In this document: positions 1-64,000 of the stretch, piece after piece
Numbering within the stretch: position 1 is the first letter of the stretch
Layout of the letters: each line of letters opens with the position of its first letter
DNA from: Verrucomicrobium sp. GAS474
GTDB taxonomy: Bacteria > Verrucomicrobiota > Verrucomicrobiia > Methylacidiphilales > GAS474
DNA: 64,000 nt
Assembly (NCBI RefSeq): GCF_900105685.1
Contig: NZ_LT629781.1
Span: 2,728,001-2,792,000 of the forward strand
Reading direction: 5' to 3'
The notes under the pieces: model-generated
Databases searched by the model: none
The model's input: the letters and a program-made list of their open reading frames with translations, nothing else
Told to the model about the DNA's origin: nothing
Made by a program: the position numbers and the translations under genes

Positions 1-116
1 GACATGTCCGCTCGTTCGGCTAGGCCCTCCTGCGTCAGGCCCGCACCGGCCCGGAGCCTTTTCAGGTTCCTTCCAAATTTGGTTGCTTGCTGGCGTCGCT
101 CGGCGGGCGTGGACAC
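1..116 (-). CDS. XRE-family HTH regulator, N-terminus only
   Basis: Reading leftward from a GTG at 116 gives a short lead and then FGRNLKRLRAGAGLTQEGLA, the first half of a Cro/CI-type helix-turn-helix (L-R...G-L-T-Q...L-A). An in-frame TAA lies just upstream (140-138) and there is no ATG in between, so GTG is the likely start; no clear ribosome site is visible. The gene runs off the left edge. It diverges from the membrane-protein gene at 212. A phage or ICE-type repressor of element genes would fit, but that is inferred from position only. Confidence 0.62.
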   Translation of the reverse strand, partial: MSTPAERRQQATKFGRNLKRLRAGAGLTQEGLAERADM

Positions 117-211
117 CTGTTCAGGTTGAGCATTTCCTTATTTCAGAACAGATGCAGGTGCTTCTGTTTTGACTCGACGTGGTACCTGCCGGGAGGTAGT
201 CCAAGTGCCGC

Positions 212-730
212 ATGGAACTTTTAAACGGCTTGTTCATTGGCGGCTTCATTTTCCTTACCTACGTCGAATGGGTCTTGGTGAAGGATCTTCGGGAGGTGGG
301 ACGGGAGAAGTACGGGTGGGTGCCAATCACCCTCGTGAAGGCTGTGCTATTGCATCTGGTGACTGTCGTCACTTTCTTCGGTTTAGCCTTCCTTTCTGGC
401 CTTGCTCGTCTTCCCGACTCAGCTTGGACTATACCCGTCATATCAATTATCGCTGTGGCGGCGATGCCGTTGACGATGCTGTGGTGGGCGTTAAAAAAAA
501 CGAATGACTGGATGTTTTCTGCCAAATCCGCGCTCGCCATTTTGCTTATCCTGCCCGCTATCCTTGGCCTGATCATCGGTGTGTGTGTCAGCTTCGGCTT
601 CTTGTTGAAATTCCTCGGCCTTGGCCGTGCGGCTGCTCCACCGAGCGGCGGAAACGGCGGCAATGCCGGACTCCCTATTGTGCAACCCCCTCCCAACTAC
701 TACGATGCGAACGGTAATCCCGTTCACTAG
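212..730 (+). CDS. Small polytopic membrane protein, unknown function
   Basis: A 172-residue protein with about four hydrophobic segments (near residues 4-22, 38-63, 70-92 and 100-130) and a proline/glycine/asparagine-rich tail from about 140. A GGGAGG ribosome site lies about 13 bases before the ATG. I recognise no family. It is the only plus-strand gene in the element portion of the window and lies between the XRE fragment and the terminator of the minus-strand operon. A membrane accessory, immunity or entry-exclusion role is possible but unsupported. Confidence 0.6.
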   Translation: MELLNGLFIGGFIFLTYVEWVLVKDLREVGREKYGWVPITLVKAVLLHLVTVVTFFGLAFLSGLARLPDSAWTIPVISIIAVAAMPLTMLWWALKKTNDWMFSAKSALAILLILPAILGLIIGVCVSFGFLLKFLGLGRAAAPPSGGNGGNAGLPIVQPPPNYYDANGNPVH

Positions 731-820
731 GTGTGACCGCCCCTAACGCCACCCTCTTTCCCCTACCGGGGGGTGGCTTACCGGGGCTTCGCGGGCTCTG
801 GCTCCCGCGATCACCCAAAC

Positions 821-847
821 AAAAACCCCCGGCCACTCGGCCGGGGG
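821..847 (-). terminator. Intrinsic terminator of the mobilization operon
   Basis: A perfect 9-bp stem, CCCCCGGCC/GGCCGGGGG with loop ACTC (826-847), is flanked at 821-825 by five A residues that read as a T tract on the minus strand. It lies 16 bases past the stop of the last operon gene (863-1255), so it ends that transcript. Confidence 0.85.
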
Positions 848-862
848 CGTGTGTCAGCGGAT

Positions 863-1255
863 TTAGTTCCGCCCGACCTCAAGCGAGGTCGGCCAGAGCG
901 AAACTCGCTTCCCGCAGATGGTCTTCCGCTTCGGCTTCGATGCCGAGGCATGGTCGGCTAGGATCGCCGCCCGCACCTCCATCGCCGCCCCGTGCGACGG
1001 GGCCGGTGACGGGGCCGTCGGCGGGGTGCCTCCGTCGCCTCCATTGTCCCCGCCGGTCGCCTCGGGAGGCGTCAGGAGCCGCTGCCAAAGAGGCTGTTGG
1101 ATCACGATGAAGACCGCCGCGAACCAAGGCCCAAAGGCCATGACCGCCCAATGGTGGGAGAGGGTGCCCCATGCGACCATCCCTATGGCTGCGAGGGATA
1201 GGTATACGATCTCACGTTTACAATTTTTCCGAATCTGACTATCGGTTAGTTTCAT
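863..1255 (-). CDS. Small membrane protein at the end of the mobilization operon
   Basis: A 130-residue protein. After a basic N-terminus (KLTDSQIRKNCKRE) come two closely spaced hydrophobic segments (about residues 15-32 and 37-55), then a glycine/proline/threonine-rich linker and a basic tail. I recognise no family. It follows the large membrane protein gene by 79 bases and precedes the operon terminator, so it is probably co-transcribed. It could be a small partner of the larger membrane protein, but that is inferred from order alone. Confidence 0.6.
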   Translation of the reverse strand: MKLTDSQIRKNCKREIVYLSLAAIGMVAWGTLSHHWAVMAFGPWFAAVFIVIQQPLWQRLLTPPEATGGDNGGDGGTPPTAPSPAPSHGAAMEVRAAILADHASASKPKRKTICGKRVSLWPTSLEVGRN

Positions 1256-1334
1256 AGTTGTTCCTTTCTTTTTTTCTCACGCAGCCCCTCCGCGCCACAG
1301 CGCCAGACGGCACCGTGTGGGATGGGAAATTGGG

Positions 1335-3311
1335 TTAGTCGGTCTGGCGGCGGGCCGGATTCCGAGGGGGCGGATTGAACCCCGCCGAGGGCGTCGTCTG
1401 CCCCGTGGTGGAGCCGTCGGAATGGCGACGGCCATGCTCTCCGGCCCCGCTCGACGGCGTGGAGCCGCCGCCGCCGGAGTGACCTCCAGTCAGCCAGCTT
1501 CCCGCCGTGGACGGCCCCGAGGTGCCGCCCGCCCCGGAGGCTTTTCCCGCATACCAATCGCCGAGGGCGAGGCCGCCAGTGACGAGGACGGCGGCGACCG
1601 TCGGAATCGAGGTCAACGCCAAAATCCAGATGTAAAGCGATTGATCGACCCCCGCAATCCACGACGTGAGGGAGAAGACCGAGGTGCTTCCGGTGGATGC
1701 CGTTGCCGTCAGACTATTCAACGCGGCGGTCGCTAAATAGACCGCCAGCACAGCGGCCACCGTCTGACTCAGGACGACGACGACGATGCCCTTGATGATC
1801 GTGACGGGCGACCCGAAGAGGCCAGCCGACGCCAACCAGATTGCTCCGGAGGCACAGCTAAGTGGGATCATCCAGACCCCCACAACGATATATCCAAGGG
1901 TCCCGTTTAGAGCGATTTGCAGGAGATTATTCTCTTTGCCCATCGACGGCTGAGGCAGCCAGCGCATTGCCTGTGAGACCTCGAGGACCATGTTTTGGCC
2001 GGGGCCGTCGGGAGCTAAGTACCCGCTGGTGTAGATCATCGGTGCAAGGCTCCCCGTCGCCGATTTCATATCGATGTCGCTCCGAACCTGCTCTCTGACA
2101 GAGCTGAAACCGTAGTCATACAGCCGACCGTAGATCGTTGCAGCGGCTTGCTGCATCGCACTCGGATCGGACGCCGCAGCCCGCGCCGCCGTGGCGACGG
2201 CTTTTGCTGTTTCCTGCGGCGTCGAAGTCGATTCCGAGGGGGAGAACGAGGACGATGAAGAGGAGGACGCCGCCACGGAGACTTGCGAAAACGCCCGATC
2301 AAAGACGCCCTGATAACGAGCCAAGAGAGCGGCGGAGTCAACGTCTGTGCCCTCCATCTTGAGCAGCGCCCCGACGACGGCGGCGCTCGTCCGAACGCCT
2401 CCCTCGGCGGTCGCCTCCAAGGTGGCCGACCTCGTCTGGCAATAGAAATCGAGCGTGTCGCTTTGCGTCGTCGAACCCGACGACCCCGCCCCAGAGGGGG
2501 CCGACGTGTACCCCGTCAGGCTGTCCACGGAGGAGAGGAAGACCCTCGGCCAGAGGCCGCTACTAAAGAGGAGGATCACGGCACCCGCAACCATCGCGGT
2601 CCAAGAGATCCACTCCTGCGGCGGAGCCTTATGGGACGCGATCCTCGAGCCGGTGACGCCGCCCGACGCCAAGGCGACGGCGGCGAGCAAGACCCAAACC
2701 GAGGTGCGGCACCGTCCGCCGATGGTCCCGGTTGCGCCGGTCGAAAAGTCATGGAGGGCGCTGGCGATCAACACGAAGACCGAGGATGAAACCTGCGTCG
2801 AGGTGATGTCGCCGGGGGTCGCCCACGACTGGATCGCGCTGAACGACGGCGTGAGGGACGAGAAGGCTTGGGGGAAGATCTGCGAGTCCGGTGCCACGCC
2901 CTCGTCGGTGCCATCGGAGGCGGAGATGACGCCGGAGCCGTCACCGTTCCATGACGCCGAGGCGGTCCCGGCGCTGAAGCCGAAGACGAGGAGGCCGATG
3001 AGCCAGAGCGACTGGGTGGCGCGTTTGCCGGATCTCAAAAATCGAAGGTAGACCGCATTCGGACTGTTGTACTCTTGCGCAGCCTTCAACTCTTTGGCCT
3101 TCCGCTCGTCCTCCCGTTTCAACCAAGCCTCACGAGCCTGAATCTTGTCCTCTTCCTGTTGGCGTTTGTATTCTTTGTACTTTAAAAAATACGCGGCTTC
3201 GCCTGCCTCCCGATTAAAATCGGATATGTAAAATTCAGCGGCGTCTTCCTCGTCCCTGTACGTCCCCAGCCTCTTCATGCGAGCGCAGTAATCGTCAAAA
3301 TTTAGCATCAT
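1335..3311 (-). CDS. Large multi-spanning membrane protein of the element
   Basis: A 658-residue protein. Residues 1-95 are charged and probably helical (KEYKRQQEEDKIQAREAW). A hydrophobic segment at about 101-119 ends in an Ala-rich stretch that could be a cleavage site or an anchor. Further segments lie near 168-255. A serine-rich spacer follows, then three strong segments in the last third (for example GIVVVVLSQTVAAVLAVYLA) and a Gly/Ser/Pro-rich tail. This layout resembles TrbL/VirB6/TraG-N-type conjugation channel proteins, but I see no diagnostic motif. It sits in the mobilization operon downstream of the relaxase. Family assignment is open. Confidence 0.65.
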   Translation of the reverse strand: MMLNFDDYCARMKRLGTYRDEEDAAEFYISDFNREAGEAAYFLKYKEYKRQQEEDKIQAREAWLKREDERKAKELKAAQEYNSPNAVYLRFLRSGKRATQSLWLIGLLVFGFSAGTASASWNGDGSGVISASDGTDEGVAPDSQIFPQAFSSLTPSFSAIQSWATPGDITSTQVSSSVFVLIASALHDFSTGATGTIGGRCRTSVWVLLAAVALASGGVTGSRIASHKAPPQEWISWTAMVAGAVILLFSSGLWPRVFLSSVDSLTGYTSAPSGAGSSGSTTQSDTLDFYCQTRSATLEATAEGGVRTSAAVVGALLKMEGTDVDSAALLARYQGVFDRAFSQVSVAASSSSSSSFSPSESTSTPQETAKAVATAARAAASDPSAMQQAAATIYGRLYDYGFSSVREQVRSDIDMKSATGSLAPMIYTSGYLAPDGPGQNMVLEVSQAMRWLPQPSMGKENNLLQIALNGTLGYIVVGVWMIPLSCASGAIWLASAGLFGSPVTIIKGIVVVVLSQTVAAVLAVYLATAALNSLTATASTGSTSVFSLTSWIAGVDQSLYIWILALTSIPTVAAVLVTGGLALGDWYAGKASGAGGTSGPSTAGSWLTGGHSGGGGSTPSSGAGEHGRRHSDGSTTGQTTPSAGFNPPPRNPARRQTD

Positions 3312-3368
3312 AATTTTCTTTCTTTAGTTTTTGGCCGGAGGTCTGCAATAGCGCCTCCGGCCCTGTGT

Positions 3369-4331
3369 TTATCGAACTTCGATCTGTGCAGAGGGGGTCT
3401 GCACAGGGTGTGCACAGCTGTGCATTTCCGGCTCGGCGATGGCGACCGCCACCGCATCGATGTGCCCCGGGATCTCGTCGTCTGCTTCTCCGTCGTCTGC
3501 CCAACCCACGGCCTGATGGCTCGATTCCCGTCCTTGCCGCCGGAGCCGGACGCCCGTCCAGCCGACCAACTGCTCCCCATTCCAGCGTGTGCGGACCTTG
3601 CGAACGTCTCTTACCCCGGAGAACGCCGATTCCATCGCGGTCGAGATGAGGGGTTCCAAAGCCTTCTCCGGGCGGAGGTCGTTGGGGTGATCCTCGCGCC
3701 AGAGGTTGACCAAGGCTTTTGACGGGACAAAGGCACCCACAGGAGAATGAGTCCATCTTGCGACCTCCAACTCCCGCCAATGCCCTAGTCGAGCTGGGAG
3801 CCATGCCGCCCCCTCTACATCGTTCTTTTTCTTCGGCCAGGACTTCGCGGCCATGACTTTCATGAACTCAGCTGCGAGCTTGTGCGGCTGGATCGGCACC
3901 GGGGCGTCCGTGCATTGAGCGCTCCAGAAGGAAGCTGCCTCTTCGCAAATCCGGTAGACCTCCTCGTCGGTGATGGAGACGAGATCGTCGCTTTCCTCGA
4001 TGTAGATCGACCATCCCCTAGATGGAGGATCATACGACAAGAGCGCAGCCCGGAGGATGACCTCGGCAGCCCGGGCGACGTTGACAGCCCGGACTGTTGG
4101 CTTAGTGCTTGTCTCTATCACTCCCTTTATCTTCTTCTCTTTCGTTTTGACCGTTATGAGGAAGATGTTTCCTCGAGAGGGAGGCAGCGTCGGGGCATGT
4201 GGAATGTAACCCTCCGGCACATAAGGCAGGCTGTCGAAGGCGCAGACACGATTCCACTGAATGGTATGGATCTCCTCCTTCCGCCGGAGTGTCAGTTCCC
4301 GCGTTGCAGCGATGATCGGGATTAAGCTCAT
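3369..4331 (-). CDS. Unknown protein encoded in the mobilization operon
   Basis: A 320-residue soluble protein starting MSLIPIIAATRELTL. I chose the ATG at 4331 because it overlaps the previous stop as ATGA and is preceded by AAAGGGA; an upstream in-frame extension is arginine/serine-rich and looks non-coding. No family is recognised and no membrane segment is seen. The C-terminal third is rich in charged residues. Position directly after relaxase genes suggests a transfer or replication accessory role, but nothing in the sequence shows it. Confidence 0.65.
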   Translation of the reverse strand: MSLIPIIAATRELTLRRKEEIHTIQWNRVCAFDSLPYVPEGYIPHAPTLPPSRGNIFLITVKTKEKKIKGVIETSTKPTVRAVNVARAAEVILRAALLSYDPPSRGWSIYIEESDDLVSITDEEVYRICEEAASFWSAQCTDAPVPIQPHKLAAEFMKVMAAKSWPKKKNDVEGAAWLPARLGHWRELEVARWTHSPVGAFVPSKALVNLWREDHPNDLRPEKALEPLISTAMESAFSGVRDVRKVRTRWNGEQLVGWTGVRLRRQGRESSHQAVGWADDGEADDEIPGHIDAVAVAIAEPEMHSCAHPVQTPSAQIEVR

Positions 4332-4528
4332 AGTGTCCCTTTCTTTGCTCTTCGGGCTTGAATCCCGCGTCCTAGCCCCTGAGCGAACCGACGAAGCCGA
4401 ATGGCGTCCTCGGCCTCCGCCCTCGTCATGACGAGGCCAAAGCAAACCACCATCTCCTCCTCGAGGTGGGGGTAGGCTTGGGCGGCCTGATCGGGCGTGA
4501 GGGCGTCCCATTCTTGATCCTTATTCAT
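4328..4528 (-). CDS. 66-residue unknown protein between relaxase and downstream gene
   Basis: A very small gene joined on both sides by 4-base ATGA overlaps: its start overlaps the relaxase stop (4525-4528) and its stop overlaps the next start (4328-4331). The protein starts MNKDQEWDALTPDQAAQAYP, is acidic in its first half and ends in a basic segment (GLGRGIQARRAKKG). The overlaps are the main evidence that it is translated. No function is recognised. Confidence 0.62.
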   Translation of the reverse strand: MNKDQEWDALTPDQAAQAYPHLEEEMVVCFGLVMTRAEAEDAIRLRRFAQGLGRGIQARRAKKGTL

Positions 4529-6195
4529 AGATCCTTCTCCTTGTTGCCGAGATCGATCTTCGGCGTCTTTTTCACCTTCGGTTTGCCATCGTCGCCAACC
4601 TCCGTCGCGGCTCCCGCGTCGAAGTCCGAACCCTTCAACCATGACGCAAGGTCGAACGCCGTCTTGGCCCACCCGAGGCCGGGGATGAAGCGGCACCCGA
4701 TGGACAACGCGGCGCTCATCGCAATCTGCTTTGAAACGGTTTTAGCAACCGTTTCAATGGCGCTGTTCGCGGAGTTGCCATCTAGGAGCATCTTCGCCAG
4801 CTGGTACTTCGCTTTGAGTTTTTGCGCCTTCTTGAACGCAGCCTTGGCCTTGCGGGCGGCGGCATCTTCTTCGGCGACCTTGCGAGCGCGTGCTTTCGCG
4901 GCGGCCTCTCCATGAGGCAGCGTTGGCATCGGCATCGGCCCCTTCGAGGTGGACGTCGCCTTGTCGGTCTTCGCCTTCTCCGCCTTGGCCTTTTCGGCCA
5001 GGGCGTCGGCATCCTTACGCGCTTTTTCTGCGAGCCGGTGCGCCTCGGGATCGTGTCGGCGGGGCAGGTCTCCCTGCACGCCGAAGACATGGATTTTGGG
5101 CTTGGCGTCGTCAATGAGGGGATCAGCGCCGCCGCGTAATTCGGATGCGCCGCCGTCGCCGCCGCTCCCACTCCGGCGCTTCCCGGCGGTCGGCGTCATG
5201 AAGACCTCCGGCGTCGAGAGCGAGGGGATTCCGCTCGCCCGGAGCCGGTCGAAACGGAATCGCTCGCCGTCAACAGTGAGGGTCGGGTTGAGACGAAAGC
5301 CTCCGGCTTTCGTCGTCGCCTTGATCGTCAGGCGACCCGACGCCTTGAGGGCATCGATGCCCTCGGCGTCGATCTTCTCGGCGAGCCGGACGAGGGCGTC
5401 GTCGTGGCGAGAGAGTGCCGCCGACCGAACGGCGGCGACCTTCTCCGCATGGGTGCCGCTGTTCGGGCTGATTGGTCCCGGCATTGGCGTCTGCGTGACA
5501 GTGGCTCCATCGTCGTTGATGTCAGCCCCCTTCGATTTCGGGGCTTTCTCTTTTCCGATTGTTAGGTCGTTTCGGTCAGGATCACCCTTCCCCGGTTCGA
5601 CCCCCACGGCCCACTTCATACGCTGAAGGCCCTTCAGTTTCTCGGGGCGGATGTCGAGGCACTTGCCCGTTTCCGGGTCGTAATTCGACGTGGCGTGGTG
5701 GCTGTGATGGGCCTCCGTATTAAGGTGCGTTCCGGCAACCCACGGAGAGTTTGGCGCAAGCTGATCCGCTAACAGCGGATCGTTTTCCGCGAGGATGTCG
5801 GCGGCCAAAGCCTTGTACTCTTCCTGTGTCGTCATCCCCTCCACCCGTTCGACGACCGAGCGGGTGAAGGGGTCGAGGTCGGACAGGTCGAGGTCGGGGC
5901 CAACGGCGGTTGCCTCGGCTTCTCGCCAAGCATCGAGACGGCGGGAATAAGCGTCCCAGCGTTCGAGGGACAACCCATCATGCCGAACTTCCCGGCCCTT
6001 GATGTCGGGCCGAAAAGCGGCGAACGCACGGACATTCTCGTCCGGCGTCGGGGTCACCTGACCATATCCCTTGAGGTCGCCGCGTGCCTCGCATTTGGTC
6101 CCTTTTTTTCCAAGGATGTAGGCGATGTTCCGGGCGGCATCGCCGCCCTTCCAGCATCGCACGATCATTTTCGGGAGCGGGGGGAGGGTCGTCAT
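4525..6195 (-). CDS. Putative relaxase (mobilization nuclease)
   Basis: A 556-residue protein. The N-terminus (MIVRCWKGGDAARNIAYILG) matches the style of MobA/VirD2-type relaxases, which start with a short strand and a helix ending in Y-x-x-G. Near residues 155-175, THLNTEAHHSHHATS has the spacing of the metal-binding three-histidine motif (HxN/D...HxH). The expected catalytic tyrosine cannot be fixed by eye. From about 370 on the protein is Lys/Ala-rich and probably coiled, with a hydrophobic stretch near 490-535. It follows the MobC-like gene with a TAATG overlap, which supports a relaxosome role. The family (possibly a divergent MOB type) is uncertain. Confidence 0.6.
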   Translation of the reverse strand: MTTLPPLPKMIVRCWKGGDAARNIAYILGKKGTKCEARGDLKGYGQVTPTPDENVRAFAAFRPDIKGREVRHDGLSLERWDAYSRRLDAWREAEATAVGPDLDLSDLDPFTRSVVERVEGMTTQEEYKALAADILAENDPLLADQLAPNSPWVAGTHLNTEAHHSHHATSNYDPETGKCLDIRPEKLKGLQRMKWAVGVEPGKGDPDRNDLTIGKEKAPKSKGADINDDGATVTQTPMPGPISPNSGTHAEKVAAVRSAALSRHDDALVRLAEKIDAEGIDALKASGRLTIKATTKAGGFRLNPTLTVDGERFRFDRLRASGIPSLSTPEVFMTPTAGKRRSGSGGDGGASELRGGADPLIDDAKPKIHVFGVQGDLPRRHDPEAHRLAEKARKDADALAEKAKAEKAKTDKATSTSKGPMPMPTLPHGEAAAKARARKVAEEDAAARKAKAAFKKAQKLKAKYQLAKMLLDGNSANSAIETVAKTVSKQIAMSAALSIGCRFIPGLGWAKTAFDLASWLKGSDFDAGAATEVGDDGKPKVKKTPKIDLGNKEKDL

Positions 6196-7154
6196 TATTT
6201 ATTCCCCCTCGTCGCGTTGATCGAGTCGACAAGTGCCTCGACGCGCTCGACCAACTCCGGGGCTACAGCCCCGGAGTGCAGCGCGGCAAGGCTTTGATTC
6301 AGGAGGTTCCCAACGCGGCGAATTTCCCCAACCGCCGCGACCAGCGCGACAGCGTCGAGGCCGACGATGTCGCAGAAATACCACGCTGCAACGACTGCCG
6401 CCCGCTGGCGCGGCGGCAGCTTCATGATGTCTTTGGCGAGAGCCCGAGGAACACGGAATGTCACCGCGACAGTCGAGCGTTCTGCCTCCGGCGCGTGCCG
6501 CTGGCGGCCCTTATCACGGGCCTTACGGGCGGCGGCAAGCACGCCAGCCCGCGCTGCTTTCGCCTCCGCCGTAAGCGGAGGACGACCCCGCTTCCGCTTT
6601 TCCGGCGCGGGGGAGTCCGGCGCATTGTTATTTGCGGGGGCCTGATCCTTATTTTCCGACGCGGGGGGGATGTCCGCGTATTTGATATGGGCGGGGGTGA
6701 TGTCCGGAATTATCGGCGCAGGGGTTAAGTCCGCGTTATTATTTGAGCCAGCTACGCGCTCAGCCCCCCGCACCTCTGGTGCTGTGGTCTGGCGCTCGTC
6801 GGCTTCGCCTCCGCTGGCAGGGGACGGCTTCGCCTCTCCCCTTGACCCCTCAGAGGGGGACGATGTCCCCCCATCCCCCTCTGCCTCCGCCTTGTGGGCG
6901 TCGGCATGGCCTAGCTCGGCCTCCCCGGCGGCAGGAGCGCCATGTGGGTGCAAGGCCGCGTCCGGGACGACGACCGCGCCGACCGGAGGGTTCCCCGCGA
7001 GACGATCAAGGAGGCGACGGCGAGCCTCATCCCCGGTGATTTTCTCGCCATCGCGGAGAGCCGCGAGACGCACTTTTTCGATGTCCGCGCCGGATGGTTC
7101 GACGACCCCGTCGTCGAGCCGGACGCCGGGGTCTTGGTTCCGAAAGAAGGCCAT
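6195..7154 (-). CDS. MobC-like relaxosome accessory protein
   Basis: A 319-residue protein starting MAFFRNQDPGVRLDDG. The start at 7154 is fixed by a 1-base TAATG overlap with the preceding gene; a longer upstream frame is Arg/Ser-rich and non-coding in character. A low-complexity middle contains an AT-hook-like KRKRGRPP. The C-terminus has STVAVTFRVP followed by EIRRVGNLLNQSLAALHSG, close to the MobC pattern (I-x-x-x-G-N-L-N-Q-x-A...L-x-x-G). MobC proteins help the relaxase open oriT DNA. Its stop overlaps the relaxase start. Confidence is higher for the C-terminal domain than for the rest. Confidence 0.65.
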   Translation of the reverse strand: MAFFRNQDPGVRLDDGVVEPSGADIEKVRLAALRDGEKITGDEARRRLLDRLAGNPPVGAVVVPDAALHPHGAPAAGEAELGHADAHKAEAEGDGGTSSPSEGSRGEAKPSPASGGEADERQTTAPEVRGAERVAGSNNNADLTPAPIIPDITPAHIKYADIPPASENKDQAPANNNAPDSPAPEKRKRGRPPLTAEAKAARAGVLAAARKARDKGRQRHAPEAERSTVAVTFRVPRALAKDIMKLPPRQRAAVVAAWYFCDIVGLDAVALVAAVGEIRRVGNLLNQSLAALHSGAVAPELVERVEALVDSINATRGNK

Positions 7155-7399
7155 TACTTTGCCCTCCGAGGCAGCACCTCTTCGATATTCAAAAAGACCT
7201 CCCGTAGCCGTGAGTCTCGTGAACCACGAATGGGGATAACGACCGAAATAAGCCACCCCCAAGCGCACGACCGTACGCCGAGGTGGTAGCTGTTCCGACC
7301 GTGTCGAGCGACAGCTAGTGCGGCGAAGGTTGAGGCCGCATCCGAATAGTCCTCCGCGTCGATGTGGGCGCGGAAGCCCTCGCATTTGAACTTTCTCAT
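7154..7399 (-). CDS. 81-residue element protein, unknown
   Basis: Starts MRKFKCEGFRAHIDAEDYSD at 7399 with an ATGA overlap to the previous gene and ends in a TAATG overlap with the MobC-like gene. The pattern F-x-A-x-x-x-x-E-D-Y-x-D-A-A-x-x-F-A is common in short proteins of mobile elements with no known biochemical role. The arrangement supports real translation. Nothing else can be assigned. Confidence 0.6.
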   Translation of the reverse strand: MRKFKCEGFRAHIDAEDYSDAASTFAALAVARHGRNSYHLGVRSCAWGWLISVVIPIRGSRDSRLREVFLNIEEVLPRRAK

Positions 7400-7875
7400 C
7401 GGCTGGCTCCAAGACCGAGCCACCCGCTCTTCTTAGGTTGTTCCGTGACGACCGGGGCGACGACCTCGGCGACCTCGGCCAAAAGGACCGGCGCGGCCTC
7501 GACGACGGGCGCGGCAACGACCTCCGGCTCTTGGGCGACGGCGACCTCGGCGATGAGGGGGGAATTAGTCGCCGCCGTCGATGGTGACGCCACACGCGGT
7601 TTGCGCGTCCGTTTCGCGTCGGCGACGTGTTCGGCGGCTCGTAGGATTGTCCTCACTCCCTGCGGTTCCTCGAGGCGGGCGATGAAGCGTTCCGCCGCTT
7701 TCTTAGCCGCCTTGGCTTCGTCTTTGCGGTACTCCTCCACGGCTGCTTCGAGGGCTGCCTCGAGGTCGGCGGCGAGGTCCGCGACGACGGCCTCAGCGAG
7801 CCGGGAATCCGCGAAGACGCGGGACACCGGCGCGACGATTCCCGGACGATACTGATCTAGAAGAGCAGCGATCAT
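7396..7875 (-). CDS. Alanine/valine-rich element protein, unknown
   Basis: A 159-residue protein starting MIAALLDQYRPGIVAPVS. Residues 30-75 are a strongly helical Ala/Glu/Lys stretch, and the last third is a low-complexity Val/Ala/Pro/Glu tract before a basic end. The start at 7875 overlaps the previous stop (ATGA), and the longer upstream frame is Arg-rich and not gene-like. No family is recognised. It lies immediately after the leader gene of the operon. Confidence 0.58.
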   Translation of the reverse strand: MIAALLDQYRPGIVAPVSRVFADSRLAEAVVADLAADLEAALEAAVEEYRKDEAKAAKKAAERFIARLEEPQGVRTILRAAEHVADAKRTRKPRVASPSTAATNSPLIAEVAVAQEPEVVAAPVVEAAPVLLAEVAEVVAPVVTEQPKKSGWLGLGASR

Positions 7876-8246
7876 GAAGCCCTTTCGCTCTGGCGCAGGG
7901 CGCGGGCTTTGGACTTGAAACGTTCGTCCGCCGGAAGACCCGGAAGCAGATGACCCTCTCGCTCGAGCCTGTCGATAAAGCGGTTGACGGCCTCTTCGCT
8001 GTAGAGGGCTGTGCTTCCTTTTCCGCCGCCGACGGCGGCGACCAACCATTTGTGGTGCGTGCCTTCGTCGAACCGTTTCGATTTGTGGTCGAAGCAGTAG
8101 TTAACAATCGTCTCGCGGCAGTAGAGGCGACGGAGCCCGGAGTGCGCGACGTTTAGGCGGTTGTATTCCGTCCCTGAAGGGGGAGGGGGCGCAAGATGCG
8201 CTTTTGAGAGGCGGGAGCAATCCGTCTCGTGAATCGGTGGGGCCAT
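7872..8246 (-). CDS. Small DNA-binding-like protein, first gene of the operon
   Basis: A 124-residue protein with no membrane segment. The central part (CRETIVNYCFDHKSKRF) and the end (LYSEEAVNRFIDRLEREG) resemble the compact helical DNA-binding folds of excisionases or operon regulators, but no diagnostic motif is certain. As the first gene of the mobilization operon and the nearest gene to the integrase, an excisionase or regulator role is plausible by position only. The start ATG at 8246 has a weak ribosome site. Confidence 0.55.
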   Translation of the reverse strand: MAPPIHETDCSRLSKAHLAPPPPSGTEYNRLNVAHSGLRRLYCRETIVNYCFDHKSKRFDEGTHHKWLVAAVGGGKGSTALYSEEAVNRFIDRLEREGHLLPGLPADERFKSKARALRQSERAS

Positions 8247-8573
8247 AGCAGCGAGTCGACTAGCCCTGTGTTGACAGGGTCTAGGGCTCGCCGCTCTCGC
8301 TCCCTTTACAGGGCGACCGCAGCCACATTGCCGAGGGTTTCACCCTCGGTCACCTCCACCGCTTTCGCGGCAACCCACAAATCCGTTGGACGGGGGGAGA
8401 CTGTGCCCCACCGGTTGGACTCCTGCCCTTATGGGCTGCCGGAGCGCCGGTGATGTGCGTAATCTGATTGATTTTGGCAAAAAAGGCAATGCCTTTTTGC
8501 TTGTTTCTTGTTGTGCTAGGGCCTAAAAGCTCGCAAGTCCTTGTCCGCTTAACGAGTTGCGGAGGGTAAAAAA
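8247..8573. other. 327-base non-coding stretch with hairpins, possible oriT or regulatory region
   Basis: No convincing ORF. It holds an 8-bp hairpin CCGAGGGT/ACCCTCGG at 8331-8349, a CCCTGT/ACAGGG repeat near 8267-8282, and G- and C-runs around 8390-8425 that can pair. It separates the mobilization operon promoter from the end of the integrase gene. An oriT, an operon promoter or a small RNA would fit, and the sequence alone does not choose between them. Confidence 0.4.
8477..8500 (-). terminator. Hairpin downstream of the integrase gene
   Basis: GCAAAAAAGGCA followed by ATGCCTTTTTGC forms an imperfect 11-12-bp palindrome about 75 bases past the integrase stop. The A and T runs inside the arms could give a terminator on either strand, though there is no separate T tract. 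Confidence 0.4.
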
Positions 8574-9881
8574 TTATGCGGTAAGGGCCAAAATGGGAGC
8601 CATCTTGGGCGGCAGGATGGCCCAATATTCTTTCGCGGCGGCTTCGGTTATCCCCCGGTTGCAATAGAATTTCTCAAACGTTGCTACGTCCTCATGGCGC
8701 ATCTCCTGCGCCACTTGCTCCTTGTTTTTGACGCTGGCGTACCGGTAGCTCCCGAAAGAATGGCGGAGCCCGTTGTCTACCCACTCGACCCCAGCCGCGA
8801 GGCGCAGTGCGTCGAGCTTCTTCCGTCCATTGGTCGGCCAAAGCCTCTGGCCGGGGAGAAGGGGAAAGGCGAGCAGCCACGCCTTGAGGGTGTCATTGAT
8901 TGGGATGTCCCGGCCCTCGCCCATCTTCGCAATCTCAACAGGAACATGGATGAGTTCCGGCATCCGCACTTGGTCGGCGGTGAGTTGTTCCAACTCCTCC
9001 CGCCGCACCCCGGAGAAGGCACCGATGCACAGCCATGGGACGAGTTCCGGCCAGCTTTTCACCTCGCCCGTCCCCTCGTTCTCGACCCCGTAAGCTGCCG
9101 TTTCGATTAGCTTGCGGAGGGCTTCCGGCTTGAAGACTCCCACCGACTTTTTGGGAACCTCGGCTCTTTCCAGAACGGCAAAGACGTTCTCCGTCTCTTT
9201 CGACACGTACCCCTCCTTCTGCCACCAGCGGAAGGCAGTCCTCAACTGGTCCTTGACGAGATTGCGGGTTAGGGGGTGCTTGTAGTTCTTCTCCAGCCAC
9301 GTCTTAACGGCGTCCCGTTTCAAGACAGCCTCGGCAAGAGGGAATGTGCCGAACTCCTCGGCGAAAGGAACGGGGAGGGGAGGTATCGGAGCGGGCTTCT
9401 CGCCCTTGGCCTTCTTTGCCTTATAGGAGGCAAGGGCGCGGACGTGTTCGATCTTCGTCTGATCCGACAGACGCAGGAGCCGCGCCCGAATTGTCATATA
9501 GTACGTCGTTTTCCTCTGAACCTCGGGGAAGCGGTCTAGGTAGATCTCGACCGCTTGAAGAACGGTAGTGCCGGGGTGCTTGACCCTTGCGTTCGCCAGT
9601 AAGAAGGTGGCGGCTTCGGTTAGAGTCCTCCCATAAGGGCCAAGGAGTCGCCATGCGGCGAGGGCATCTTTAACAACAGACTGAGGGAGTTCCTTCGACG
9701 CCTCCGCGTCTTTTTGGGCGAGTTCCTTGCGGGAATCCCGTTCGGCCTCGGCAAGGGGCCTCGTTGGGAAAAATAACCGCTGACGGCGAAACACGCCGTC
9801 CGGGTCTTGAATCTTGCCGAGATCGAGGCACCACCGAAGTTCTCCGCGAACCGTCACCCTCGCCACTTTGCCTTTTGCCAT
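8574..9881 (-). CDS. int: Tyrosine recombinase / integrase
   Basis: A 435-residue site-specific recombinase. Catalytic region: arginine I in FSGVRREELEQL, the beta-hairpin lysine in EIAKMGEGRDIPI, the box II arginine in NGLRHSFGSYR, then MRHEDVATFEKFYCNRG with the nucleophilic tyrosine. Box II has Asn where the usual HxxR histidine stands, a variation I believe occurs in some related integrases. The ATG at 9881 is preferred; an upstream TTG at 9908 is in frame. It starts about 90 bases from a broken tRNA-Thr, the expected position for an element that uses that tRNA as its attachment site. Confidence 0.88.
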   Translation of the reverse strand: MAKGKVARVTVRGELRWCLDLGKIQDPDGVFRRQRLFFPTRPLAEAERDSRKELAQKDAEASKELPQSVVKDALAAWRLLGPYGRTLTEAATFLLANARVKHPGTTVLQAVEIYLDRFPEVQRKTTYYMTIRARLLRLSDQTKIEHVRALASYKAKKAKGEKPAPIPPLPVPFAEEFGTFPLAEAVLKRDAVKTWLEKNYKHPLTRNLVKDQLRTAFRWWQKEGYVSKETENVFAVLERAEVPKKSVGVFKPEALRKLIETAAYGVENEGTGEVKSWPELVPWLCIGAFSGVRREELEQLTADQVRMPELIHVPVEIAKMGEGRDIPINDTLKAWLLAFPLLPGQRLWPTNGRKKLDALRLAAGVEWVDNGLRHSFGSYRYASVKNKEQVAQEMRHEDVATFEKFYCNRGITEAAAKEYWAILPPKMAPILALTA

Positions 9882-9970
9882 CCCTAAATCATGGCAACAA
9901 CTTGGCAACAGTACAAGTTAGTAAAACCTAACCTGTTGATTATAAGAGTGATATTCTCTTGGAGCCCCGG

Positions 9971-10008
9971 CTTACGAAAGCGTTGCTCTACCCCTGAGCT
10001 AAAGTGGC
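9971..10008 (-). tRNA. 5' half of tRNA-Thr (anticodon CGU), interrupted
   Basis: Read on the minus strand from 10008: acceptor strand GCCACTT, TA, D-arm GCTCAGGGGTAGAGC, then ACGCTTTCGTAAGC with anticodon CGT at 9976-9974. The sequence then departs from any tRNA: no matching 3' anticodon strand, T-arm (GGTTCGAATCC type) or acceptor AAGTGGC follows. This is the 5' half of tRNA-Thr joined to element DNA next to the integrase, so it marks one attachment junction with the crossover in or just after the anticodon loop. Confidence 0.75.
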
Positions 10009-10101
10009 GTTACCTTGCCCTTCTCCGAAACGGGGAAGGGGTGGACAGTGTACGCGGGATGCCGCGCGAGGCAAGCAGAAATCCCGGAAAATGTGGGAAA
10101 A

Positions 10102-10121
10102 AGCCCCCCTGAAAGAGGGCT
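10102..10121 (-). terminator. Intrinsic terminator after the RHH gene
   Basis: On the minus strand AGCCCTCTTTCAGGGGGGCT folds into a short GC stem and is followed by TTTTT. It begins within the stop codon of the ribbon-helix-helix gene. Confidence 0.6.
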
Positions 10122-10281
10122 ATTTTTTCGTGACCTTTTCCAGGTACTCCCGGACGGCCTCGCGGAGGTGGAAGGCTTCACTCTCACCGCTCTCAATGAC
10201 GAGATGGTTCCAAGCGTCTTTCATTTGCCGGGTGACGCGGGCCCGGAGGACGAAGTCCTTTTTCTGTTTACGTGTCTGCAA
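10120..10281 (-). CDS. Short ribbon-helix-helix-like protein
   Basis: A 53-residue basic protein if started at the TTG at 10281; the next in-frame start, the ATG inside the gene, would give only 34 residues. The sequence RKQKKDFVLRARVTRQ then WNHLVIESGESEAFHLREAV followed by REYLEK fits a CopG/Arc-type fold: a strand, then two helices separated by a short turn. No ATG exists further upstream in frame. It lies just outside the tRNA junction and carries its own terminator. Whether it is chromosomal or an element remnant is not clear. No toxin partner is adjacent. Confidence 0.5.
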   Translation of the reverse strand: MQTRKQKKDFVLRARVTRQMKDAWNHLVIESGESEAFHLREAVREYLEKVTKK

Positions 10282-10415
10282 AGCGTACAAATTGTGAAAC
10301 AAATTCTGGCGTAAGACAATATTAAACTTAAACCTCGTTTGTGGCTCAGAGTAGGCCTCCGGCAAGAGCCTGAGGCGAGGCGAGGACTGGGGATGTGTGG
10401 AAACGCGCCCGCCGC

Positions 10416-10778
10416 TTACTTGACGCTCTCCTTGATCCCGAAGGCGAACCAAGCGGCGGCGATGAGGCAGAGGAAGCTGGCGAGGTGGTTCCAGCGGGGG
10501 GTCTCGCCGAGGACGACTTTGGCGAAGCCGATGAAGACGGTGAGGGTGATGACTTCCTGGAGGATCTTCAGCTGGAAGCCGGAGTAGGCGGCGGAGCCGT
10601 AGCGGTTCGCGGGGACGGCGAGGCTGTATTCGAGGAGGGCGATGCCCCAGGAGATGAGGATGACGGGGAGGAGCCGCCAGCCGTGGAGGTACTTCAGGTG
10701 GCCGTACCACGCGAAGCACATGACGATGTTCGAGAGGGTCAGCAGGAGGGTGACCTTGAGGAAGAGGGGGCTGGGCAT
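10416..10778 (-). CDS. DUF486 (DMT-like) inner-membrane protein
   Basis: A 120-residue protein with four hydrophobic helices. The segments CFAWYGHLKYL, SWGIALLEYSLAVPANR and LKILQEVITLTVF are the signature of the DUF486 family, small relatives of drug/metabolite transporters. The length matches the family. The substrate is unknown. It follows the small secreted-protein gene at 10813 by 34 bases on the same strand and may be co-transcribed with it. Confidence 0.88.
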   Translation of the reverse strand: MPSPLFLKVTLLLTLSNIVMCFAWYGHLKYLHGWRLLPVILISWGIALLEYSLAVPANRYGSAAYSGFQLKILQEVITLTVFIGFAKVVLGETPRWNHLASFLCLIAAAWFAFGIKESVK

Positions 10779-10812
10779 GACTGGCGTGTGACCCGGTCGG
10801 AGGGGGTGGGAA

Positions 10813-11217
10813 TCAAGGCTGGGCGGGAGCGGGCGCCGGGGCCGGAGGCGCGTCCTTGTGGGGACGGAGCGGGCTGATGGTCAGGATGATGCCGTCGCCG
10901 GTGCTGTTCTGCTCGATGAGGAGGAGGACGGTGTAGTTGCCGGGGACGCCTTTCGGCTTGGCGCGGAAGCCGTAGGGGAGGACGCGCTCCCCGACGGGGT
11001 TGTTGAAGGAACGGCTCGGGTCTTTCGACCAGCCGATCGGCTCGTAATCGAGGGTCCGCTTGACGTAGTCGAGGAGGGCGGGGTCGTTCTTGAAGAAGGG
11101 CTCGGCGTCCTCGAGGAAGGCGACGCTGGTCCCGGCGGCGTGGACGGTGAGGGGGAGGGCGACGCCCAGGAGTCCCAGCAGAGTCAGGGGAAGAATCCGA
11201 AGGAGGGGAACGTTCAT
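10813..11217 (-). CDS. Small exported protein, unknown
   Basis: A 134-residue protein with a signal peptide (MNVPLLRILPLTLLGLLGVA then PLTVHAA). The mature part is mostly soluble and ends in a Pro/Ala-rich tail. The ATG at 11217 begins the signal peptide directly; 12 residues further upstream are in frame but unlikely. No family is recognised. It lies downstream of acnA beyond a perfect hairpin. Confidence 0.65.
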   Translation of the reverse strand: MNVPLLRILPLTLLGLLGVALPLTVHAAGTSVAFLEDAEPFFKNDPALLDYVKRTLDYEPIGWSKDPSRSFNNPVGERVLPYGFRAKPKGVPGNYTVLLLIEQNSTGDGIILTISPLRPHKDAPPAPAPAPAQP

Positions 11218-11232
11218 GGGGATAGGATCGAC

Positions 11233-11262
11233 TGGCGCGGAGGGTTTGTCCACTCCGCGCCA
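11233..11262. other. Perfect inverted repeat between acnA and the next gene
   Basis: TGGCGCGGAG and CTCCGCGCCA form a 10-bp perfect stem with a 10-base loop, 17 bases past the acnA stop. There is no T tract, so it could act as a weak or factor-assisted terminator or protect the 3' end of the acnA transcript. Confidence 0.5.
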
Positions 11263-11278
11263 GGGCGATGGCAGCGAA

Positions 11279-13999
<2,721 letters not shown>

Positions 14000-14302
14000 G
14001 TCGTATTGTTTTTAAGCGGTTGGGCGGTGAAAATGCGGTAAGGTTGCAGTTTACTGAGAGAACGGTTTTTTTGGCAATCCCCGATTGCTTTCGATTGCCT
14101 TTTGTTACGATTCGGCGTACGGTGCGCATTCGGTTATGAGCCGTGTTCCACACGACGGTTCCAAAGGCGGCCGACAGGCCGCTGCCGCTCACCTCGTCCT
14201 TTTTTCCAGTCCCGAATCGGGGTTGAAATCTCGGGCGATTTTTTTTGGTTCCGTTGGCACGGTTCAGGCTTCTATCGAAATTGAAAGGAGATCGTTCCAA
14301 GC
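14000..14302. promoter_or_regulatory. Divergent intergenic region between acnA and the small ORF
   Basis: About 300 bases with no gene. On the plus strand it holds the hairpin CGGCC-GACA-GGCCG (14168-14181) followed by a T run near 14200, then CCCGA/TCGGG (14211-14235) followed by CGATT and eight T residues. These two terminator-like structures precede the AAGGAG ribosome site of the 53-codon ORF, so the leader could be attenuated. The promoter of acnA must also lie here; I could not fix its -10 and -35 boxes. Confidence 0.35.
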
Positions 14303-14464
14303 ATGAAAACATCAGTCCTGCTCAGTGAGTCGAGTCCCAAGTCGAAGAACCCCCTCCGCGGTGTGGAGGGACGCAGTGAAAAGCCCCAGCAGCACCGCTA
14401 CGAGCGGCGCAAAGTCCGCCAGTTCCTCCGCGAAACCGATTGGTTGAGCGAGGCCGGGGCCTAG
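14303..14464 (+). CDS. 53-codon ORF with a strong ribosome site
   Basis: Starts ATG AAA ACA TCA GTC CTG, preceded by GAAAGGAGATC about 12 bases upstream. The product is basic (MKTSVLLSESSPKSKNPLRG; later RYERRKVRQFLRETDWL) with no hydrophobic segment. No family is recognised. The ribosome site and the helical basic C-terminal half argue for translation, while the short length and lack of any homology check argue for caution. Confidence 0.45.
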   Translation: MKTSVLLSESSPKSKNPLRGVEGRSEKPQQHRYERRKVRQFLRETDWLSEAGA

Positions 14465-14790
14465 CCCCCTCTTCCCAAAAACTCTCCAAGATCCCGCCGC
14501 CCGCCGGGCGGAGACGATCTGGCCGCCGGGGTTCCACCTGAATCCCCGGCAGCCATGTCTCCCCTGCGGCGCCGCCCGCCCTGCCTCCGAGGAGCTCTCC
14601 CGGTTGAGAGTCTCCCCGGCGGAGGACTGAGCCCCACGCGACGGAGCGTATCGATTGCGCCCGACGGGAGGTGAGGATCGAGAGGGTTCGCGAAGTGGTT
14701 GGGAGTGCCCTTCGGGACGGGGTACATGTCCCTGTCCAGGTGGATGTAATCCGCGCGTGAAGGAGCTTCACCGCTCTCTTCCCGCTTCCC
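14465..14790. other. 326-base GC-rich stretch without a recognised gene
   Basis: Contains strong hairpins, for example CCTCCG...CGGAGG around 14584-14624 with CTCTC/GAGAG inside, and GCCGGGG/CCCCGGC around 14524-14550. On the minus strand it continues the frame of the gene at 14791-15645 past its TGA stop for about 110 codons to a TAG at 14462. The first 50 of these read like protein (ADYIHLDRDMYPVPKG) and the rest is Arg/Gly-rich. I cannot say whether it is a gene remnant, a structured RNA or neither. Confidence 0.35.
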
Positions 14791-15645
14791 TCAAGGCCCG
14801 CTGCTATAAATCCCCGCGATCTGCGTCGTCTCGCCATCGCGGGTAATCGTCATCTGGATGACGCGGTTCGGCGCATCGGCCTGGGTCGCGCTGATCGTGC
14901 TCCCGGCGGGGGTCCCCCCGTCGGAAGGAAGGTCTCTCCGTTCGACGGCGTAGCTCCCGACCGCCTTCAATTTATCCTCATAGAACTTCGCCACGTCGTT
15001 CGTCGCCTGGGACGTGGTGAGGAGGAAGGAGCCTCCCGTCGTGCCGCCTTCGCCCGTGGGGACGTGCATGGCGAGCTTGCTCCCCTCCGGCTTCGGGAAC
15101 CAATCGGGGAGGAGGGGAATCGGCGTGGCGGCGGGAGCGGCGGAGTCGGCGGGCGCTTCAGCCGGAGGCGCGGTGGGGACGGCAGGGACCGTTGCCGGAT
15201 CGGCGGCGGGTGTCGCGGGCGTCGGCGTCGATGCGGTCGTTGAATCGGTCGTCCCCTGCGGTTGGAGGAGCTTGGCAAGGGAGGCCGAATCGCCGCCGCC
15301 TTGGGCGAGCTGGCGGAGGGCGGCGAGGTCGAGGACGGTGCTTTGGCCGCTCGCCTTGTCGGTCAGCTTGAAGGTGCCGGGCTTGCCGGGAATGGGCTCC
15401 AGGACGAGGTTGGGGTCCATCTTGGAGAGGGCATTGGCGAGCGGCTGGTAGGCGATGGAGGAGAGCCGGTCCGAGAGGGAGGCGGCGGGGGTGCCGCCCT
15501 GTCTATCGAGGAACGGAAGGAAGAAGTCCCGGGGACGCCCGCCGAGGCCGAAGAACAGGGCGACCACGACCCCGATGACGAGGAGCCAGATGACGCAGGC
15601 GGCCGCGAAGAATTTGAAGAAGGGATTGCTCTTCGTGGCGGTCAT
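14791..15645 (-). CDS. Membrane-anchored exported protein, unknown
   Basis: A 284-residue protein with one N-terminal transmembrane helix (about residues 12-33), a periplasmic part with a central Thr/Pro/Ala-rich linker (about 130-175), and a C-terminal domain that looks like a small alpha-beta fold (DVAKFYEDKLKAVGSYAVE). Its start overlaps the stop of the upstream membrane gene by 4 bases (ATGA), so the two are coupled. No family is recognised. Confidence 0.7.
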   Translation of the reverse strand: MTATKSNPFFKFFAAACVIWLLVIGVVVALFFGLGGRPRDFFLPFLDRQGGTPAASLSDRLSSIAYQPLANALSKMDPNLVLEPIPGKPGTFKLTDKASGQSTVLDLAALRQLAQGGGDSASLAKLLQPQGTTDSTTASTPTPATPAADPATVPAVPTAPPAEAPADSAAPAATPIPLLPDWFPKPEGSKLAMHVPTGEGGTTGGSFLLTTSQATNDVAKFYEDKLKAVGSYAVERRDLPSDGGTPAGSTISATQADAPNRVIQMTITRDGETTQIAGIYSSGP

Positions 15646-16304
15646 GAGAGGGGGGCTCCGGTCCGGGGTGAGACTTGGCGATAGGCGGTCCCGAGGAGGA
15701 CCATGCCGAGGGCGCTCGCCGGGATGACGCCGACGAGGAGGCAGAGAATGCCGAGGAAGCAGAGCCCGCAGACGATGAGGACGAGGAGGAACCAGGTGAG
15801 GAGCCGGGGCTTCACGAGGGCATACGATTCCCCGAGGGCGGCGAAGGGAGGCAGGCCGCGGTCGACGACGAGGGGGAACCAGAGGCCGAAGAGGGCGACG
15901 ATCAGGAGGCCGGGGATGAAGAGAAGGAGGCTGAACGCCCCGGCGGTGAAGATGAAGGCGAGGTTGGCGAGGCCGCCCTTGAACCAGAACCGGCTTTGGC
16001 TGAGCAGCTGGCCGACGGAGACGGCCTCCCCGTCGATGGCGGCCAGGACGACCTTCCAGAGGCCGAGGAGGAGGAAGGCCTGGATGAACTGGAAGAGGAA
16101 GAAGCCGAGGACGGGAATGAGGTTCAGCAGCGAGGCGACGAGGCCGGCGATCATGAAGACGATGACGGCGAGGCAGAGGGGGACGAGGTTCTGCTGGAAC
16201 CGCTCCAGGGCCTTCGGGAAGACGGTGCCGATGGAGAGGGGGCTTTCGGAACTCGGGAAGGCCGCTCTCGGCTCTGGGGTATCGTCGGGTGACCGTTGTT
16301 CCAT
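15642..16304 (-). CDS. Polytopic inner-membrane protein (DUF975-like)
   Basis: A 220-residue protein with a soluble acidic N-terminus (MEQRSPDDTPEPRAAFPSSE) and about five or six hydrophobic helices from residue 40 on, with glycine-rich turns. This style is seen in DUF975 and glycerophosphodiesterase-membrane-domain proteins, but it was assigned only by general resemblance. The ATG at 16304 is the first reasonable start; the same frame further upstream is antisense to alaS. It is transcribed divergently from alaS and coupled to the next gene. Confidence 0.7.
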   Translation of the reverse strand: MEQRSPDDTPEPRAAFPSSESPLSIGTVFPKALERFQQNLVPLCLAVIVFMIAGLVASLLNLIPVLGFFLFQFIQAFLLLGLWKVVLAAIDGEAVSVGQLLSQSRFWFKGGLANLAFIFTAGAFSLLLFIPGLLIVALFGLWFPLVVDRGLPPFAALGESYALVKPRLLTWFLLVLIVCGLCFLGILCLLVGVIPASALGMVLLGTAYRQVSPRTGAPLS

Positions 16305-16418
16305 GACGGGGGCCGATTCTTCCCGCGAGGCGCGTCGAACGCCAGACTTTAATTTGGTTTTCGGGGCTGAACGCCGAACTTGTCTAATTCGACGCCAGCC
16401 TCTACGGTTTTCCCTCCC

Positions 16419-19184
16419 ATGACGTCCGCCCAGCTTCGCGATAGTTTCCTCGAATTCTTCCGGGAAAAGGAACACTCCATCGTTGCCTCCTCCAGCCTCC
16501 TTCCCGATTCGCCGAACCTGCTGTTCACGAACGCGGGGATGAACCAGTTCGTCCCGATCTTCCTCGGGAAGGCGAACTGTCCCTACACGCCGCCCCGGGC
16601 CGCCGACACGCAGAAGTGCATCCGCGCGGGCGGGAAGCACAACGATCTCGAGGACGTCGGCCTCGACACGTACCATCACACGTTCTTCGAGATGCTCGGG
16701 AACTGGTCGTTCGGCGAATACTTCAAGGCCGAGGCGATCGCCTGGGCGTGGGAGCTCCTCGTCGGCCGCTGGCACCTCCCGGCGAACCGGATCTACGCCA
16801 CGGTCTACAAGCCGCAGGACGGCGATCCGGCCGAGTTCGACAAGCTCTCCTACGACCTCTGGAGCGCGATCTTCTCCCAGCACGGCCTCGATCCCCTGGT
16901 CCACATCGTCTACGGGAACAAGAAGGACAATTTCTGGATGATGGGCGAGACCGGCCCCTGCGGTCCCTGCTCCGAGATCCACGTCGACCTCACCCCGGCG
17001 GGGAACACCGCCGGCTCCCTCGTGAACAAGGGCGACTCCCGCTGCATCGAGATCTGGAACCTCGTCTTCATCCAATACAACGCGAATCCCGACGGCACCT
17101 TCATCCCGCTCCCGGCGAAGCACGTCGACACCGGCATGGGCTTCGAGCGGATCGCCTCGGTGATCCAGTGCACGAACGGCTTCAAGACGTTCGACCCGAA
17201 GAAGATCTCGAACTACGAGACCGACGTCTTCCGCCCCTACTTCTCCGAGATCGAGAAGCGGTCGGGCAAGCGTTACGGCTCGACCCTGCCCGCCGCCGGG
17301 TCGACGGGCGACACCGAGGCGGAGAAGATCGACGTCGCCTTCCGCGTCATCGCCGACCACCTCCGCACGCTGACCTTCGCCATCGGCGACGGCATCGCGC
17401 CGAGCAACGAGGGGCGCGGCTACGTCCTCCGCCGCATCCTCCGCCGGGCCGTCCGCTACGGGCGGGTCCTCGGCTTCCACAAGCCGTTCCTCCATGAGCT
17501 CGTCCCCGTCGTGGCGCAGACGATGGGCGGCGTCTTCTCCTCCGTCGATCGGGAGCAGGAGGCGATCGCCCGGACGATCCGCGCCGAGGAGGAGAGCTTC
17601 TCCAAGACCCTCGACCGCGGCCTCCTCCTCTTCGACGAGATCGTCTCGACGGCGGCGAACTCGCCCGAAAAGGCGATCTCCGGCGCCGACGCCTTCAAGC
17701 TCTACGACACCTACGGCTTCCCCCTCGACCTTACCCAGCTCATGGCCCGGGAACGGGGCCTCGGTCTCGACGAGGCGGGCTTCGAGGCGCTGATGGCGGA
17801 GCAGCGGTCCCGCTCCCAGGCGGCGCAGAAGCGGGAAATCATCTCGGTCGAGGCGGCGGGCCTCGACCTCCCCCCGACCGCCTTCCTCGGCTACGACACG
17901 CTCGAGACGGTGGCGAAGGTCCTCCACGTCGACGGTGCCGCCGTCGTCGTCGACCAGTCCCCGTTCTACGCCGAGATGGGCGGCCAGGTCGGCGACGCGG
18001 GCGAGCTCTATCTCGGGGACCGTCCCGTCGCCGTCGAGGGGACGACGAAGATCGGGGAGGGGATCTTCCTCCACAAACTCGCCCTCGGCGATGCGGCGCA
18101 GCCTGTCGAGGGCCTTGAGGTGGGGACGTCGGTCGGCCTTCGGGTCGATCCCGTCCGCCGCTACCGGATCAGCGCCCACCACTCGGCGACCCACCTCCTC
18201 CACTGGGCCCTCCGCGAGGTCCTGGGCGACGGCGTTGCGCAGAAGGGCTCCCTCGTCACGCCCGACCGCTTCCGCTTCGACTTCTCCCATCCGCAGCCCG
18301 TCACCGACGAGCAGCTCATGGAGATCCAGCGCAAGATCGTCGAGAAGGTCGAGGCCGACGCCGCGATCCTCACCGAGGAGCGTCCCTACGCCGAGGTGAA
18401 GGGCGACCCCTCGATCCTCCAGTTCTTCAGCGACAAGTACGGCGAGACGGTCCGCGTCGTCTCGATCGGCGATTACTCGAAGGAGTTGTGCGGCGGGACC
18501 CACGTCCAATCGACCTCCCAGATCGGCTTCGTGAAGGTGATCATGGAGAGCGGCATCGCCGCCGGGGTCCGTCGGATCGAGGCCGTCGCGGGCTGGGCGC
18601 TGACCGACCACGTCCGCCACGAGCTCCCGAAGCAGGACGAGCGGTGGCAGGCCCTCCGCCTGAAGAAGGCCGACATCGAGCCCCTCGCCGAATACGTCGA
18701 GGAGGAGGTCCCCCGCGCCAACTGGCACCAGCTCCTCAACCGCCAGCAGCAGCTCGCGATCCTCGACCGCGAGGTCCGGCAGTGGGAGAAGGAAGCGGCG
18801 GCGAACTTCACCGCCCGCCTCCAGTCCGAGGCCGCCGAGACGGCCCAGGCCCTGCTCCAGAAGGTGACGGAACGGAACGCGGTCCAGACGATCATCGAGG
18901 ATTGCGGCGAGCGCCATCCCGATTTCCTCGTCCACCTCGTCGACGCGCTGAAGAAGGATTGGCAGGGCGTCGCCGTCCTCGCCTCGCAGAGCCAGGGCCG
19001 GGTGACGCTGGCCGTCTCCGTGGCCGATGCGCTGAAGGGAGCTCTCAACGCCTCCTCCATTCTCCAGGAAATCGCCCCGATCGTGAACGGCAAGGGGGGC
19101 GGCAAGCCCGGCTTCGCCCGCGGCTCCGGCGAAAATCCGGAGAAGATCCCCCAGGCCCTCCAGCGGGCCGCCCAGCTGTTCTAG
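16419..19184 (+). CDS. alaS: Alanyl-tRNA synthetase
   Basis: A 921-residue class II synthetase that charges tRNA-Ala. The catalytic domain (TNAGMNQF, GNWSFGEYFK) is followed by the editing domain with zinc ligands in SAHHSATHLLH and CGGTH, and a C-terminal Ala/Gly-rich oligomerization domain (NGKGGGKPGFARGSG). The start at 16419 (MTSAQLRDSFLEFFRE) matches the family; a TTG 39 bases upstream is in frame but adds nothing typical. It heads a plus-strand run with ribBA 38 bases downstream. Confidence 0.96.
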   Translation: MTSAQLRDSFLEFFREKEHSIVASSSLLPDSPNLLFTNAGMNQFVPIFLGKANCPYTPPRAADTQKCIRAGGKHNDLEDVGLDTYHHTFFEMLGNWSFGEYFKAEAIAWAWELLVGRWHLPANRIYATVYKPQDGDPAEFDKLSYDLWSAIFSQHGLDPLVHIVYGNKKDNFWMMGETGPCGPCSEIHVDLTPAGNTAGSLVNKGDSRCIEIWNLVFIQYNANPDGTFIPLPAKHVDTGMGFERIASVIQCTNGFKTFDPKKISNYETDVFRPYFSEIEKRSGKRYGSTLPAAGSTGDTEAEKIDVAFRVIADHLRTLTFAIGDGIAPSNEGRGYVLRRILRRAVRYGRVLGFHKPFLHELVPVVAQTMGGVFSSVDREQEAIARTIRAEEESFSKTLDRGLLLFDEIVSTAANSPEKAISGADAFKLYDTYGFPLDLTQLMARERGLGLDEAGFEALMAEQRSRSQAAQKREIISVEAAGLDLPPTAFLGYDTLETVAKVLHVDGAAVVVDQSPFYAEMGGQVGDAGELYLGDRPVAVEGTTKIGEGIFLHKLALGDAAQPVEGLEVGTSVGLRVDPVRRYRISAHHSATHLLHWALREVLGDGVAQKGSLVTPDRFRFDFSHPQPVTDEQLMEIQRKIVEKVEADAAILTEERPYAEVKGDPSILQFFSDKYGETVRVVSIGDYSKELCGGTHVQSTSQIGFVKVIMESGIAAGVRRIEAVAGWALTDHVRHELPKQDERWQALRLKKADIEPLAEYVEEEVPRANWHQLLNRQQQLAILDREVRQWEKEAAANFTARLQSEAAETAQALLQKVTERNAVQTIIEDCGERHPDFLVHLVDALKKDWQGVAVLASQSQGRVTLAVSVADALKGALNASSILQEIAPIVNGKGGGKPGFARGSGENPEKIPQALQRAAQLF

Positions 19185-19222
19185 GCCGGACTCCCTGCGC
19201 ACCGCCAACGCCCCTCATTCCC

Positions 19223-20512
19223 ATGCCCGTTTCCCGGAAAAAGACCGCAGCGAAGACGATCAGGAAGCCTGTCCCTTCCAAGCCGAAGAAAGCCAAGGCG
19301 ATGGCGAAGGCCGGGGAGGGCTGCTGCGACTCGATCCCCGCGATCCTCGCCGATCTCCGCAAGGGGAAGATGGTGATCGTGACCGACGACGCCTCCCGGG
19401 AGAATGAGGGGGACCTCGTCCTCGCCGCCTCGAAGGCGACGACGGCCTCGGTCAACTTCATGATCCGCCACGCGCGGGGCCTCGTCTGCGCGCCGATCAC
19501 CCCGGAGCGCGCCACCCAGCTCGGCCTCCCCCGGATGGTCCTCGACAACCGGGAGAGCCTGCGGACCGACTTCACCGTCTCCGTCGACGCCGCCAAGGGG
19601 GTGACCACCGGGATCAGCGCCGCCGACCGGGCCCGGGCGATCCGGATCCTTTCCGACGCGAAGGCGAACCCACTCGATCTCGTCCAGCCGGGCCACGTCT
19701 TCCCGCTCCAGGCGAAGCCGGGCGGCGTCCTCCAGCGGGCGGGCCATACCGAGGCCTCGGTCGACCTCGTCCGGATGGCCGGCCTCGATCCCTCCGCCGT
19801 GATCTGCGAGATCATGAACGAGGACGGGACGATGGCCCGCCTCCCCCAGCTCCTGAAGTTCAAGAAGAAGCACGGGCTGAAGATCTGCTCGATCCGCTCC
19901 CTCATCGAGTACCGCCGCCGGAGCGAGCGCCTCATCGAATTCGTCGAGAAGATCAAGCTGCCGACCGAATACGGCGACTTCGACCTCTACCTCTACCGCT
20001 CCGTCGTCGACGGGCAGAACCACATGGCCCTCGTCCGGGGCGAGATCACGGGCCGCGAGCCGGTCCTCGTCCGCGTCCATAGCGAGTGCCTGACCGGCGA
20101 CGTCCTGGGGTCCTGCCGCTGCGATTGCGGCCCGCAGCTCCACGACGCGCTGCGGCGGATCGACAAGGAAGGGCGTGGCGTCCTCCTCTACATGCGCCAG
20201 GAAGGGCGCGGTATCGGCCTCGCGGCGAAGATCCACGCCTACAAGCTGCAGGAGCAGGGTCTCGACACCGTCCAGGCGAACCTGAAGCTCGGCTACGGCA
20301 GCGACCTCCGGGAGTACGGCCTCGGCGCGCAGATCCTCTTCGAGCTCGGCATCCGGCAGCTCCGCCTCATGACGAACAATCCGAAGAAGATCGTCGGCCT
20401 CGCCGGGTACGGCCTCGAGGTTGTCGAGCAGGTCCCGATCCGCGTTGTCCCGAATCCGCACAACAAGCGGTACCTCGAGACGAAGCGGGTGAAGATGGGC
20501 CATATCCTCTAG
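19223..20512 (+). CDS. ribBA: Bifunctional DHBP synthase / GTP cyclohydrolase II
   Basis: A 429-residue riboflavin-pathway fusion. The RibB part (about 37-235: VIVTDDASRENEGDLVLAA, RHARGLVCAP, GHTEASVDL) makes the four-carbon unit from ribulose 5-phosphate. The RibA part (about 240-425: HSECLTGDVLGSCRCDCGPQ, RQEGRGIGL) opens GTP and has the zinc cysteines. The first 36 residues are an unusual Lys/Pro-rich tail (SRKKTAAKTIRKPVPSKPKK). An ATG at 19301 would remove most of it; the annotated ATG at 19223 has no clear ribosome site. It feeds ribH and ribE nearby. Confidence 0.94.
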   Translation: MPVSRKKTAAKTIRKPVPSKPKKAKAMAKAGEGCCDSIPAILADLRKGKMVIVTDDASRENEGDLVLAASKATTASVNFMIRHARGLVCAPITPERATQLGLPRMVLDNRESLRTDFTVSVDAAKGVTTGISAADRARAIRILSDAKANPLDLVQPGHVFPLQAKPGGVLQRAGHTEASVDLVRMAGLDPSAVICEIMNEDGTMARLPQLLKFKKKHGLKICSIRSLIEYRRRSERLIEFVEKIKLPTEYGDFDLYLYRSVVDGQNHMALVRGEITGREPVLVRVHSECLTGDVLGSCRCDCGPQLHDALRRIDKEGRGVLLYMRQEGRGIGLAAKIHAYKLQEQGLDTVQANLKLGYGSDLREYGLGAQILFELGIRQLRLMTNNPKKIVGLAGYGLEVVEQVPIRVVPNPHNKRYLETKRVKMGHIL

Positions 20513-20522
20513 CGGCGCTCCT

Positions 20523-20539
20523 TTCGTCCCTTGGACGAA
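20523..20539. other. Short hairpin after ribBA
   Basis: TTCGTCC/GGACGAA, a 7-bp stem with a 3-base loop, starts 11 bases after the ribBA stop. It has no T tract. I looked for an FMN riboswitch in the space before ribH and found no RFN-like conserved boxes. Confidence 0.4.
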
Positions 20540-20626
20540 GCGGGTAGGTATTATTCACCAACCTCTTCCGGGGAGAGAGCTTTACCTTTGGATGTAAAAC
20601 CCTTAGCAAATAAGCACCTTTCCATT

Positions 20627-21106
20627 ATGGGCGAATCCTCCTCTCCTGCCGGTCCCTATCGCTACGCGGCGGTCGTCAGCACCTATCATCAGGAGTATTG
20701 CGACGCGATGCTCGTCTCGGCCCAGCGCGAGTTGCGCGAGCACGAGATCGACGTCGTCCGCGTTCCCGGCGCGTTCGAGATTCCGATCGCCGTGCAGCGG
20801 TTGGCCCGGACGGGGGCCTACGACGGCATCCTCGCCTTCGGCGTCGTCTGGACGGGGAAGACCTTCCATGCCACCGAGATCCTCCGCGCCTGCACCGATG
20901 CGCTGATGCGGATCGTCCTCGATTACAATATCCCGGTCTTCCACGAGATCCTCTCCGTCGACAACGAGAAGGATGTCCGCGCCCGGACCTCGGGACGGCT
21001 GAACCGGGGCCTGGAGGCGGCGCGGGCCGCCATCGCCCTTTCGACCTCCCTGAGCGAGGCCGGCCTCCACGTGCCGCGCCGCTCCCGGACCCAGGCGGAA
21101 GATTAG
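20627..21106 (+). CDS. ribH: 6,7-dimethyl-8-ribityllumazine synthase
   Basis: A 159-residue protein joining the RibA- and RibB-derived precursors into lumazine. Visible family features are VRVPGAFEIPIAV and the GxxxxGxTxH pattern in GVVWTGKTFHATEIL with the catalytic histidine. The usual IRGxTPHF and FGVLTTDT are replaced here by VWTGKTFH and FHEILSVDN, so it is a divergent member. The start MGESSSPAGPYRYAAVV at 20627 is chosen because the upstream 32 codons of open frame are not family-like. Confidence 0.86.
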   Translation: MGESSSPAGPYRYAAVVSTYHQEYCDAMLVSAQRELREHEIDVVRVPGAFEIPIAVQRLARTGAYDGILAFGVVWTGKTFHATEILRACTDALMRIVLDYNIPVFHEILSVDNEKDVRARTSGRLNRGLEAARAAIALSTSLSEAGLHVPRRSRTQAED

Positions 21107-21125
21107 GCGGACGTAAATCGCAGGG

Positions 21126-21575
21126 ATGCTTATGGGACGGTTCTTGTCGTCGATGCTTGTGCTACTAACGATCTCGTCTCTTGCGTGGGCGATGGACGAT
21201 GCGGCTTTGGGCATCCCCTTTCCCCCGGAAATCCTGAAGCTTCTCGAAAGCCATCCTGTTCTGACGGGGCGGCAGGCGACCGAGCGCGCGCCGGTTCCCT
21301 TGACCGAAGAGCAGCGAAGCGCGTTGCTTGCCCTTTTCCTCGATCGTGGAAATTGGTATCACGGGCTGTTCAGCGTGGTATGCACCGCGCCGCCTTTTTA
21401 CTTCGTTGTCCGGGTGGGAAACGATTTTGCGCGAATCCATGTGAACGACTGCGGCGTGGTATCGGTCTTCCTCAACGGAGAATCGCCGCCCCGTTCTGCG
21501 ATGTTGAATGAGACGGGGAAGGCGAAATACGATCAGTGGCTGAAGGGAACCGGCTTGAGGGATACGAGGCGGTGA
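21126..21575 (+). CDS. Small secreted protein, unknown, AT-richer than neighbours
   Basis: A 149-residue protein with a signal peptide (GRFLSSMLVLLTISSLAWA) and a soluble mature part with two cysteines (SVVCTAPPF, VNDCGVVS) that could form a disulphide. Codon third positions are less GC-rich than in ribH and nusB on either side. It sits alone between them in the riboflavin/nusB run. No family is recognised. Confidence 0.65.
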   Translation: MLMGRFLSSMLVLLTISSLAWAMDDAALGIPFPPEILKLLESHPVLTGRQATERAPVPLTEEQRSALLALFLDRGNWYHGLFSVVCTAPPFYFVVRVGNDFARIHVNDCGVVSVFLNGESPPRSAMLNETGKAKYDQWLKGTGLRDTRR

Positions 21576-21619
21576 GTGTTTGGACGGAAGGGGAGGTCCA
21601 AACGCCATCTTGTCTAATC

Positions 21620-21645
21620 GGGGAACAGGCCCTAGCCTGATCCCC
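21620..21645 (+). promoter_or_regulatory. Hairpin ending one base before the nusB start codon
   Basis: GGGGA-a-CAGGC-CCTA-GCCTG-a-TCCCC folds into two 5-bp stem segments separated by an A-A mismatch. It occupies the whole place where a ribosome site for nusB (ATG 21647) should be, and no other Shine-Dalgarno sequence is seen. It could be a translation control element or a terminator of the previous gene that is not followed by a T run. Confidence 0.45.
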
Positions 21646-21646
21646 T

Positions 21647-22084
21647 ATGTCTCTTCGCCGTCTTGGCCGCGAGTGCGCGGTTCAGTTTCTCTACCAGCAT
21701 CATGTCGACGCGGGGACGTCCCTGAACAAGGCCCTGGAGCTTTTCTGGCCCCTGCGCGAGATCGAGGGGCCGACCCGTGAATTCGCCGACGCCCTCATCC
21801 GGGGCGTCTTCGAGCACCTCGCGGCGATCGACGAGAAGATCAAGGCCTATGCCGACAACTGGGACTTCGAGCGCATCGCCACCGTCGACCTCGCCATCCT
21901 CCGCCTCGCCGTCTACGAATTGCTCTACCGCGACGACATCCCCCCCGTCGTCTCGATCAACGAAGGGATCGAGATCGCGAAACGCTTCAGCTCCGAGGAA
22001 TCGGGCCGCTTCGTGAACGGGATCCTCGACCGGGTTCGGAAGGATCTCCTCCGTCCCGCCCGGCACGCCGCAGGGGGTTCCTGA
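21647..22084 (+). CDS. nusB: Transcription antitermination factor NusB
   Basis: A 145-residue protein, normal for NusB, which binds boxA RNA with S10 in rRNA antitermination. Typical features: MSLRRLGRECAVQFLYQHHV at the start, FADALIRGVFEH, ATVDLAILRLAVYELLY and INEGIEIAKRFSSEESGRFV with NGILD. Its stop overlaps the ftsY ATG by one base (TGATG), so the two are translated together. NusB next to riboflavin genes is a common bacterial arrangement. Confidence 0.95.
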   Translation: MSLRRLGRECAVQFLYQHHVDAGTSLNKALELFWPLREIEGPTREFADALIRGVFEHLAAIDEKIKAYADNWDFERIATVDLAILRLAVYELLYRDDIPPVVSINEGIEIAKRFSSEESGRFVNGILDRVRKDLLRPARHAAGGS

Positions 22085-22977
22085 TGGCCGGTTTCTGGCG
22101 TCGTCTGGCGGAGAAGATCAATCCCGCCGCGTCGGCTCCGGTCGCGGCCCTCGGCGATTTCTTCGCCCGTTTCACCGGCGAGAAGATCGACTGGGAGGAG
22201 ACCTTCATCGAGGCCGACCTCGGCTACGCCCTGGCCGACCAATGGCAGCGCGGCCTTGAAAAGGAGGGGATCGCCCGGGACCTGCCCGCGGCGCGGGAAT
22301 GGCTCGCCCTCCGCATGCGGGAACTCGTCGTCCCGCCGCCTTCCTTTCCCGCCGTCGCCCACAAGCCGGAGACGATCCTCCTCGTCGGCGTCAACGGCGG
22401 CGGCAAGACCACCACGGCGGCGAAGCTGGCCCATCGCGCCCTCGGGGAGGGGAGGACGGTCCTCTTCGGCGCGGCCGACACCTTCCGCGCGGCGGCGGTC
22501 GATCAGCTCCAGGTCTGGGGGGAGCGCCTCGGCGTCCCCGTCATCTCGGCCCCGCCGGGGACCGATCCGGCCAGCGTCGCCTACCGGGCGCACGAGTCGG
22601 CGATCCTCCACGGGAGCGATCTCCTGATCGTCGACACCGCCGGACGCCTTCCGAACAAGAGCAACCTGATGCTCGAGATCGGGAAAGTGAAGCGGATCCT
22701 CCAGAAGCGCGATGCGGCGGCCCCCCATCATGCGTGGCTGGTCGCCGACGGCACCTCGGGGAACAGCGTCCTGACCCAGGCCCGGGAATTCCACGAGGCC
22801 GTCGGCCTCACCGGGATGATCCTGACGAAGTACGATTCCTCCGCGAAGGGCGGGATGATTGCGGCGGTCCGCGCCGAACTCGGCATTCCCACCCTCTTCA
22901 TCGGCAAGGGGGAAAGCCCGGACGATCTCGTCCCCTTCGATCCCGAAGCCTATGTCCGCGACTTTTTCGGAGAATGA
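22084..22977 (+). CDS. ftsY: Signal recognition particle receptor FtsY
   Basis: A 297-residue NG-domain GTPase that docks SRP-ribosome complexes at the inner membrane. G1 is GVNGGGKTTTAAKLA, then DTFRAAAVDQL, G3 DTAGRLPNKSNLM, and TKYDSSAKGGM (G4 region) with GKGESPDDLVPF at the end. The long acidic A domain of E. coli FtsY is absent, as in many bacteria. It overlaps nusB upstream and probably ribD downstream. Confidence 0.95.
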   Translation: MAGFWRRLAEKINPAASAPVAALGDFFARFTGEKIDWEETFIEADLGYALADQWQRGLEKEGIARDLPAAREWLALRMRELVVPPPSFPAVAHKPETILLVGVNGGGKTTTAAKLAHRALGEGRTVLFGAADTFRAAAVDQLQVWGERLGVPVISAPPGTDPASVAYRAHESAILHGSDLLIVDTAGRLPNKSNLMLEIGKVKRILQKRDAAAPHHAWLVADGTSGNSVLTQAREFHEAVGLTGMILTKYDSSAKGGMIAAVRAELGIPTLFIGKGESPDDLVPFDPEAYVRDFFGE

Positions 22978-24010
22978 CCGCCGCTGCATGAGCCGGGCGC
23001 TGGCGCTGGCCCGGACGCGGCTGGGGCGGACGAGCCCCAATCCCGCCGTCGGGGCCGTGCTCTGGAAGAAGGGGAAGGTGATCGGCGAGGGCCGCCACCT
23101 CCGGGCCGGAAGGCCCCATGCCGAGGTCGAGGCCGTCCGCGACGCCCGCCGCCGGGGCCATTCCTCGAAGGGGGCGACCCTCTACGTGACGCTGGAGCCG
23201 TGCTCCACCTGCGGCCGGACCCCGGCCTGCACCGATCTCATCCGGCGGGAGGAGATCGCCCGCGTCGTCGTCGCCGCGAAGGACCCGAATCCCCATCACG
23301 CCGGGGCCGGGTTCCGCATCCTGAAGAAGGCTGGGATCGAGGTCGCCCACGGCCTGTTCGCGAAGGAAAGCGCGGCGCTGAACCGCGCCTTCAACAAATG
23401 GATCGTGACCGGCCTCCCCTGGGTGACGGCGAAGATCGCCCTCTCCCTCGACGGCGGCATCGCCCCGAGGGAAGGGGACGACCGGTGGCTGACCTCGGCG
23501 GCGGCGCGGCGGCAGGCCCACCGGCTCCGGCTGGAGGCCGATGCCGTCGTCGTCGGCGGCACGACCGCCCGGCGGGACAATCCCCGGCTCACCGTCCGGC
23601 TGGGCCGCGAGGGGGCGGGGAAGACGCAGCCGTGGCGGATCGTCTGGAGCAAGGGAGGCCGCCCGTTCGATCGCTCTCTCCATCTCTTCTCCGACGTCCA
23701 TCGGGACCGGACCCGCGTGGTGCGGGGCGGGACGCTGGCGGCGTTGCTCGCCGGGCTGGGGGGCGAGGGGGTGACCCATGTCCTGATCGAGGGAGGGGGC
23801 GGGGTGCTCGGCGAGGCGTTCCGCGAAGGGGTCGTCGACGAGGCGGCTTTTTTCCTCGCCCCCGTGATGCTCGGGCGGGGGACCGAGGTCCCGGCCTTGG
23901 CCCCGGCTCTCTTGCTTCCGACGGGGAGGCTCGACGTGGCGCTGGAAGACGCTATTTTTACGAAACTTGGACCCGACCTGCTGTGTCAGGCTAGGGTAAT
24001 CACCAGATAA
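22952..24010 (+). CDS. ribD: Riboflavin deaminase/reductase RibD
   Basis: A 352-residue two-domain enzyme for the second and third steps of riboflavin synthesis. The deaminase half has HAEVEAV and the zinc motif LEPCSTCGRTPAC. The reductase half starts at VTAKIALSLDGGIA and continues through the NADPH-binding part (LIEGGGGVLGEAF). Members usually begin D-x-x-x-M-x-x-A-L-x-L-A, which fits MSATFSENDRRCMSRALALA from the ATG at 22952, overlapping ftsY by 26 bases. The ATG at 22988 is the alternative start. Confidence 0.9.
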   Translation: MSATFSENDRRCMSRALALARTRLGRTSPNPAVGAVLWKKGKVIGEGRHLRAGRPHAEVEAVRDARRRGHSSKGATLYVTLEPCSTCGRTPACTDLIRREEIARVVVAAKDPNPHHAGAGFRILKKAGIEVAHGLFAKESAALNRAFNKWIVTGLPWVTAKIALSLDGGIAPREGDDRWLTSAAARRQAHRLRLEADAVVVGGTTARRDNPRLTVRLGREGAGKTQPWRIVWSKGGRPFDRSLHLFSDVHRDRTRVVRGGTLAALLAGLGGEGVTHVLIEGGGGVLGEAFREGVVDEAAFFLAPVMLGRGTEVPALAPALLLPTGRLDVALEDAIFTKLGPDLLCQARVITR

Positions 24011-24014
24011 GGGC

Positions 24015-24638
24015 ATGTTCACCGGAATCATTGAAACGCGGGGAAGCGTCGTCTCCCGCACCGAGAGCGCCGAGGGGGTCCGCTTCGTCATCGTCTCCGA
24101 TCTTCCGTTCGAGAACGTCGCCCTCGGGGAGAGCATCGCCGTGAACGGATGCTGCCTCACCGTCGTCGCCTTCGACGGCCTCTCCCTTTCCTTCGACCTT
24201 CTCCAGGAAACCGTGGCGCGGACCAACCTGAAGTCCCTCGCCCCCGGCGCCTCCGTCAACCTCGAGCGGGCGATGCGGGCCGACGCCCGCCTCGGCGGCC
24301 ACTTCGTCACCGGCCACATCGACGGCACCGCCCCGATCCTCCGTTGGGAGGACTCCGGGAAGGGCGATTACCTCCTCGAAATCGGCCTCCGCCCCGGCGA
24401 CGACGCCTACCTCATCCCGAAGGGGTCGATCTGCATCGACGGCATCAGCCTCACCGTCGGCGAGGTCACGAAGACCCGTTTCACCGTCTGGATCATCCCC
24501 CACACCCGGCAGGTCACGAACCTGATGTCGCGCCGTCCGGGCGAGGAGGTGAACCTCGAATTCGACATGCTGGCGAAGTATGTCGTGAAGCTGATCGAGG
24601 CGAAGACCGCTCAGATCGCCGCTGCCCCCGCCTCCTAG
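24015..24638 (+). CDS. ribE: Riboflavin synthase, alpha chain
   Basis: A 207-residue protein (MFTGIIETRGSVVS) with the duplicated lumazine-binding barrels: AVNGCCLTVVAF in the first, GHFVTGHIDG at the join, and CIDGISLTVGEV in the second. It dismutates two lumazines into riboflavin. It starts 4 bases after ribD, so the two are co-transcribed and complete the pathway with ribBA and ribH. The gene is called ribC in some nomenclatures. Confidence 0.95.
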   Translation: MFTGIIETRGSVVSRTESAEGVRFVIVSDLPFENVALGESIAVNGCCLTVVAFDGLSLSFDLLQETVARTNLKSLAPGASVNLERAMRADARLGGHFVTGHIDGTAPILRWEDSGKGDYLLEIGLRPGDDAYLIPKGSICIDGISLTVGEVTKTRFTVWIIPHTRQVTNLMSRRPGEEVNLEFDMLAKYVVKLIEAKTAQIAAAPAS

Positions 24639-24683
24639 TTTGAACTCGCCATGAACCCCGCCTTTTGTCGAAATAACATGATT

Positions 24684-25286
24684 ATGAATTCCCGCAAAGT
24701 CCTGACCGGGGCCGCTGCCCTCGCCCTCGGCACCCTCTTCCTCTCCGGCTGCGGCTCCGACCAGAACGTCCGTTATGTCGATCCCAACGCGCAGGGCGCG
24801 GTGGCCTCGACCGGGATCGAATCCCAGGATATCAACGCGGCGGCGCTCCAGGCCGCCCAGTCGATCATCAACGTCCCGGAGATCGCCCACGCGCTGACCC
24901 CGCCCGTCATCATCATCACCCCCGTCCTCAACAAATCGAGCAGCCCGATCGACACCTCGCTCTACACCAGCATCCTCCGGGACACGCTGCTGAACAACAC
25001 GGGGGGCAAGGTGAAGTTCCTCGACCGGACGAACGCGGCCTTCAACGAGAAGGAGCAGCAGATGGCCGACGCCGGATCGGTTCAGCAGAACGGCGACCGC
25101 AACGCCCTCTCCTACGACTACATCCTGACGGCCGAACTCCAGGGCATCGGCATGGCCTCGACCCAGGGGCAGAGCGACTACTTCCGCATCTCCTTCAAGC
25201 TGATCTCACGCAAGACCGACCTCCTGATCTGGTCGAATCCCTACCAGATCAAGAAGGAAGGCAAAGAAAGTGCCGTCTATCGCTAA
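24684..25286 (+). CDS. LpoB-like outer-membrane lipoprotein
   Basis: A 200-residue lipoprotein. The signal ends in the lipobox LSGC (ALGTLFLSGC), giving a lipidated cysteine. The mature part has VASTGIESQDINAAALQAA and VIIITPVLNKSSSPIDTSLY, matching the penicillin-binding-protein activator LpoB family. LpoB reaches through peptidoglycan to stimulate PBP1b in E. coli. ATGs at 24651 and 24678 are also in frame; 24684 gives the usual short signal. It overlaps the next lipoprotein gene by 17 bases, forming a lipoprotein trio. Confidence 0.8.
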   Translation: MNSRKVLTGAAALALGTLFLSGCGSDQNVRYVDPNAQGAVASTGIESQDINAAALQAAQSIINVPEIAHALTPPVIIITPVLNKSSSPIDTSLYTSILRDTLLNNTGGKVKFLDRTNAAFNEKEQQMADAGSVQQNGDRNALSYDYILTAELQGIGMASTQGQSDYFRISFKLISRKTDLLIWSNPYQIKKEGKESAVYR

Positions 25287-26526
25287 AGCCCCGTCCCCGG
25301 TCGGGCCCGCGTTTGCGTTTGCGGCGGCCCTCGGGTTGCTCCTGCTCCTCTCCCTCGGCGGGTGCGCCGGGGGCGGCTCCGCCGCCGAGGGGCAGGTCCT
25401 CGCCGCGGCCACCGCGCGGGCCGATGCCGACGGGGTGCCCCAGCCGCTGCGCGCCCGCTACATCGACCTCCTCTCCTCGGGGGAAAAGGATTACGTCGTC
25501 AACGCGATGCGCCTCGGCCTCGACGCCGTCCGCATCGGGGAGCACGCCTTCGCGGCGCGGGTCTTCGACTCGGCGATCCGCCGGGAGCAGTCGCTCCAGG
25601 CCGGGAGCGAGCAGGCGGAGCGGGCGCAGAGCAAGTTCGTCGGCGACGAGGAAAAGTGGTTCAAGGGCGAGCCTTACGAGCGCGCCTCCCTCTATCTCTA
25701 TCGCGGCCTCCTCTATCTGGAGACGGGCGACGTGGGGAACGCCGCCGCCTGCGCGAAGCGGGTCCAAATCGAGGACCTTTCCAGCAAGGAAGAGAGCCAG
25801 GGCGATTGGTACAGCGGCGAGTGGCTCCTCGCCCTGGCCTCCCTCCTCCAGGCCGATCCCGGGACGGCGAAGGACGCCCTGGCCCGGGCTGCCAATTTCT
25901 TCAGCAAACAGGGGCCGGTCCCCCCGCCCGACCCCCAGTGGAACGTCATCGTCATCGCCGAGGCCGGGGACGCCCCGATCAAGATGCGCCAGGGCGAGTA
26001 CGGGGACGAGCTCGCGATCCGCGAGGGGAGCTGCCGGACGATCCGCGTCACGGTCTCGACCGGGGAGGGGAATCCCCCGCCGCTGTCGATCGGCACCTTC
26101 GCCGCCGAGAGCCTCTACCACCAGGCCTCGACGCGCGGGGACCGGAAGGTCGACCACATCCTCGCCGGGAAGGCCGTCTTCAAGAACGCGACGAACACCG
26201 CCGGGGACGCCGCCATCGTCGCGGGCGCGGCGACGGCGATGACGAGCCGCAGCGACACGCAGAGCCTTGCCGGTCTCGGCCTCGTCGTCGGCGGCATCAT
26301 CACGAAGGTCGTCTCCTCCGCGACCCATCCGGAGGCCGATATCCGGGCCTGGGACAACCTGCCCCACTCCCTCTTCCTGACCGGGTTGAAGGTGCCGGTG
26401 GGGGAGATCTCCAAGATCAAGATCGAGGGCCGCGACGGCACCGACGCCGTCATCTCGACGGCGCTGAAGGAGGTCAATCTTGGCGACGGCACCCAAAAGC
26501 GTTATATTTGGGTCAAGCTGCCTTGA
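25270..26526 (+). CDS. COG3014-type lipoprotein
   Basis: A 418-residue lipoprotein starting at GTG 25270 with AAGGAAGG upstream. The signal has lipobox LGGC (LLLLLSLGGC). The helical, TPR-like first half (YLYRGLLYLETGDVGNAAA) is followed by a beta-rich second half with a small glycine/alanine hydrophobic patch (LGLVVGGIITKVV). COG3014 lipoproteins are found beside LpoB and YcfL genes in gammaproteobacteria, and here the same three lie in order, so an envelope role linked to LpoB is inferred. Its biochemical function is unknown. Confidence 0.72.
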   Translation: MPSIAKAPSPVGPAFAFAAALGLLLLLSLGGCAGGGSAAEGQVLAAATARADADGVPQPLRARYIDLLSSGEKDYVVNAMRLGLDAVRIGEHAFAARVFDSAIRREQSLQAGSEQAERAQSKFVGDEEKWFKGEPYERASLYLYRGLLYLETGDVGNAAACAKRVQIEDLSSKEESQGDWYSGEWLLALASLLQADPGTAKDALARAANFFSKQGPVPPPDPQWNVIVIAEAGDAPIKMRQGEYGDELAIREGSCRTIRVTVSTGEGNPPPLSIGTFAAESLYHQASTRGDRKVDHILAGKAVFKNATNTAGDAAIVAGAATAMTSRSDTQSLAGLGLVVGGIITKVVSSATHPEADIRAWDNLPHSLFLTGLKVPVGEISKIKIEGRDGTDAVISTALKEVNLGDGTQKRYIWVKLP

Positions 26527-26567
26527 TTTCCCTTTTCGTCCCTGTTCAATCCCGACCTTCCACTCCC

Positions 26568-26990
26568 ATGAAAAAAATCGCTCTCCTTCTCTCCGGCATG
26601 ACGGCTCTTTTCCTTTCCGGCTGCGTGGAGGGGCCGATTGTCCCGGCGGGCGATCCGAAGAGCCTGGAGGCGGTCCACGCCCCGGTCTCCCTCCTCGATG
26701 CCGACCTGGAGGACGTGATCGCCGTCGACGTGATCAACGTCGGGAAGAATCCCAACGGCTTCCTCTCCGTCCAGGCCAACGTCCGGAACCGGACCGACAA
26801 GGATGTGGTCGTCCAGGTCCAGACCCTCTTCTACGACGAGAACGGCCTCGTCCTCGATTCCGAGCCGGGCAACGAGACGCCCTGGACGACGGTGACCCTG
26901 ACGACGAACGGCACGATGCCCTATCGCTCCCAAGCCTTGAGCCATGTCGCCAGGCGCTTCACCATCCACGTCCGCCGCCCCCTCCGCTAG
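26568..26990 (+). CDS. YcfL-like (DUF1425) lipoprotein
   Basis: A 140-residue protein with lipobox LSGC (MTALFLSGC) and a single beta-sandwich domain (VDVINVGKNPNGFLSVQANV, RNRTDKDVVVQVQTLFYDEN). This matches YcfL/DUF1425, which neighbours lpoB in E. coli. The ATG at 26568 starts directly at the signal (MKKIALLLSG). Its end overlaps the next gene by 47 bases. It is the third member of the lipoprotein trio. Confidence 0.75.
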   Translation: MKKIALLLSGMTALFLSGCVEGPIVPAGDPKSLEAVHAPVSLLDADLEDVIAVDVINVGKNPNGFLSVQANVRNRTDKDVVVQVQTLFYDENGLVLDSEPGNETPWTTVTLTTNGTMPYRSQALSHVARRFTIHVRRPLR

Positions 26991-27861
26991 CGCCGGCGTC
27001 CCGGGCCTCCGCCTCCTGCCGCAGGCGGAGTGGCGGGAGCGGGAGCGGAAGCACCGCCTCCGGCTGGAGAGGTGGACGGCCCCCCATCTGGCCCGCCGCC
27101 GCGCGGGACGGCGGCATCCGGTCTACGATTTCCTTTTCGAGTATTACAATCATCCCGTGGCGAAGCTCCTCCGCTGGAGCCCCGGCCCCGGCGTGCTGTT
27201 GGAGGAGGGGGGCCTCTTCCAGCCCGGCGCCTTTCCGGCTTCGCGGATCGAGGCGCTCCGCTGGACGCTCTCCCTCCTGAGGGCGACGGAAGGGCGTCCC
27301 GCCCACCACGGCTGCTTCGGCCTCCACGAGTGGGCGATGGTCTACCGGATGGAGGAGGCCGGGGTCCGGCACGGCGCGGTGCCGCTCCGCTTCCCGCCTG
27401 CGGAGCTGGCCCGGATCGTCGAGTCGCAGCCGATCGCGTGCAGCCATTACGACGCCTTCCGGTTCTTCACTTCGGACGCCCGGCCGTTGAACCGCCTGCA
27501 GCCGACGCGGGAGAATCGCCACGATCTCGAGCAGCCCGGCTGCCTTCACGCGAACATGGATCTCTACAAGTGGGCCTACAAGTTCGCCCCCTGGACGAGC
27601 GGCGAGCTGCTGGCCGACGGCTTCGAGCTGGCCGTCGCGATCCGGGAAATCGACATGCGGGCGAGTCCCTACGACTTCGTCGCCCACGGCATGCCCGAGT
27701 TTCCGTCGGTCCCGATCGAGACGCCGGAGGGACGGGCCGAGTACGAGGCGCTGCAGCGCGGATTGGCGGAGCGGGCGCGTCCGTTGCGGCGGCGGCTGAT
27801 CGCCGAGCTGGAGGCGATTCAATCGGCCGTGGCGGCGGTGACAAACAGCACCCCGGCCTGA
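26944..27861 (+). CDS. Unknown conserved protein, often labelled 3-methyladenine glycosylase-like
   Basis: A 305-residue soluble protein. Recognisable stretches are RRHPVYDFLFEYYNHP, FGLHEWAMVYRMEEAG, ACSHYDAFRFFTSDA, GCLHANMDLYKWAYKF and IDMRASPYDF. I recall actinobacterial proteins with these blocks carrying the label 3-methyladenine DNA glycosylase, but the name is not supported by any catalytic motif I can see. It overlaps YcfL at the 5' end and converges on tilS with a 43-base overlap. The start could also be the later GTG at 27000. Confidence 0.72.
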   Translation: MSPGASPSTSAAPSASAGVPGLRLLPQAEWRERERKHRLRLERWTAPHLARRRAGRRHPVYDFLFEYYNHPVAKLLRWSPGPGVLLEEGGLFQPGAFPASRIEALRWTLSLLRATEGRPAHHGCFGLHEWAMVYRMEEAGVRHGAVPLRFPPAELARIVESQPIACSHYDAFRFFTSDARPLNRLQPTRENRHDLEQPGCLHANMDLYKWAYKFAPWTSGELLADGFELAVAIREIDMRASPYDFVAHGMPEFPSVPIETPEGRAEYEALQRGLAERARPLRRRLIAELEAIQSAVAAVTNSTPA

Positions 27862-28736
27862 CGCCGCAGGTGGCGGCCCCGGCTGAGGTTGATCTTCGCC
27901 GGACGGATCCGGCTGACCAGGCCCCGGGCGGCCTCGACGTCGTCGAAGGAAAGGTCGGCGACGCCCTGTTTTTTCAACCAGAGATGGAGGAGGCGTCGTT
28001 GGAGGGGAAGGGGCTGGGCGGCGACGACGGCGACGGCGAGCCGCTCCGCATCGGCCAGGGGGGCGACGAGGGTGTCGATCCACGTCTGGGTATCGCGCTG
28101 GAGGGTGGCGGTGCGGAGGAAGCGCGGGCCGAGGGCCTTGCCGAGGCCGGTCTCGGTTTCAAGAAGCGGGAGGAGGTGATGGCGGATGGCATTGCGGAAA
28201 TGGGCCGGATCGTGATTCGTCGTGTCCTCCCGCCAGGCGAGGTGCCGTGCCGCCGCCCGCGCGACGATCTCCTTCCGCCAGAGCCCGAGCCACGGGCGAT
28301 GAATCCGAAGGGGGCCGCGCACGGTCCCGCACTCCATCCCGCTCCAGCCGGAGCCGCTGCCGCGGAAGAGCTGGAGGAGGAAGGTCTCGACCTGGTCGTC
28401 GGCATGATGGGCGAGGACGAGGTCGGGGAGGGCGAGCCGCTTGGCGGCCCTCGCGAAGAAGGCGTAGCGGGCGGCGCGGGCGGCGGTCTCGTTGCGCGGG
28501 GTCACCGCCGGGGCCTTGGCGACGATGACCCGGAGGCCGCGTTCCTTGCCGAGGGCGCGGACGAAGTGGGCGTCGTCCCCGCTTTCGTTCCGCCAGCCGT
28601 GGTCGAAGTGGAGGAGGACGGGGCGTTTCCCCGCCTCCAGGAGGGCGTCGAGCAGGGTGACCGAGTCGATCCCCCCGGAGAGCCCGAGAAGGGGCTGCTC
28701 CGGAAGAGGGAGGAGGGGATCGAGGAAGGGGTTCAT
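27819..28736 (-). CDS. tilS: tRNA(Ile)-lysidine synthase
   Basis: A 305-residue PP-loop ATPase that modifies C34 of tRNA-Ile to lysidine. The PP-loop is LGLSGGIDSVTLL, followed by HFDHGWRNES, AARAARYAFF and LAHHADDQVETFLLQL, with HFRNAIRHHLLP further on. It is shorter than the E. coli enzyme and lacks most of the C-terminal domain, as in several lineages. Its 3' end overlaps the convergent gene by 43 bases, so no terminator separates them. Confidence 0.92.
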   Translation of the reverse strand: MNPFLDPLLPLPEQPLLGLSGGIDSVTLLDALLEAGKRPVLLHFDHGWRNESGDDAHFVRALGKERGLRVIVAKAPAVTPRNETAARAARYAFFARAAKRLALPDLVLAHHADDQVETFLLQLFRGSGSGWSGMECGTVRGPLRIHRPWLGLWRKEIVARAAARHLAWREDTTNHDPAHFRNAIRHHLLPLLETETGLGKALGPRFLRTATLQRDTQTWIDTLVAPLADAERLAVAVVAAQPLPLQRRLLHLWLKKQGVADLSFDDVEAARGLVSRIRPAKINLSRGRHLRRQAGVLFVTAATAD

Positions 28737-28792
28737 CCGGGGATGTTCCCAGACTAGAACCCTTCGGAGGAAGCGGGCAATGCCGCTTCTTC

Positions 28793-29566
28793 TTACTTGG
28801 CCGCGACCTTGGCGGCGTAGCGCGCCTCGGTGAACTCGACCTTGGCCTTGGCGAGGTCGGTCTGGAACTCGGGGTTGGCAAGGAAGCGCTTCATCAGCTC
28901 GTGGGCCAGCTTCTTGCCCGCCTTGATGTCGGAGGGATAGTGGACGCCGGCGATTTCCCGGTCTTTCCCGATCTCGTTGCCCCGGGCGAGGAGCTTCGTG
29001 CGGAGATCGGGGGCGAGTTCGGCGAGGACGAGGCTCCAGGCGACGCTGGTGGTGGTGTGGCCGCTCGGATAGGCGGGGCTTTTAATCAGCTCAATGCAGG
29101 GGGTGATGCGGGAATCGACGAGGGGAGGACGCGGACGGGCGTAGGCGTCCTTGGCGGTGTTGTAGGCGAGCTTCAGGTCGTTCGTCATCTTCTTGAAAAG
29201 GGCGGCGGTGAGGGGGAGGTTCTTCGTGTCGAACCAGGTGCCGAGGACGTTGGCGAAGACTTCGGGCTTGAGCTCGACCTCGGAGGTGACGCGGGCGATC
29301 TCCTCGGGGGTGCGGGTGGTCTGGAGCTTCAGGAGGGTGGTGATTTCGGCTTTTCCTTCGAGGGAGTCGGCGGCGGGGTAGGTGCCGAGGAGGGTCTTGA
29401 GCGCTTCGACTTCAAAGAAGGACGCCTCGACGTAGACCGGCTTCGCCTTTTCGGCGGGAGCGGCCGCAGCCGAAGCCGCCGGAGGGGCCATCGTCGTGGC
29501 CGGGACTTGGGCTTCGGCGAGGAGGGGGGCGAACGCGAGGAGAACGAACGGGAGAAGGCGCTTCAT
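28793..29566 (-). CDS. Exported PAP2/class A acid phosphatase, copy 1
   Basis: A 257-residue protein with a signal peptide (MKRLLPFVLLAFAPLLAEA). The phosphatase signature is complete: ARPRPPLVDSR, AYPSGHTTTSVAWS and GKDREIAGVHYPSDIKAG, the three blocks that bind phosphate and supply the catalytic histidines. It acts in the periplasm on phosphomonoesters or lipid phosphates; substrate unknown. It is paralogous to the next gene (29639-30340) in tandem. Confidence 0.85.
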   Translation of the reverse strand: MKRLLPFVLLAFAPLLAEAQVPATTMAPPAASAAAAPAEKAKPVYVEASFFEVEALKTLLGTYPAADSLEGKAEITTLLKLQTTRTPEEIARVTSEVELKPEVFANVLGTWFDTKNLPLTAALFKKMTNDLKLAYNTAKDAYARPRPPLVDSRITPCIELIKSPAYPSGHTTTSVAWSLVLAELAPDLRTKLLARGNEIGKDREIAGVHYPSDIKAGKKLAHELMKRFLANPEFQTDLAKAKVEFTEARYAAKVAAK

Positions 29567-29638
29567 GGAATGGAGTTACGGCCTTCCCCCGAGCCGGGCA
29601 ATGCCCGAATCGGCTGTCGCGAAAACGTTACCTCGCTG

Positions 29639-30340
29639 TTACCGGATTGGCTGGGGACGGGCGGCCTCGATCTCGGTCTTCACCTTGGCGAGGTCGGCCT
29701 GGAAGGCGGGGAGGGCGAGGAAGCGGTCGGCGAGGACGAGGCCGAGTTTTTGCCCCGCCGCGACGTCGGAGGGGAAGTGGACGCCGAGGAGGTTCCGGTC
29801 CTTTCCGGCGAGGGTGCCCCGTTCCAGCAGGGTGTTTTTCAGGTCGGGAAGGGCCTCGGAAAGAATCCGCGCCCAGGTGATCCCGAGGGCGGCATGGCTG
29901 CTGGGATAGGAGGCGCTGTCGGGGAGGGGGCAGGCCGGATGGAGGCGGCTGTCCTGCAGGGGCGGCCGGGGGCGCTTCCACAGGCTCTTGCCCTGGGCTG
30001 TGACGTTCTTCGAGTCGGCCTTCACCGCCTCCAGGAGGGCGAAGGTGAGGGGGAGGGTCTTCGCATTGAACCAGGCGGGATCGAGGACGCCGCTGAAGAA
30101 GGCGGCGGGATCGTAGTCGATCTCGGCGGTGGCGCGGGCCACTTCGGCGGGGGTGCGGCTCTGCTGGAACGCGAGGAGGGTCTCGATCTCGGCGCGGGTC
30201 TCGGCGGAGCCGTCGGCGGGGGGATTGCCGAGAATGGCGATGTCGACCGTGGCGGGGTCGAGGTAGACCGGTTTCGATTCCTTCGCGGGCAGGGGGGCGA
30301 GGGGGAGTAGGAAGAGGAGGGAAAGAAGGAGGAGTCTCAT
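29639..30340 (-). CDS. Exported PAP2/class A acid phosphatase, copy 2
   Basis: A 233-residue paralogue of the adjacent gene with the same order: signal (MRLLLLSLLFLLPLAPLPA), KRPRPPLQDSR, SYPSSHAALGITWA and GKDRNLLGVHFPSDVAAG. The PSGH block reads PSSH here, with the catalytic His kept. The ATG at 30340 is chosen because it begins the signal peptide; the longer upstream frame lies antisense-like inside the transporter gene. It is 72 bases upstream of copy 1, so the pair is a tandem duplication that has diverged. Confidence 0.85.
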   Translation of the reverse strand: MRLLLLSLLFLLPLAPLPAKESKPVYLDPATVDIAILGNPPADGSAETRAEIETLLAFQQSRTPAEVARATAEIDYDPAAFFSGVLDPAWFNAKTLPLTFALLEAVKADSKNVTAQGKSLWKRPRPPLQDSRLHPACPLPDSASYPSSHAALGITWARILSEALPDLKNTLLERGTLAGKDRNLLGVHFPSDVAAGQKLGLVLADRFLALPAFQADLAKVKTEIEAARPQPIR

Positions 30341-30344
30341 GGGA

Positions 30345-31655
30345 TCAGGCTTTCTCGGGCCGGGGGTGGATATGCCGCAGGGAAGGGGCGCCGAGGAGGA
30401 TGAAGCCGGAAATGAAGAAGACGAGGGTGCCGAGGAGGGCGATGCGCTGGCTTCCGCTGATGGCGGAGACGGTCCCGTAGACGAAAGGGCCGACGGCGGC
30501 GGAGAGCTTCGAGAAGAGGCCCCAGAAACCGAAGTACTCCGCCCGGCGATCGGGCGGGGCGAGGTAGGCGACGACGGCCCGGCCCGCCGACTGGAGGGAG
30601 CCGATGCCGAGCCCGGCGAGGTTTCCGATGAGGTAGAAGCCGTTGACGCTATGGCAATAGTAGGCGGCGACGATGACGCCGATCCAGAGGACGAGGGTGA
30701 GGCGGAGGGTGAGGAGGGAGCCCCACTTGTCCTGCACGAAGCCGAAGGCGAAGGCCCCGACCGATCCGCTGATCTGGAGGACGAGGAAGAGCATGATGAG
30801 GTTCTGCCCGGTGAAGCCGATCTCCCGTTCCGCATAGATGGCGGCCCAGGAGATGACGGTGGTGACGCCGCAGGTGTAGAGGAAAAAGGCGGAGAAGAAG
30901 GTGCGGAGGAGCGGGCGGCGGGCGATCTCCTTCGTCGTTTCCCAGACGCTGGCAAAGGAGGCGCGGAAGATGTCCCGGGCAGGGAGGATGCGGGGGATGC
31001 TCCGGTCCCGCAGGATGAGGAGCGCGGGGAGCGCGCAGAGGGCGAAGAAGAGGGCGGTGAAGAGGATGGAGAGGCGGAGGTCGGGGACGTTCTCGACGGT
31101 GAAGCCGCCCTTCAGGAGCGGAAGGCAGACGAAGAGGCTGGCGAGGCCGCCGACATAGCCGAACGCCCAGCCGTAGCCCGAGATGCGCCCCGTTTCCTCG
31201 GGCTTCGCCAGTTCGGGGAGGAAACCGGCGTTGAAGTTTTCCCCGAGGGAGAAGGCGATGTTCGCGACGATGAAGAGGAAGAAGGCGGTGAGGATATCCC
31301 CGTGGCCGACGACGGCTAGGCCGAGGGTCCCGGCGCAGCAGATGGCGGTGGAAATCGCGAGGAGCCGTTTCTTCGAGGCGCGGAAATCGGCCCACGCGCC
31401 GAGGAACGGCGAGAGGACGAGGGCGACGCTTTGCGAGAGCGTCCCGGCGAGGCCCCAGAGAAAGTCGGCCCGGCCCGGCCCGGCGTCGGCGCAGATGATC
31501 TTCGTGAAGTAAACGCTGAAGACCACCGTGACGATGATCGTGGAGAAGGAGGAGTTGGCGAAGTCGTAGCCGCACCACGCCATGATTTCCTTCCGCGTGG
31601 GGGGCGGGATTTGCCGCGAGATTTCGGGGGGATGGGAATCAGTTGGCGAGGGCAT
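30345..31655 (-). CDS. UMF1/Atg22-type MFS transporter
   Basis: A 436-residue membrane protein with about 12 hydrophobic helices. The start MAWCGYDFANSSFSTIIVTV and the loop SPFLGAWADFRASKKR are typical of UMF1-type (Atg22-related) major facilitator transporters. In yeast the relative exports amino acids from vacuoles; the bacterial substrate is unknown. It ends 4 bases before the PAP2 copy 2 start and overlaps DUF971 by 17 bases upstream, so these four genes may form one transcript. Confidence 0.85.
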   Translation of the reverse strand: MPSPTDSHPPEISRQIPPPTRKEIMAWCGYDFANSSFSTIIVTVVFSVYFTKIICADAGPGRADFLWGLAGTLSQSVALVLSPFLGAWADFRASKKRLLAISTAICCAGTLGLAVVGHGDILTAFFLFIVANIAFSLGENFNAGFLPELAKPEETGRISGYGWAFGYVGGLASLFVCLPLLKGGFTVENVPDLRLSILFTALFFALCALPALLILRDRSIPRILPARDIFRASFASVWETTKEIARRPLLRTFFSAFFLYTCGVTTVISWAAIYAEREIGFTGQNLIMLFLVLQISGSVGAFAFGFVQDKWGSLLTLRLTLVLWIGVIVAAYYCHSVNGFYLIGNLAGLGIGSLQSAGRAVVAYLAPPDRRAEYFGFWGLFSKLSAAVGPFVYGTVSAISGSQRIALLGTLVFFISGFILLGAPSLRHIHPRPEKA

Positions 31656-31974
31656 CGTTCAGCTTTCTCAAAAAGGCGTAGGTGTAGAGGCCGGTGTTGT
31701 GGCCGTCGTTCCAGACGAGCTGGAGGGAGTAGCCGCCGATGACGCGCCATTCCCGCAGGGCGAAGCTTCCCTCGCGGTAGGTGACGAGGGGGCGGACGTG
31801 GCCGAGGAGATCGGGCTCCCCGCCGCACGAGGCGCAGGGGCAGTGGCGGCGGAGCGGCTCGAGCTTCAGGTAGCTTTCCCCGCCGTCGTTCCAGGCGACG
31901 GCGAGCTCGTCCCCGATGACCTCGATGCGGGTCGGCGTCAGGGGGGAGGAAAGGGGAGTGTTTCCAACGGACAT
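31639..31974 (-). CDS. DUF971 domain protein
   Basis: A 111-residue protein of the DUF971 family, also seen as the N-terminal domain of gamma-butyrobetaine hydroxylase. Characteristic are LAVAWNDGGESYLKLEPLR, the CPCASCGG cysteine cluster and WRVIGGYSLQLVWNDGH. It probably binds a metal or iron-sulphur group through these cysteines, which is known of some relatives. It is divergent from hemW with 30 bases between start codons, so they share a promoter region. Confidence 0.85.
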   Translation of the reverse strand: MSVGNTPLSSPLTPTRIEVIGDELAVAWNDGGESYLKLEPLRRHCPCASCGGEPDLLGHVRPLVTYREGSFALREWRVIGGYSLQLVWNDGHNTGLYTYAFLRKLNDALAN

Positions 31975-32004
31975 GGGGTGTGAGATTATATCCCTTTTCG
32001 GGAA

Positions 32005-33102
32005 ATGACAGACGCAATCCGCCATCTTTACCTCCATGTGCCGTTTTGCTCGCGCATCTGTCCCTACTGCGCCTTTTACGTCCACCGGGGCGGAGTGGGG
32101 GAGCAGCGGGCCTTTGTCCGGGCGCTGATTGCCGAGGCGGCGCTGGCGCGGCGGTCGTTCGCCTTCGACCTGGAGACGGTCTTTCTCGGCGGGGGGACGC
32201 CCTCGCTCCTGCCCGCGGACGAATGGGGAACGCTGATGGCGGCGCTTCCCCCGCGCCGGGTCGGGGCCGAGGTGACGCTGGAGACGAATCCCATCACGGT
32301 GACGGCGGAGAAGGCCGCCGCGTGGCGCGAAGCGGGGATCAACCGGATCAGCCTCGGCGTCCAGTCGTTCGATCCCGGGTTCCTGAAGGTGCTGGGCCGG
32401 GACCACACGCCGGAGATTGTCGAGCGGAGCGTGGCGCTCCTGCGCGGGGCCGGGTTTGAAAACCTGAATATCGACCTGATGTTCGCCCTGCCGGGGGAGG
32501 CGACGGGGGGCTTTGCCGCGACGCTCCGCCACGCCCTCGCGCTGCGGCCCGACCATATCAGCGCCTATGCGCTGACCTACGAGGAGGACACGCCGTTCTT
32601 CGAGCGGCTAAACCGGGGGGAGTGGCTCCGGGACGAGGCGGCGGAGATCGAGATGTTCGAGGGGACGGCCCGGGAGCTGGACGCGGCGGGGCTCCCGTTC
32701 TACGAGGTTTCCAACTACGCGCGGCCCGGCTTCGAGTCCCGCCACAACCGGGCCTATTGGCGCGGGGCCGATTACCTGGGGTTGGGGCCGAGCGCCTGCT
32801 CGACGGTCGGCACGGAGCGGTGGACCAATGTGAAGGATACGGCCCGTCATGCCGCCGAGGTCGAGGCGGGGCGGCTCCCCATCGGGGAGCGGGAAGCGCT
32901 CTCGCCCGAGACGCGGCGGAAGGAACGGATCATGTTCGGCCTGCGGACGCGAGAGGGGATCGAGAAGGAACTCCTCCTCAGCCACGACGCCGCCGTGGCG
33001 GAGGCGACGCGGGACGGGTTGGCCGAATGGCGGGAGGATCATCTCGTCCTGACGCGGCAGGGGCGGCTGCTGGCCGATAGCGTGGCGGCGCTTTTCGTAT
33101 GA
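32005..33102 (+). CDS. hemW: HemW, radical SAM heme chaperone
   Basis: A 365-residue protein of the HemN-like family. The radical SAM cluster motif is CSRICPYCAF (CxxxCxxC). FLGGGTPSLL, LETNPIT, RISLGVQSFDPGFLK and NIDLMFALPG follow in the normal order, and the C-terminal HemW domain (EVSNYARPGFESRHN, YLGLGPSACS) is present. HemW delivers heme; genuine coproporphyrinogen oxidases have a longer N-terminus. It overlaps the next gene by 4 bases. Confidence 0.9.
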   Translation: MTDAIRHLYLHVPFCSRICPYCAFYVHRGGVGEQRAFVRALIAEAALARRSFAFDLETVFLGGGTPSLLPADEWGTLMAALPPRRVGAEVTLETNPITVTAEKAAAWREAGINRISLGVQSFDPGFLKVLGRDHTPEIVERSVALLRGAGFENLNIDLMFALPGEATGGFAATLRHALALRPDHISAYALTYEEDTPFFERLNRGEWLRDEAAEIEMFEGTARELDAAGLPFYEVSNYARPGFESRHNRAYWRGADYLGLGPSACSTVGTERWTNVKDTARHAAEVEAGRLPIGEREALSPETRRKERIMFGLRTREGIEKELLLSHDAAVAEATRDGLAEWREDHLVLTRQGRLLADSVAALFV

Positions 33103-34016
33103 TGGCCGATCCGCAGCGGGAGCGGGAGCGGACGGGGAGAATGCTGGCGCTCCTCTCGGCGTCGGGGTTCTCGCTGAAGGCGATCTTCGTGAAGCTGGCC
33201 TATGCGGTGGAACCGGGGCCGGTCGATACGGTGACGCTCCTCATGCTGCGGATGCTCCTCTCGTTCCCGGCCTTCGTCTGCCTGGCGTGGTGGGCGACGG
33301 CGGGACGGAATCGCGAGCGGCTGACGGCAAGGGATTGGGCCTACCTGCTCGGCCTGGCGTTCCTCGGCTATTACCTTTCGAGCCTCTTCGATTTCCTCGG
33401 CCTCCTCTCGATCTCGGCGGGATTGGAGCGGCTGATTCTCTTCGTCTACCCCTCGATGGTCTTGCTGATGGAGGCGGTGTGGAAACGGAAGCCGGTGCCG
33501 AAACGGATCTGGGGGGCGATCGCGATCAGTTACCTCGGGCTGGTGATCGCGTTCTGGCACGATCTGAGGCAGGTGCCGAACGAGGCGGCGGTCTGGATCG
33601 GCGGGGGATGGGTGCTGCTGGCGACGCTGACCTATTCGGGCTATTTCCTCGGGATGATGCACGGGGTGGCGCGGATCGGGTCGGCACGGTTGGCGGGATG
33701 GTCGGGGGCGTTGGCGTGCGGATTGGTGGCGGCTCATTTTCTGGCGATCAAGCCGGAACCCTGGAGGGTGCTGGCTTCGGTCCCCGGCGCGGTCTGGGGC
33801 TGGGCCGGGGCGATGGCGCTGGTCTCGACGGTGGTGCCGATCTGGCTGGCGGCGCTGGCGGTGGAGCGGCTCGGCGCGGGCCGGGCGGCGGCGGTGGGGA
33901 TGATCGGCCCGGCGCTGACGATCGGGCTCGGCTGGGTGATCCTGGGGGAGCCGTGGTCGGTGCTGCAGGTCGTCGGTTTGGTGCTGGTGATCTTCGGGGT
34001 CAGCCGGATGAAATAG
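33099..34016 (+). CDS. EamA/DMT-family transporter
   Basis: A 305-residue protein with about ten hydrophobic helices arranged as two EamA repeats (for example FLGYYLSSLFDFLGLLSISA and VPIWLAALAVERLGAGRAAA). It starts in an ATGA overlap with hemW. A second ATG at 33102 is also in frame. Substrate unknown; the family exports amino acids and related metabolites. Arginine-rich N-terminal residues (RERERTGRM) precede the first helix. Confidence 0.82.
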   Translation: MMADPQRERERTGRMLALLSASGFSLKAIFVKLAYAVEPGPVDTVTLLMLRMLLSFPAFVCLAWWATAGRNRERLTARDWAYLLGLAFLGYYLSSLFDFLGLLSISAGLERLILFVYPSMVLLMEAVWKRKPVPKRIWGAIAISYLGLVIAFWHDLRQVPNEAAVWIGGGWVLLATLTYSGYFLGMMHGVARIGSARLAGWSGALACGLVAAHFLAIKPEPWRVLASVPGAVWGWAGAMALVSTVVPIWLAALAVERLGAGRAAAVGMIGPALTIGLGWVILGEPWSVLQVVGLVLVIFGVSRMK

Positions 34017-34031
34017 AGTTGGAAAAGAATT

Positions 34032-34080
34032 ATATCCGGGTGATATTTGACAGCTTAATTTATCCGGGTATAATTAAAAG
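34032..34080 (+). promoter_or_regulatory. Consensus sigma-70 promoter with paired operator-like repeats
   Basis: TTGACA at 34047-34052 and TATAAT at 34069-34074, 16 bases apart, are perfect consensus boxes. The -10 box ends 6 bases before the ATG at 34081, so transcription should start at or next to the start codon, and there is no ribosome site: a leaderless transcript. TATCCGGGT occurs twice, at 34033-34041 and 34061-34069, 28 bases apart. The left copy lies in ATATCCGGGTGATAT and the right in TTATCCGGGTATAA, both imperfect dyads. The right copy overlaps the -10 box and the left lies just before the -35. Confidence 0.7.
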
Positions 34081-34671
34081 ATGAGCTATTCATCCCATCC
34101 CACTTTTACGGCATTCCTCGGTCACCGGCGGATCGGCACCGGCTCCCTGCGGGCCGTGGCCACGGCGATCAAGGAGACGCACCTCGAGGAGGAGGGGATC
34201 CCGGTCCTGATCTTCGACGACGAGGAGTGCCAGCCGGTCGAGCTCGATCTGCGGGGGACCCTGGCCGAGGTCCTGGAGCGGTTGCCGCAGGAGGAGGCCG
34301 CCTTGGCGGAGCCGCTGCCCGTGGCGGCCCCCGGGCCGGGAAGGCCGAAGCTCGGCGTGGTGGCGCGGGAGGTGACGCTGCTGCCCCGGCATTGGGAATG
34401 GCTGGCGCGCCAGCCGGGCGGGACTTCGGTGGCGTTGCGGAAGCTGGTGGAGCAGGCGCGGCATGCGAGCGAGGAGCCCGACCGGCTCTGGCGGGCGCAG
34501 GAGGCGACGTACCGGTTCCTTTCCGCCGTCGCGGGGAATCTGCCCGGCTTCGAGGAGGCCTCCCGCGCGTTCTTCGCGAAGGACAAGACGGCGCTGGAGC
34601 GCCATTGCGCGGCGTGGCCGAAGGATGTGAGCGACCACACGCTCCACCTCGCGAAGCGTACGTGCGTGTGA
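34081..34671 (+). CDS. DUF2239 family protein
   Basis: A 196-residue soluble protein. GRPKLGVVAREVTLLPRHWE followed by WLARQPGGTSVALRKLVEQA is the signature of DUF2239; the C-terminal helical part (EATYRFLSAVAGNLPGFEEA) also fits. Function unknown; its basic central motif and its regulated promoter suggest a stress or regulatory role, which is inference. No ribosome site precedes the ATG. It ends just before a strong bidirectional terminator. Confidence 0.85.
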   Translation: MSYSSHPTFTAFLGHRRIGTGSLRAVATAIKETHLEEEGIPVLIFDDEECQPVELDLRGTLAEVLERLPQEEAALAEPLPVAAPGPGRPKLGVVAREVTLLPRHWEWLARQPGGTSVALRKLVEQARHASEEPDRLWRAQEATYRFLSAVAGNLPGFEEASRAFFAKDKTALERHCAAWPKDVSDHTLHLAKRTCV

Positions 34672-34699
34672 GTCGCGATCCGGGACGCGAGACGAAAAA

Positions 34700-34731
34700 G
34701 GCGGGCCCCCTTTCGGGAGCCCGCCTTTTTT
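34700..34731. terminator. Bidirectional intrinsic terminator
   Basis: GGCGGGC.CCC-TTTC-GGG.GCCCGCC is an 11-bp stem with AAAAA on the left (34695-34699) and TTTTTT on the right (34726-34731), so it can end the DUF2239 transcript and, on the other strand, the typA transcript, between the two convergent genes. Confidence 0.88.
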
Positions 34732-34751
34732 GATCGGCTTTGGCCTTAAGC

Positions 34752-36590
34752 CTAGGAGGCCGACTGCTTCGCGGTCCGGCGGCGCTGATCCTCGTTGAGG
34801 ATCTTCTTGCGGATGCGGAGCTTCGTCGGGGTCGCCTCGACGTATTCGTCGGCGGCGATGTATTCGAGCGAGCGTTCGAGGGTGAGGACGCGGGGGGCCT
34901 GGAGCTGGATGCCCTTGCCGTCGCCCTGGGAGCGCATGTTCGTGAGGGCCTTCGCCTTGCACGGATTGACGGCCATGTCGTCGGGGCGGGAATTCTCGCC
35001 GACGATCATCCCTTCGTAGCATTCCTCGCCGGGGGCGACGAAGAGGATGCCGCGCTCCTGGATGTTGTTGATCGCGAAGCCGGTGGCCTCGCCGCCTTCC
35101 ATCGAGACGAGGACGCCGTTCTGGCGGGTGACGATTTCACCGCGCTTCGGGCCGTATTCCTTGAAGATGTGGCTCATGATGCCGGTGCCGCGCGTCAAAT
35201 TGACGAGGTCGGTCTCGAAGCCGATGAGGCCCCGGGTCGGGATGACGGCCTCGACGAGGACGGTCTTCGTGGCGTGCTTCATGTCGGTCACCTCGCCCTT
35301 GCGGGCGGCGATGGCCTGGAGGACGTCGCCCAGGTTTTCCTGGGGGATGTCGACGTAGAGGTTTTCGATCGGCTCGAGGGTGTCGCCCTTCTCGTCCTTG
35401 CGGTAGATGACTTCCGGGCGGGAGACCATGAGCTCGAAGCCTTCGCGACGCATCTGCTCCACGAGGACGGCGATCTGCATTTCGCCGCGGGCGCTGACCT
35501 GGTAGGCGGCGGCGGAGTCGGTGTCCTTCACGATGAGGGAGACGTTTGTCCGGGTTTCCTTGATCAGGCGGTCGCGGATGTGGCGGGCGGTGAGGAACTT
35601 GCCTTCCTTGCCGGCCAGGGGCGAGTCGTTGACCAGGATCTGCATGTTGATCGTGGGGGGATCGATGTCGACGAACTCGAGGGCGGTGCGGTCTTCCTTG
35701 TCGGTGATGGTCTCACCGATGTAGACCTCGTCGATGCCGGCGATGCCGACGATGTTCCCGGCGAAGGCCTCGGGGATTTCGATCTTGGCGAGACCGGCGT
35801 GGGACATGATCTGGGTGACCTTGCCCTTGGTCTTGCGGCCGTCCTTGTGGAGGCAGACCATCGGGTCGCCGACCTTGACGCTGCCGCCGTAGATCTTGCC
35901 GATGGCGATCCGGCCGACGTATTCGCTGTAGTCGAGGTTTGCGACGAGGAGCTCGAAGTGCTTGTCGGGGTTGGCGACGGGGGGGGCGATCTTCTCGACG
36001 ATGGTGTCGTAGAGGGCGGTCATGCCGCCGTTGCGGATCTCCTCGGTGAGGTGGCCGGGCCAGGTCTTCGAGGCGAAGCCGACCTTGCCGGAGGCGTAGA
36101 CGATGGGGAAGTCGAGCTGCTCGTCGGTGGCGTTGAGCTCGAGGAAGAGCTCGAAGACCATGTCGAGGACGACGTTGGGGCGGGAGTTCTCGCGGTCGAC
36201 CTTGTTCAGGACGACGATCGGGCGGGCGCCGATGGCGAGGGCCTTCTTCAGCACGAACTTCGTCTGGGCCTGGGGACCGTCGGTCGAATCGACGACGAGG
36301 AGGACGCCGTCGACCATCTTCAGGGAGCGTTCGACCTCGCCGCCAAAGTCGGCGTGACCGGGGGTGTCGACGATGTTGATGTGGTAATCCTTGTACTGGA
36401 AGGCGGCGTTCTTCGCCTTGATCGTGATGCCCTTTTCCCGTTCGAGGTCCATCGAGTCCATGACCCGCTCGGTGCTGGCCTGGGCCTGATTGGCGCGGAA
36501 GGTTCCGGACTGGCGCAGGAGCTGGTCGACCATGGTGGTCTTACCGTGGTCGACGTGCGCGATGATGGCGATGTTGCGAATCTTTTCCAT
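34752..36590 (-). CDS. typA: Ribosome-associated GTPase TypA/BipA
   Basis: A 612-residue translational GTPase of the EF-G/LepA superfamily. Start [20 protein letters not shown] (G1), then [16 protein letters not shown] (G3) and [12 protein letters not shown] (G4). The C-terminal BipA-specific domain follows and ends in a basic tail ([10 protein letters not shown]). It acts on the 50S subunit in stress and ribosome assembly. It ends against the bidirectional terminator. Confidence 0.95.
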
Positions 36591-36629
36591 AAAGTGAGGG
36601 GTGAGGTCTTAGCGGGTACGCCGGGGTTT

Positions 36630-36646
36630 GACAAAGAATATTTGTC
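36630..36646. promoter_or_regulatory. Dyad in the typA upstream region
   Basis: GACAAA-GAATA-TTTGTC is a perfect 6-bp inverted repeat with a 5-base spacer, 40-56 bases upstream of the typA ATG. It could be an operator or an mRNA leader hairpin; no promoter could be fixed around it. Confidence 0.35.
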
Positions 36647-36754
36647 GGCGGCCCGCCGGGGAGGGGGCTATCGGTGCTTTTTTCGAGGGGGAAGCGGCTT
36701 GGAAAGGGGCTTGGAAACCCGCTTCGGGGGCGACTTTTTACGCTTGCCGTGCAG

Positions 36755-37624
36755 TCACTCGGGACCCGGCTTCAGGGAGGGCGGGGGGGCGAGGGGGACG
36801 AGGTTGGCGAAGCCGTAGTTGAAGATGGCGATGGCGTCGGGCCACTTGTCCTTGCTGTTCAGGATGATGAGCTGGAGTTCCCGGCCGTCCCGGGAGGCGG
36901 AGGCGGCGTAGGTGTGGCGGGAGGAGAGGGTCCAGCCGGTCTTGGCCGGTCCCATGCCGGGGTAGAGACCGAGGAGGCGGTTGTGGTTCTTCATCACGTG
37001 GGTGCCGCTCTCGGTCTCGATGGTGTAGGTCTTCAGCCGCATGATCTGGCGCAGCTCGGGGATGGTGAGGACTTTCTGGAAGATCTTGAGGAGATCGTGG
37101 GCGGTGACGTACTCGTTCGGCGCGGGGAGGCCGTTCGGGTTGGCGAAGTGGGTGCGGGTGCAGCCGAGGTCGATGGCGCGCTGGTTCATCAGGTCGACGA
37201 AGGCGGTGGAGGAGCCGGCGACGTAGCGGGCGAGGGCCATGGCGGCATCGTTGTCGGAGGAGATCAGGAGGGCATGGACGAGGTCGCTGATGGAGACGGT
37301 CTCCCCGGCGATGAGGGGGACGTGGCTCGGCTCGACGCCGGTGTCGGCGGCGGTGATCTTCATCGAACCGGCGAGGCCCTTCTTCTCGTAGAGGAGGAGG
37401 GCGGTCATCAGCTTCGTGGTGCTGGCCGGGGGGAAGGGGGTGTCGGGATTGCGGGCGAAGATCTCCTTCCCCGTCGAGGCGTCGAAGAGGAGGGCCGACT
37501 TCGCCAGGACCCGGTCCTTCAGCTCGGAGAGGGTGGGGGAGGCCGAAGTCTGGGAGCGGGCCTCGGAGACCGGGGCGGCGAGCAGGATGGCGAGCAGGAG
37601 GAAAAGGGGGAGAAGCAGCGGCAT
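36755..37624 (-). CDS. dacA: D-alanyl-D-alanine carboxypeptidase (PBP5-like)
   Basis: A 289-residue exported low-molecular-weight penicillin-binding protein. Signal MPLLLPLFLLLAILLAAPVS; active-site serine and lysine in FPPASTTKLM (SxxK); SDN in LISSDNDAAMAL; KTG in AKTGWTLSSRHTYAAS. It trims pentapeptides in the periplasm. The C-terminal region is short, so a membrane anchor typical of PBP5 is not seen; the enzyme may be soluble or loosely attached. The gene symbol follows the family. Confidence 0.9.
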   Translation of the reverse strand: MPLLLPLFLLLAILLAAPVSEARSQTSASPTLSELKDRVLAKSALLFDASTGKEIFARNPDTPFPPASTTKLMTALLLYEKKGLAGSMKITAADTGVEPSHVPLIAGETVSISDLVHALLISSDNDAAMALARYVAGSSTAFVDLMNQRAIDLGCTRTHFANPNGLPAPNEYVTAHDLLKIFQKVLTIPELRQIMRLKTYTIETESGTHVMKNHNRLLGLYPGMGPAKTGWTLSSRHTYAASASRDGRELQLIILNSKDKWPDAIAIFNYGFANLVPLAPPPSLKPGPE

Positions 37625-37735
37625 GAGGAAGGCGTGATGGCGGTCGTGATTCCGTTCTTGGTAGATCGCGGAACGGGATCGCTCAAGAACTCTTTTCCCG
37701 CGGGAGGAGGGCCGGGGTCGGAACGGGGGGAGGAG

Positions 37736-39859
37736 TTAGTTCCCCAGTTTCTTGCGGGCCTCGGCGTTGTCGGGCTCCTTCGAGAGGATTTTCTGGAGGA
37801 CTTTCCTCGCGTCGTCGGCCTTGCCGAGCTTGGCGAGGGTGTCGGCCAGATGGTTCAGCACGGTGGCGTCGTTCCCCGTGATCTCGGCGGCCTTCTGGAG
37901 GTTGGCAGCGGCTTCGGCGTATTGGCCCAGGCGGTATTCGATCCAGCCGAGGGTATCCATGTATTCGCCCTGGCCCGGTTTCAGCTCGATCGAGCGGCGG
38001 CTGTATTTGAGGGCGTCGTTGAGGTTCCGGTTCTGCTCGGCCCAGAGGTAGGCGAGGGCGTTGAGGAGGTTGGGGTTCTCCGGCTCGACGACGAGGCCCT
38101 GGCGGAGCGTCTCCTCGCTCTGGGCGATCTGCCCCGCCTGTTCCTGGGCGATGGAGAGCTCGCAGTAGAATTCCCCGTTCAGGAGGTCGGCTTCCTGGTC
38201 CTTGGCCATGATGCGGGCCTTGGCGAAGAAATCGATGGCCTCCTTCGGCTGTTTCAGGTTCCGGGCGATGATCCCCTCGAGGAAGGGGATGCGGGCCGAC
38301 TGGGGGAAGCGTTGCTCGGCCTCGCGCAGGAGGGCGGCGGTTTCCTCCATCCGGTTTTCCCGCATCAGGAGGAGGGCGAGTTTCAGGTGGAAGAGGGGGG
38401 AGGCGGTTTTCGGCGAGGCGAGGGAGAGGATGAGGGCCTGGCGGAGGTTGAGCTCGGCTTTTTCGAGCTGGTTCGTCTCGATGTCGAGGTCGCCGAGGGC
38501 GACGGCGGCTTCGAGCTCGGTGGGGTTCCGGCGGAGGACATCCTCGAGGAGGTCGATCGCCTTGTCGGTCATCTTGAGGTTCGGGGCCTCGGGCGTGACG
38601 TAGAGGTGGGCGAGGACTTTCCAGAGCTCGGGGAAATCGGGCTGGAGGGCGTAGGCCTTCTCGTAGTTGTCGATCGCCTCGCCGTTCTTCCCGAGGTCGG
38701 AGCAGAGCCCGGCGAGGGTGATGTAGATCTCGACGCTGCTGTCGTCGATCTGGGAGGCCCGCTTCAGGTAGCCGTAGGCCTCCTCCTTGCGGTCGAGGTA
38801 GATGGCGAATTCCCCGCGCTGGCGGAGCAGGTCCCGCGTCGGCGGCCCGGCGGCGAAGGCCTTTTCGTAGAAGGGGAGGATGAGGTCGGCGAGCTGTTCC
38901 CGGATCGGCGAGGTCTTGTTCTTCGAGGCGATCGAGTTGACGAGGAGCGGGGGGGGCGAGTTGAGCGAGGCCTCGAGCTCGGTGTAGAGCCGGGCGAGGG
39001 CGGCCCAGTCCTGGGCGCGGGGGATTTTCTCGACCGGGACGGCCGAGGCGGCGCGGATGAGGCGGAGGGCCTCGGCATCCTTCTTCTGGTTGCGGAGGGT
39101 CTCGAAGGCGACGCGGTGGGCCAGGAGGTGGGCGGGGGCGAGGTCTTTCGCCTTCGCGGCGAGGCGGAGGGCCTCGGCGGGCTGCCCTTCGTATTCCCGG
39201 GTGAGGGCGAGGGAGGCGAGGAGGGAGGGGGAATCGGGGTTGGCAGCGAGGCCCTGGGTGAGGAGGGTGTCGGCCTCGGCGAAGCGCCGGTCGGTGAGGA
39301 GGGCGAGGGTGACCTTGAGGTAGAGGGGGACGTAGGAGGGGTCCTGCTTCAGGGCGGCGCGGTAGAGGGGGATCGCGGCCGGGAGGCCCGCGTCGGCCTC
39401 GCGGCTGACGGCCTCGGAATAGAGGGCGTAGGCGGTCGCCTGCTTCTCGGCGGGGGCGGAGAGGCGGATCGGATAGAGGGTCTCCTCGACGCCCTCGTCG
39501 GGATTGAGGAGGGAGGAGGGGCGGGCGGAAACCGGAGGAGGGGCCGGACTCGGGACGGGGGCAGGAGGGAGTGCGGACGAAGGCGCCGGGGAGGAGGCGT
39601 CGTCGGGAGGGAGGACGGTCACTTCCCCTTGTTTAGGGACGGCAGGGGGTGCCGCGGGAGGGGGAAGGGCAGGCGTCGATTCGACGGCCCGCAGGGGAGA
39701 GGCGATGAAACCGAGGCAAAGGCCCAGAGCGAGGGCGAAGCCGAAGCGGGGGACCGAGCCCGGAACCGAATGCCAAGGGAGGAGAGGAAGGGCCCGCGAA
39801 AAACCGACCCGGACTTTCCCGATCCCCGAAGGGGCAAAGAAAGGCCGGGCCGTTTTCAC
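37736..39859 (-). CDS. Long TPR-repeat exported protein
   Basis: A 707-residue protein. A hydrophobic stretch (about residues 40-58, FALALGLCLGFIASPLRA) is probably a signal or anchor following an unusually long basic N-terminus, so the true start could be later. A Pro/Ala/Ser linker follows, then tetratricopeptide repeats from about residue 130 to the end (YLWAEQNRNLNDALKYSRR; LGWIEYRLGQYAEAAANLQ), giving a long solenoid for protein binding. Its partner is unknown. TPR proteins of this size are common in envelope biogenesis. Confidence 0.82.
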   Translation of the reverse strand: MKTARPFFAPSGIGKVRVGFSRALPLLPWHSVPGSVPRFGFALALGLCLGFIASPLRAVESTPALPPPAAPPAVPKQGEVTVLPPDDASSPAPSSALPPAPVPSPAPPPVSARPSSLLNPDEGVEETLYPIRLSAPAEKQATAYALYSEAVSREADAGLPAAIPLYRAALKQDPSYVPLYLKVTLALLTDRRFAEADTLLTQGLAANPDSPSLLASLALTREYEGQPAEALRLAAKAKDLAPAHLLAHRVAFETLRNQKKDAEALRLIRAASAVPVEKIPRAQDWAALARLYTELEASLNSPPPLLVNSIASKNKTSPIREQLADLILPFYEKAFAAGPPTRDLLRQRGEFAIYLDRKEEAYGYLKRASQIDDSSVEIYITLAGLCSDLGKNGEAIDNYEKAYALQPDFPELWKVLAHLYVTPEAPNLKMTDKAIDLLEDVLRRNPTELEAAVALGDLDIETNQLEKAELNLRQALILSLASPKTASPLFHLKLALLLMRENRMEETAALLREAEQRFPQSARIPFLEGIIARNLKQPKEAIDFFAKARIMAKDQEADLLNGEFYCELSIAQEQAGQIAQSEETLRQGLVVEPENPNLLNALAYLWAEQNRNLNDALKYSRRSIELKPGQGEYMDTLGWIEYRLGQYAEAAANLQKAAEITGNDATVLNHLADTLAKLGKADDARKVLQKILSKEPDNAEARKKLGN

Positions 39860-39876
39860 CGAAGCAACCTAGTCGC

Positions 39877-39981
39877 CTAGGCCTTGTAGCGCAACCGCTT
39901 CTTGTGGCGATTCTCACGCCGCCGCTTGCGGCGCTTGTGGTTATTGATCTTGCTCTTACGGCGCTTCTTTAACGAACCCAT
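39877..39981 (-). CDS. bS22/COX24-type mini ribosomal protein
   Basis: A 34-residue, extremely basic protein: MGSLKKRRKSKINNHKRRKR and then RRENRHKKRLRYKA. It matches the AURKAIP1/COX24 (mS38) family, whose bacterial member bS22 sits on the small ribosomal subunit near the decoding site. The ATG at 39981 and length are typical. It lies just before the TPR gene and near hisG. Such genes are often missed because of their size; confidence rests on the MGSxKKRR and RxNRHK pattern. Confidence 0.8.
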   Translation of the reverse strand: MGSLKKRRKSKINNHKRRKRRRENRHKKRLRYKA

Positions 39982-40086
39982 GGTTTTCTCTGCTTTCTAG
40001 TGATTTAAAGGGAGGGAAAGGATACCGATCCGACAGGGGACGTCAATGAAGACCGCTGTAAAATCGGTTTTTTTGGTAACTCTCTC

Positions 40087-41031
40087 TTAATAAACAACCT
40101 TATTAAGGGGATATTCGATGATTCCCTCGGCTCCGAGCTCCCGGAGAGGGGGGATGATGTCGCGGACGACCCGTTCGTCGAGGATGGTTTCGACGGCGAC
40201 CCACCCCTTGTCGGAGAGGGGGGAAATGGTGGGGCGGCGGAGGGCGGGGAGGGCTTTCAGGAGCTTCGCCAGTTTCCGCGTCGGGACGTTCATCTTGATG
40301 CCGACCTTGTCCCGCGCCGCGAGGGCGGCGTTGAGCATGAGGGCGACCGATTCGATCTTCTTCCGCTTCACCTTGTTCTTCCACGCCTCGCGGCTGCAGA
40401 TGAACTGGGGGTAGCTTTCCATCACCGTGTCGATGATGCGGAGGTTGTTCGCCCGGATCGAGGAGCCGGTCTCGGTGATGTCGACGATGGCGTCGACGAG
40501 CTCGGGGACCTTGACCTCGGTGGCGCCCCAGGAGAACTCGACCTCGGCAGTGACGCCGTGGCGCTTCAGGTAGGCCTTCACGAGGTTGATCGGCTCGGTC
40601 GCGATCCGCTTCCCCTCGAGGTCCTTCACGGTCTTGAAGGGGGAGTTCTCCGGCACGGCGAGGACCCAGCGGGCGGGGAGGCGGGTCGCCTTGTTGTAGT
40701 TGAGGTCGCAGACGACCTGGACGTCGCTCTCGTTCTCGGCGATCCAGTCCTTGCCGGTGATGCCGGCGTCGAGGAAGCCCTGGTGGACGTAGCGGCTGAT
40801 CTCCTGGGGGCGGATGAGGCGGACCTCGAAGGGCTTCCCTTCGACGTAGGGGCGGTAGCCGCGGGCCGAGCCGGAGATGCTGTAACCGGCCTTGGCGAAG
40901 AGGTTGAAGGTGCTCTCCTCGAGGCTCCCCTTCGGGAGGCCGAGGCGGAGGGTGTCATCGGCCGGGGCGGGGACGCTCTTGGTCGTTTTCGTTTTGGGGG
41001 TCGATTTCGGAGTCTTCAAGGCCTTGCTCAT
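40087..41031 (-). CDS. hisG: ATP phosphoribosyltransferase, long form
   Basis: A 314-residue HisG, first enzyme of histidine synthesis. Catalytic part: [61 protein letters not shown]. The C-terminal regulatory domain ([19 protein letters not shown]) is present, so feedback inhibition by histidine is likely and HisZ is not needed. The first 27 residues are a Lys/Thr/Pro-rich tail ([18 protein letters not shown]) not found in the family; no later start codon exists before the conserved part. Confidence 0.93.
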
Positions 41032-41123
41032 GACGTAAATAACAGGGTGAAAGGGGGGTGCGGAGCGTGTCCCCGGGGGGACGGGTTGTAAAGCCTCTTT
41101 TTCAGAGGGGAAGGGCGGGAGGG

Positions 41124-41612
41124 CTACTTCCCGAGCTCCGTCTTCAGGAGCTTCCAGACCGCGGCGAGGTCGTTTGGATGGACGCGGGTGTCGCCGACGG
41201 AGGTCATGAAATTGGAGTCGCCGCCCCAGCGCGGGACGATGTGCCAATGGAGGTGCGCCTCGATCCCGGCCCCGGCGGCGGCACCGAGGTTCACCCCGAT
41301 GTTGAAGCCCTGGGGATGGAAGGCGGCGGTGATCGCGGCCTTCAGCCGGAGGAGGAGGCGGAGGCCCTCCATCTGCTCGTCCTCGGAGAGTTCCTCCAGC
41401 GTCGAGACGACGCGGTAGGGGACGACGAGGGTGTGGGCCGTGTTGTAGGGGAAGCGGTTCAGGACGGCGTAGAAGCCCTTGCCGCGAAGGACGATGCCGT
41501 TCGCCTCGTCGTCGGCTTCCGGGGCCTGGCCGAGGCGGAGGAAGATTTCCCCCCGGGGCGTGGCGGCGTCCTGCACATAGGCCTTGCGCCAGGGAGCCCA
41601 AAGATGTTCCAT
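41124..41612 (-). CDS. HIT-family nucleotide hydrolase
   Basis: A 162-residue protein starting [16 protein letters not shown], typical of the Ap4A phosphorylase-like HIT branch. The catalytic histidine triad reads [10 protein letters not shown], preceded by [19 protein letters not shown]. It cleaves nucleoside polyphosphates or adenylated compounds. Further ATGs at 41621 and 41654 are in frame, but the family starts at MEHLW. It is divergent from holA with 62 bases between. Confidence 0.9.
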
Positions 41613-41674
41613 GGCGGACATCAGACCATGAACCGGCCGGGAGTCCAAGGCCAAGGATTGGTTTTTTCGTTTTC

Positions 41675-42742
41675 ATGAAACCTGTCACCCTTTACGCCGG
41701 ATCGGACCATTACGAGGTCCAGCGCGCCGCGATCGCCCTCGCCGAGAGCATGGCCCCCGAGGACCCGCTCAATTACGAGGTGTTGAACGCCCAGGCCGAT
41801 ACGGTGAACGACGCCCTCGCCCAGATCGCCGCCCTCCGCGAGGCGGTGCTGACGCTCCCCTTCATGGGGGGCGGCAAGGTCGTCTGGTGGAAGAACGTCA
41901 CCTTCCTCGCCGACACGCCGCAGGGGCGGAGCGAGGCGGTCCTGGAGGCGTTGGAGAAGCTCGTCCCCGTCCTCCAGGGGGCCGACGAGACGGTGAAGGT
42001 GATCATCAGCGCCCTCGGCATCGACCGGCGGCGGGCGTTCTTCAAGGCCCTCGGCAAGTTCGCCGAGGTTCGCGCCTTCGACCTGCCCGATGCCCGGAAG
42101 ATCGACCCCGAGGACGCCATCGCGATCATCGAGTCGCGCCTCTTCGAGCGCCGCCTGAAGGCCGAGCCGGGCGTCGCCGAGCGGATCTTCGCCGCCTTCG
42201 GGGCCGACAAGCGGAGCATCGAGGAGGCGGTCGAGAAGCTCGACCTCCACGCGGGGGAGGGGCGGACGGTGACGGCGGCCGAGGCCCGCGTCCTCGTCGG
42301 CGGCAATCGCGAAGTCGCGATCTGGGATTTCTGCGACGCCGTCCTCGCGGGCCGTTCCCGCGACGCGCTGGAGGAGCTGGAGCAGCTCTTCCGGCAGGGC
42401 GAATCGGAGATCGGCATCCTGATCCTCCTCTCCCAGCAGATCCGCCTCGCCGCCCTCGGGGGCGTCCTGGCGGAGAACAAGCTCCTCCGCCTCGTCCCGA
42501 AGGGGAACTTCATGAACGTCCAGCTCTCCCCCGAGGCCGAGGCCTATCTCCCGCGCAAGAAATCGGGCGAGACGGTGAACACCTGGCAGCTGGGCCAGGT
42601 CTGCCAGAAGTCGAGGAAACGCCCCGCCTCCTTCTGGGTGAAGGCCATCGACCTCCTCCACCGCGTCCACCGCCAGATTGTGACGGGCCAGGCCGACAAG
42701 CAGCGGGCGATCGAGCTGGCGGTACTGGAATTGACGGCGTGA
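41675..42742 (+). CDS. holA: DNA polymerase III delta subunit
   Basis: A 355-residue clamp-loader subunit that opens the sliding clamp. Family features are [20 protein letters not shown] at the start, [15 protein letters not shown] in the ATPase-like domain, and the helical C-terminal part ([40 protein letters not shown]). The nucleotide-binding P-loop is degenerate, as in other HolA. Its stop overlaps the next start by one base (TGATG). Confidence 0.9.
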
Positions 42743-43299
42743 TGAGCAAAGGCCTTCCACTCCTTGCCTTCCTGTTCTTTTGTCATGCGGGATTCGCCGG
42801 GGATATTCCCCTGAACGGCGGCACCTCGCCGAGTGGCCGTTATGAGATCAGGCTAAGCTCAGGCAAGGAGCTTGTGTACCTCCTGCTTCGGGAGGGAAAG
42901 CGGGTTTCGTCGGTGGCCTCGTCCTACCATTCTAGCCCCGATGACGGAGGTTTTGCCCTAAAACGCGCCGAAGACGCCGCCATTTATTGGAATAAGGCTG
43001 AGACATTCGTGGCGATCGACGAGGATAACTATCGTTTCATCGGCGATGTGTTGGTAGTCGATACGGGTTTTATCGGCTCCGGGACTGTTTTGAAGGCATC
43101 CTCGCTGATCAGTGCCCGAAAACTCGCCAAAAACGTGGAAAGGATGCGAGTCCGGGTGGGTCAAGGATGGACAGGGCCGAAGACGTTAGAGCTTTCCGTG
43201 GGAGGCATTGAAAAAACCGATTTGGGGAGCTTGAGGCGCTTTGAGAAAAAGGTGACGCTGACCTTTTCCTCTGCAAAAGGCGTCGAGGTGACACCGTAA
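42742..43299 (+). CDS. Small exported protein, unknown, AT-richer than neighbours
   Basis: A 185-residue protein with a signal peptide (PLLAFLFFCHAGFA) and a soluble, mainly beta-stranded mature part. Its ATG overlaps the holA stop, suggesting coupled translation, but codon third positions are noticeably less GC-rich than in holA. No family is recognised. Together with the gene at 21126 it is one of two secreted, compositionally distinct genes placed inside housekeeping runs. Confidence 0.65.
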   Translation: MSKGLPLLAFLFFCHAGFAGDIPLNGGTSPSGRYEIRLSSGKELVYLLLREGKRVSSVASSYHSSPDDGGFALKRAEDAAIYWNKAETFVAIDEDNYRFIGDVLVVDTGFIGSGTVLKASSLISARKLAKNVERMRVRVGQGWTGPKTLELSVGGIEKTDLGSLRRFEKKVTLTFSSAKGVEVTP

Positions 43300-43339
43300 T
43301 TGACGGCCAAGCGCCTCTCTTGCATTGTTGTCCTTTCCC

Positions 43340-44059
43340 ATGGCCCTCGTTCCCGAATCCCCCGTTTTCTCCGTCGTCGTTCCCTTCTTCAACGAGGCCG
43401 ACAATCTTCCCCTCCTGATCGCCGAGATCGACAAGGCCCTTTCGGCCATCGGCCTGCCGGGGGAGATCATCCTGGTGAACGACGGGAGCACCGACAGCTA
43501 CGCGAAGCCGGAACGGAGCCCGAATTATCCGGTCCGGTGGCTCGACATCACGGCCCGCTCCGGCCAGAGCGCGGCGATGTATTTCGGGACGCAGGCGGCC
43601 TTGGGCGAGTTCGTCGGCTACCTCGACGCCGATCTTCAGAACGATCCGGCCGATCTCGGGAAGCTCCTCGCCCTCGTCCAGGCGGGCTCGGCCGACCTCG
43701 TGACCGGCATCCGCACCCGGCGGAACGACGACTGGGTCCGGCGCTTCACCTCCCGCTTCGCCAACGCCGTCCGCTCCCGCGTCCTGGGCGACCATACGAG
43801 CGATACGGGCTGCTCCCTCAAGGTCCTCCGGGCCGAGGCGGCGAAGCGGCTTCCGGCCTGGAACGGGATGCACCGCTTCATCCCGGCGCTGATTCACAGC
43901 ATGGGTTACAGGACGGGGGAGACCCCGGTGAATCACCGCGCCCGGCATGCCGGGGTCAGCAAGGTGCTGCAGGGGAAGCGGGCGCTCCGCGCGACCATCG
44001 ACCTCCTCGGGATGGTCTGGCTGGGGCAGCGCCAGTTCAAAGGCCGGTTGGCCAAGTAA
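43340..44059 (+). CDS. GT2-family glycosyltransferase
   Basis: A 239-residue enzyme of the dolichol-phosphate mannose synthase-like branch: VVVPFFNEADNLPLL, then VNDGSTD, YLDADLQNDPADL (the metal-binding DxD region), and SDTGCSLKVLRAEAA. There is no membrane domain, so it probably acts at the cytoplasmic face on a lipid-phosphate acceptor. The ATG at 43340 is preferred over one 15 bases upstream. The sugar and acceptor are unknown. Confidence 0.85.
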   Translation: MALVPESPVFSVVVPFFNEADNLPLLIAEIDKALSAIGLPGEIILVNDGSTDSYAKPERSPNYPVRWLDITARSGQSAAMYFGTQAALGEFVGYLDADLQNDPADLGKLLALVQAGSADLVTGIRTRRNDDWVRRFTSRFANAVRSRVLGDHTSDTGCSLKVLRAEAAKRLPAWNGMHRFIPALIHSMGYRTGETPVNHRARHAGVSKVLQGKRALRATIDLLGMVWLGQRQFKGRLAK

Positions 44060-44073
44060 GCAAGTCCCGATCC

Positions 44074-45198
44074 ATGGCCTCTCCCGATTTCAACCTCGAC
44101 CTCCCGGCGCTCAAGAGCCGTTTCGCCCAGGTACGCCGTTTCATCGATCCCGAGACGCTCGGCGCCCGCCTCGCCGAGATCGAGGCGAAAATGGCCGAGC
44201 CCGATTTCTGGAACGACTCGCGCAAGGCGCAGGAGTTCATCGGCGAGAGCAACCGGATCAAGGCGAAGATCGTCCCGCTGAAGGAGATCGACGGGCGGAT
44301 CGCCGACCTCGCCGTCCTCGCCGAGCTCGTCGCCGACGAGCCGACCGAGGCCGCGCAGAAGGATCTGGAGATCGAGGCCCTGGCGACGATCGCCGCCCTC
44401 GACGCCTATGAATTGAAGGTCCTCCTCTCCGGCGAGCTCGACCCGAACAACGCGATCATCAGCATCCACGCCGGGGCGGGCGGGACCGAGGCGTGCGACT
44501 GGGCGAACATGATGCTCCGCATGTACCAGCGGTATGCGGAGCGGAACGGCTTCAAGACCGAGATGCTCGACATGCTTCCCGGCGAAGAGGCCGGGGTGAA
44601 GGCCTGTACCCTCCTGGTGAAGGGCGAGTACGCCTACGGCTACCTCAAGGCGGAGCGGGGCGTCCACCGCCTCGTCCGGATCTCGCCGTTCAATTCCCAG
44701 GGGAAGCGGCAGACCTCCTTCTCCTCCCTCGACGTCATCGCCGAGGTCGACGACACGATCAACATCGAGATCCCGGAATCGGACATCCGGGTCGACGTCT
44801 ACCGCGCGGGCGGCCACGGCGGGCAGGGGGTCAACACGACTGACTCCGCCGTCCGGATCACCCACATGCCCTCCGGGCTGGTGGTGACCTGCCAGAACGA
44901 GCGTTCCCAGATCAAGAACCGGGCCTCGGCGATGAACGTCCTCAAGTCCCGCCTCTACGAGCTGGAGCAGGACAAGCAGCGGGCCGACATGGAGAAGTAT
45001 TACGGCGAGAAGGGCGAGATCGGCTGGGGCCGCCAGATCCGGTCCTACGTCCTCCAGCCCTATCAGATGGTGAAGGACCTCCGCACGGGGGAGCAGACCG
45101 GCGACGTCCAGGCCGTCCTCGACGGCGAGATCACCCCCTTCATCGAAGCCTATCTCCGCGGCAAGAAACGGACCGACATCGATCCCGACGACGAGTAG
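44074..45198 (+). CDS. prfB: Peptide chain release factor 2, without frameshift
   Basis: A 374-residue RF2. The stop-codon-recognition motif SPF is in VRISPFNSQGKRQTSF, and the catalytic GGQ is in GGHGGQGVNTTDSAVR; the residue after GGQ is Gly, where many RF2s have His. The N-terminal domain is contiguous from the ATG at 44074, so the programmed +1 frameshift (CUU UGA) found in many bacteria is not present here. It lies 14 bases after the glycosyltransferase gene. Confidence 0.95.
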   Translation: MASPDFNLDLPALKSRFAQVRRFIDPETLGARLAEIEAKMAEPDFWNDSRKAQEFIGESNRIKAKIVPLKEIDGRIADLAVLAELVADEPTEAAQKDLEIEALATIAALDAYELKVLLSGELDPNNAIISIHAGAGGTEACDWANMMLRMYQRYAERNGFKTEMLDMLPGEEAGVKACTLLVKGEYAYGYLKAERGVHRLVRISPFNSQGKRQTSFSSLDVIAEVDDTINIEIPESDIRVDVYRAGGHGGQGVNTTDSAVRITHMPSGLVVTCQNERSQIKNRASAMNVLKSRLYELEQDKQRADMEKYYGEKGEIGWGRQIRSYVLQPYQMVKDLRTGEQTGDVQAVLDGEITPFIEAYLRGKKRTDIDPDDE

Positions 45199-45215
45199 AA
45201 CTTCCCCTTATCCCC

Positions 45216-45857
45216 ATGAATCCCCACGCTGAACTCGTCGTCCCCGCCGGTCCCTTCGACGGCTACATCTTCGACTGCGACGGCACCCTCGCCGAGACGA
45301 TGCCGCTCCATTACAAGGCCTGGACCCGGGCCTTCGAGGAATTGAAGACGCCCTTCGTCTTCGACGAGGATTACTTCTACAGCCTCGGCGGGACGCCGAC
45401 GGTCCGGATCGTCCAGATCTTCAACGAGAAGTACGGGACGAGCTACGATCCCCAGACGGTCTCCGACCACAAGGAGCATATCTTCACCGAGATCATGCAC
45501 GACCTGACGCCGATCGACGAGGTGATCGCCCTCGCCCGGCAGTACAAGGCGGAAGGGAAACCGGTCTCGGTCGCCTCGGGCGGGACCCGGCCGGTGGTCC
45601 TGAAGACGCTGGAGGCGATCGGCCTGAAGGATTTCTTCCCCATCGTCGTGACCGCCGAGGACGTGGTCCACGGGAAGCCGTTCCCCGACATGTTCCTCCT
45701 CGCCGCCGAGAGGATGGGGACGACGCCCGACAAGACCCTGGTTTTCGAGGATGCCCTCACCGGGATCAATGCGGCGAAGGCGGCGAAGATGCAGTACGCC
45801 GTCGTCCCCCACCCCTCGGTGCGCGGCAATGCCCGGCCGCCGAAGCCGATTTCCTAA
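45216..45857 (+). CDS. HAD-superfamily phosphatase (beta-PGM/YqaB-like)
   Basis: A 213-residue protein. The HAD nucleophile block is FDGYIFDCDGTLAETMPLH, followed by a helical cap, VASGGTRPVVLKTL, and VFEDALTGINAAKAAKM with the Mg2+-binding acidic pair. This fits the beta-phosphoglucomutase/YqaB subgroup, sugar-phosphate phosphatases; the exact substrate is not fixed. It follows prfB by 17 bases. Confidence 0.9.
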   Translation: MNPHAELVVPAGPFDGYIFDCDGTLAETMPLHYKAWTRAFEELKTPFVFDEDYFYSLGGTPTVRIVQIFNEKYGTSYDPQTVSDHKEHIFTEIMHDLTPIDEVIALARQYKAEGKPVSVASGGTRPVVLKTLEAIGLKDFFPIVVTAEDVVHGKPFPDMFLLAAERMGTTPDKTLVFEDALTGINAAKAAKMQYAVVPHPSVRGNARPPKPIS

Positions 45858-45870
45858 GGCCGACTGTCCC

Positions 45871-46242
45871 ATGCGCTTCGCCCTGATCCTCTTCGCCAAG
45901 AGCGATTCCTACCTGAATCGGCTCTCCGACCGGGAGCTGGCGGGGCAGCGTCGGCTTTTCTCCCGGGTGAAGGGATTGGGGCCGTTGTTCCTGGCGCTCT
46001 CGCTCCTGGGGGTCTTGCTCGGCCTCGCCCCGTTCCTCTGGCCGGGGTTCGATGCGGTCCCCTCGCGCTACAGCCCGTTCGGGAGTGCCCTGGCCTTCGC
46101 GATCGAGCTGAGCTGCAGCGCGATCCTGGCGGTCTTCTTCCTCATCTCCCTTTTCACGAAGACGTGGAAGCGGATCTGCCATCACCAGATCGGGGAGATC
46201 ACCCGCGTCCTCGAAAAGCGGGGACGGAAGAAAGAGTTCTAG
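45871..46242 (+). CDS. Small membrane protein, unknown
   Basis: A 123-residue protein with two clear hydrophobic helices (about residues 36-57 and 68-93) and a basic C-terminus (ITRVLEKRGRKKEF). The short N-terminus (FALILFAKSDSYLNRLSDRE) looks soluble. It follows the HAD gene by 13 bases and converges on the gene at 46251. No family is recognised. Confidence 0.65.
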   Translation: MRFALILFAKSDSYLNRLSDRELAGQRRLFSRVKGLGPLFLALSLLGVLLGLAPFLWPGFDAVPSRYSPFGSALAFAIELSCSAILAVFFLISLFTKTWKRICHHQIGEITRVLEKRGRKKEF

Positions 46243-46250
46243 ATCTCGTT

Positions 46251-47189
46251 CTAGAACTGGAGCCGCTGCATCAGGGCGAGGGCGGCCTGGTCGATGATCT
46301 CGGCGGAGACGATTTTCTTCGCCTTCCGCTCCCGCGCTTCGCCGTCCCGGCCATTGAAGCCGAAGAGGGTGTCGGTTGAGATCCGGGCGAGGATCAGGCC
46401 GGGCTGGCGGAGGTCGATCGCCGTCACGGTCAGGGCGATCCGGTCTTCCCGCCGCTCCTCGCCGCCGGGGAGGGGGATGACGACGACCCGCTTCCGCGCC
46501 ATCACCTCGATCACGATGTCGGCGCTTTTTTTCAGCGCCTCGATGTCGGCCTTTTCCTTGTCGGTCTCGGGGGCGGTGAGGAAGCGGGTGCCGGCCTCGG
46601 CGAAGGGCTTCAGGAGGAGGGCCGAGATTTTCTGGTCGAGGAACCGGGCTCCCGCGTCGAAGAAGGGCTGGGTGAAGAGTTCCTCGACCTGCCGGGCGTC
46701 GTAATCGTTGATCGGGAGGACCCCCTTGTCGGCGCCGTCCTTCACGCGGACGGCGACGGAGGAGCTCTCCTGCCGCTCCCCGCCCGCCCCGGTCGCGGTC
46801 GGATTCAGGGAGGTGGCAGAGCTTGATCCGGGGGCGCTCTGGTTGGAGCCGATCTGGATGTTCGTCGCCCCCGCGCCGGGGGTGGGGACGGCGTCGCCCT
46901 TCACCTGGGTCCCGTTTTGAACCTGGGTCACGGTCGTCATCTCGCCCCGGTCGCGGACGAGGTCCCGGTTGATGTAGATCAGGAGGCGGGGCTGCTTCGC
47001 CTTCGCGTACCGGTCCTGGAAGAGGGCGAGGACGTTCTCCCGGTCCTGGATCGGGAGGGTGCCGGGAGGAGGAAGGGGAGCGGCGGCACCCGAGCCCGAG
47101 GCGGGGGAGAGACCGTCGGCCAGCAGGCGGGAGGAAACGAGGAGGAGGGCGAAGAGGGCAAAGAGGACAAACAGGCCGGGCCGTTTCAT
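46251..47189 (-). CDS. Secreted protein, unknown (loose CsgG-like architecture)
   Basis: A 312-residue protein with a signal peptide (MKRPGLFVLFALFALLLVSS). A variable Gly/Thr/Pro region about residues 80-130 separates the early RPRLLIYINRDLV-like block from an alpha/beta C-terminal part (DIVIEVMARKRVVVIPLPGG; LTVTAIDLRQPGLILARIST). Alternating strand and helix with I-x-x-D-x-R endings recalls CsgG or curli-assembly-type folds, but the match is loose. No firm family. It diverges from regB by about 130 bases. Confidence 0.6.
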   Translation of the reverse strand: MKRPGLFVLFALFALLLVSSRLLADGLSPASGSGAAAPLPPPGTLPIQDRENVLALFQDRYAKAKQPRLLIYINRDLVRDRGEMTTVTQVQNGTQVKGDAVPTPGAGATNIQIGSNQSAPGSSSATSLNPTATGAGGERQESSSVAVRVKDGADKGVLPINDYDARQVEELFTQPFFDAGARFLDQKISALLLKPFAEAGTRFLTAPETDKEKADIEALKKSADIVIEVMARKRVVVIPLPGGEERREDRIALTVTAIDLRQPGLILARISTDTLFGFNGRDGEARERKAKKIVSAEIIDQAALALMQRLQF

Positions 47190-47317
47190 GGGTGGGCCTA
47201 TTGAAGCTCCGTCGCCCTTTCTTGTCCATTCCGATGCAGGCGGGGAGGGAGATGCGGTAATTTGTCGCGTGGGAAAGCGTCGCCATCGGGGGCGAAATGG
47301 GGCATCCTGAAGGGGTC

Positions 47318-48625
47318 ATGGTTTCCGGCACGCCGATCGAATCGCAGAAATTCGCCCTCGACGGGTTGTTGCGGCTCCGCTGGGTCGCGGTGATCGGCCA
47401 GATCGCGGCCTGCCTGGTGGCCCGCCTCGTCTTCAAGATCGAGCTCCCCGTCGTGACCCTCGCCGCCGGGATCGTCCTGACGGTGGTGACGAATGCCGGG
47501 GTCATCGCGATGAGCCTCCGGCGGTCGCCCCTGGAGGAGTCGACCTCGCGGCTCGTCTGCGGCGCCCTCCTCCTCCTCGATACGGCGACCCTCACGGCGA
47601 TGCTCTACGTCACGGGCGGCATCCACAATCCCTTCGCCACGTTCTTCCTCCTCCACCTCACCATCGCGGCGATCCTCCTGCCGCCCCTCTGGACGTGGAT
47701 CGGGGTGAGCCTGAGCGGCGTCGGCTCGGTCCTTCTTTATTACTCGCCCTCGCTCTTGCGGACGACCTCGGGACAGATCCTGATCTCCGATCCCGATTTC
47801 TTCCTCTACGGGAATATCTCCGGCCTCGTCCTCACCGGGGCCTGCATCACCTACTTCGTCACCCGCCTCAGCGCCGACCTCCGGCGGCACGAGGCCGAGC
47901 TGGCCCGCGCCCGGGCGATCTCGGAGCGGGGGGAGCGGTTCGCCGCCCTGGCGACCCTCGCCGCGGGGGTGGCGCACGAGCTGGCGACCCCGCTCGGGAC
48001 GATCGCGGTGGCGAGTTCCGAACTCGAATACCTGGCGAAGGAAAACAAGCCGGGCGAGGAGATCCTCCCCGACGCTCGCCTGATCCGCAACGAGGTCGAG
48101 CGGTGCCGCCATATCCTCGAAAAGCTCAACGACAAGACGATGAGCAGCCTCGGCGAGTCGCCCGCGCCGGTGGCGTTGGGGAAGATCCCGGAGCTCCTCC
48201 CCTCCTACCTGAAGGCCTCCTCCCGGGGGCAGGTCGCCTACGAGATTTCGGTCGAGGCCCGGAACCTCCGGCTCGTGATCTCGGAGGAGGCGCTCCTCCA
48301 GTCCCTTGCCGTCCTGGTGAACAACGGGGCCGAGGCGGTGGCCGTCGCCGGGAACCGCTCGCCGGAGCCGGGGGTGGTGGTCCGCATCGAGCGTGAGGGG
48401 GGCCACGTTTCCTTCATCGTCCGCGACGAGGGATGCGGGATGGATGTCGAGACGGTCCGTCGCGTCGGGGAGCCGTTCTTCACGACGAAGGCCCCGGGCC
48501 TCGGCATGGGGCTGGGGCTCTTCCTCGTCCGCGCCTTCGCCGAGAAGGCGCGGGGGACCTTCCGCGTCGAGTCGGTGCGGGGGCAGGGGACCGCGGTTTT
48601 CCTTTCGATTCCTTTGGATTTATGA
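47318..48625 (+). CDS. regB: RegB/PrrB-type redox sensor histidine kinase
   Basis: A 435-residue sensor with six hydrophobic helices. The quinone-site heptapeptide GGxxNPF is present as GGIHNPF (about residue 101). The phosphorylated His lies in LAAGVAHELATPLGTI (about 220). A cysteine sits 43 residues later in EVERCRHIL, the position of the redox-active Cys of RegB. The ATP-binding part has NNGAEAV, DEGCGMD and GLGMGLGLFL. The ATG at 47318 has GAAGGGG upstream; another at 47297 is possible. It is coupled to regA. Confidence 0.9.
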   Translation: MVSGTPIESQKFALDGLLRLRWVAVIGQIAACLVARLVFKIELPVVTLAAGIVLTVVTNAGVIAMSLRRSPLEESTSRLVCGALLLLDTATLTAMLYVTGGIHNPFATFFLLHLTIAAILLPPLWTWIGVSLSGVGSVLLYYSPSLLRTTSGQILISDPDFFLYGNISGLVLTGACITYFVTRLSADLRRHEAELARARAISERGERFAALATLAAGVAHELATPLGTIAVASSELEYLAKENKPGEEILPDARLIRNEVERCRHILEKLNDKTMSSLGESPAPVALGKIPELLPSYLKASSRGQVAYEISVEARNLRLVISEEALLQSLAVLVNNGAEAVAVAGNRSPEPGVVVRIEREGGHVSFIVRDEGCGMDVETVRRVGEPFFTTKAPGLGMGLGLFLVRAFAEKARGTFRVESVRGQGTAVFLSIPLDL

Positions 48626-49185
48626 AGACACCCGACCCCGTGCAGGCTCCCGCGCTGAAGAAGCTCCTCCTCGTGGATGACGACGAGGCGTTCCGCGAGC
48701 GGCTCGCCGTGGCGATGAAGCGACGCGGCTACGAGACCCTCACCGCCCCCTCCGCCGCCGAGGCGCTCCGCCTCGCCCCGGCCTTCGGGCCGACCGCCGC
48801 CGTCGTCGACCTGAAGATGCCGGAGGAAAACGGCCTCGTCCTGGTGAAGGCCCTCCGGGAGCGGTTCCCGAACATCGTCGTGATCGTCCTCACCGGCTAC
48901 GGGAGCATCGCCACGGCGCTCGACGCCGTCCGGCTGGGGGCGGCCGATTACCTGACGAAGCCCGCCGATGCCGACCGCATCCACGAGGCCCTGCAGGGGA
49001 AGACCCCCTCGGTCGAGGCTCCGCTTCCCGAGGTCGAGACGCCGACGCTCGACCGGGTCGAGTGGGAGCACATGCAGCGGATCCTATCGGACTGCGGCCA
49101 CAACATCAGCCAGACGGCCCGCGTCCTCGGCATCGACCGGCGCTCCCTCCAGCGGAAACTCTCGAAGTACCCGCCGAACAAGTAG
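48622..49185 (+). CDS. regA: RegA/PrrA-type response regulator
   Basis: A 187-residue protein with a receiver domain (LLLVDDDEAFRERLAVAM; phosphorylated Asp in AAVVDLKMPEENGL; KPAD near the end) and a FIS-like HTH (WEHMQRILSDCGHNISQTAR; LGIDRRSLQRKLSKY). The start overlaps the regB stop (ATGA), so kinase and regulator are made together. RegA controls redox-linked genes such as respiration and CO2 or nitrogen fixation in proteobacteria; here its targets are unknown. Confidence 0.92.
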   Translation: MKTPDPVQAPALKKLLLVDDDEAFRERLAVAMKRRGYETLTAPSAAEALRLAPAFGPTAAVVDLKMPEENGLVLVKALRERFPNIVVIVLTGYGSIATALDAVRLGAADYLTKPADADRIHEALQGKTPSVEAPLPEVETPTLDRVEWEHMQRILSDCGHNISQTARVLGIDRRSLQRKLSKYPPNK

Positions 49186-49193
49186 GCGATGGA

Positions 49194-52100
49194 TCAACCT
49201 GCCAGGAGGTCTTCCCACTCTTCCTGCGTGAGGCGGGAGAGGAGGGCCTCCTCCCCGAGGAGGGTCTTCTCGACCAGGTCGCGCTTCTTTTCCTGGAGCT
49301 GGAGGATCTTCTCCTCGACGGTCCCGCGCGCGATGAGCTTGTAGGAGGTGACGACCTTCTCCTGCCCGATGCGGTGGGCGCGGGCCGTCGCCTGGTCCTC
49401 GGCGGCGGGGTTCCACCACGGATCGCAATGGACGACGGTGTCGGCGGCGGTGAGGTTGATGCCCGCGCCGCCCGCCTTGAGGCTGATGAGGAAAACCGGG
49501 ACCGCGGCGTCGCCCTGGAAGCGGTCGATCTCGGCCTGCCGCGCCAGCGGGGAGGTCGAGCCGTCGAGGCGGCAGAAGGCGATCCCCTCCGCCTTCAGGC
49601 GCGCCTCGATGAGGTCGAGGAAACGGGTGAACTGGCTGAAGACGAGGAGGCGGTGGCCGCCGTCGACGGCTTCCTCGAGGAGGTCGAAGAGGGTGTCGAG
49701 TTTCGCCGACGGTTCCTCCCATTTCTTCTCCTTCGGGAGCGGAAGCAGATCGAGGTGGCAGGCGGCCTGCCGGAGGCGGGTGAGGGCGGAGAGCATCGCC
49801 ATCGTCCGCTTCGCCGCGTTGCCCTGCTTCCCCGAATGCTCGAAGACCTCCCGGCGGCCCGCCTCGAGGAGCGCCTGGTAGGTCTCGCGCTGCTCGGCGG
49901 AGAGCTCGCACCAGGCGACGCTCTCGATCCGGTCGGGGATTTCCTTCGCCACGTCGGCCTTCGTGCGGCGGAGGAGGAAGGGGTGAATGCGGCGGCGGAG
50001 GCGCTTCAACGCGGGGCCGTCGTCGGTCTTCGTGATCGGGGTCTCGTAGCGGTCGCGGAACGCCTTCGCCGGGCCGAGGTAGCCGGGCATGAGGAAGTCG
50101 AACATCGACCAGAGGTCGAGGAGGCTGTTCTCGAGCGGCGTCCCGGTAAGGATGAGGCGCTGGGCGGCGCGGAGCCGCTTCACCGCCTGGGCGTTCTGGC
50201 TGAAGCGGTTCTTGATGTGCTGCGCCTCGTCGAGGATCACGGTGTCGAGGGCGAGCGGGGCGTAGGCGTCGCCGTCCCGGCGGAGCAGGGCGTAGGAGGT
50301 GAGGAGGAGGTCGTACCCGGCCGCCTGCGCCAGCATCGCGTGGCGGTCGGGGCCGTGGAGGAGGGCGGTCTTCAGGCCGGGGGCGAAGCGGGCCGCCTCG
50401 CGCTGCCAATTGTAGAGGAGGCCGGTGGGGGCGACGACGAGGGAGGGGCCCTTGGCGCTTCCCGATTCCTTCCGCGAGAGGAGGAAGGCGAGGGTCTGGA
50501 GCGTTTTGCCGAGGCCCATCTCGTCGGCGAGGATGCCGCCGAAGCCGCCCGCCGTGAGGCGGTGGAGCCAGGCGGTCCCTTCCTTCTGGTAGGGGCGGAG
50601 GACCGCGTCGAGCGAGGCGGGGAGGGCCGGGGCGGCGGCCTTCGCGTTCAGCACCGACGGGGCGGTCCACGTTACGCCGGAGCGGTCTTTCAGGGTCTCG
50701 GCGAGGTAGGGGGCGTACCGGCTTTCGACGCGGGCCGAGCCGAGGCTCGCCTCCGATTCGGGATCGCAATCGGCGAGGGTCGCCTGCCATTCGGCGAGGG
50801 CCTTCCCGGGGAGGAGGGCGATGGCGCCGGAGGCGAGCCGCTTGTGGGTCCGCCCGGTGTCGAGGAGCTGGCGGACCTCGCCGGGGGAGAGGGTGACGGC
50901 CCCGTCCCGGCTGGCGAAGGAGGTCTCGACCTGGAGCCAGTCGTTGCCTCCTGCAGCGGAGGAAACCCGGATCGTCGGCTCGATGGTCCGGCATTGGGCC
51001 AGGAGGGAGGCGAGGCGGGGGGAGGTCTCGACCTCCCATTCCCGCCGCCACTCGGGGAGGTGATCGGCGAGGAAGGCGATGATCTCCCGCTCTCCGGCGA
51101 GCTTCGCCATGTCGGAGTTTCCCGGCGCGGCCTGGAATCCGGCAGCGGCGAGGTCGTGGAGTGCGGCGGTCTCGGTCCCGATCTGGCGACCGTGGAAGAG
51201 CCCCGGCGTGACGGCGTCGGCGATCCAGCGGGCGGGATCGGAGGGCTTCGGGAGGGGTCGTCCAAGGAGGGGGAAGCCCCGCTCGCCGTAATGGGCCTCG
51301 AGGCGGCAGACCAGGGCGTTCAGGGTGCCGTCGAGGAAGACGGAGAACTTCGGGCGGCTCTCCCGCCATTCGATGGCGGCGACGGCGGCGTCGAGTTGGA
51401 CCTCGATCTTCCCGGCGATCGAGGGGAGCTGGAGGAGGTGGGGCAACTCGGCGATGCCGATCTCGGTCGGCGCCTTGGAAAGGCTTTGGAGGGCGGGCCC
51501 CGCCCCGGGGTGGAAGGTGAGCCGTCCGTTGCCGAGGAGCCACCGGCCCGTGGCGGACGGGAGCCATTCCCCGACCTCGGCGGTGGGGGAAAGGAGTTCG
51601 ACCCGGAGGCGGTTCTGCTTTTGCGCCGTGTCGGGCAGGCGGGTGACGTGGAGGATCGGGACGACGTCGGAGCGTCCCACCCGCACGGCCTCTTTCTTGC
51701 CGAGCGAGGCGGAGGGGCTCCCGGTTCCGGTCTGGGCGAGGGCGAGGAAGAAGGGGTCGAAGTCGGCGGACTCCAGGACGACGATGCCGGGGAGGGGATG
51801 GTTCTTTTTTTCGAGGATGCGGAGGGCCGTGCAGAGCGGCTCGGGAACGGCGAAGGGAGGCTTCTTCCCCCGCACGACGGCATCCCAAGGCTGGGAGGGC
51901 TTCCCCTCTTCGGCGGCCGCCTCGAGGATGATCCGCATCCGGTTCCCCCGCCACGCCTCGGCGAACTGGAGGGGAAGGAGGAAGGAGGGGAAGAGCGGCT
52001 CGGCTCCGGGCGGGGCTTCGTCGAGGGGGACGAAGAGGGAGGGGGGCGGGGGTTGCTGTTGCGGCGCGGACGGGGCGGCGGAAGGTGACGCCTTTTCTCC

Positions 52101-52412
52101 CGCCGTGCCGTGTTTGAGCCGGGCCAGGCCGAGGGCGATGGCGTGGGCGCAGACGATCCCGCCCTCGCGGGAGGGGCGGCAGCTGCAGACGGCCTCGACT
52201 TCCGAAAGGCGGAAGGCGGGACGGAGCCGGGGGGTGAGAAAGGCGGTGCCGGAGGGAAGGCGGACTTTCCCGGTGAGGAAGCCGGTGGCGGGATCGAGCT
52301 CGACCCCCTCGACGCGGCCGCCGTTGACGAGGGCCTCGGCCTCCTTCAGGACGGGCCAGCCGCCGATCCTCGCGAGGTGGTCCCGGGTGAGGGAAAGGGT
52401 GGGGGGAGCCAT
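49194..52412 (-). CDS. SWIM-domain SNF2-type helicase
   Basis: A 1072-residue ATPase. N-terminal SWIM zinc finger (EAVCSCRPSREGGIVCAHAI, CxCx(n)CxH). An unassigned middle part. SNF2 motor from about residue 620: ILADEMGLGKTLQTLAFLLS (motif I) and DEAQHIKNRFSQ (motif II). C-terminal lobe: LVFSQFTRFLDLIEARL and SLKAGGAGINLTAADTVVHC followed by WNPAAEDQATARAHRIGQ. Bacterial SNF2 proteins move nucleic-acid-bound proteins. It converges on regA with 8 bases between, so there is no room for a terminator. Confidence 0.93.
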   Translation of the reverse strand: MAPPTLSLTRDHLARIGGWPVLKEAEALVNGGRVEGVELDPATGFLTGKVRLPSGTAFLTPRLRPAFRLSEVEAVCSCRPSREGGIVCAHAIALGLARLKHGTAGEKASPSAAPSAPQQQPPPPSLFVPLDEAPPGAEPLFPSFLLPLQFAEAWRGNRMRIILEAAAEEGKPSQPWDAVVRGKKPPFAVPEPLCTALRILEKKNHPLPGIVVLESADFDPFFLALAQTGTGSPSASLGKKEAVRVGRSDVVPILHVTRLPDTAQKQNRLRVELLSPTAEVGEWLPSATGRWLLGNGRLTFHPGAGPALQSLSKAPTEIGIAELPHLLQLPSIAGKIEVQLDAAVAAIEWRESRPKFSVFLDGTLNALVCRLEAHYGERGFPLLGRPLPKPSDPARWIADAVTPGLFHGRQIGTETAALHDLAAAGFQAAPGNSDMAKLAGEREIIAFLADHLPEWRREWEVETSPRLASLLAQCRTIEPTIRVSSAAGGNDWLQVETSFASRDGAVTLSPGEVRQLLDTGRTHKRLASGAIALLPGKALAEWQATLADCDPESEASLGSARVESRYAPYLAETLKDRSGVTWTAPSVLNAKAAAPALPASLDAVLRPYQKEGTAWLHRLTAGGFGGILADEMGLGKTLQTLAFLLSRKESGSAKGPSLVVAPTGLLYNWQREAARFAPGLKTALLHGPDRHAMLAQAAGYDLLLTSYALLRRDGDAYAPLALDTVILDEAQHIKNRFSQNAQAVKRLRAAQRLILTGTPLENSLLDLWSMFDFLMPGYLGPAKAFRDRYETPITKTDDGPALKRLRRRIHPFLLRRTKADVAKEIPDRIESVAWCELSAEQRETYQALLEAGRREVFEHSGKQGNAAKRTMAMLSALTRLRQAACHLDLLPLPKEKKWEEPSAKLDTLFDLLEEAVDGGHRLLVFSQFTRFLDLIEARLKAEGIAFCRLDGSTSPLARQAEIDRFQGDAAVPVFLISLKAGGAGINLTAADTVVHCDPWWNPAAEDQATARAHRIGQEKVVTSYKLIARGTVEEKILQLQEKKRDLVEKTLLGEEALLSRLTQEEWEDLLAG

Positions 52413-52440
52413 TCGGCTGGGGGGCTGGGCGATGCGGGCG

Positions 52441-53667
52441 CTATTTCCCGGGGCCGGCGTGGAGCTGGCGGGTCATGAGGGAGGGCTCGATGACCCAGAA
52501 GTTCCGCGTCGCCTCGACCATCGGGACGATCTTCCGCAGGCGCTCCTCGGTGAGGACGACGCCCCGGTTGACGAGGGCGATGCGGCTCTGGCCGGGGGCG
52601 GAGATGTTCTCGTTCATCACGTCGCCCGGGCTGATCCCCCCGGCGGGCTTGATCTTCGGCGTACCGCGCGTCTGGTAGAAATCGCAGACCATCATCAGCT
52701 TCGGCAGGCGGAAGAGATGGGAGTAGGAGGGGGTCCCCATCTCGCCGATCCAGGGGAAGCGGGGCGAGGTGAGGGGCTGGGTGAAGACGGCGCTGGAGGG
52801 GCCGCGTCCGGTCTCGCTGTTTTCCCGGTAGAGGGTCTGTACCCGGCCGACGAAGTCGACGATCGCCAGCTGGAGGGCGGTGTCGTCGGTCCCCCGCCCG
52901 TAGAGCTCGCCGGAGATGTATTCGGCCCCGGGGCGGGTGAAGTTCAGGACGACGTCGTACCACTCGGAGGAGGCGGGGAGGAAGACGCCGGTCCAGCCGA
53001 TGAAGTCGCCCCGGAGGAGGACGCCCTCGGCCTTCTTGCTGTAGATGTCCTTCCCGGCGACCTTCATCTCGGAGAAGAAGGCGAGGACCGCCTTTTCGAG
53101 ATGCTGGATGAGGGGCGGGCGGTTCTCGTCGGAGAGAATGAGGGGCTTGTTCTCCTTCGGCCCGGAGAGGGCGACGGAGGCCTTCCGGGCGGTCTCTTCC
53201 TCCTCCAAGGCCTGCTTCTCCTCGTCCTCGGCCTTTTCCTCGAGCGCATCGAGGCGCTTCTCGACCTCGGCGACGCGGCGGATCGTCCCGGCGGAACGGA
53301 TTGCCTCGCGGCAGACGGTCATGAAGGCGGGGATGTCGAGCTGGCGGGCGAGGACGGCGTCGGCCTTCAGGTTGTAGGCGAAGATCGCCGTCCCGGGGGT
53401 GACCTCGGGAAGGAGCATCAGGAGGAAGGTCTGCGCCAGGCCGGGATGCTTCTGCATCGTCCGGTAGACGGTCTCCATCGAGATCTCGGCGCAGGCGGCG
53501 TCGAAGACGACCATGTCGAAGCCGTCGGCGGCGGAGAGGAAGGTGACGAGCTTTTCCTCGGTGTCGGCGTAGAAGATCGAGGCCCGGAAGGCGCCGAGGA
53601 GGCCGTCGAGCGCGAAGTTCAGATTGGCGTCGTTCGAGGCGACGAGAATGCGGGAAGAGACGCTCAT
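52441..53667 (-). CDS. Receiver-like protein with coiled linker, unknown output
   Basis: A 408-residue protein. The first 120 residues follow a receiver pattern (ILVASNDANLNFALDGLLGA; MVVFDAACAEISME), with a possible phosphorylatable Asp but a weak acidic pair and no standard Thr/Lys set. Residues 135-170 are a charged coiled linker (LEEKAEDEEKQALEEEET). The rest is mixed alpha/beta (GDFIGWTGVFLPASSEWYDV) with loose similarity to CheX-type phosphatase folds. It diverges from the HD-GYP gene by 97 bases. The ATG at 53667 is preferred; 53685 is also in frame. Confidence 0.65.
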   Translation of the reverse strand: MSVSSRILVASNDANLNFALDGLLGAFRASIFYADTEEKLVTFLSAADGFDMVVFDAACAEISMETVYRTMQKHPGLAQTFLLMLLPEVTPGTAIFAYNLKADAVLARQLDIPAFMTVCREAIRSAGTIRRVAEVEKRLDALEEKAEDEEKQALEEEETARKASVALSGPKENKPLILSDENRPPLIQHLEKAVLAFFSEMKVAGKDIYSKKAEGVLLRGDFIGWTGVFLPASSEWYDVVLNFTRPGAEYISGELYGRGTDDTALQLAIVDFVGRVQTLYRENSETGRGPSSAVFTQPLTSPRFPWIGEMGTPSYSHLFRLPKLMMVCDFYQTRGTPKIKPAGGISPGDVMNENISAPGQSRIALVNRGVVLTEERLRKIVPMVEATRNFWVIEPSLMTRQLHAGPGK

Positions 53668-53764
53668 GCGGAGATAGGGGAACAATAAACGCGAATTCCG
53701 GATTGAAAAGGGCGCACTTCACTACCAAGCTACAATCGATTCCCCGCCCCCCGGAAAACCCCCG

Positions 53765-55003
53765 ATGTCCGTTCCCGCCGCCACCGAACCGCTGAAGCAT
53801 CTCCTGATCGTCCATGACGACCGGGTCGTCCTCGACAGCCTCGCCTCCTATTTTCGGAACATCTATTCGGTCGCCTTCTGCGAGTCGGCGACCGACGCGG
53901 GCGTCATGATCCGCCAGGGGTTCCAGCCGAACGTGATCCTGACCTCGCACCGTTACATGAACCTGAAGGGGGACAGCTTCATCGAGGACGCCCGGCGCAT
54001 GATGCCCGGGGTGGCGGTGGTCTACACCGTCACGGGTCAACAGATGAACGTGCTGGGCCTGAGTACCGTCCTCAACGGCCAGGACTACATGTTCCTGAAC
54101 CTCGAATGGCAGATCCCGGAAATCATCCAGGCCGTCCGCCTGGCCTTCCAGTATTACCGCCTGAACACGCAGGCCATGGGCCTGCGCGCGAAGAAGTCGC
54201 GGGAGTCGACCGTCCTCGACAAGGTCCGGGAGGAGAACCGGATCTCCCAGCGCCGGATGGCGACGGAGACCTCCGAGCTGGCCCGGAACCACTTCCAGAT
54301 GATCTCGATCCTCGGGGAACTCCTCGGTGCCCTGACCCTGGGCGACATCCATCAGACGAACCACGCGCTCCATACGGCCTACGTCGCGCGGGAGATCGGC
54401 CGGGCGATGAATCTGCCGAAGGCGGAGATGATGCCCCTCGTCGTCGCGGCCCTCTTCCACGACGTCGGCAAAAGCGCGCCTTCCCTGTCCGAGAAGGTCT
54501 CCTCCTCGGTCCTCTGGCCGGAGCCGGGAAGGCTGACCCCGGTGGAGCAGACCGTCTACGAGCGCCATGTCGCCGAAGGGGTCGCCATCCTGGCGAAGGC
54601 CGGCCTGCCCGAGAAGGTGCGGAATCTGGTCGAAGCCCATCACGAGCGCCTCGACGGGAGCGGCTTCCCGAAGAAGCTTTCCGGGGAGCAGATCCCCGTC
54701 GGGGCCCGGATCATCGCCGTCGCCGATTTTTTCCACAATACCGCCTACCGGAACACGACGGAGACGGCGGGCCTGACCGAGGCCCAGCGGCTCGACCGGG
54801 CCCTGGCGCAGATCCGTTCGCGGGAAGTCTTTTTCGGAGCCGACATCGTCGCGGCGTTCTTTGCCGTCGCCGATCATCTCGGCACGGCCAGCACGCTCTC
54901 GTTCGAGAAGGAGCTCCTCGAAGGGGATTGGACCGAGCTCTTCCCCGAGATCGCCGAGATCCATGCCCGCTACGAGGCGGCGGCGCTCGCCGAGCAGGCC
55001 TAA
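53765..55003 (+). CDS. Degenerate receiver with HD-GYP domain
   Basis: A 412-residue protein. The receiver (LLIVHDDRVVLDSLASYFR) lacks the phospho-acceptor Asp: the position reads NVILTSHRYMN, and Lys is replaced too. After a coiled stretch, residues 180-400 form an HD-GYP domain: ALFHDVGKSAPS with the metal HD, HHERLDGSGFPKKLSGEQIP (GYP appears as GFP), and VADFFHNTAYR. HD-GYP proteins cleave c-di-GMP; whether this one is active is not shown. It is paired divergently with the receiver-like gene at 52441-53667. Confidence 0.82.
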   Translation: MSVPAATEPLKHLLIVHDDRVVLDSLASYFRNIYSVAFCESATDAGVMIRQGFQPNVILTSHRYMNLKGDSFIEDARRMMPGVAVVYTVTGQQMNVLGLSTVLNGQDYMFLNLEWQIPEIIQAVRLAFQYYRLNTQAMGLRAKKSRESTVLDKVREENRISQRRMATETSELARNHFQMISILGELLGALTLGDIHQTNHALHTAYVAREIGRAMNLPKAEMMPLVVAALFHDVGKSAPSLSEKVSSSVLWPEPGRLTPVEQTVYERHVAEGVAILAKAGLPEKVRNLVEAHHERLDGSGFPKKLSGEQIPVGARIIAVADFFHNTAYRNTTETAGLTEAQRLDRALAQIRSREVFFGADIVAAFFAVADHLGTASTLSFEKELLEGDWTELFPEIAEIHARYEAAALAEQA

Positions 55004-55300
55004 GTTGGGGCGGGTTGCTTCCGATTTTTTTCGTCCTTGCCTCCTCCGTAGCCCGCGGAGTCGATTTCTCTCTTCCTCAGTGGTGATGGAAGTATTTCAT
55101 TCGTTTCGTTTACAATATATAATCATATTAGCGCACCACGGTTAGCAGGATTCCATTTGACGATGGTGTTGAAATAAAGGAAGTTTTGGGTGACATCTTC
55201 ATTATCAATGCGATGTCATCTTCAATCAATACCGTTTCAAATTCGATAATCATTTCGTAGGCGAAAAGGTGTTTATTAATAATAAACAAAGGAATTCGAC
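55004..55300. other. 297-base AT-rich leader of the glycoside hydrolase gene
   Basis: The DNA drops to high AT (for example ACAATATATAATCATATTAG near 55110), unlike its surroundings. Two similar blocks, CATCTTCATTATCAAT near 55196 and CATCTTCAATCAAT near 55218, look like a repeat. On the minus strand a 40-codon open frame (MIIEFETVLIEDDIALIMKM) ends at 55128, possibly a remnant. I see no certain gene. It is a candidate promoter or operator region for the 55301 gene. Confidence 0.4.
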
Positions 55301-57970
55301 ATGCCACATCACGCCACGCATCGTTTCCTCTCCGGCCTGTGCGCCGCAGGGTTGGTGATAGCCGGGACCATTGTCTCGGGTTATGCACAGGGATACACGA
55401 GCACCGCAGCCAGTTCCGCCCAAATCACGGTGGGGACCTCGGTCATCCGCGACACGACGAATCCCCTCCAGCTGGGATTCAACGTCGAGTGGGCCGATTT
55501 CCAGGGAGGGAGCAGCGGCGACGGCATCCTGTGGGACAGCACCTCGCAGGCCCCGACGAGCGATCTGACCGGATTCCTCCAGGACGGTTTCCCCGGGTCG
55601 ATGTATCGCTATCCCGGCGGGACCCTCTCGAATCTCTTCGAGTGGAAGCACTCGATCGGCGCGGTCGGTTCCCGCGCGGGCATGAACGCGAACTACGGCA
55701 GCTCCTACGTCGCGACCTTCGGCCTCGACGAGTTCATGGCCTTCGTCAACCAGGTCGGCGGGACGCCGCTCATCCAGCTGAACATCGCCTCGGTCGACGG
55801 GGTCGGCCTCATCGGCGGGACGACCGATCCGAACTGGGCCGAGTGCAAGAAGCGGGCCCTCGGCCTCATGGAGTACCTGAACGCCCCGGCCACGGCCGAC
55901 TGGAACGGTGACGGTACCTACGACGGCCAGACCCGGCAGACCAACGGCCACAGTGCCTACAACGTCCAGATCGTCGAGCTGGGGAATGAGCTCGACCTCG
56001 GTGCCTCGGGCCTCTCGGCGACCGACTATTCGGCCCGCTGCGCCGACATCATCACGACGCTCCGAGCGAAGATGCCGAACCTCAAGTTCATCGCCCATGC
56101 CCGGACCAATCCCTGGGATACCTCGGGCTGGGCCGCCTTCCACCAGACCGTCCTGGCGCAGGTGGGAAGCAACCTCACCGGGATCGCCTGGCATCCCTAT
56201 TACGACGGCTACGACATCCCCGACATGCTGAAGTGCGACGGGCAGATCTACAACGACATCAACTCGGCGGTGACGGCGAACTCCTGGACGACGACGCCCG
56301 GCATCTACGTCACCGAGCATGGCCGCTGGCCCTGGGGCACCACGGTCGGCGCGAATACGACCTGGTCGATGACCACCGACATCGCCGGCTCCATCGGCGC
56401 GGGAGACTTCCTCATCACCCAGGCCTTCCGTCCCGAGGTGAAGGCCGACCTCGACCACGCCCTCGGCTCGGTCAGCCCGTGGGCGCTCTTCGACGTGGTG
56501 AACGCCGACGGCAGCTACAACATCTCGACCTTCCAGCCCCGGCCGCTCGCCTACACGCTGCGGCTCCTGAACCGGACGCTCTATCAGGCGCAGGTGATCG
56601 GGACGACGCTGGTCACCCCGCGCGCGTCGAATTACGGCACCTCGCAGTCGAATCCCTATGACCTCCGCGTCGCGGCCTACCGCTACGGAGCGTCGGGCTC
56701 CAACGGCCTCCTCGTGGCCAACCGCGCGACGGCCCGGTATCCGCTGAAGTGGATCCTGCCGTCGTGGGTCTCGGGCGAATGGGTGGTCCGGCAGGAGAGC
56801 GTCGGCGGCGACGACACGACCGGCGGTTCCATCGTCCGGCGCTACCTTCCGGTGACGGTCGCCTCGAACCAGGGAACGGTGCCGGTCCAGGCGAGGGGGG
56901 TCTTCAACTACACCGTCGTCGGCCAGAACCTCCTCGTCAACGGCGGCTTCGAGTCGAGCAGCACCTCGTCGACCGGGTGGGAGGTCCGCACCAACGGCGG
57001 CAGCGGATCGTTCACCCTCTCGGCGGGATCGTCGACGGCGAACACGGTCGAGGGGGCGAACCTCGTCCACATGGCCCGGACCTCGACGGCCGGCGGCGGC
57101 TATGAGCTGGCCCAGACCTACTGGAACGGGAACGGCAATCTCTCCTCGACCGGCGTGATGGCCCTCAATCCGTGGGACAGCTACGTGTTGCGCGGCCATG
57201 TCCGGACGACGGGGCTGAACGCGAGCAGCGCGTCGATCCGTCTCCAGCTCTTCGACATCAACGGCAACGTCAGTTCGGCGGCGAGCTCGGCGGCGGCCAC
57301 GAACAGCGGCTCGACATGGCAGACGCTGAGCGCCGAGGTCGTCCCCGGCTCGCTGTTGAACGGGATCGCGCTGGGCCGCGTGGAGGCGATCCTCGGAATC
57401 GGCTCGTCGGTCGGCTCGCTCGACGCCGACGGCTTCACCCTGATCCGGCGGCAGAATTGGCTCCAGAACCCCGGCTTCACGACGGGAGGGAGCTGGAGCC
57501 CGCGCGGCGAGGGGAGCGGCACCGGCACGATCACGATCGCGGCCGACGCGGCGACGGGCCTCCATTACGCCCGCCTCGTGAAGACCTCGACGGCGGGCGA
57601 CATCGCCTACGTCCAGAGCGGCGGAACGAACCTGGCGGGGCTGAGCTCGATCTTCTCCCTCCGACAGAGCGAGAAATGGCGGCTCCGCGCCCACGTCCGG
57701 GCGACGGGCCTCAATTCGAGCGGGGCGAAGATCCGGCTCCAGGTCTTCGATACGATCAACGGCTTCCGTTCGTCGAGTCCCAGTTCCGCGACGGTGACGG
57801 GAGGGACCGGGACGTGGCAGGATCTGACGATCGACTTCTGCCCCCGGCAGATCCTCAATGGAAATCCGCTGAACTACGCCGAGGTGCTCCTCACCAACAG
57901 CTCGACGGCGGGAACGTTCGACGTCGGCTGGGTGAGCCTCGAGGCGCTCGACGTGGGGACGACGCCCTAG
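55301..57970 (+). CDS. Secreted clan-A-type glycoside hydrolase with two C-terminal modules
   Basis: An 889-residue exported protein with a signal peptide (RFLSGLCAAGLVIAGTIVSG). The catalytic part has YRYPGG, VELGNELDLGASG (acid/base Glu about residue 229) and YVTEHGRWPWG (likely nucleophile Glu about 338), the pattern of clan GH-A enzymes such as GH51/GH39/GH79; the exact family is not certain. Two similar modules begin at about 543 (NLLVNGGFES) and 719 (NWLQNPGFTT), each with a LRGHVRTTGLN- or LRAHVRATGLN-like core, resembling carbohydrate-binding jelly-roll domains. It ends at a terminator. Confidence 0.78.
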   Translation: MPHHATHRFLSGLCAAGLVIAGTIVSGYAQGYTSTAASSAQITVGTSVIRDTTNPLQLGFNVEWADFQGGSSGDGILWDSTSQAPTSDLTGFLQDGFPGSMYRYPGGTLSNLFEWKHSIGAVGSRAGMNANYGSSYVATFGLDEFMAFVNQVGGTPLIQLNIASVDGVGLIGGTTDPNWAECKKRALGLMEYLNAPATADWNGDGTYDGQTRQTNGHSAYNVQIVELGNELDLGASGLSATDYSARCADIITTLRAKMPNLKFIAHARTNPWDTSGWAAFHQTVLAQVGSNLTGIAWHPYYDGYDIPDMLKCDGQIYNDINSAVTANSWTTTPGIYVTEHGRWPWGTTVGANTTWSMTTDIAGSIGAGDFLITQAFRPEVKADLDHALGSVSPWALFDVVNADGSYNISTFQPRPLAYTLRLLNRTLYQAQVIGTTLVTPRASNYGTSQSNPYDLRVAAYRYGASGSNGLLVANRATARYPLKWILPSWVSGEWVVRQESVGGDDTTGGSIVRRYLPVTVASNQGTVPVQARGVFNYTVVGQNLLVNGGFESSSTSSTGWEVRTNGGSGSFTLSAGSSTANTVEGANLVHMARTSTAGGGYELAQTYWNGNGNLSSTGVMALNPWDSYVLRGHVRTTGLNASSASIRLQLFDINGNVSSAASSAAATNSGSTWQTLSAEVVPGSLLNGIALGRVEAILGIGSSVGSLDADGFTLIRRQNWLQNPGFTTGGSWSPRGEGSGTGTITIAADAATGLHYARLVKTSTAGDIAYVQSGGTNLAGLSSIFSLRQSEKWRLRAHVRATGLNSSGAKIRLQVFDTINGFRSSSPSSATVTGGTGTWQDLTIDFCPRQILNGNPLNYAEVLLTNSSTAGTFDVGWVSLEALDVGTTP

Positions 57971-58013
57971 GCGGGCGAGCCCCGGCGTCCTGTCGGACGC
58001 GCTATCGCGCAGG

Positions 58014-58045
58014 GGGGAGGAATCCGGAAGGGTTCCTCCCCTTTT
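58014..58045 (+). terminator. Intrinsic terminator after the glycoside hydrolase gene
   Basis: GGGGAGGAA/GGTTCCTCCCC forms a 9-bp stem (58014-58041) followed by TTTT at 58042-58045, 40 bases after the hydrolase stop. The same structure stands at the convergent end of the PHP gene. Confidence 0.7.
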
Positions 58046-58049
58046 CGTT

Positions 58050-58832
58050 TCAGATGAGGGGGACCATCGTCCGCCGATGCTTCTCGAAGATCGGGACTTC
58101 CTTGATTCCGAGAGCGGCGACGATGGGGGCGAGCTTGGCGTAATCCTCGCCGAGCTGGAAGTGGGAGTGGGCGTCGGAGGAGAAGGTGATCGGGATGCCG
58201 AACTCGACGGCGCGCCGCAGGAGGGTCTCGCTCGGGTACTGCTCGTTCACCGTCTTGCGCCAGCCTGCGGTGTTGATCTCCATCGCCAGGTCGGCCTTCT
58301 TGATCCGCTGGAGGAGGGGCTCGAAGAAGGGCAGGGGTTCCCCCGCCGGGCGGAAGCCGTGGATCTTCACGAGGTCGAGGTGGGAGAGGCAATCGATGTG
58401 GCCCCGGTCGATCATCCGGAAGACCTGGTCGATGTAATCCTCGTAGATGGCCTCGACGGGCCGCTCGGCGAACTGGGCGGTCTGGTCGGCCGAGTCGAAC
58501 ATCTTCTCCTTGCCCGCGAGGTAGTGGACCGAGCCGAGGACGAAGTCGAGGCGGTCCCAGTTCCTCTCGACCCACGCCCGTCCGGCGGCGGAGGTCTCGG
58601 GATCGTTGTCGAGCTCGATCCCGGCGCGGATGGCGAGGTCGGGATTGGCGGCGCGGAAACGGTCGAGGGCGTCGAGGTCGACCCCGGCGCAATAACGGTC
58701 GTGATCGGTGAATGCGATGTCCCGCAGCCCCTTTTCCCGGGCCGTCACCGCCCAGGGGCCGAGGAGCTCGGCGGTGTAGGGCTGGAGTTTGTGGGCTTGG
58801 GGATGGCTGTGGTAGTCGGTGAAGAGCTTCAT
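58050..58832 (-). CDS. PHP-family phosphatase (HisK/histidinol-phosphatase-like)
   Basis: A 260-residue protein. Metal-binding sites of the PHP fold: TDYHSHPQ at the start, TDHDRY, AGIELDND, FVLGSVHYL, SHLDLVKIHG and SDAHSHFQLG. This fits the histidinol-phosphate phosphatase branch. Another ATG 24 bases upstream is in frame, but MKLFTDYHSHP is the usual start. hisG lies far away at 40087, so a link to histidine synthesis is only possible. It ends 4 bases after the terminator. Confidence 0.85.
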   Translation of the reverse strand: MKLFTDYHSHPQAHKLQPYTAELLGPWAVTAREKGLRDIAFTDHDRYCAGVDLDALDRFRAANPDLAIRAGIELDNDPETSAAGRAWVERNWDRLDFVLGSVHYLAGKEKMFDSADQTAQFAERPVEAIYEDYIDQVFRMIDRGHIDCLSHLDLVKIHGFRPAGEPLPFFEPLLQRIKKADLAMEINTAGWRKTVNEQYPSETLLRRAVEFGIPITFSSDAHSHFQLGEDYAKLAPIVAALGIKEVPIFEKHRRTMVPLI

Positions 58833-58845
58833 GAGGGAAGCCTCA

Positions 58846-59376
58846 CTATGGCGCAAGCGGGGCCTTGCCGAAAGTCCCTTCTGCGGGTTTTACGGCGACG
58901 GGGGGCGTGATCCGGTTGAGCTCGAACCAGCCCTGGTTCATCTCCAGGGCGTAGGCGATCTTGTCGCTCTGGCTCGGGACGGGGCTGCGGTCGAGGGGGC
59001 GCATGTCGTGGACTTCGAGGATGCGGCCGTTCTTGTCCATGTAGGCGACGGAGAGGGGGAGGAGGGTGTTGGCCATCCAGAAGGTCGCCCGCCGCTCGGG
59101 GCCGAGGACGAAGAGCATCCCGGCGTTGTCGGCCATCGCGGTGCGGAACATGAGGCCGCGCTCGAGCTGCTCCGGGGTGCGGGCGATCTCGGCGGTCACG
59201 CGGGCATTGCCGATCCGGAGCTCGACGGCGGGAAGGGTCGGCTGGGGGGCGGTCGGCTCGGCGGGCTGGGTCTGGCTCTGGGCCAGGGCCGCCGCCTGCG
59301 GGGCGAAGGGCAGGACGAGGCCGGCGCAGATCGACGCCGCCGCGGCAAGAAGGGAAAGGAGGCGGGCGGCTTTCAC
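58846..59376 (-). CDS. DUF192-family exported protein
   Basis: A 176-residue protein with a signal peptide (MKAARLLSLLAAAASICAGL). The DUF192 core reads VTAEIARTPEQLERGLMFRT, GMLFVLGPERRATFWMANTL, PLSVAYMDKNGRILEVHDMR and ALEMNQGWFELN. These proteins are periplasmic with an unknown function. It is separated from the cyclic-nucleotide-binding gene by 29 bases on the same strand and from the PHP gene by 13 bases. Confidence 0.85.
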   Translation of the reverse strand: MKAARLLSLLAAAASICAGLVLPFAPQAAALAQSQTQPAEPTAPQPTLPAVELRIGNARVTAEIARTPEQLERGLMFRTAMADNAGMLFVLGPERRATFWMANTLLPLSVAYMDKNGRILEVHDMRPLDRSPVPSQSDKIAYALEMNQGWFELNRITPPVAVKPAEGTFGKAPLAP

Positions 59377-59405
59377 TGCTCGATCTTCTGCTCGATCGTG
59401 TTGAT

Positions 59406-59855
59406 CTATTCGATTTTTTGGGCGACGCCGGGCGAGGTGAGGGGATCGATCTGCTTCATCCGGCGGGAGAGGGTGATGAGGAGGGAGGTCAGGATCTGGA
59501 CGCCGGTGACGGGATTGTCGGTGACGAAGGCCATGAACTGCTCGTAGGCGATCCGCCAGACGTGGGTGAACTGGGTCGCCTGGACGGTGGCGCTGGCGGG
59601 GGAGAGGTCGAAGATCGCCATCTCGCCGATCGACTCGCCGGGGAAGAGGGTGGCGATGACGAAGGCGTCGCTCTCGTTGAAGCGGACGACGCGGAGCTGG
59701 CCGCTGAGGATGCAGTAAAGGTAGGGCTGCAGCTGGCCTTCCTCGATCAGGACGGCTCCTTCGGCGACGGGCTGGAATTCCCCATAGGAAGCCAGAAGGT
59801 CCCGATCATCTTCCTTGAGAGTGGAGAAGATACCGATGGCGGAAAGTTCGTGCAT
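59406..59855 (-). CDS. Single cyclic-nucleotide-binding domain protein
   Basis: A 149-residue protein that is one CRP-like sensor domain: GAVLIEEGQLQPYLYCILSG, then LFPGESIGEMAIFD (phosphate-binding cassette with PGESIGE). The DNA-binding HTH of CRP/FNR proteins is absent, so it probably works through protein partners; the arginine usual in the cassette (R-A/S) is not at its standard place, so nucleotide binding is uncertain. It lies in a run with DUF192 and the PHP phosphatase. Confidence 0.82.
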   Translation of the reverse strand: MHELSAIGIFSTLKEDDRDLLASYGEFQPVAEGAVLIEEGQLQPYLYCILSGQLRVVRFNESDAFVIATLFPGESIGEMAIFDLSPASATVQATQFTHVWRIAYEQFMAFVTDNPVTGVQILTSLLITLSRRMKQIDPLTSPGVAQKIE

Positions 59856-59923
59856 GGGGGGTGATTGTAGAGAGCGCGACGAAAGGCGTCTAGCCGAATG
59901 CGCGGCGGAAAGGACGTTGCCTC

Positions 59924-59957
59924 AAAAAAGGCGGCCGATTGTTTTTACAATCGGCCG
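59924..59957 (-). terminator. Intrinsic terminator of the MBL hydrolase gene
   Basis: CGGCCGATTGT and ACAATCGGCCG (59932-59957) form a perfect 11-bp stem with a 4-base loop. On the minus strand it is followed by CC and TTTTTT (59925-59930), 17 bases past the hydrolase stop. Confidence 0.88.
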
Positions 59958-59973
59958 GAACCGCGCGTCAGGG

Positions 59974-60756
59974 CTACAGCTCGCAGGTCTGGCGCTCGGT
60001 CATGACTTCGACCTTGCCCTTGTAGCCCGATTTTTTCGCGAGCTTGCGGAGGGCGGCCTCGGCCTTCACGAAGTGGTCGGGATAATGGGTGACGCAGAGG
60101 GTCTCGACCGATTTCCCGGCCAGCTCCTCGAAGAGGGCGGCCTCGGGGAAGTGGGTCAATTCGCAGAAGAGGGCCTTCACCGGCTTCTTCAGCGCGGGGC
60201 GGAGTTCCTCGGGAAGGGCGATGTCGGCGGAGTAGACGTAGCGGCCCTTCGGCGTGTCGAGGACGAGGCCGTAGCAGTCGAAGCAGGTCTGCGGATACTT
60301 CTTCTGGAAGAAGCTGGCGAGGTTGTCGAGGTGGGCGGTGGCGAAGCCCTTCAACGTGAAGCCGCCGTGCTTCGTCGCCTTGGCCGTCGGGGTGAGGGGA
60401 TGCCAGACGATGGGGAAGCCGATGAGTTCCGGGAAGAGGATGCACTTCACCAGGTAGTCCTGCAGCACCGGGACGATCGCGTCGGGCGCGTAGATGTGGA
60501 GGGGGGCGCGGCGGGTGCGGAGCCAGAGGGACTGGATCAGCATGGGGAATTGGCCGATGTGGTCGCTGTGGGCGTGGCTGAGCCAGATCGCCTCGGGGAC
60601 GTTCGGGTCGATCTTGTGCATCGACAGGTATTGGGCGACGTTGGCGCCGCAATCGAGGAGGAGGCTGAAGTCGGAAGCCTGGATCAGGATGCCCGAATGG
60701 CTGCGTCCGAGAGGGCTGGTATGTCCGTCGGCGGTACCCAAGAATGTGACCTGCAT
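59974..60756 (-). CDS. MBL-fold metal hydrolase
   Basis: A 260-residue beta-lactamase-fold protein of the ribonuclease Z-like type. Metal motif HAHSDHIGQFP, preceded by FSLLLDCGANV, and later YVYSADIALP and VTHYPDH. The start MQVTFLGTADGHTSP at 60756 is usual for the family; an ATG 9 bases upstream is also in frame. Its substrate is unknown: tRNA 3' processing or a phosphodiester are both possible for the family. It is divergent from proB. Confidence 0.85.
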   Translation of the reverse strand: MQVTFLGTADGHTSPLGRSHSGILIQASDFSLLLDCGANVAQYLSMHKIDPNVPEAIWLSHAHSDHIGQFPMLIQSLWLRTRRAPLHIYAPDAIVPVLQDYLVKCILFPELIGFPIVWHPLTPTAKATKHGGFTLKGFATAHLDNLASFFQKKYPQTCFDCYGLVLDTPKGRYVYSADIALPEELRPALKKPVKALFCELTHFPEAALFEELAGKSVETLCVTHYPDHFVKAEAALRKLAKKSGYKGKVEVMTERQTCEL

Positions 60757-60914
60757 GGCAGCCACGCTTATATTGTCTTAACCCTCAGGGAGGCAACAAG
60801 AAAGCTCCAGGGAAAGCACCTGAGTAAACCCCCTCACCTGATTCATCCACTTTGCGACCTTGTTTGCGGCCTTGTTTCCCCGAAAAAGCGCGGGCAGGAT
60901 TTCCCTTTCACGTT

Positions 60915-61775
60915 ATGGCGAAGTCTCTCTCCCCCAAGTCCCGTTCCAAGTCTGTTTCCAAATCGAAAAAGTCGCAGGGCAAATCCCTCCAGCGTTGGGT
61001 GGTGAAGCTCGGCACCGGCATCCTGACGACGCCCGAGGGGCGCCTCGACCTGGAGCAGATCCGGAAGCTCGTCTCGCAGGTCGCGCGGCTCCGGGCGCGG
61101 GGCATCCAGATCATCCTCGTGAGCTCCGGCGCGATCGGCGGCGGCATGGGCATCCTCGGCCTCGCGAAGCGGCCCAAGGCGATCGAGGAACTCCAGACCT
61201 GCGCCGCCATCGGCCAGCCCTACCTGATGAGCCTCTACGCGGAGCTCTTCGGCAAGCACCGGATGCACGTCGCGCAGATCCTCCTGACCTACTTCGACCT
61301 CGACAGCCGCTCCCTCTACGCGAACGCGCAGAAGACCCTCTCCCACATCCTCCGCCTCGACAAGGGGAGCTACGTCCCGATCATCAACGAGAACGACGTG
61401 ATCTCCCACGAGGAGATCAAGTTCGGCGACAACGACCAGCTCTCCGCCCACGTCGCCGTCATGGCGAAGGCCGACCGCCTCATCATCCTCTCGAACGTCC
61501 CCGGCCTCACGGAAAATTCCGACGGCAGCGGCAAGGCGATCGCCCACGTCCCGAAGATCGACGAGCGGATCCTCTCCCTCGCCGGGAAGACGGCGAGCGA
61601 GCGTTCCGTCGGCGGCATGATCACGAAGCTGACGGCGGCCCGCATCGCCAACGGGGAGGGGATCCTCATGCAGATCGCCCACGGACGGACGACCGACGTC
61701 CTGGTGAAGATCGCGAAGGGCGACAAGATCGGGACGCTGTTCGGCGAATTGGGCGAGCTGAAGGGCAAGATTTAG
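60915..61775 (+). CDS. proB: Glutamate 5-kinase, with basic N-terminal tail
   Basis: A 286-residue kinase, first step of proline synthesis. The core reads WVVKLGTGILTTPEG, VSSGAIGGGMGILG, NENDVISHEEIKFGDNDQLS and GTLFGELGELKGKI, and the C-terminal PUA domain of E. coli ProB is absent. About 28 residues rich in Ser/Lys (SLSPKSRSKSVSKSKKSQGK) precede the core, and no plausible later ATG lies before it. proA follows by 17 bases. Confidence 0.92.
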   Translation: MAKSLSPKSRSKSVSKSKKSQGKSLQRWVVKLGTGILTTPEGRLDLEQIRKLVSQVARLRARGIQIILVSSGAIGGGMGILGLAKRPKAIEELQTCAAIGQPYLMSLYAELFGKHRMHVAQILLTYFDLDSRSLYANAQKTLSHILRLDKGSYVPIINENDVISHEEIKFGDNDQLSAHVAVMAKADRLIILSNVPGLTENSDGSGKAIAHVPKIDERILSLAGKTASERSVGGMITKLTAARIANGEGILMQIAHGRTTDVLVKIAKGDKIGTLFGELGELKGKI

Positions 61776-61792
61776 GCTATACTATTCCTCCC

Positions 61793-63088
61793 ATGAGTGC
61801 CGCCGCGCCCAGCGTCAGTGAAGTCGTCAACGAAGTCGAAAAGCACGTCGCCGAACTGTGCGTTACGGTGAAGGCGGCGGCGCGTGTCCTCGCGAACACG
61901 CCGAAGGACCAGATCGACCGCGCCCTCGGCTTCGTCGCCGAGGAACTGGACCAGGCCCGGGAGGCGATCTTTGCCGCGAACCGGAAGGACCTGGAGGCGG
62001 GCAAGGCCAAGGGCCTTTCCTCCGCGATGCTCGACCGCCTGGCGATCAAGGAGAAGACCCTCGCCGACATGATCGACGGCGTCCGGCAGGTGATCTCCCT
62101 TCCCAACCCCGTCGGGGAGACGCTGAAGGAATGGACGCAGCCCAACGGCATCGCGATCCGCAAGGTCCGGACGCCCCTCGGCGTCATCGGCATCATCTAC
62201 GAGTCCCGTCCCAACGTGACGATCGACGCCGCCGTCCTCTGCCTGAAGACCGGCAATGGCGTCGTCCTGCGCGGGGGGAGCGAGGCGTTCCACTCGAACC
62301 ACGCCTTGGCCACGGCTCTCCGCAAGGGCCTCGAACGGGGCGGCATTCCCGCCGACGCCGTCCGCGTCATCGGGACGGTCGACCGCCACGCCATCGCGGC
62401 TCTCTGCCGCCAGGACAAGACGGTCGACGTGTTGATCCCCCGGGGCGGCCACGGCCTCATCGAGGCGGTGGTGAAGGAGGCGCGGATGCCGGTCATCAAG
62501 CATTTCCACGGCGTCTGCTACGCCTACGTCCACCGGGACGCCGACCTCGGCATGGCCGAGGAGATCATCGTCAACGCCAAGGTGCAGCGCCCCAGCGCCT
62601 GCAACTCGATCGAGAACCTCCTCGTCGACCGCGCCGTCGCCGCGACCTTCATCCCCCGCATCGTCGCCCGCCTGCACAAGGAAAAGGTCGAGGTCCGGGG
62701 CGACGGGGAGACCCGCCAGCTCGGCGGCTCCGAGGTGAAGGAAGTGACCGAGGCCGACTGGACGACCGAATACCTCGACCTCATCCTCTCCGCCGCCGTA
62801 GTGGGCGACGAGAGCGAGGCGATCGCCCATATCGAACGGTACGGTTCGCACCATTCCGACGTGATCATCACGGAGGACGCAAAGGCTGCCGAGCGCTTCT
62901 TCCAGGAAATCGATTCGGCGACGGTCTATTGGAACGCCTCGACGCGGTTCACCGACGGCGCGCAGTTCGGCTTCGGCGCGGAGATCGGGATCAGCACGGA
63001 CAAGCTCCACGCGCGCGGGCCGATGGCCCTGGAGGAGCTGACCTCTTACAAGTATCTGATCACCGGCAACGGGCAGGTGCGGAAGTAG
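61793..63088 (+). CDS. proA: Gamma-glutamyl phosphate reductase
   Basis: A 431-residue enzyme for the second proline step, reducing the unstable product of ProB. Features: VRTPLGVIGIIYESRPNVTI, GGSEAFHSNHALA, PRGGHGLIEAVV, and the catalytic Cys in RPSACNSIENLLV. The length is normal for ProA. It follows proB immediately, so the two are co-transcribed. TATACT lies in the short gap (61777-61783) but no matching -35 was found. Confidence 0.95.
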   Translation: MSAAAPSVSEVVNEVEKHVAELCVTVKAAARVLANTPKDQIDRALGFVAEELDQAREAIFAANRKDLEAGKAKGLSSAMLDRLAIKEKTLADMIDGVRQVISLPNPVGETLKEWTQPNGIAIRKVRTPLGVIGIIYESRPNVTIDAAVLCLKTGNGVVLRGGSEAFHSNHALATALRKGLERGGIPADAVRVIGTVDRHAIAALCRQDKTVDVLIPRGGHGLIEAVVKEARMPVIKHFHGVCYAYVHRDADLGMAEEIIVNAKVQRPSACNSIENLLVDRAVAATFIPRIVARLHKEKVEVRGDGETRQLGGSEVKEVTEADWTTEYLDLILSAAVVGDESEAIAHIERYGSHHSDVIITEDAKAAERFFQEIDSATVYWNASTRFTDGAQFGFGAEIGISTDKLHARGPMALEELTSYKYLITGNGQVRK

Positions 63089-63117
63089 GGCGCTGGCCCC
63101 TTCGGGGCAGAGAGCTT

Positions 63118-64000
63118 CTACGCCGCCGCCAGCTTCGCCGCGCGGAGCCGTTCGGCTCCTTCGAGGAGGATTTTTTCCGTCATCGCCCAGCCGATGCAGG
63201 CATCGGTGATCGAGACGCCCGGCTTCAGCCCGGCGGGATTCGGGAAGGGCTGGTTGCCCTCGTTGATGTTGCTCTCGACCATGGCGCCGATGAGGTCGGG
63301 GCTGCCCTTCAGCTCGGCGCTCAGCTTCTGGTCGATGAGGGAGTTCCAGACGGTTTCCTGACGCTCGAATTTCTTTTCCGAATTGGCGTGGCTGCAGTCG
63401 ACCATGAGGCCGGGGGGGAGCTTCGCGGCGCGGAGCCGGGTGGCGGCGTCGGCGATGCTCTCGGGATCGAAGTTCGTCCGCTTATGGCCGCCGCGCAGGA
63501 TGATGTGGCCCCAGGGATTGCCCTTCGCGGAGACGACGGCGGTGCAGCCGTCCTGGTCGATTCCCAGGAAACTGTGCGGGTGCCGGGCCGACTGCATCGC
63601 GTCCATCGCGACCTGGAGGCTGCCGTCGGTGCCGTTCTTGAAGCCGATCGGCATGGAAAGGCCGCTCGCCATCTCGCGATGGGTCTGGGACTCGGTCGTC
63701 CGGGCGCCGATGGCGGCCCAGCTGACGATGTCCGAGGTGTATTGGGGGACGATGGGGTCGAGGAATTCGCTCGCCGTCGGTATCCCCATTTCGGTGATCT
63801 TCAGGAGGATTTCCCGGCCGAGGACGAGGCCCGCCTCCATGTCGTAGGTGCCGTTGAGATGGGGGTCGTTGATCAGGCCCTTCCAGCCGATGGTCGTCCG
63901 GGGCTTCTCGAAGTAGACCCGCATCAGGATGACGAAGACATCCTTCGTCGCTTCCTGGACCGCGCGGAGGCGGCGGGCGTAGTCGAAGGCGCTCTCGGGA
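63118..64000 (-). CDS. aroG: Class I DAHP synthase, 3' part, cut by the window edge
   Basis: The visible part carries [19 protein letters not shown], then [87 protein letters not shown] and [11 protein letters not shown], in the order of AroG/F/H enzymes that start aromatic amino acid synthesis. The frame continues upstream to the edge (for example [14 protein letters not shown]), so the start is outside the window. It converges on proA with 29 bases between, holding a short GCCCC/GGGGC hairpin. Confidence 0.9.

Follow-up and report, generated by a model that had tools for sequence, protein, structure and literature searches.

The window analysed here is a 64-kb stretch (G000:C1:2728001-2792000) of a host chromosome that consists of a single contig of 3.76 Mb. 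At its left end lies most of a segment of 11,541 bp, with a GC content of 60.5% between flanks of 64-67%, that continues 1.57 kb beyond the window edge. Coordinates below 1 lie left of the window (position in L007 = coordinate + 20000). A perfect 33-bp direct repeat, TTACGAAAGCGTTGCTCTACCCCTGAGCTAAAG, forms the two ends of the segment, called the element below. From left to right, the features are:

-1607..-1533, minus strand: tRNA-Thr(CGT), its 5' half and anticodon loop covered by the left 33-bp repeat
-1569..-1537 (L007:18431-18463): left att copy, 33 bp, inside tRNA-Thr(CGT)
-1475..-1457: left copy of a sub-terminal 19-bp direct repeat, TGGCAACAACTTGGCAACA
-1295..-1011, plus strand: open reading frame
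-936..-181, plus strand: open reading frame
116 to -111, minus strand: HTH_3 regulator, 75 aa (PF01381, E 4.6e-12), crossing the left window edge
212..730, plus strand: membrane protein, 172 aa, four hydrophobic segments, convergent with the operon
825..848, minus strand: intrinsic-terminator-like hairpin after the stop of gene I, 10-pair stem (9 GC) with a T-rich tail
863..1255, minus strand: gene I, 130 aa, two hydrophobic segments
1335..3311, minus strand: gene H, 658 aa, six hydrophobic segments by hydropathy
3369..4331, minus strand: gene G, 320 aa
4328..4528, minus strand: gene F, 66 aa, 4-nt overlaps on both sides
4525..6195, minus strand: gene E, 556 aa, divergent relaxase of the PF03432/MOBP superfamily, judged by its PF03432 match and its relatives
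6195..7154, minus strand: gene D, 319 aa, MobC-like accessory protein, whose homologues adjoin the relaxase in G213, G510 and G562
7154..7399, minus strand: gene C, 81 aa, 4-nt overlap with gene B
7396..7875, minus strand: gene B, 159 aa, family matches sub-threshold only
7872..8246, minus strand: gene A, 124 aa
8247..8573: intergenic region separating the integrase gene from the operon; perfect inverted repeats lie at 8331-8349 and 8480-8498
8574..9881, minus strand: tyrosine integrase, 435 aa (PHROG integrase, E 4e-18)
9892..9910: right copy of the 19-bp repeat
9972..10004: right att site, 33 bp, a displaced tRNA fragment that repeats the 5' half of tRNA-Thr(CGT) and its anticodon loop

The operon and the ends of the element

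All nine minus-strand genes that the original prediction placed between 8246 and 863 are present as open reading frames, and the six junctions it described as overlapping by 1-4 nt have the coordinates it gave. The overlaps are of 4 nt between A and B (7872-7875), B and C (7396-7399), E and F (4525-4528), and F and G (4328-4331), and of 1 nt between C and D (at 7154, where the ATG of gene D begins) and D and E (at 6195). Gaps of 57 nt and 79 nt separate G from H and H from I. Overlapping genes without homologues or codon bias would have weakened that prediction. Homologues of genes D and E occur elsewhere in the same order, and a host-codon score, trained on six host genes, favours the annotated frame in each of the nine genes except D and F, where that frame ties for best. 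Gene F, whose score is shared with another frame, is the one whose coding status is least certain.

The operon was also said to end at a perfect terminator, and just past the last stop, at 848-825, there is indeed a GC-rich hairpin of 10 bp followed by a T-rich stretch (GCCCCCGGCC-GAGT-GGCCGGGGGT, then TTTTGTTTGG). Terminator-like sites as a class are not enriched in the region (13, against 11.9 in shuffles), so what speaks for a terminator here is the strength of this single stem and the place where it lies. At the other end of the operon, the intergenic region at 8247..8573 is a candidate place for both a promoter and oriT. The HTH_3 regulator gene at the window edge had been overlooked.

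Most of the operon resists naming. Gene A matches no family in Pfam, NCBIfam or PHROGs and may, by eye, be excisionase-like. For genes G and H, neither the plasmid collection nor other genomes of the class (202 and 285 of them) yielded a homologue. I infer that genes A-C and F-I are accessory.

The borders first drawn, between integrase and terminator, fall short of the element, which reaches from one 33-bp repeat to the other. The empty site is seen in G539, a genome of the same genus (L026), where the two flanks meet at one intact tRNA-Thr, the left flank running up to it and the right flank from it. The tRNA-Thr of G539 starts with GCCACTT, as does the displaced half that ends at 10008, whereas the chimeric tRNA-Thr of the host starts with GCCGCTT, which turns one A-U pair with the opposite 3' strand (AAGTGGC) into G-U. 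It follows from these starts that the element supplies the tRNA with its 5' half and with the DNA upstream of it. In G442, also of the same genus, a tRNA-Thr(CGT) lies on the same side of the aconitase gene, and the element's relaxase is absent from the genome. The 19-bp repeats just inside both ends are possible arm-type sites for the integrase. No Rfam family was found in the window.

The integrase scores E 2.8e-4 against PF00589, under the cut-off. Of 335 genomes of the class, 128 have homologues of it, frequently several apiece, so that many uncharacterized islands probably exist there.

The relaxase and its MobC-like partner

The product of gene E was originally taken for a relaxase, possibly of a divergent MOB type, and it appears to be a divergent MOBP-type relaxase, belonging to a small PF03432 lineage in Verrucomicrobiae. 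A profile check against MOB families gives gene E an E value of 1.7e-4 with PF03432, at a score (22.3 bits) short of the curated cut-off of 24.6. Among its relatives, the score is 27.6 bits in G213, above the cut-off, and 23.1 in G510, and the G562 protein has no match at E 0.01. Three of the four members of the lineage thus match PF03432, one of them above the cut-off, and those three match nothing but this relaxase family. The hallmarks of MOBP, a tyrosine near the N terminus and a histidine motif (motif III), are present in gene E. Y26, H164 and H166 do not vary in an alignment of the four, and three of them share H157. The G213, G510 and G562 proteins are only about 25-29% identical to gene E.

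A profile comparison of gene E with other relaxases gave nothing significant, the alignment itself being poor, and an AF2 model of its product, made from a three-sequence alignment, has a mean pLDDT of 40, too low to reveal an HUH nuclease fold. PDB sequence searches returned chance matches only. Scans of viral, plasmid and genome contigs found no relative other than the G213 contig. The lineage is rare, occurring in 3 of 384 genomes of the class in one draw that includes gene E's own genome; G562 surfaced only through inspection around integrase hits. Since the lineage sits at the detection edge of current profiles, similar elements may be under-counted.

The relaxases of G331 and G039 also match PF03432 and fall outside the lineage. 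Two further mobilization loci of Verrucomicrobiae lie in G331. At one (G331:C10, L109:7597-11821) an integrase accompanies a small DNA-binding-like gene that overlaps a different PF03432-type relaxase gene, and at another (G331:C12, L110:4405-7555) a relaxase gene lies beside a VirD4-like gene.

Then there is the partner gene. A comparison of gene order, suggested at the outset, shows that a MobC-like gene shares 1 or 4 nt with the beginning of the relaxase gene in all four members: the element, G213 (JAIXOR010000078.1, a Verrucomicrobiaceae MAG), G510 (C12) and G562 (C2). The family of this MAG, which is of the same class as the host, presumably places the host in Verrucomicrobiota, class Verrucomicrobiae. 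The conservation of gene D lies in the C-terminal part of its product, and an (R/H)RxGxxxNQ block is present in the MobC-like protein of all four members. Pfam's own MobC family, PF05713, matches nothing in the host genome or the relatives tested, so the protein is named MobC-like only, for its gene position and that block. A tyrosine integrase is found near the module in three of the four: in the element, about 2 kb from the pair in G510, and, as a homologue of the element's own integrase, about 3 kb from the pair in G562. None was identified beside the G213 pair, which is close to a contig end. The pairs of G510 and G562 are compact, with no transfer genes within the stretches read. The three pairs differ from the element in their other neighbours, and homologues of its genes G, H and I were not found with them.

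Transfer machinery and a candidate helper

That the element shows no transfer ATPase was correctly seen, in that a Walker A motif is absent from every one of its open reading frames; nor does any transfer-family profile match. Extension to the left, proposed as a way to find type IV secretion genes, reaches the end of the element after 1.57 kb and adds just the HTH_3 regulator and the plus-strand reading frames, of which the element has three in all.

Elsewhere in the same chromosome is an integrative and conjugative element (ICE) of about 62.6 kb (G000:C1:702439-765096, L019-L022). It sits at tRNA-Asn, bounded by an integrase gene adjoining the tRNA gene and by a 25-bp repeat at 702439 and 765072. 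The only VirD4-family match of the host genome, at 711.7 kb, lies within it, together with a TrwC relaxase (E 1.3e-74), TrbI/VirB10 (E 5.8e-21) and a VirB4-like ATPase, which has weak matches to P-loop_TraG and TraC and was not detected by PF03135. By eye, further reading frames resemble VirB2, VirB5, VirB6, VirB8 and VirB9. Its relaxase is of a family (MOBF) other than that of gene E. The ICE looks complete, and its co-residence with the element makes it a plausible candidate helper. It also carries metal-efflux-like genes, recognized by eye, and a large reading frame resembling a methylase/helicase.

A proposed mobilizable element, its rivals and its counterparts

I propose that the 11.5-kb segment is an integrative and mobilizable element (IME) resident in tRNA-Thr(CGT), and I put the probability of this reading, with the scheme of excision, nicking and helper-dependent transfer that follows, at about 0.85. 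The att repeats, the tRNA-Thr target, the empty site in a relative, the integrase and the relaxase are all in place, and no coupling or channel protein is recognized. Excision would come about through recombination between the 33-bp repeats, carried out by the integrase. With help from the MobC-like protein, the relaxase would then open and nick an oriT that the element carries, and the relaxase-bound single strand would be passed to the VirD4-type coupling protein and type IV channel that a conjugative element in the same cell provides, the 62.6-kb ICE at tRNA-Asn being a candidate lender. In the recipient, the element would become circular again and insert in tRNA-Thr, giving that tRNA a new 5' half and upstream region. 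Support for the mobilization originally proposed comes from the family match of the relaxase and from its MobC-like partner, from the exactness of the att sites and their unoccupied state in a relative, and from the lack of transfer ATPases. Because the element is precisely bounded, a relative offers the empty site and the ICE is in the same chromosome, mobilization in trans is directly testable.

One might instead see a remnant of a larger conjugative element, immobile after the loss of its transfer genes. The lack of a transfer ATPase and of recognizable channel genes is what such a remnant would show, as are five operon genes of no known family. Against it stand genes that are all open and coupled, perfect att repeats and an intact integrase and relaxase, and the same compact gene pair, without transfer genes in the stretches read, recurs in G510 and G562; I consider a remnant quite improbable. 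Still harder to credit is a phage satellite or defence island, in which the nuclease-like protein initiates replication rather than transfer. The weakness of the PF03432 match in gene E and the several genes of no family leave some room for it. Against it, three members of the lineage match a relaxase family and nothing else, the MobC-like overlap is found in four of four, PHROGs recognizes on the element the integrase and one marginal match, PADLOC gives a single marginal match (gene A), and the scans of viral contigs found no relative.

A different kind of alternative keeps the mobilization and changes the mechanism. The element would be a non-canonical IME in which the helper's channel is reshaped by a VirB6/TrbL-like subunit, the product of gene H, and perhaps by an exclusion factor encoded by gene I. 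There are precedents: TraG of SGI1 is reported to reshape the mating channel of its helper, and TrbJ and TrbL of an IncP island are proposed to do likewise (PMC5389848, PMC5704250). Gene H, whose product combines six hydrophobic segments with a long loop and a tail rich in Gly and Ser, could be a channel protein that goes unrecognized, and the putative VirB6 of the ICE likewise has six hydrophobic segments. Topology alone is weak evidence for such a role, however: in sequence, gene H matches no family, nor the VirB6-like protein of the ICE, its single-sequence AF2 model is unusable (mean pLDDT 43), and no homologue lies near the pairs of the other lineage members. A VirB6/TrbL-like role is possible by topology and precedent, and the non-canonical mechanism as a whole is unlikely. 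The broader version is doubtful to the same degree: a family of Verrucomicrobiota IMEs with a divergent MOBP relaxase, a channel subunit of their own (H) that sequence does not recognize, and accessory factors, together remodelling the channel of a co-resident TrwC/MOBF-type ICE.

The comparison with SGI1, GISul2 and the IncP island can be taken a little further. Like them, the element is small, integrated and, on the scheme proposed, dependent on a helper, and it too has a large membrane protein. It differs in that gene H has no sequence match to the VirB6, TrbL or TraG families, and in having a relaxase, whereas SGI1 and GISul2 are described in a review as lacking one.

The element fits the canonical IME, which brings an integrase and a relaxase but lacks a transfer machine (PMC5704250). 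With a complete-looking ICE in the chromosome that could supply the machine, there is no need for the claim, made at the outset, of an undescribed system. A literature search returned no study that deals specifically with mobilizable elements of Verrucomicrobiota. Among the closest counterparts are the MobP elements NBU1, NBU2, Tn4399 and Tn4555 of Bacteroidetes, which, like the element, integrate site-specifically, bring their own relaxase and lack both a coupling protein and any recognized channel gene; a tyrosine integrase is used by NBU1 as well (PMC5704250). Judged from their descriptions, the element differs from these four in its phylum, its divergent relaxase and MobC-like protein, its integration at the 5' half of tRNA-Thr and its genes without homologues. 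The new features are the divergent module of relaxase and MobC-like protein, found in Verrucomicrobiae, and the presence of an ICE alongside it in the same chromosome.
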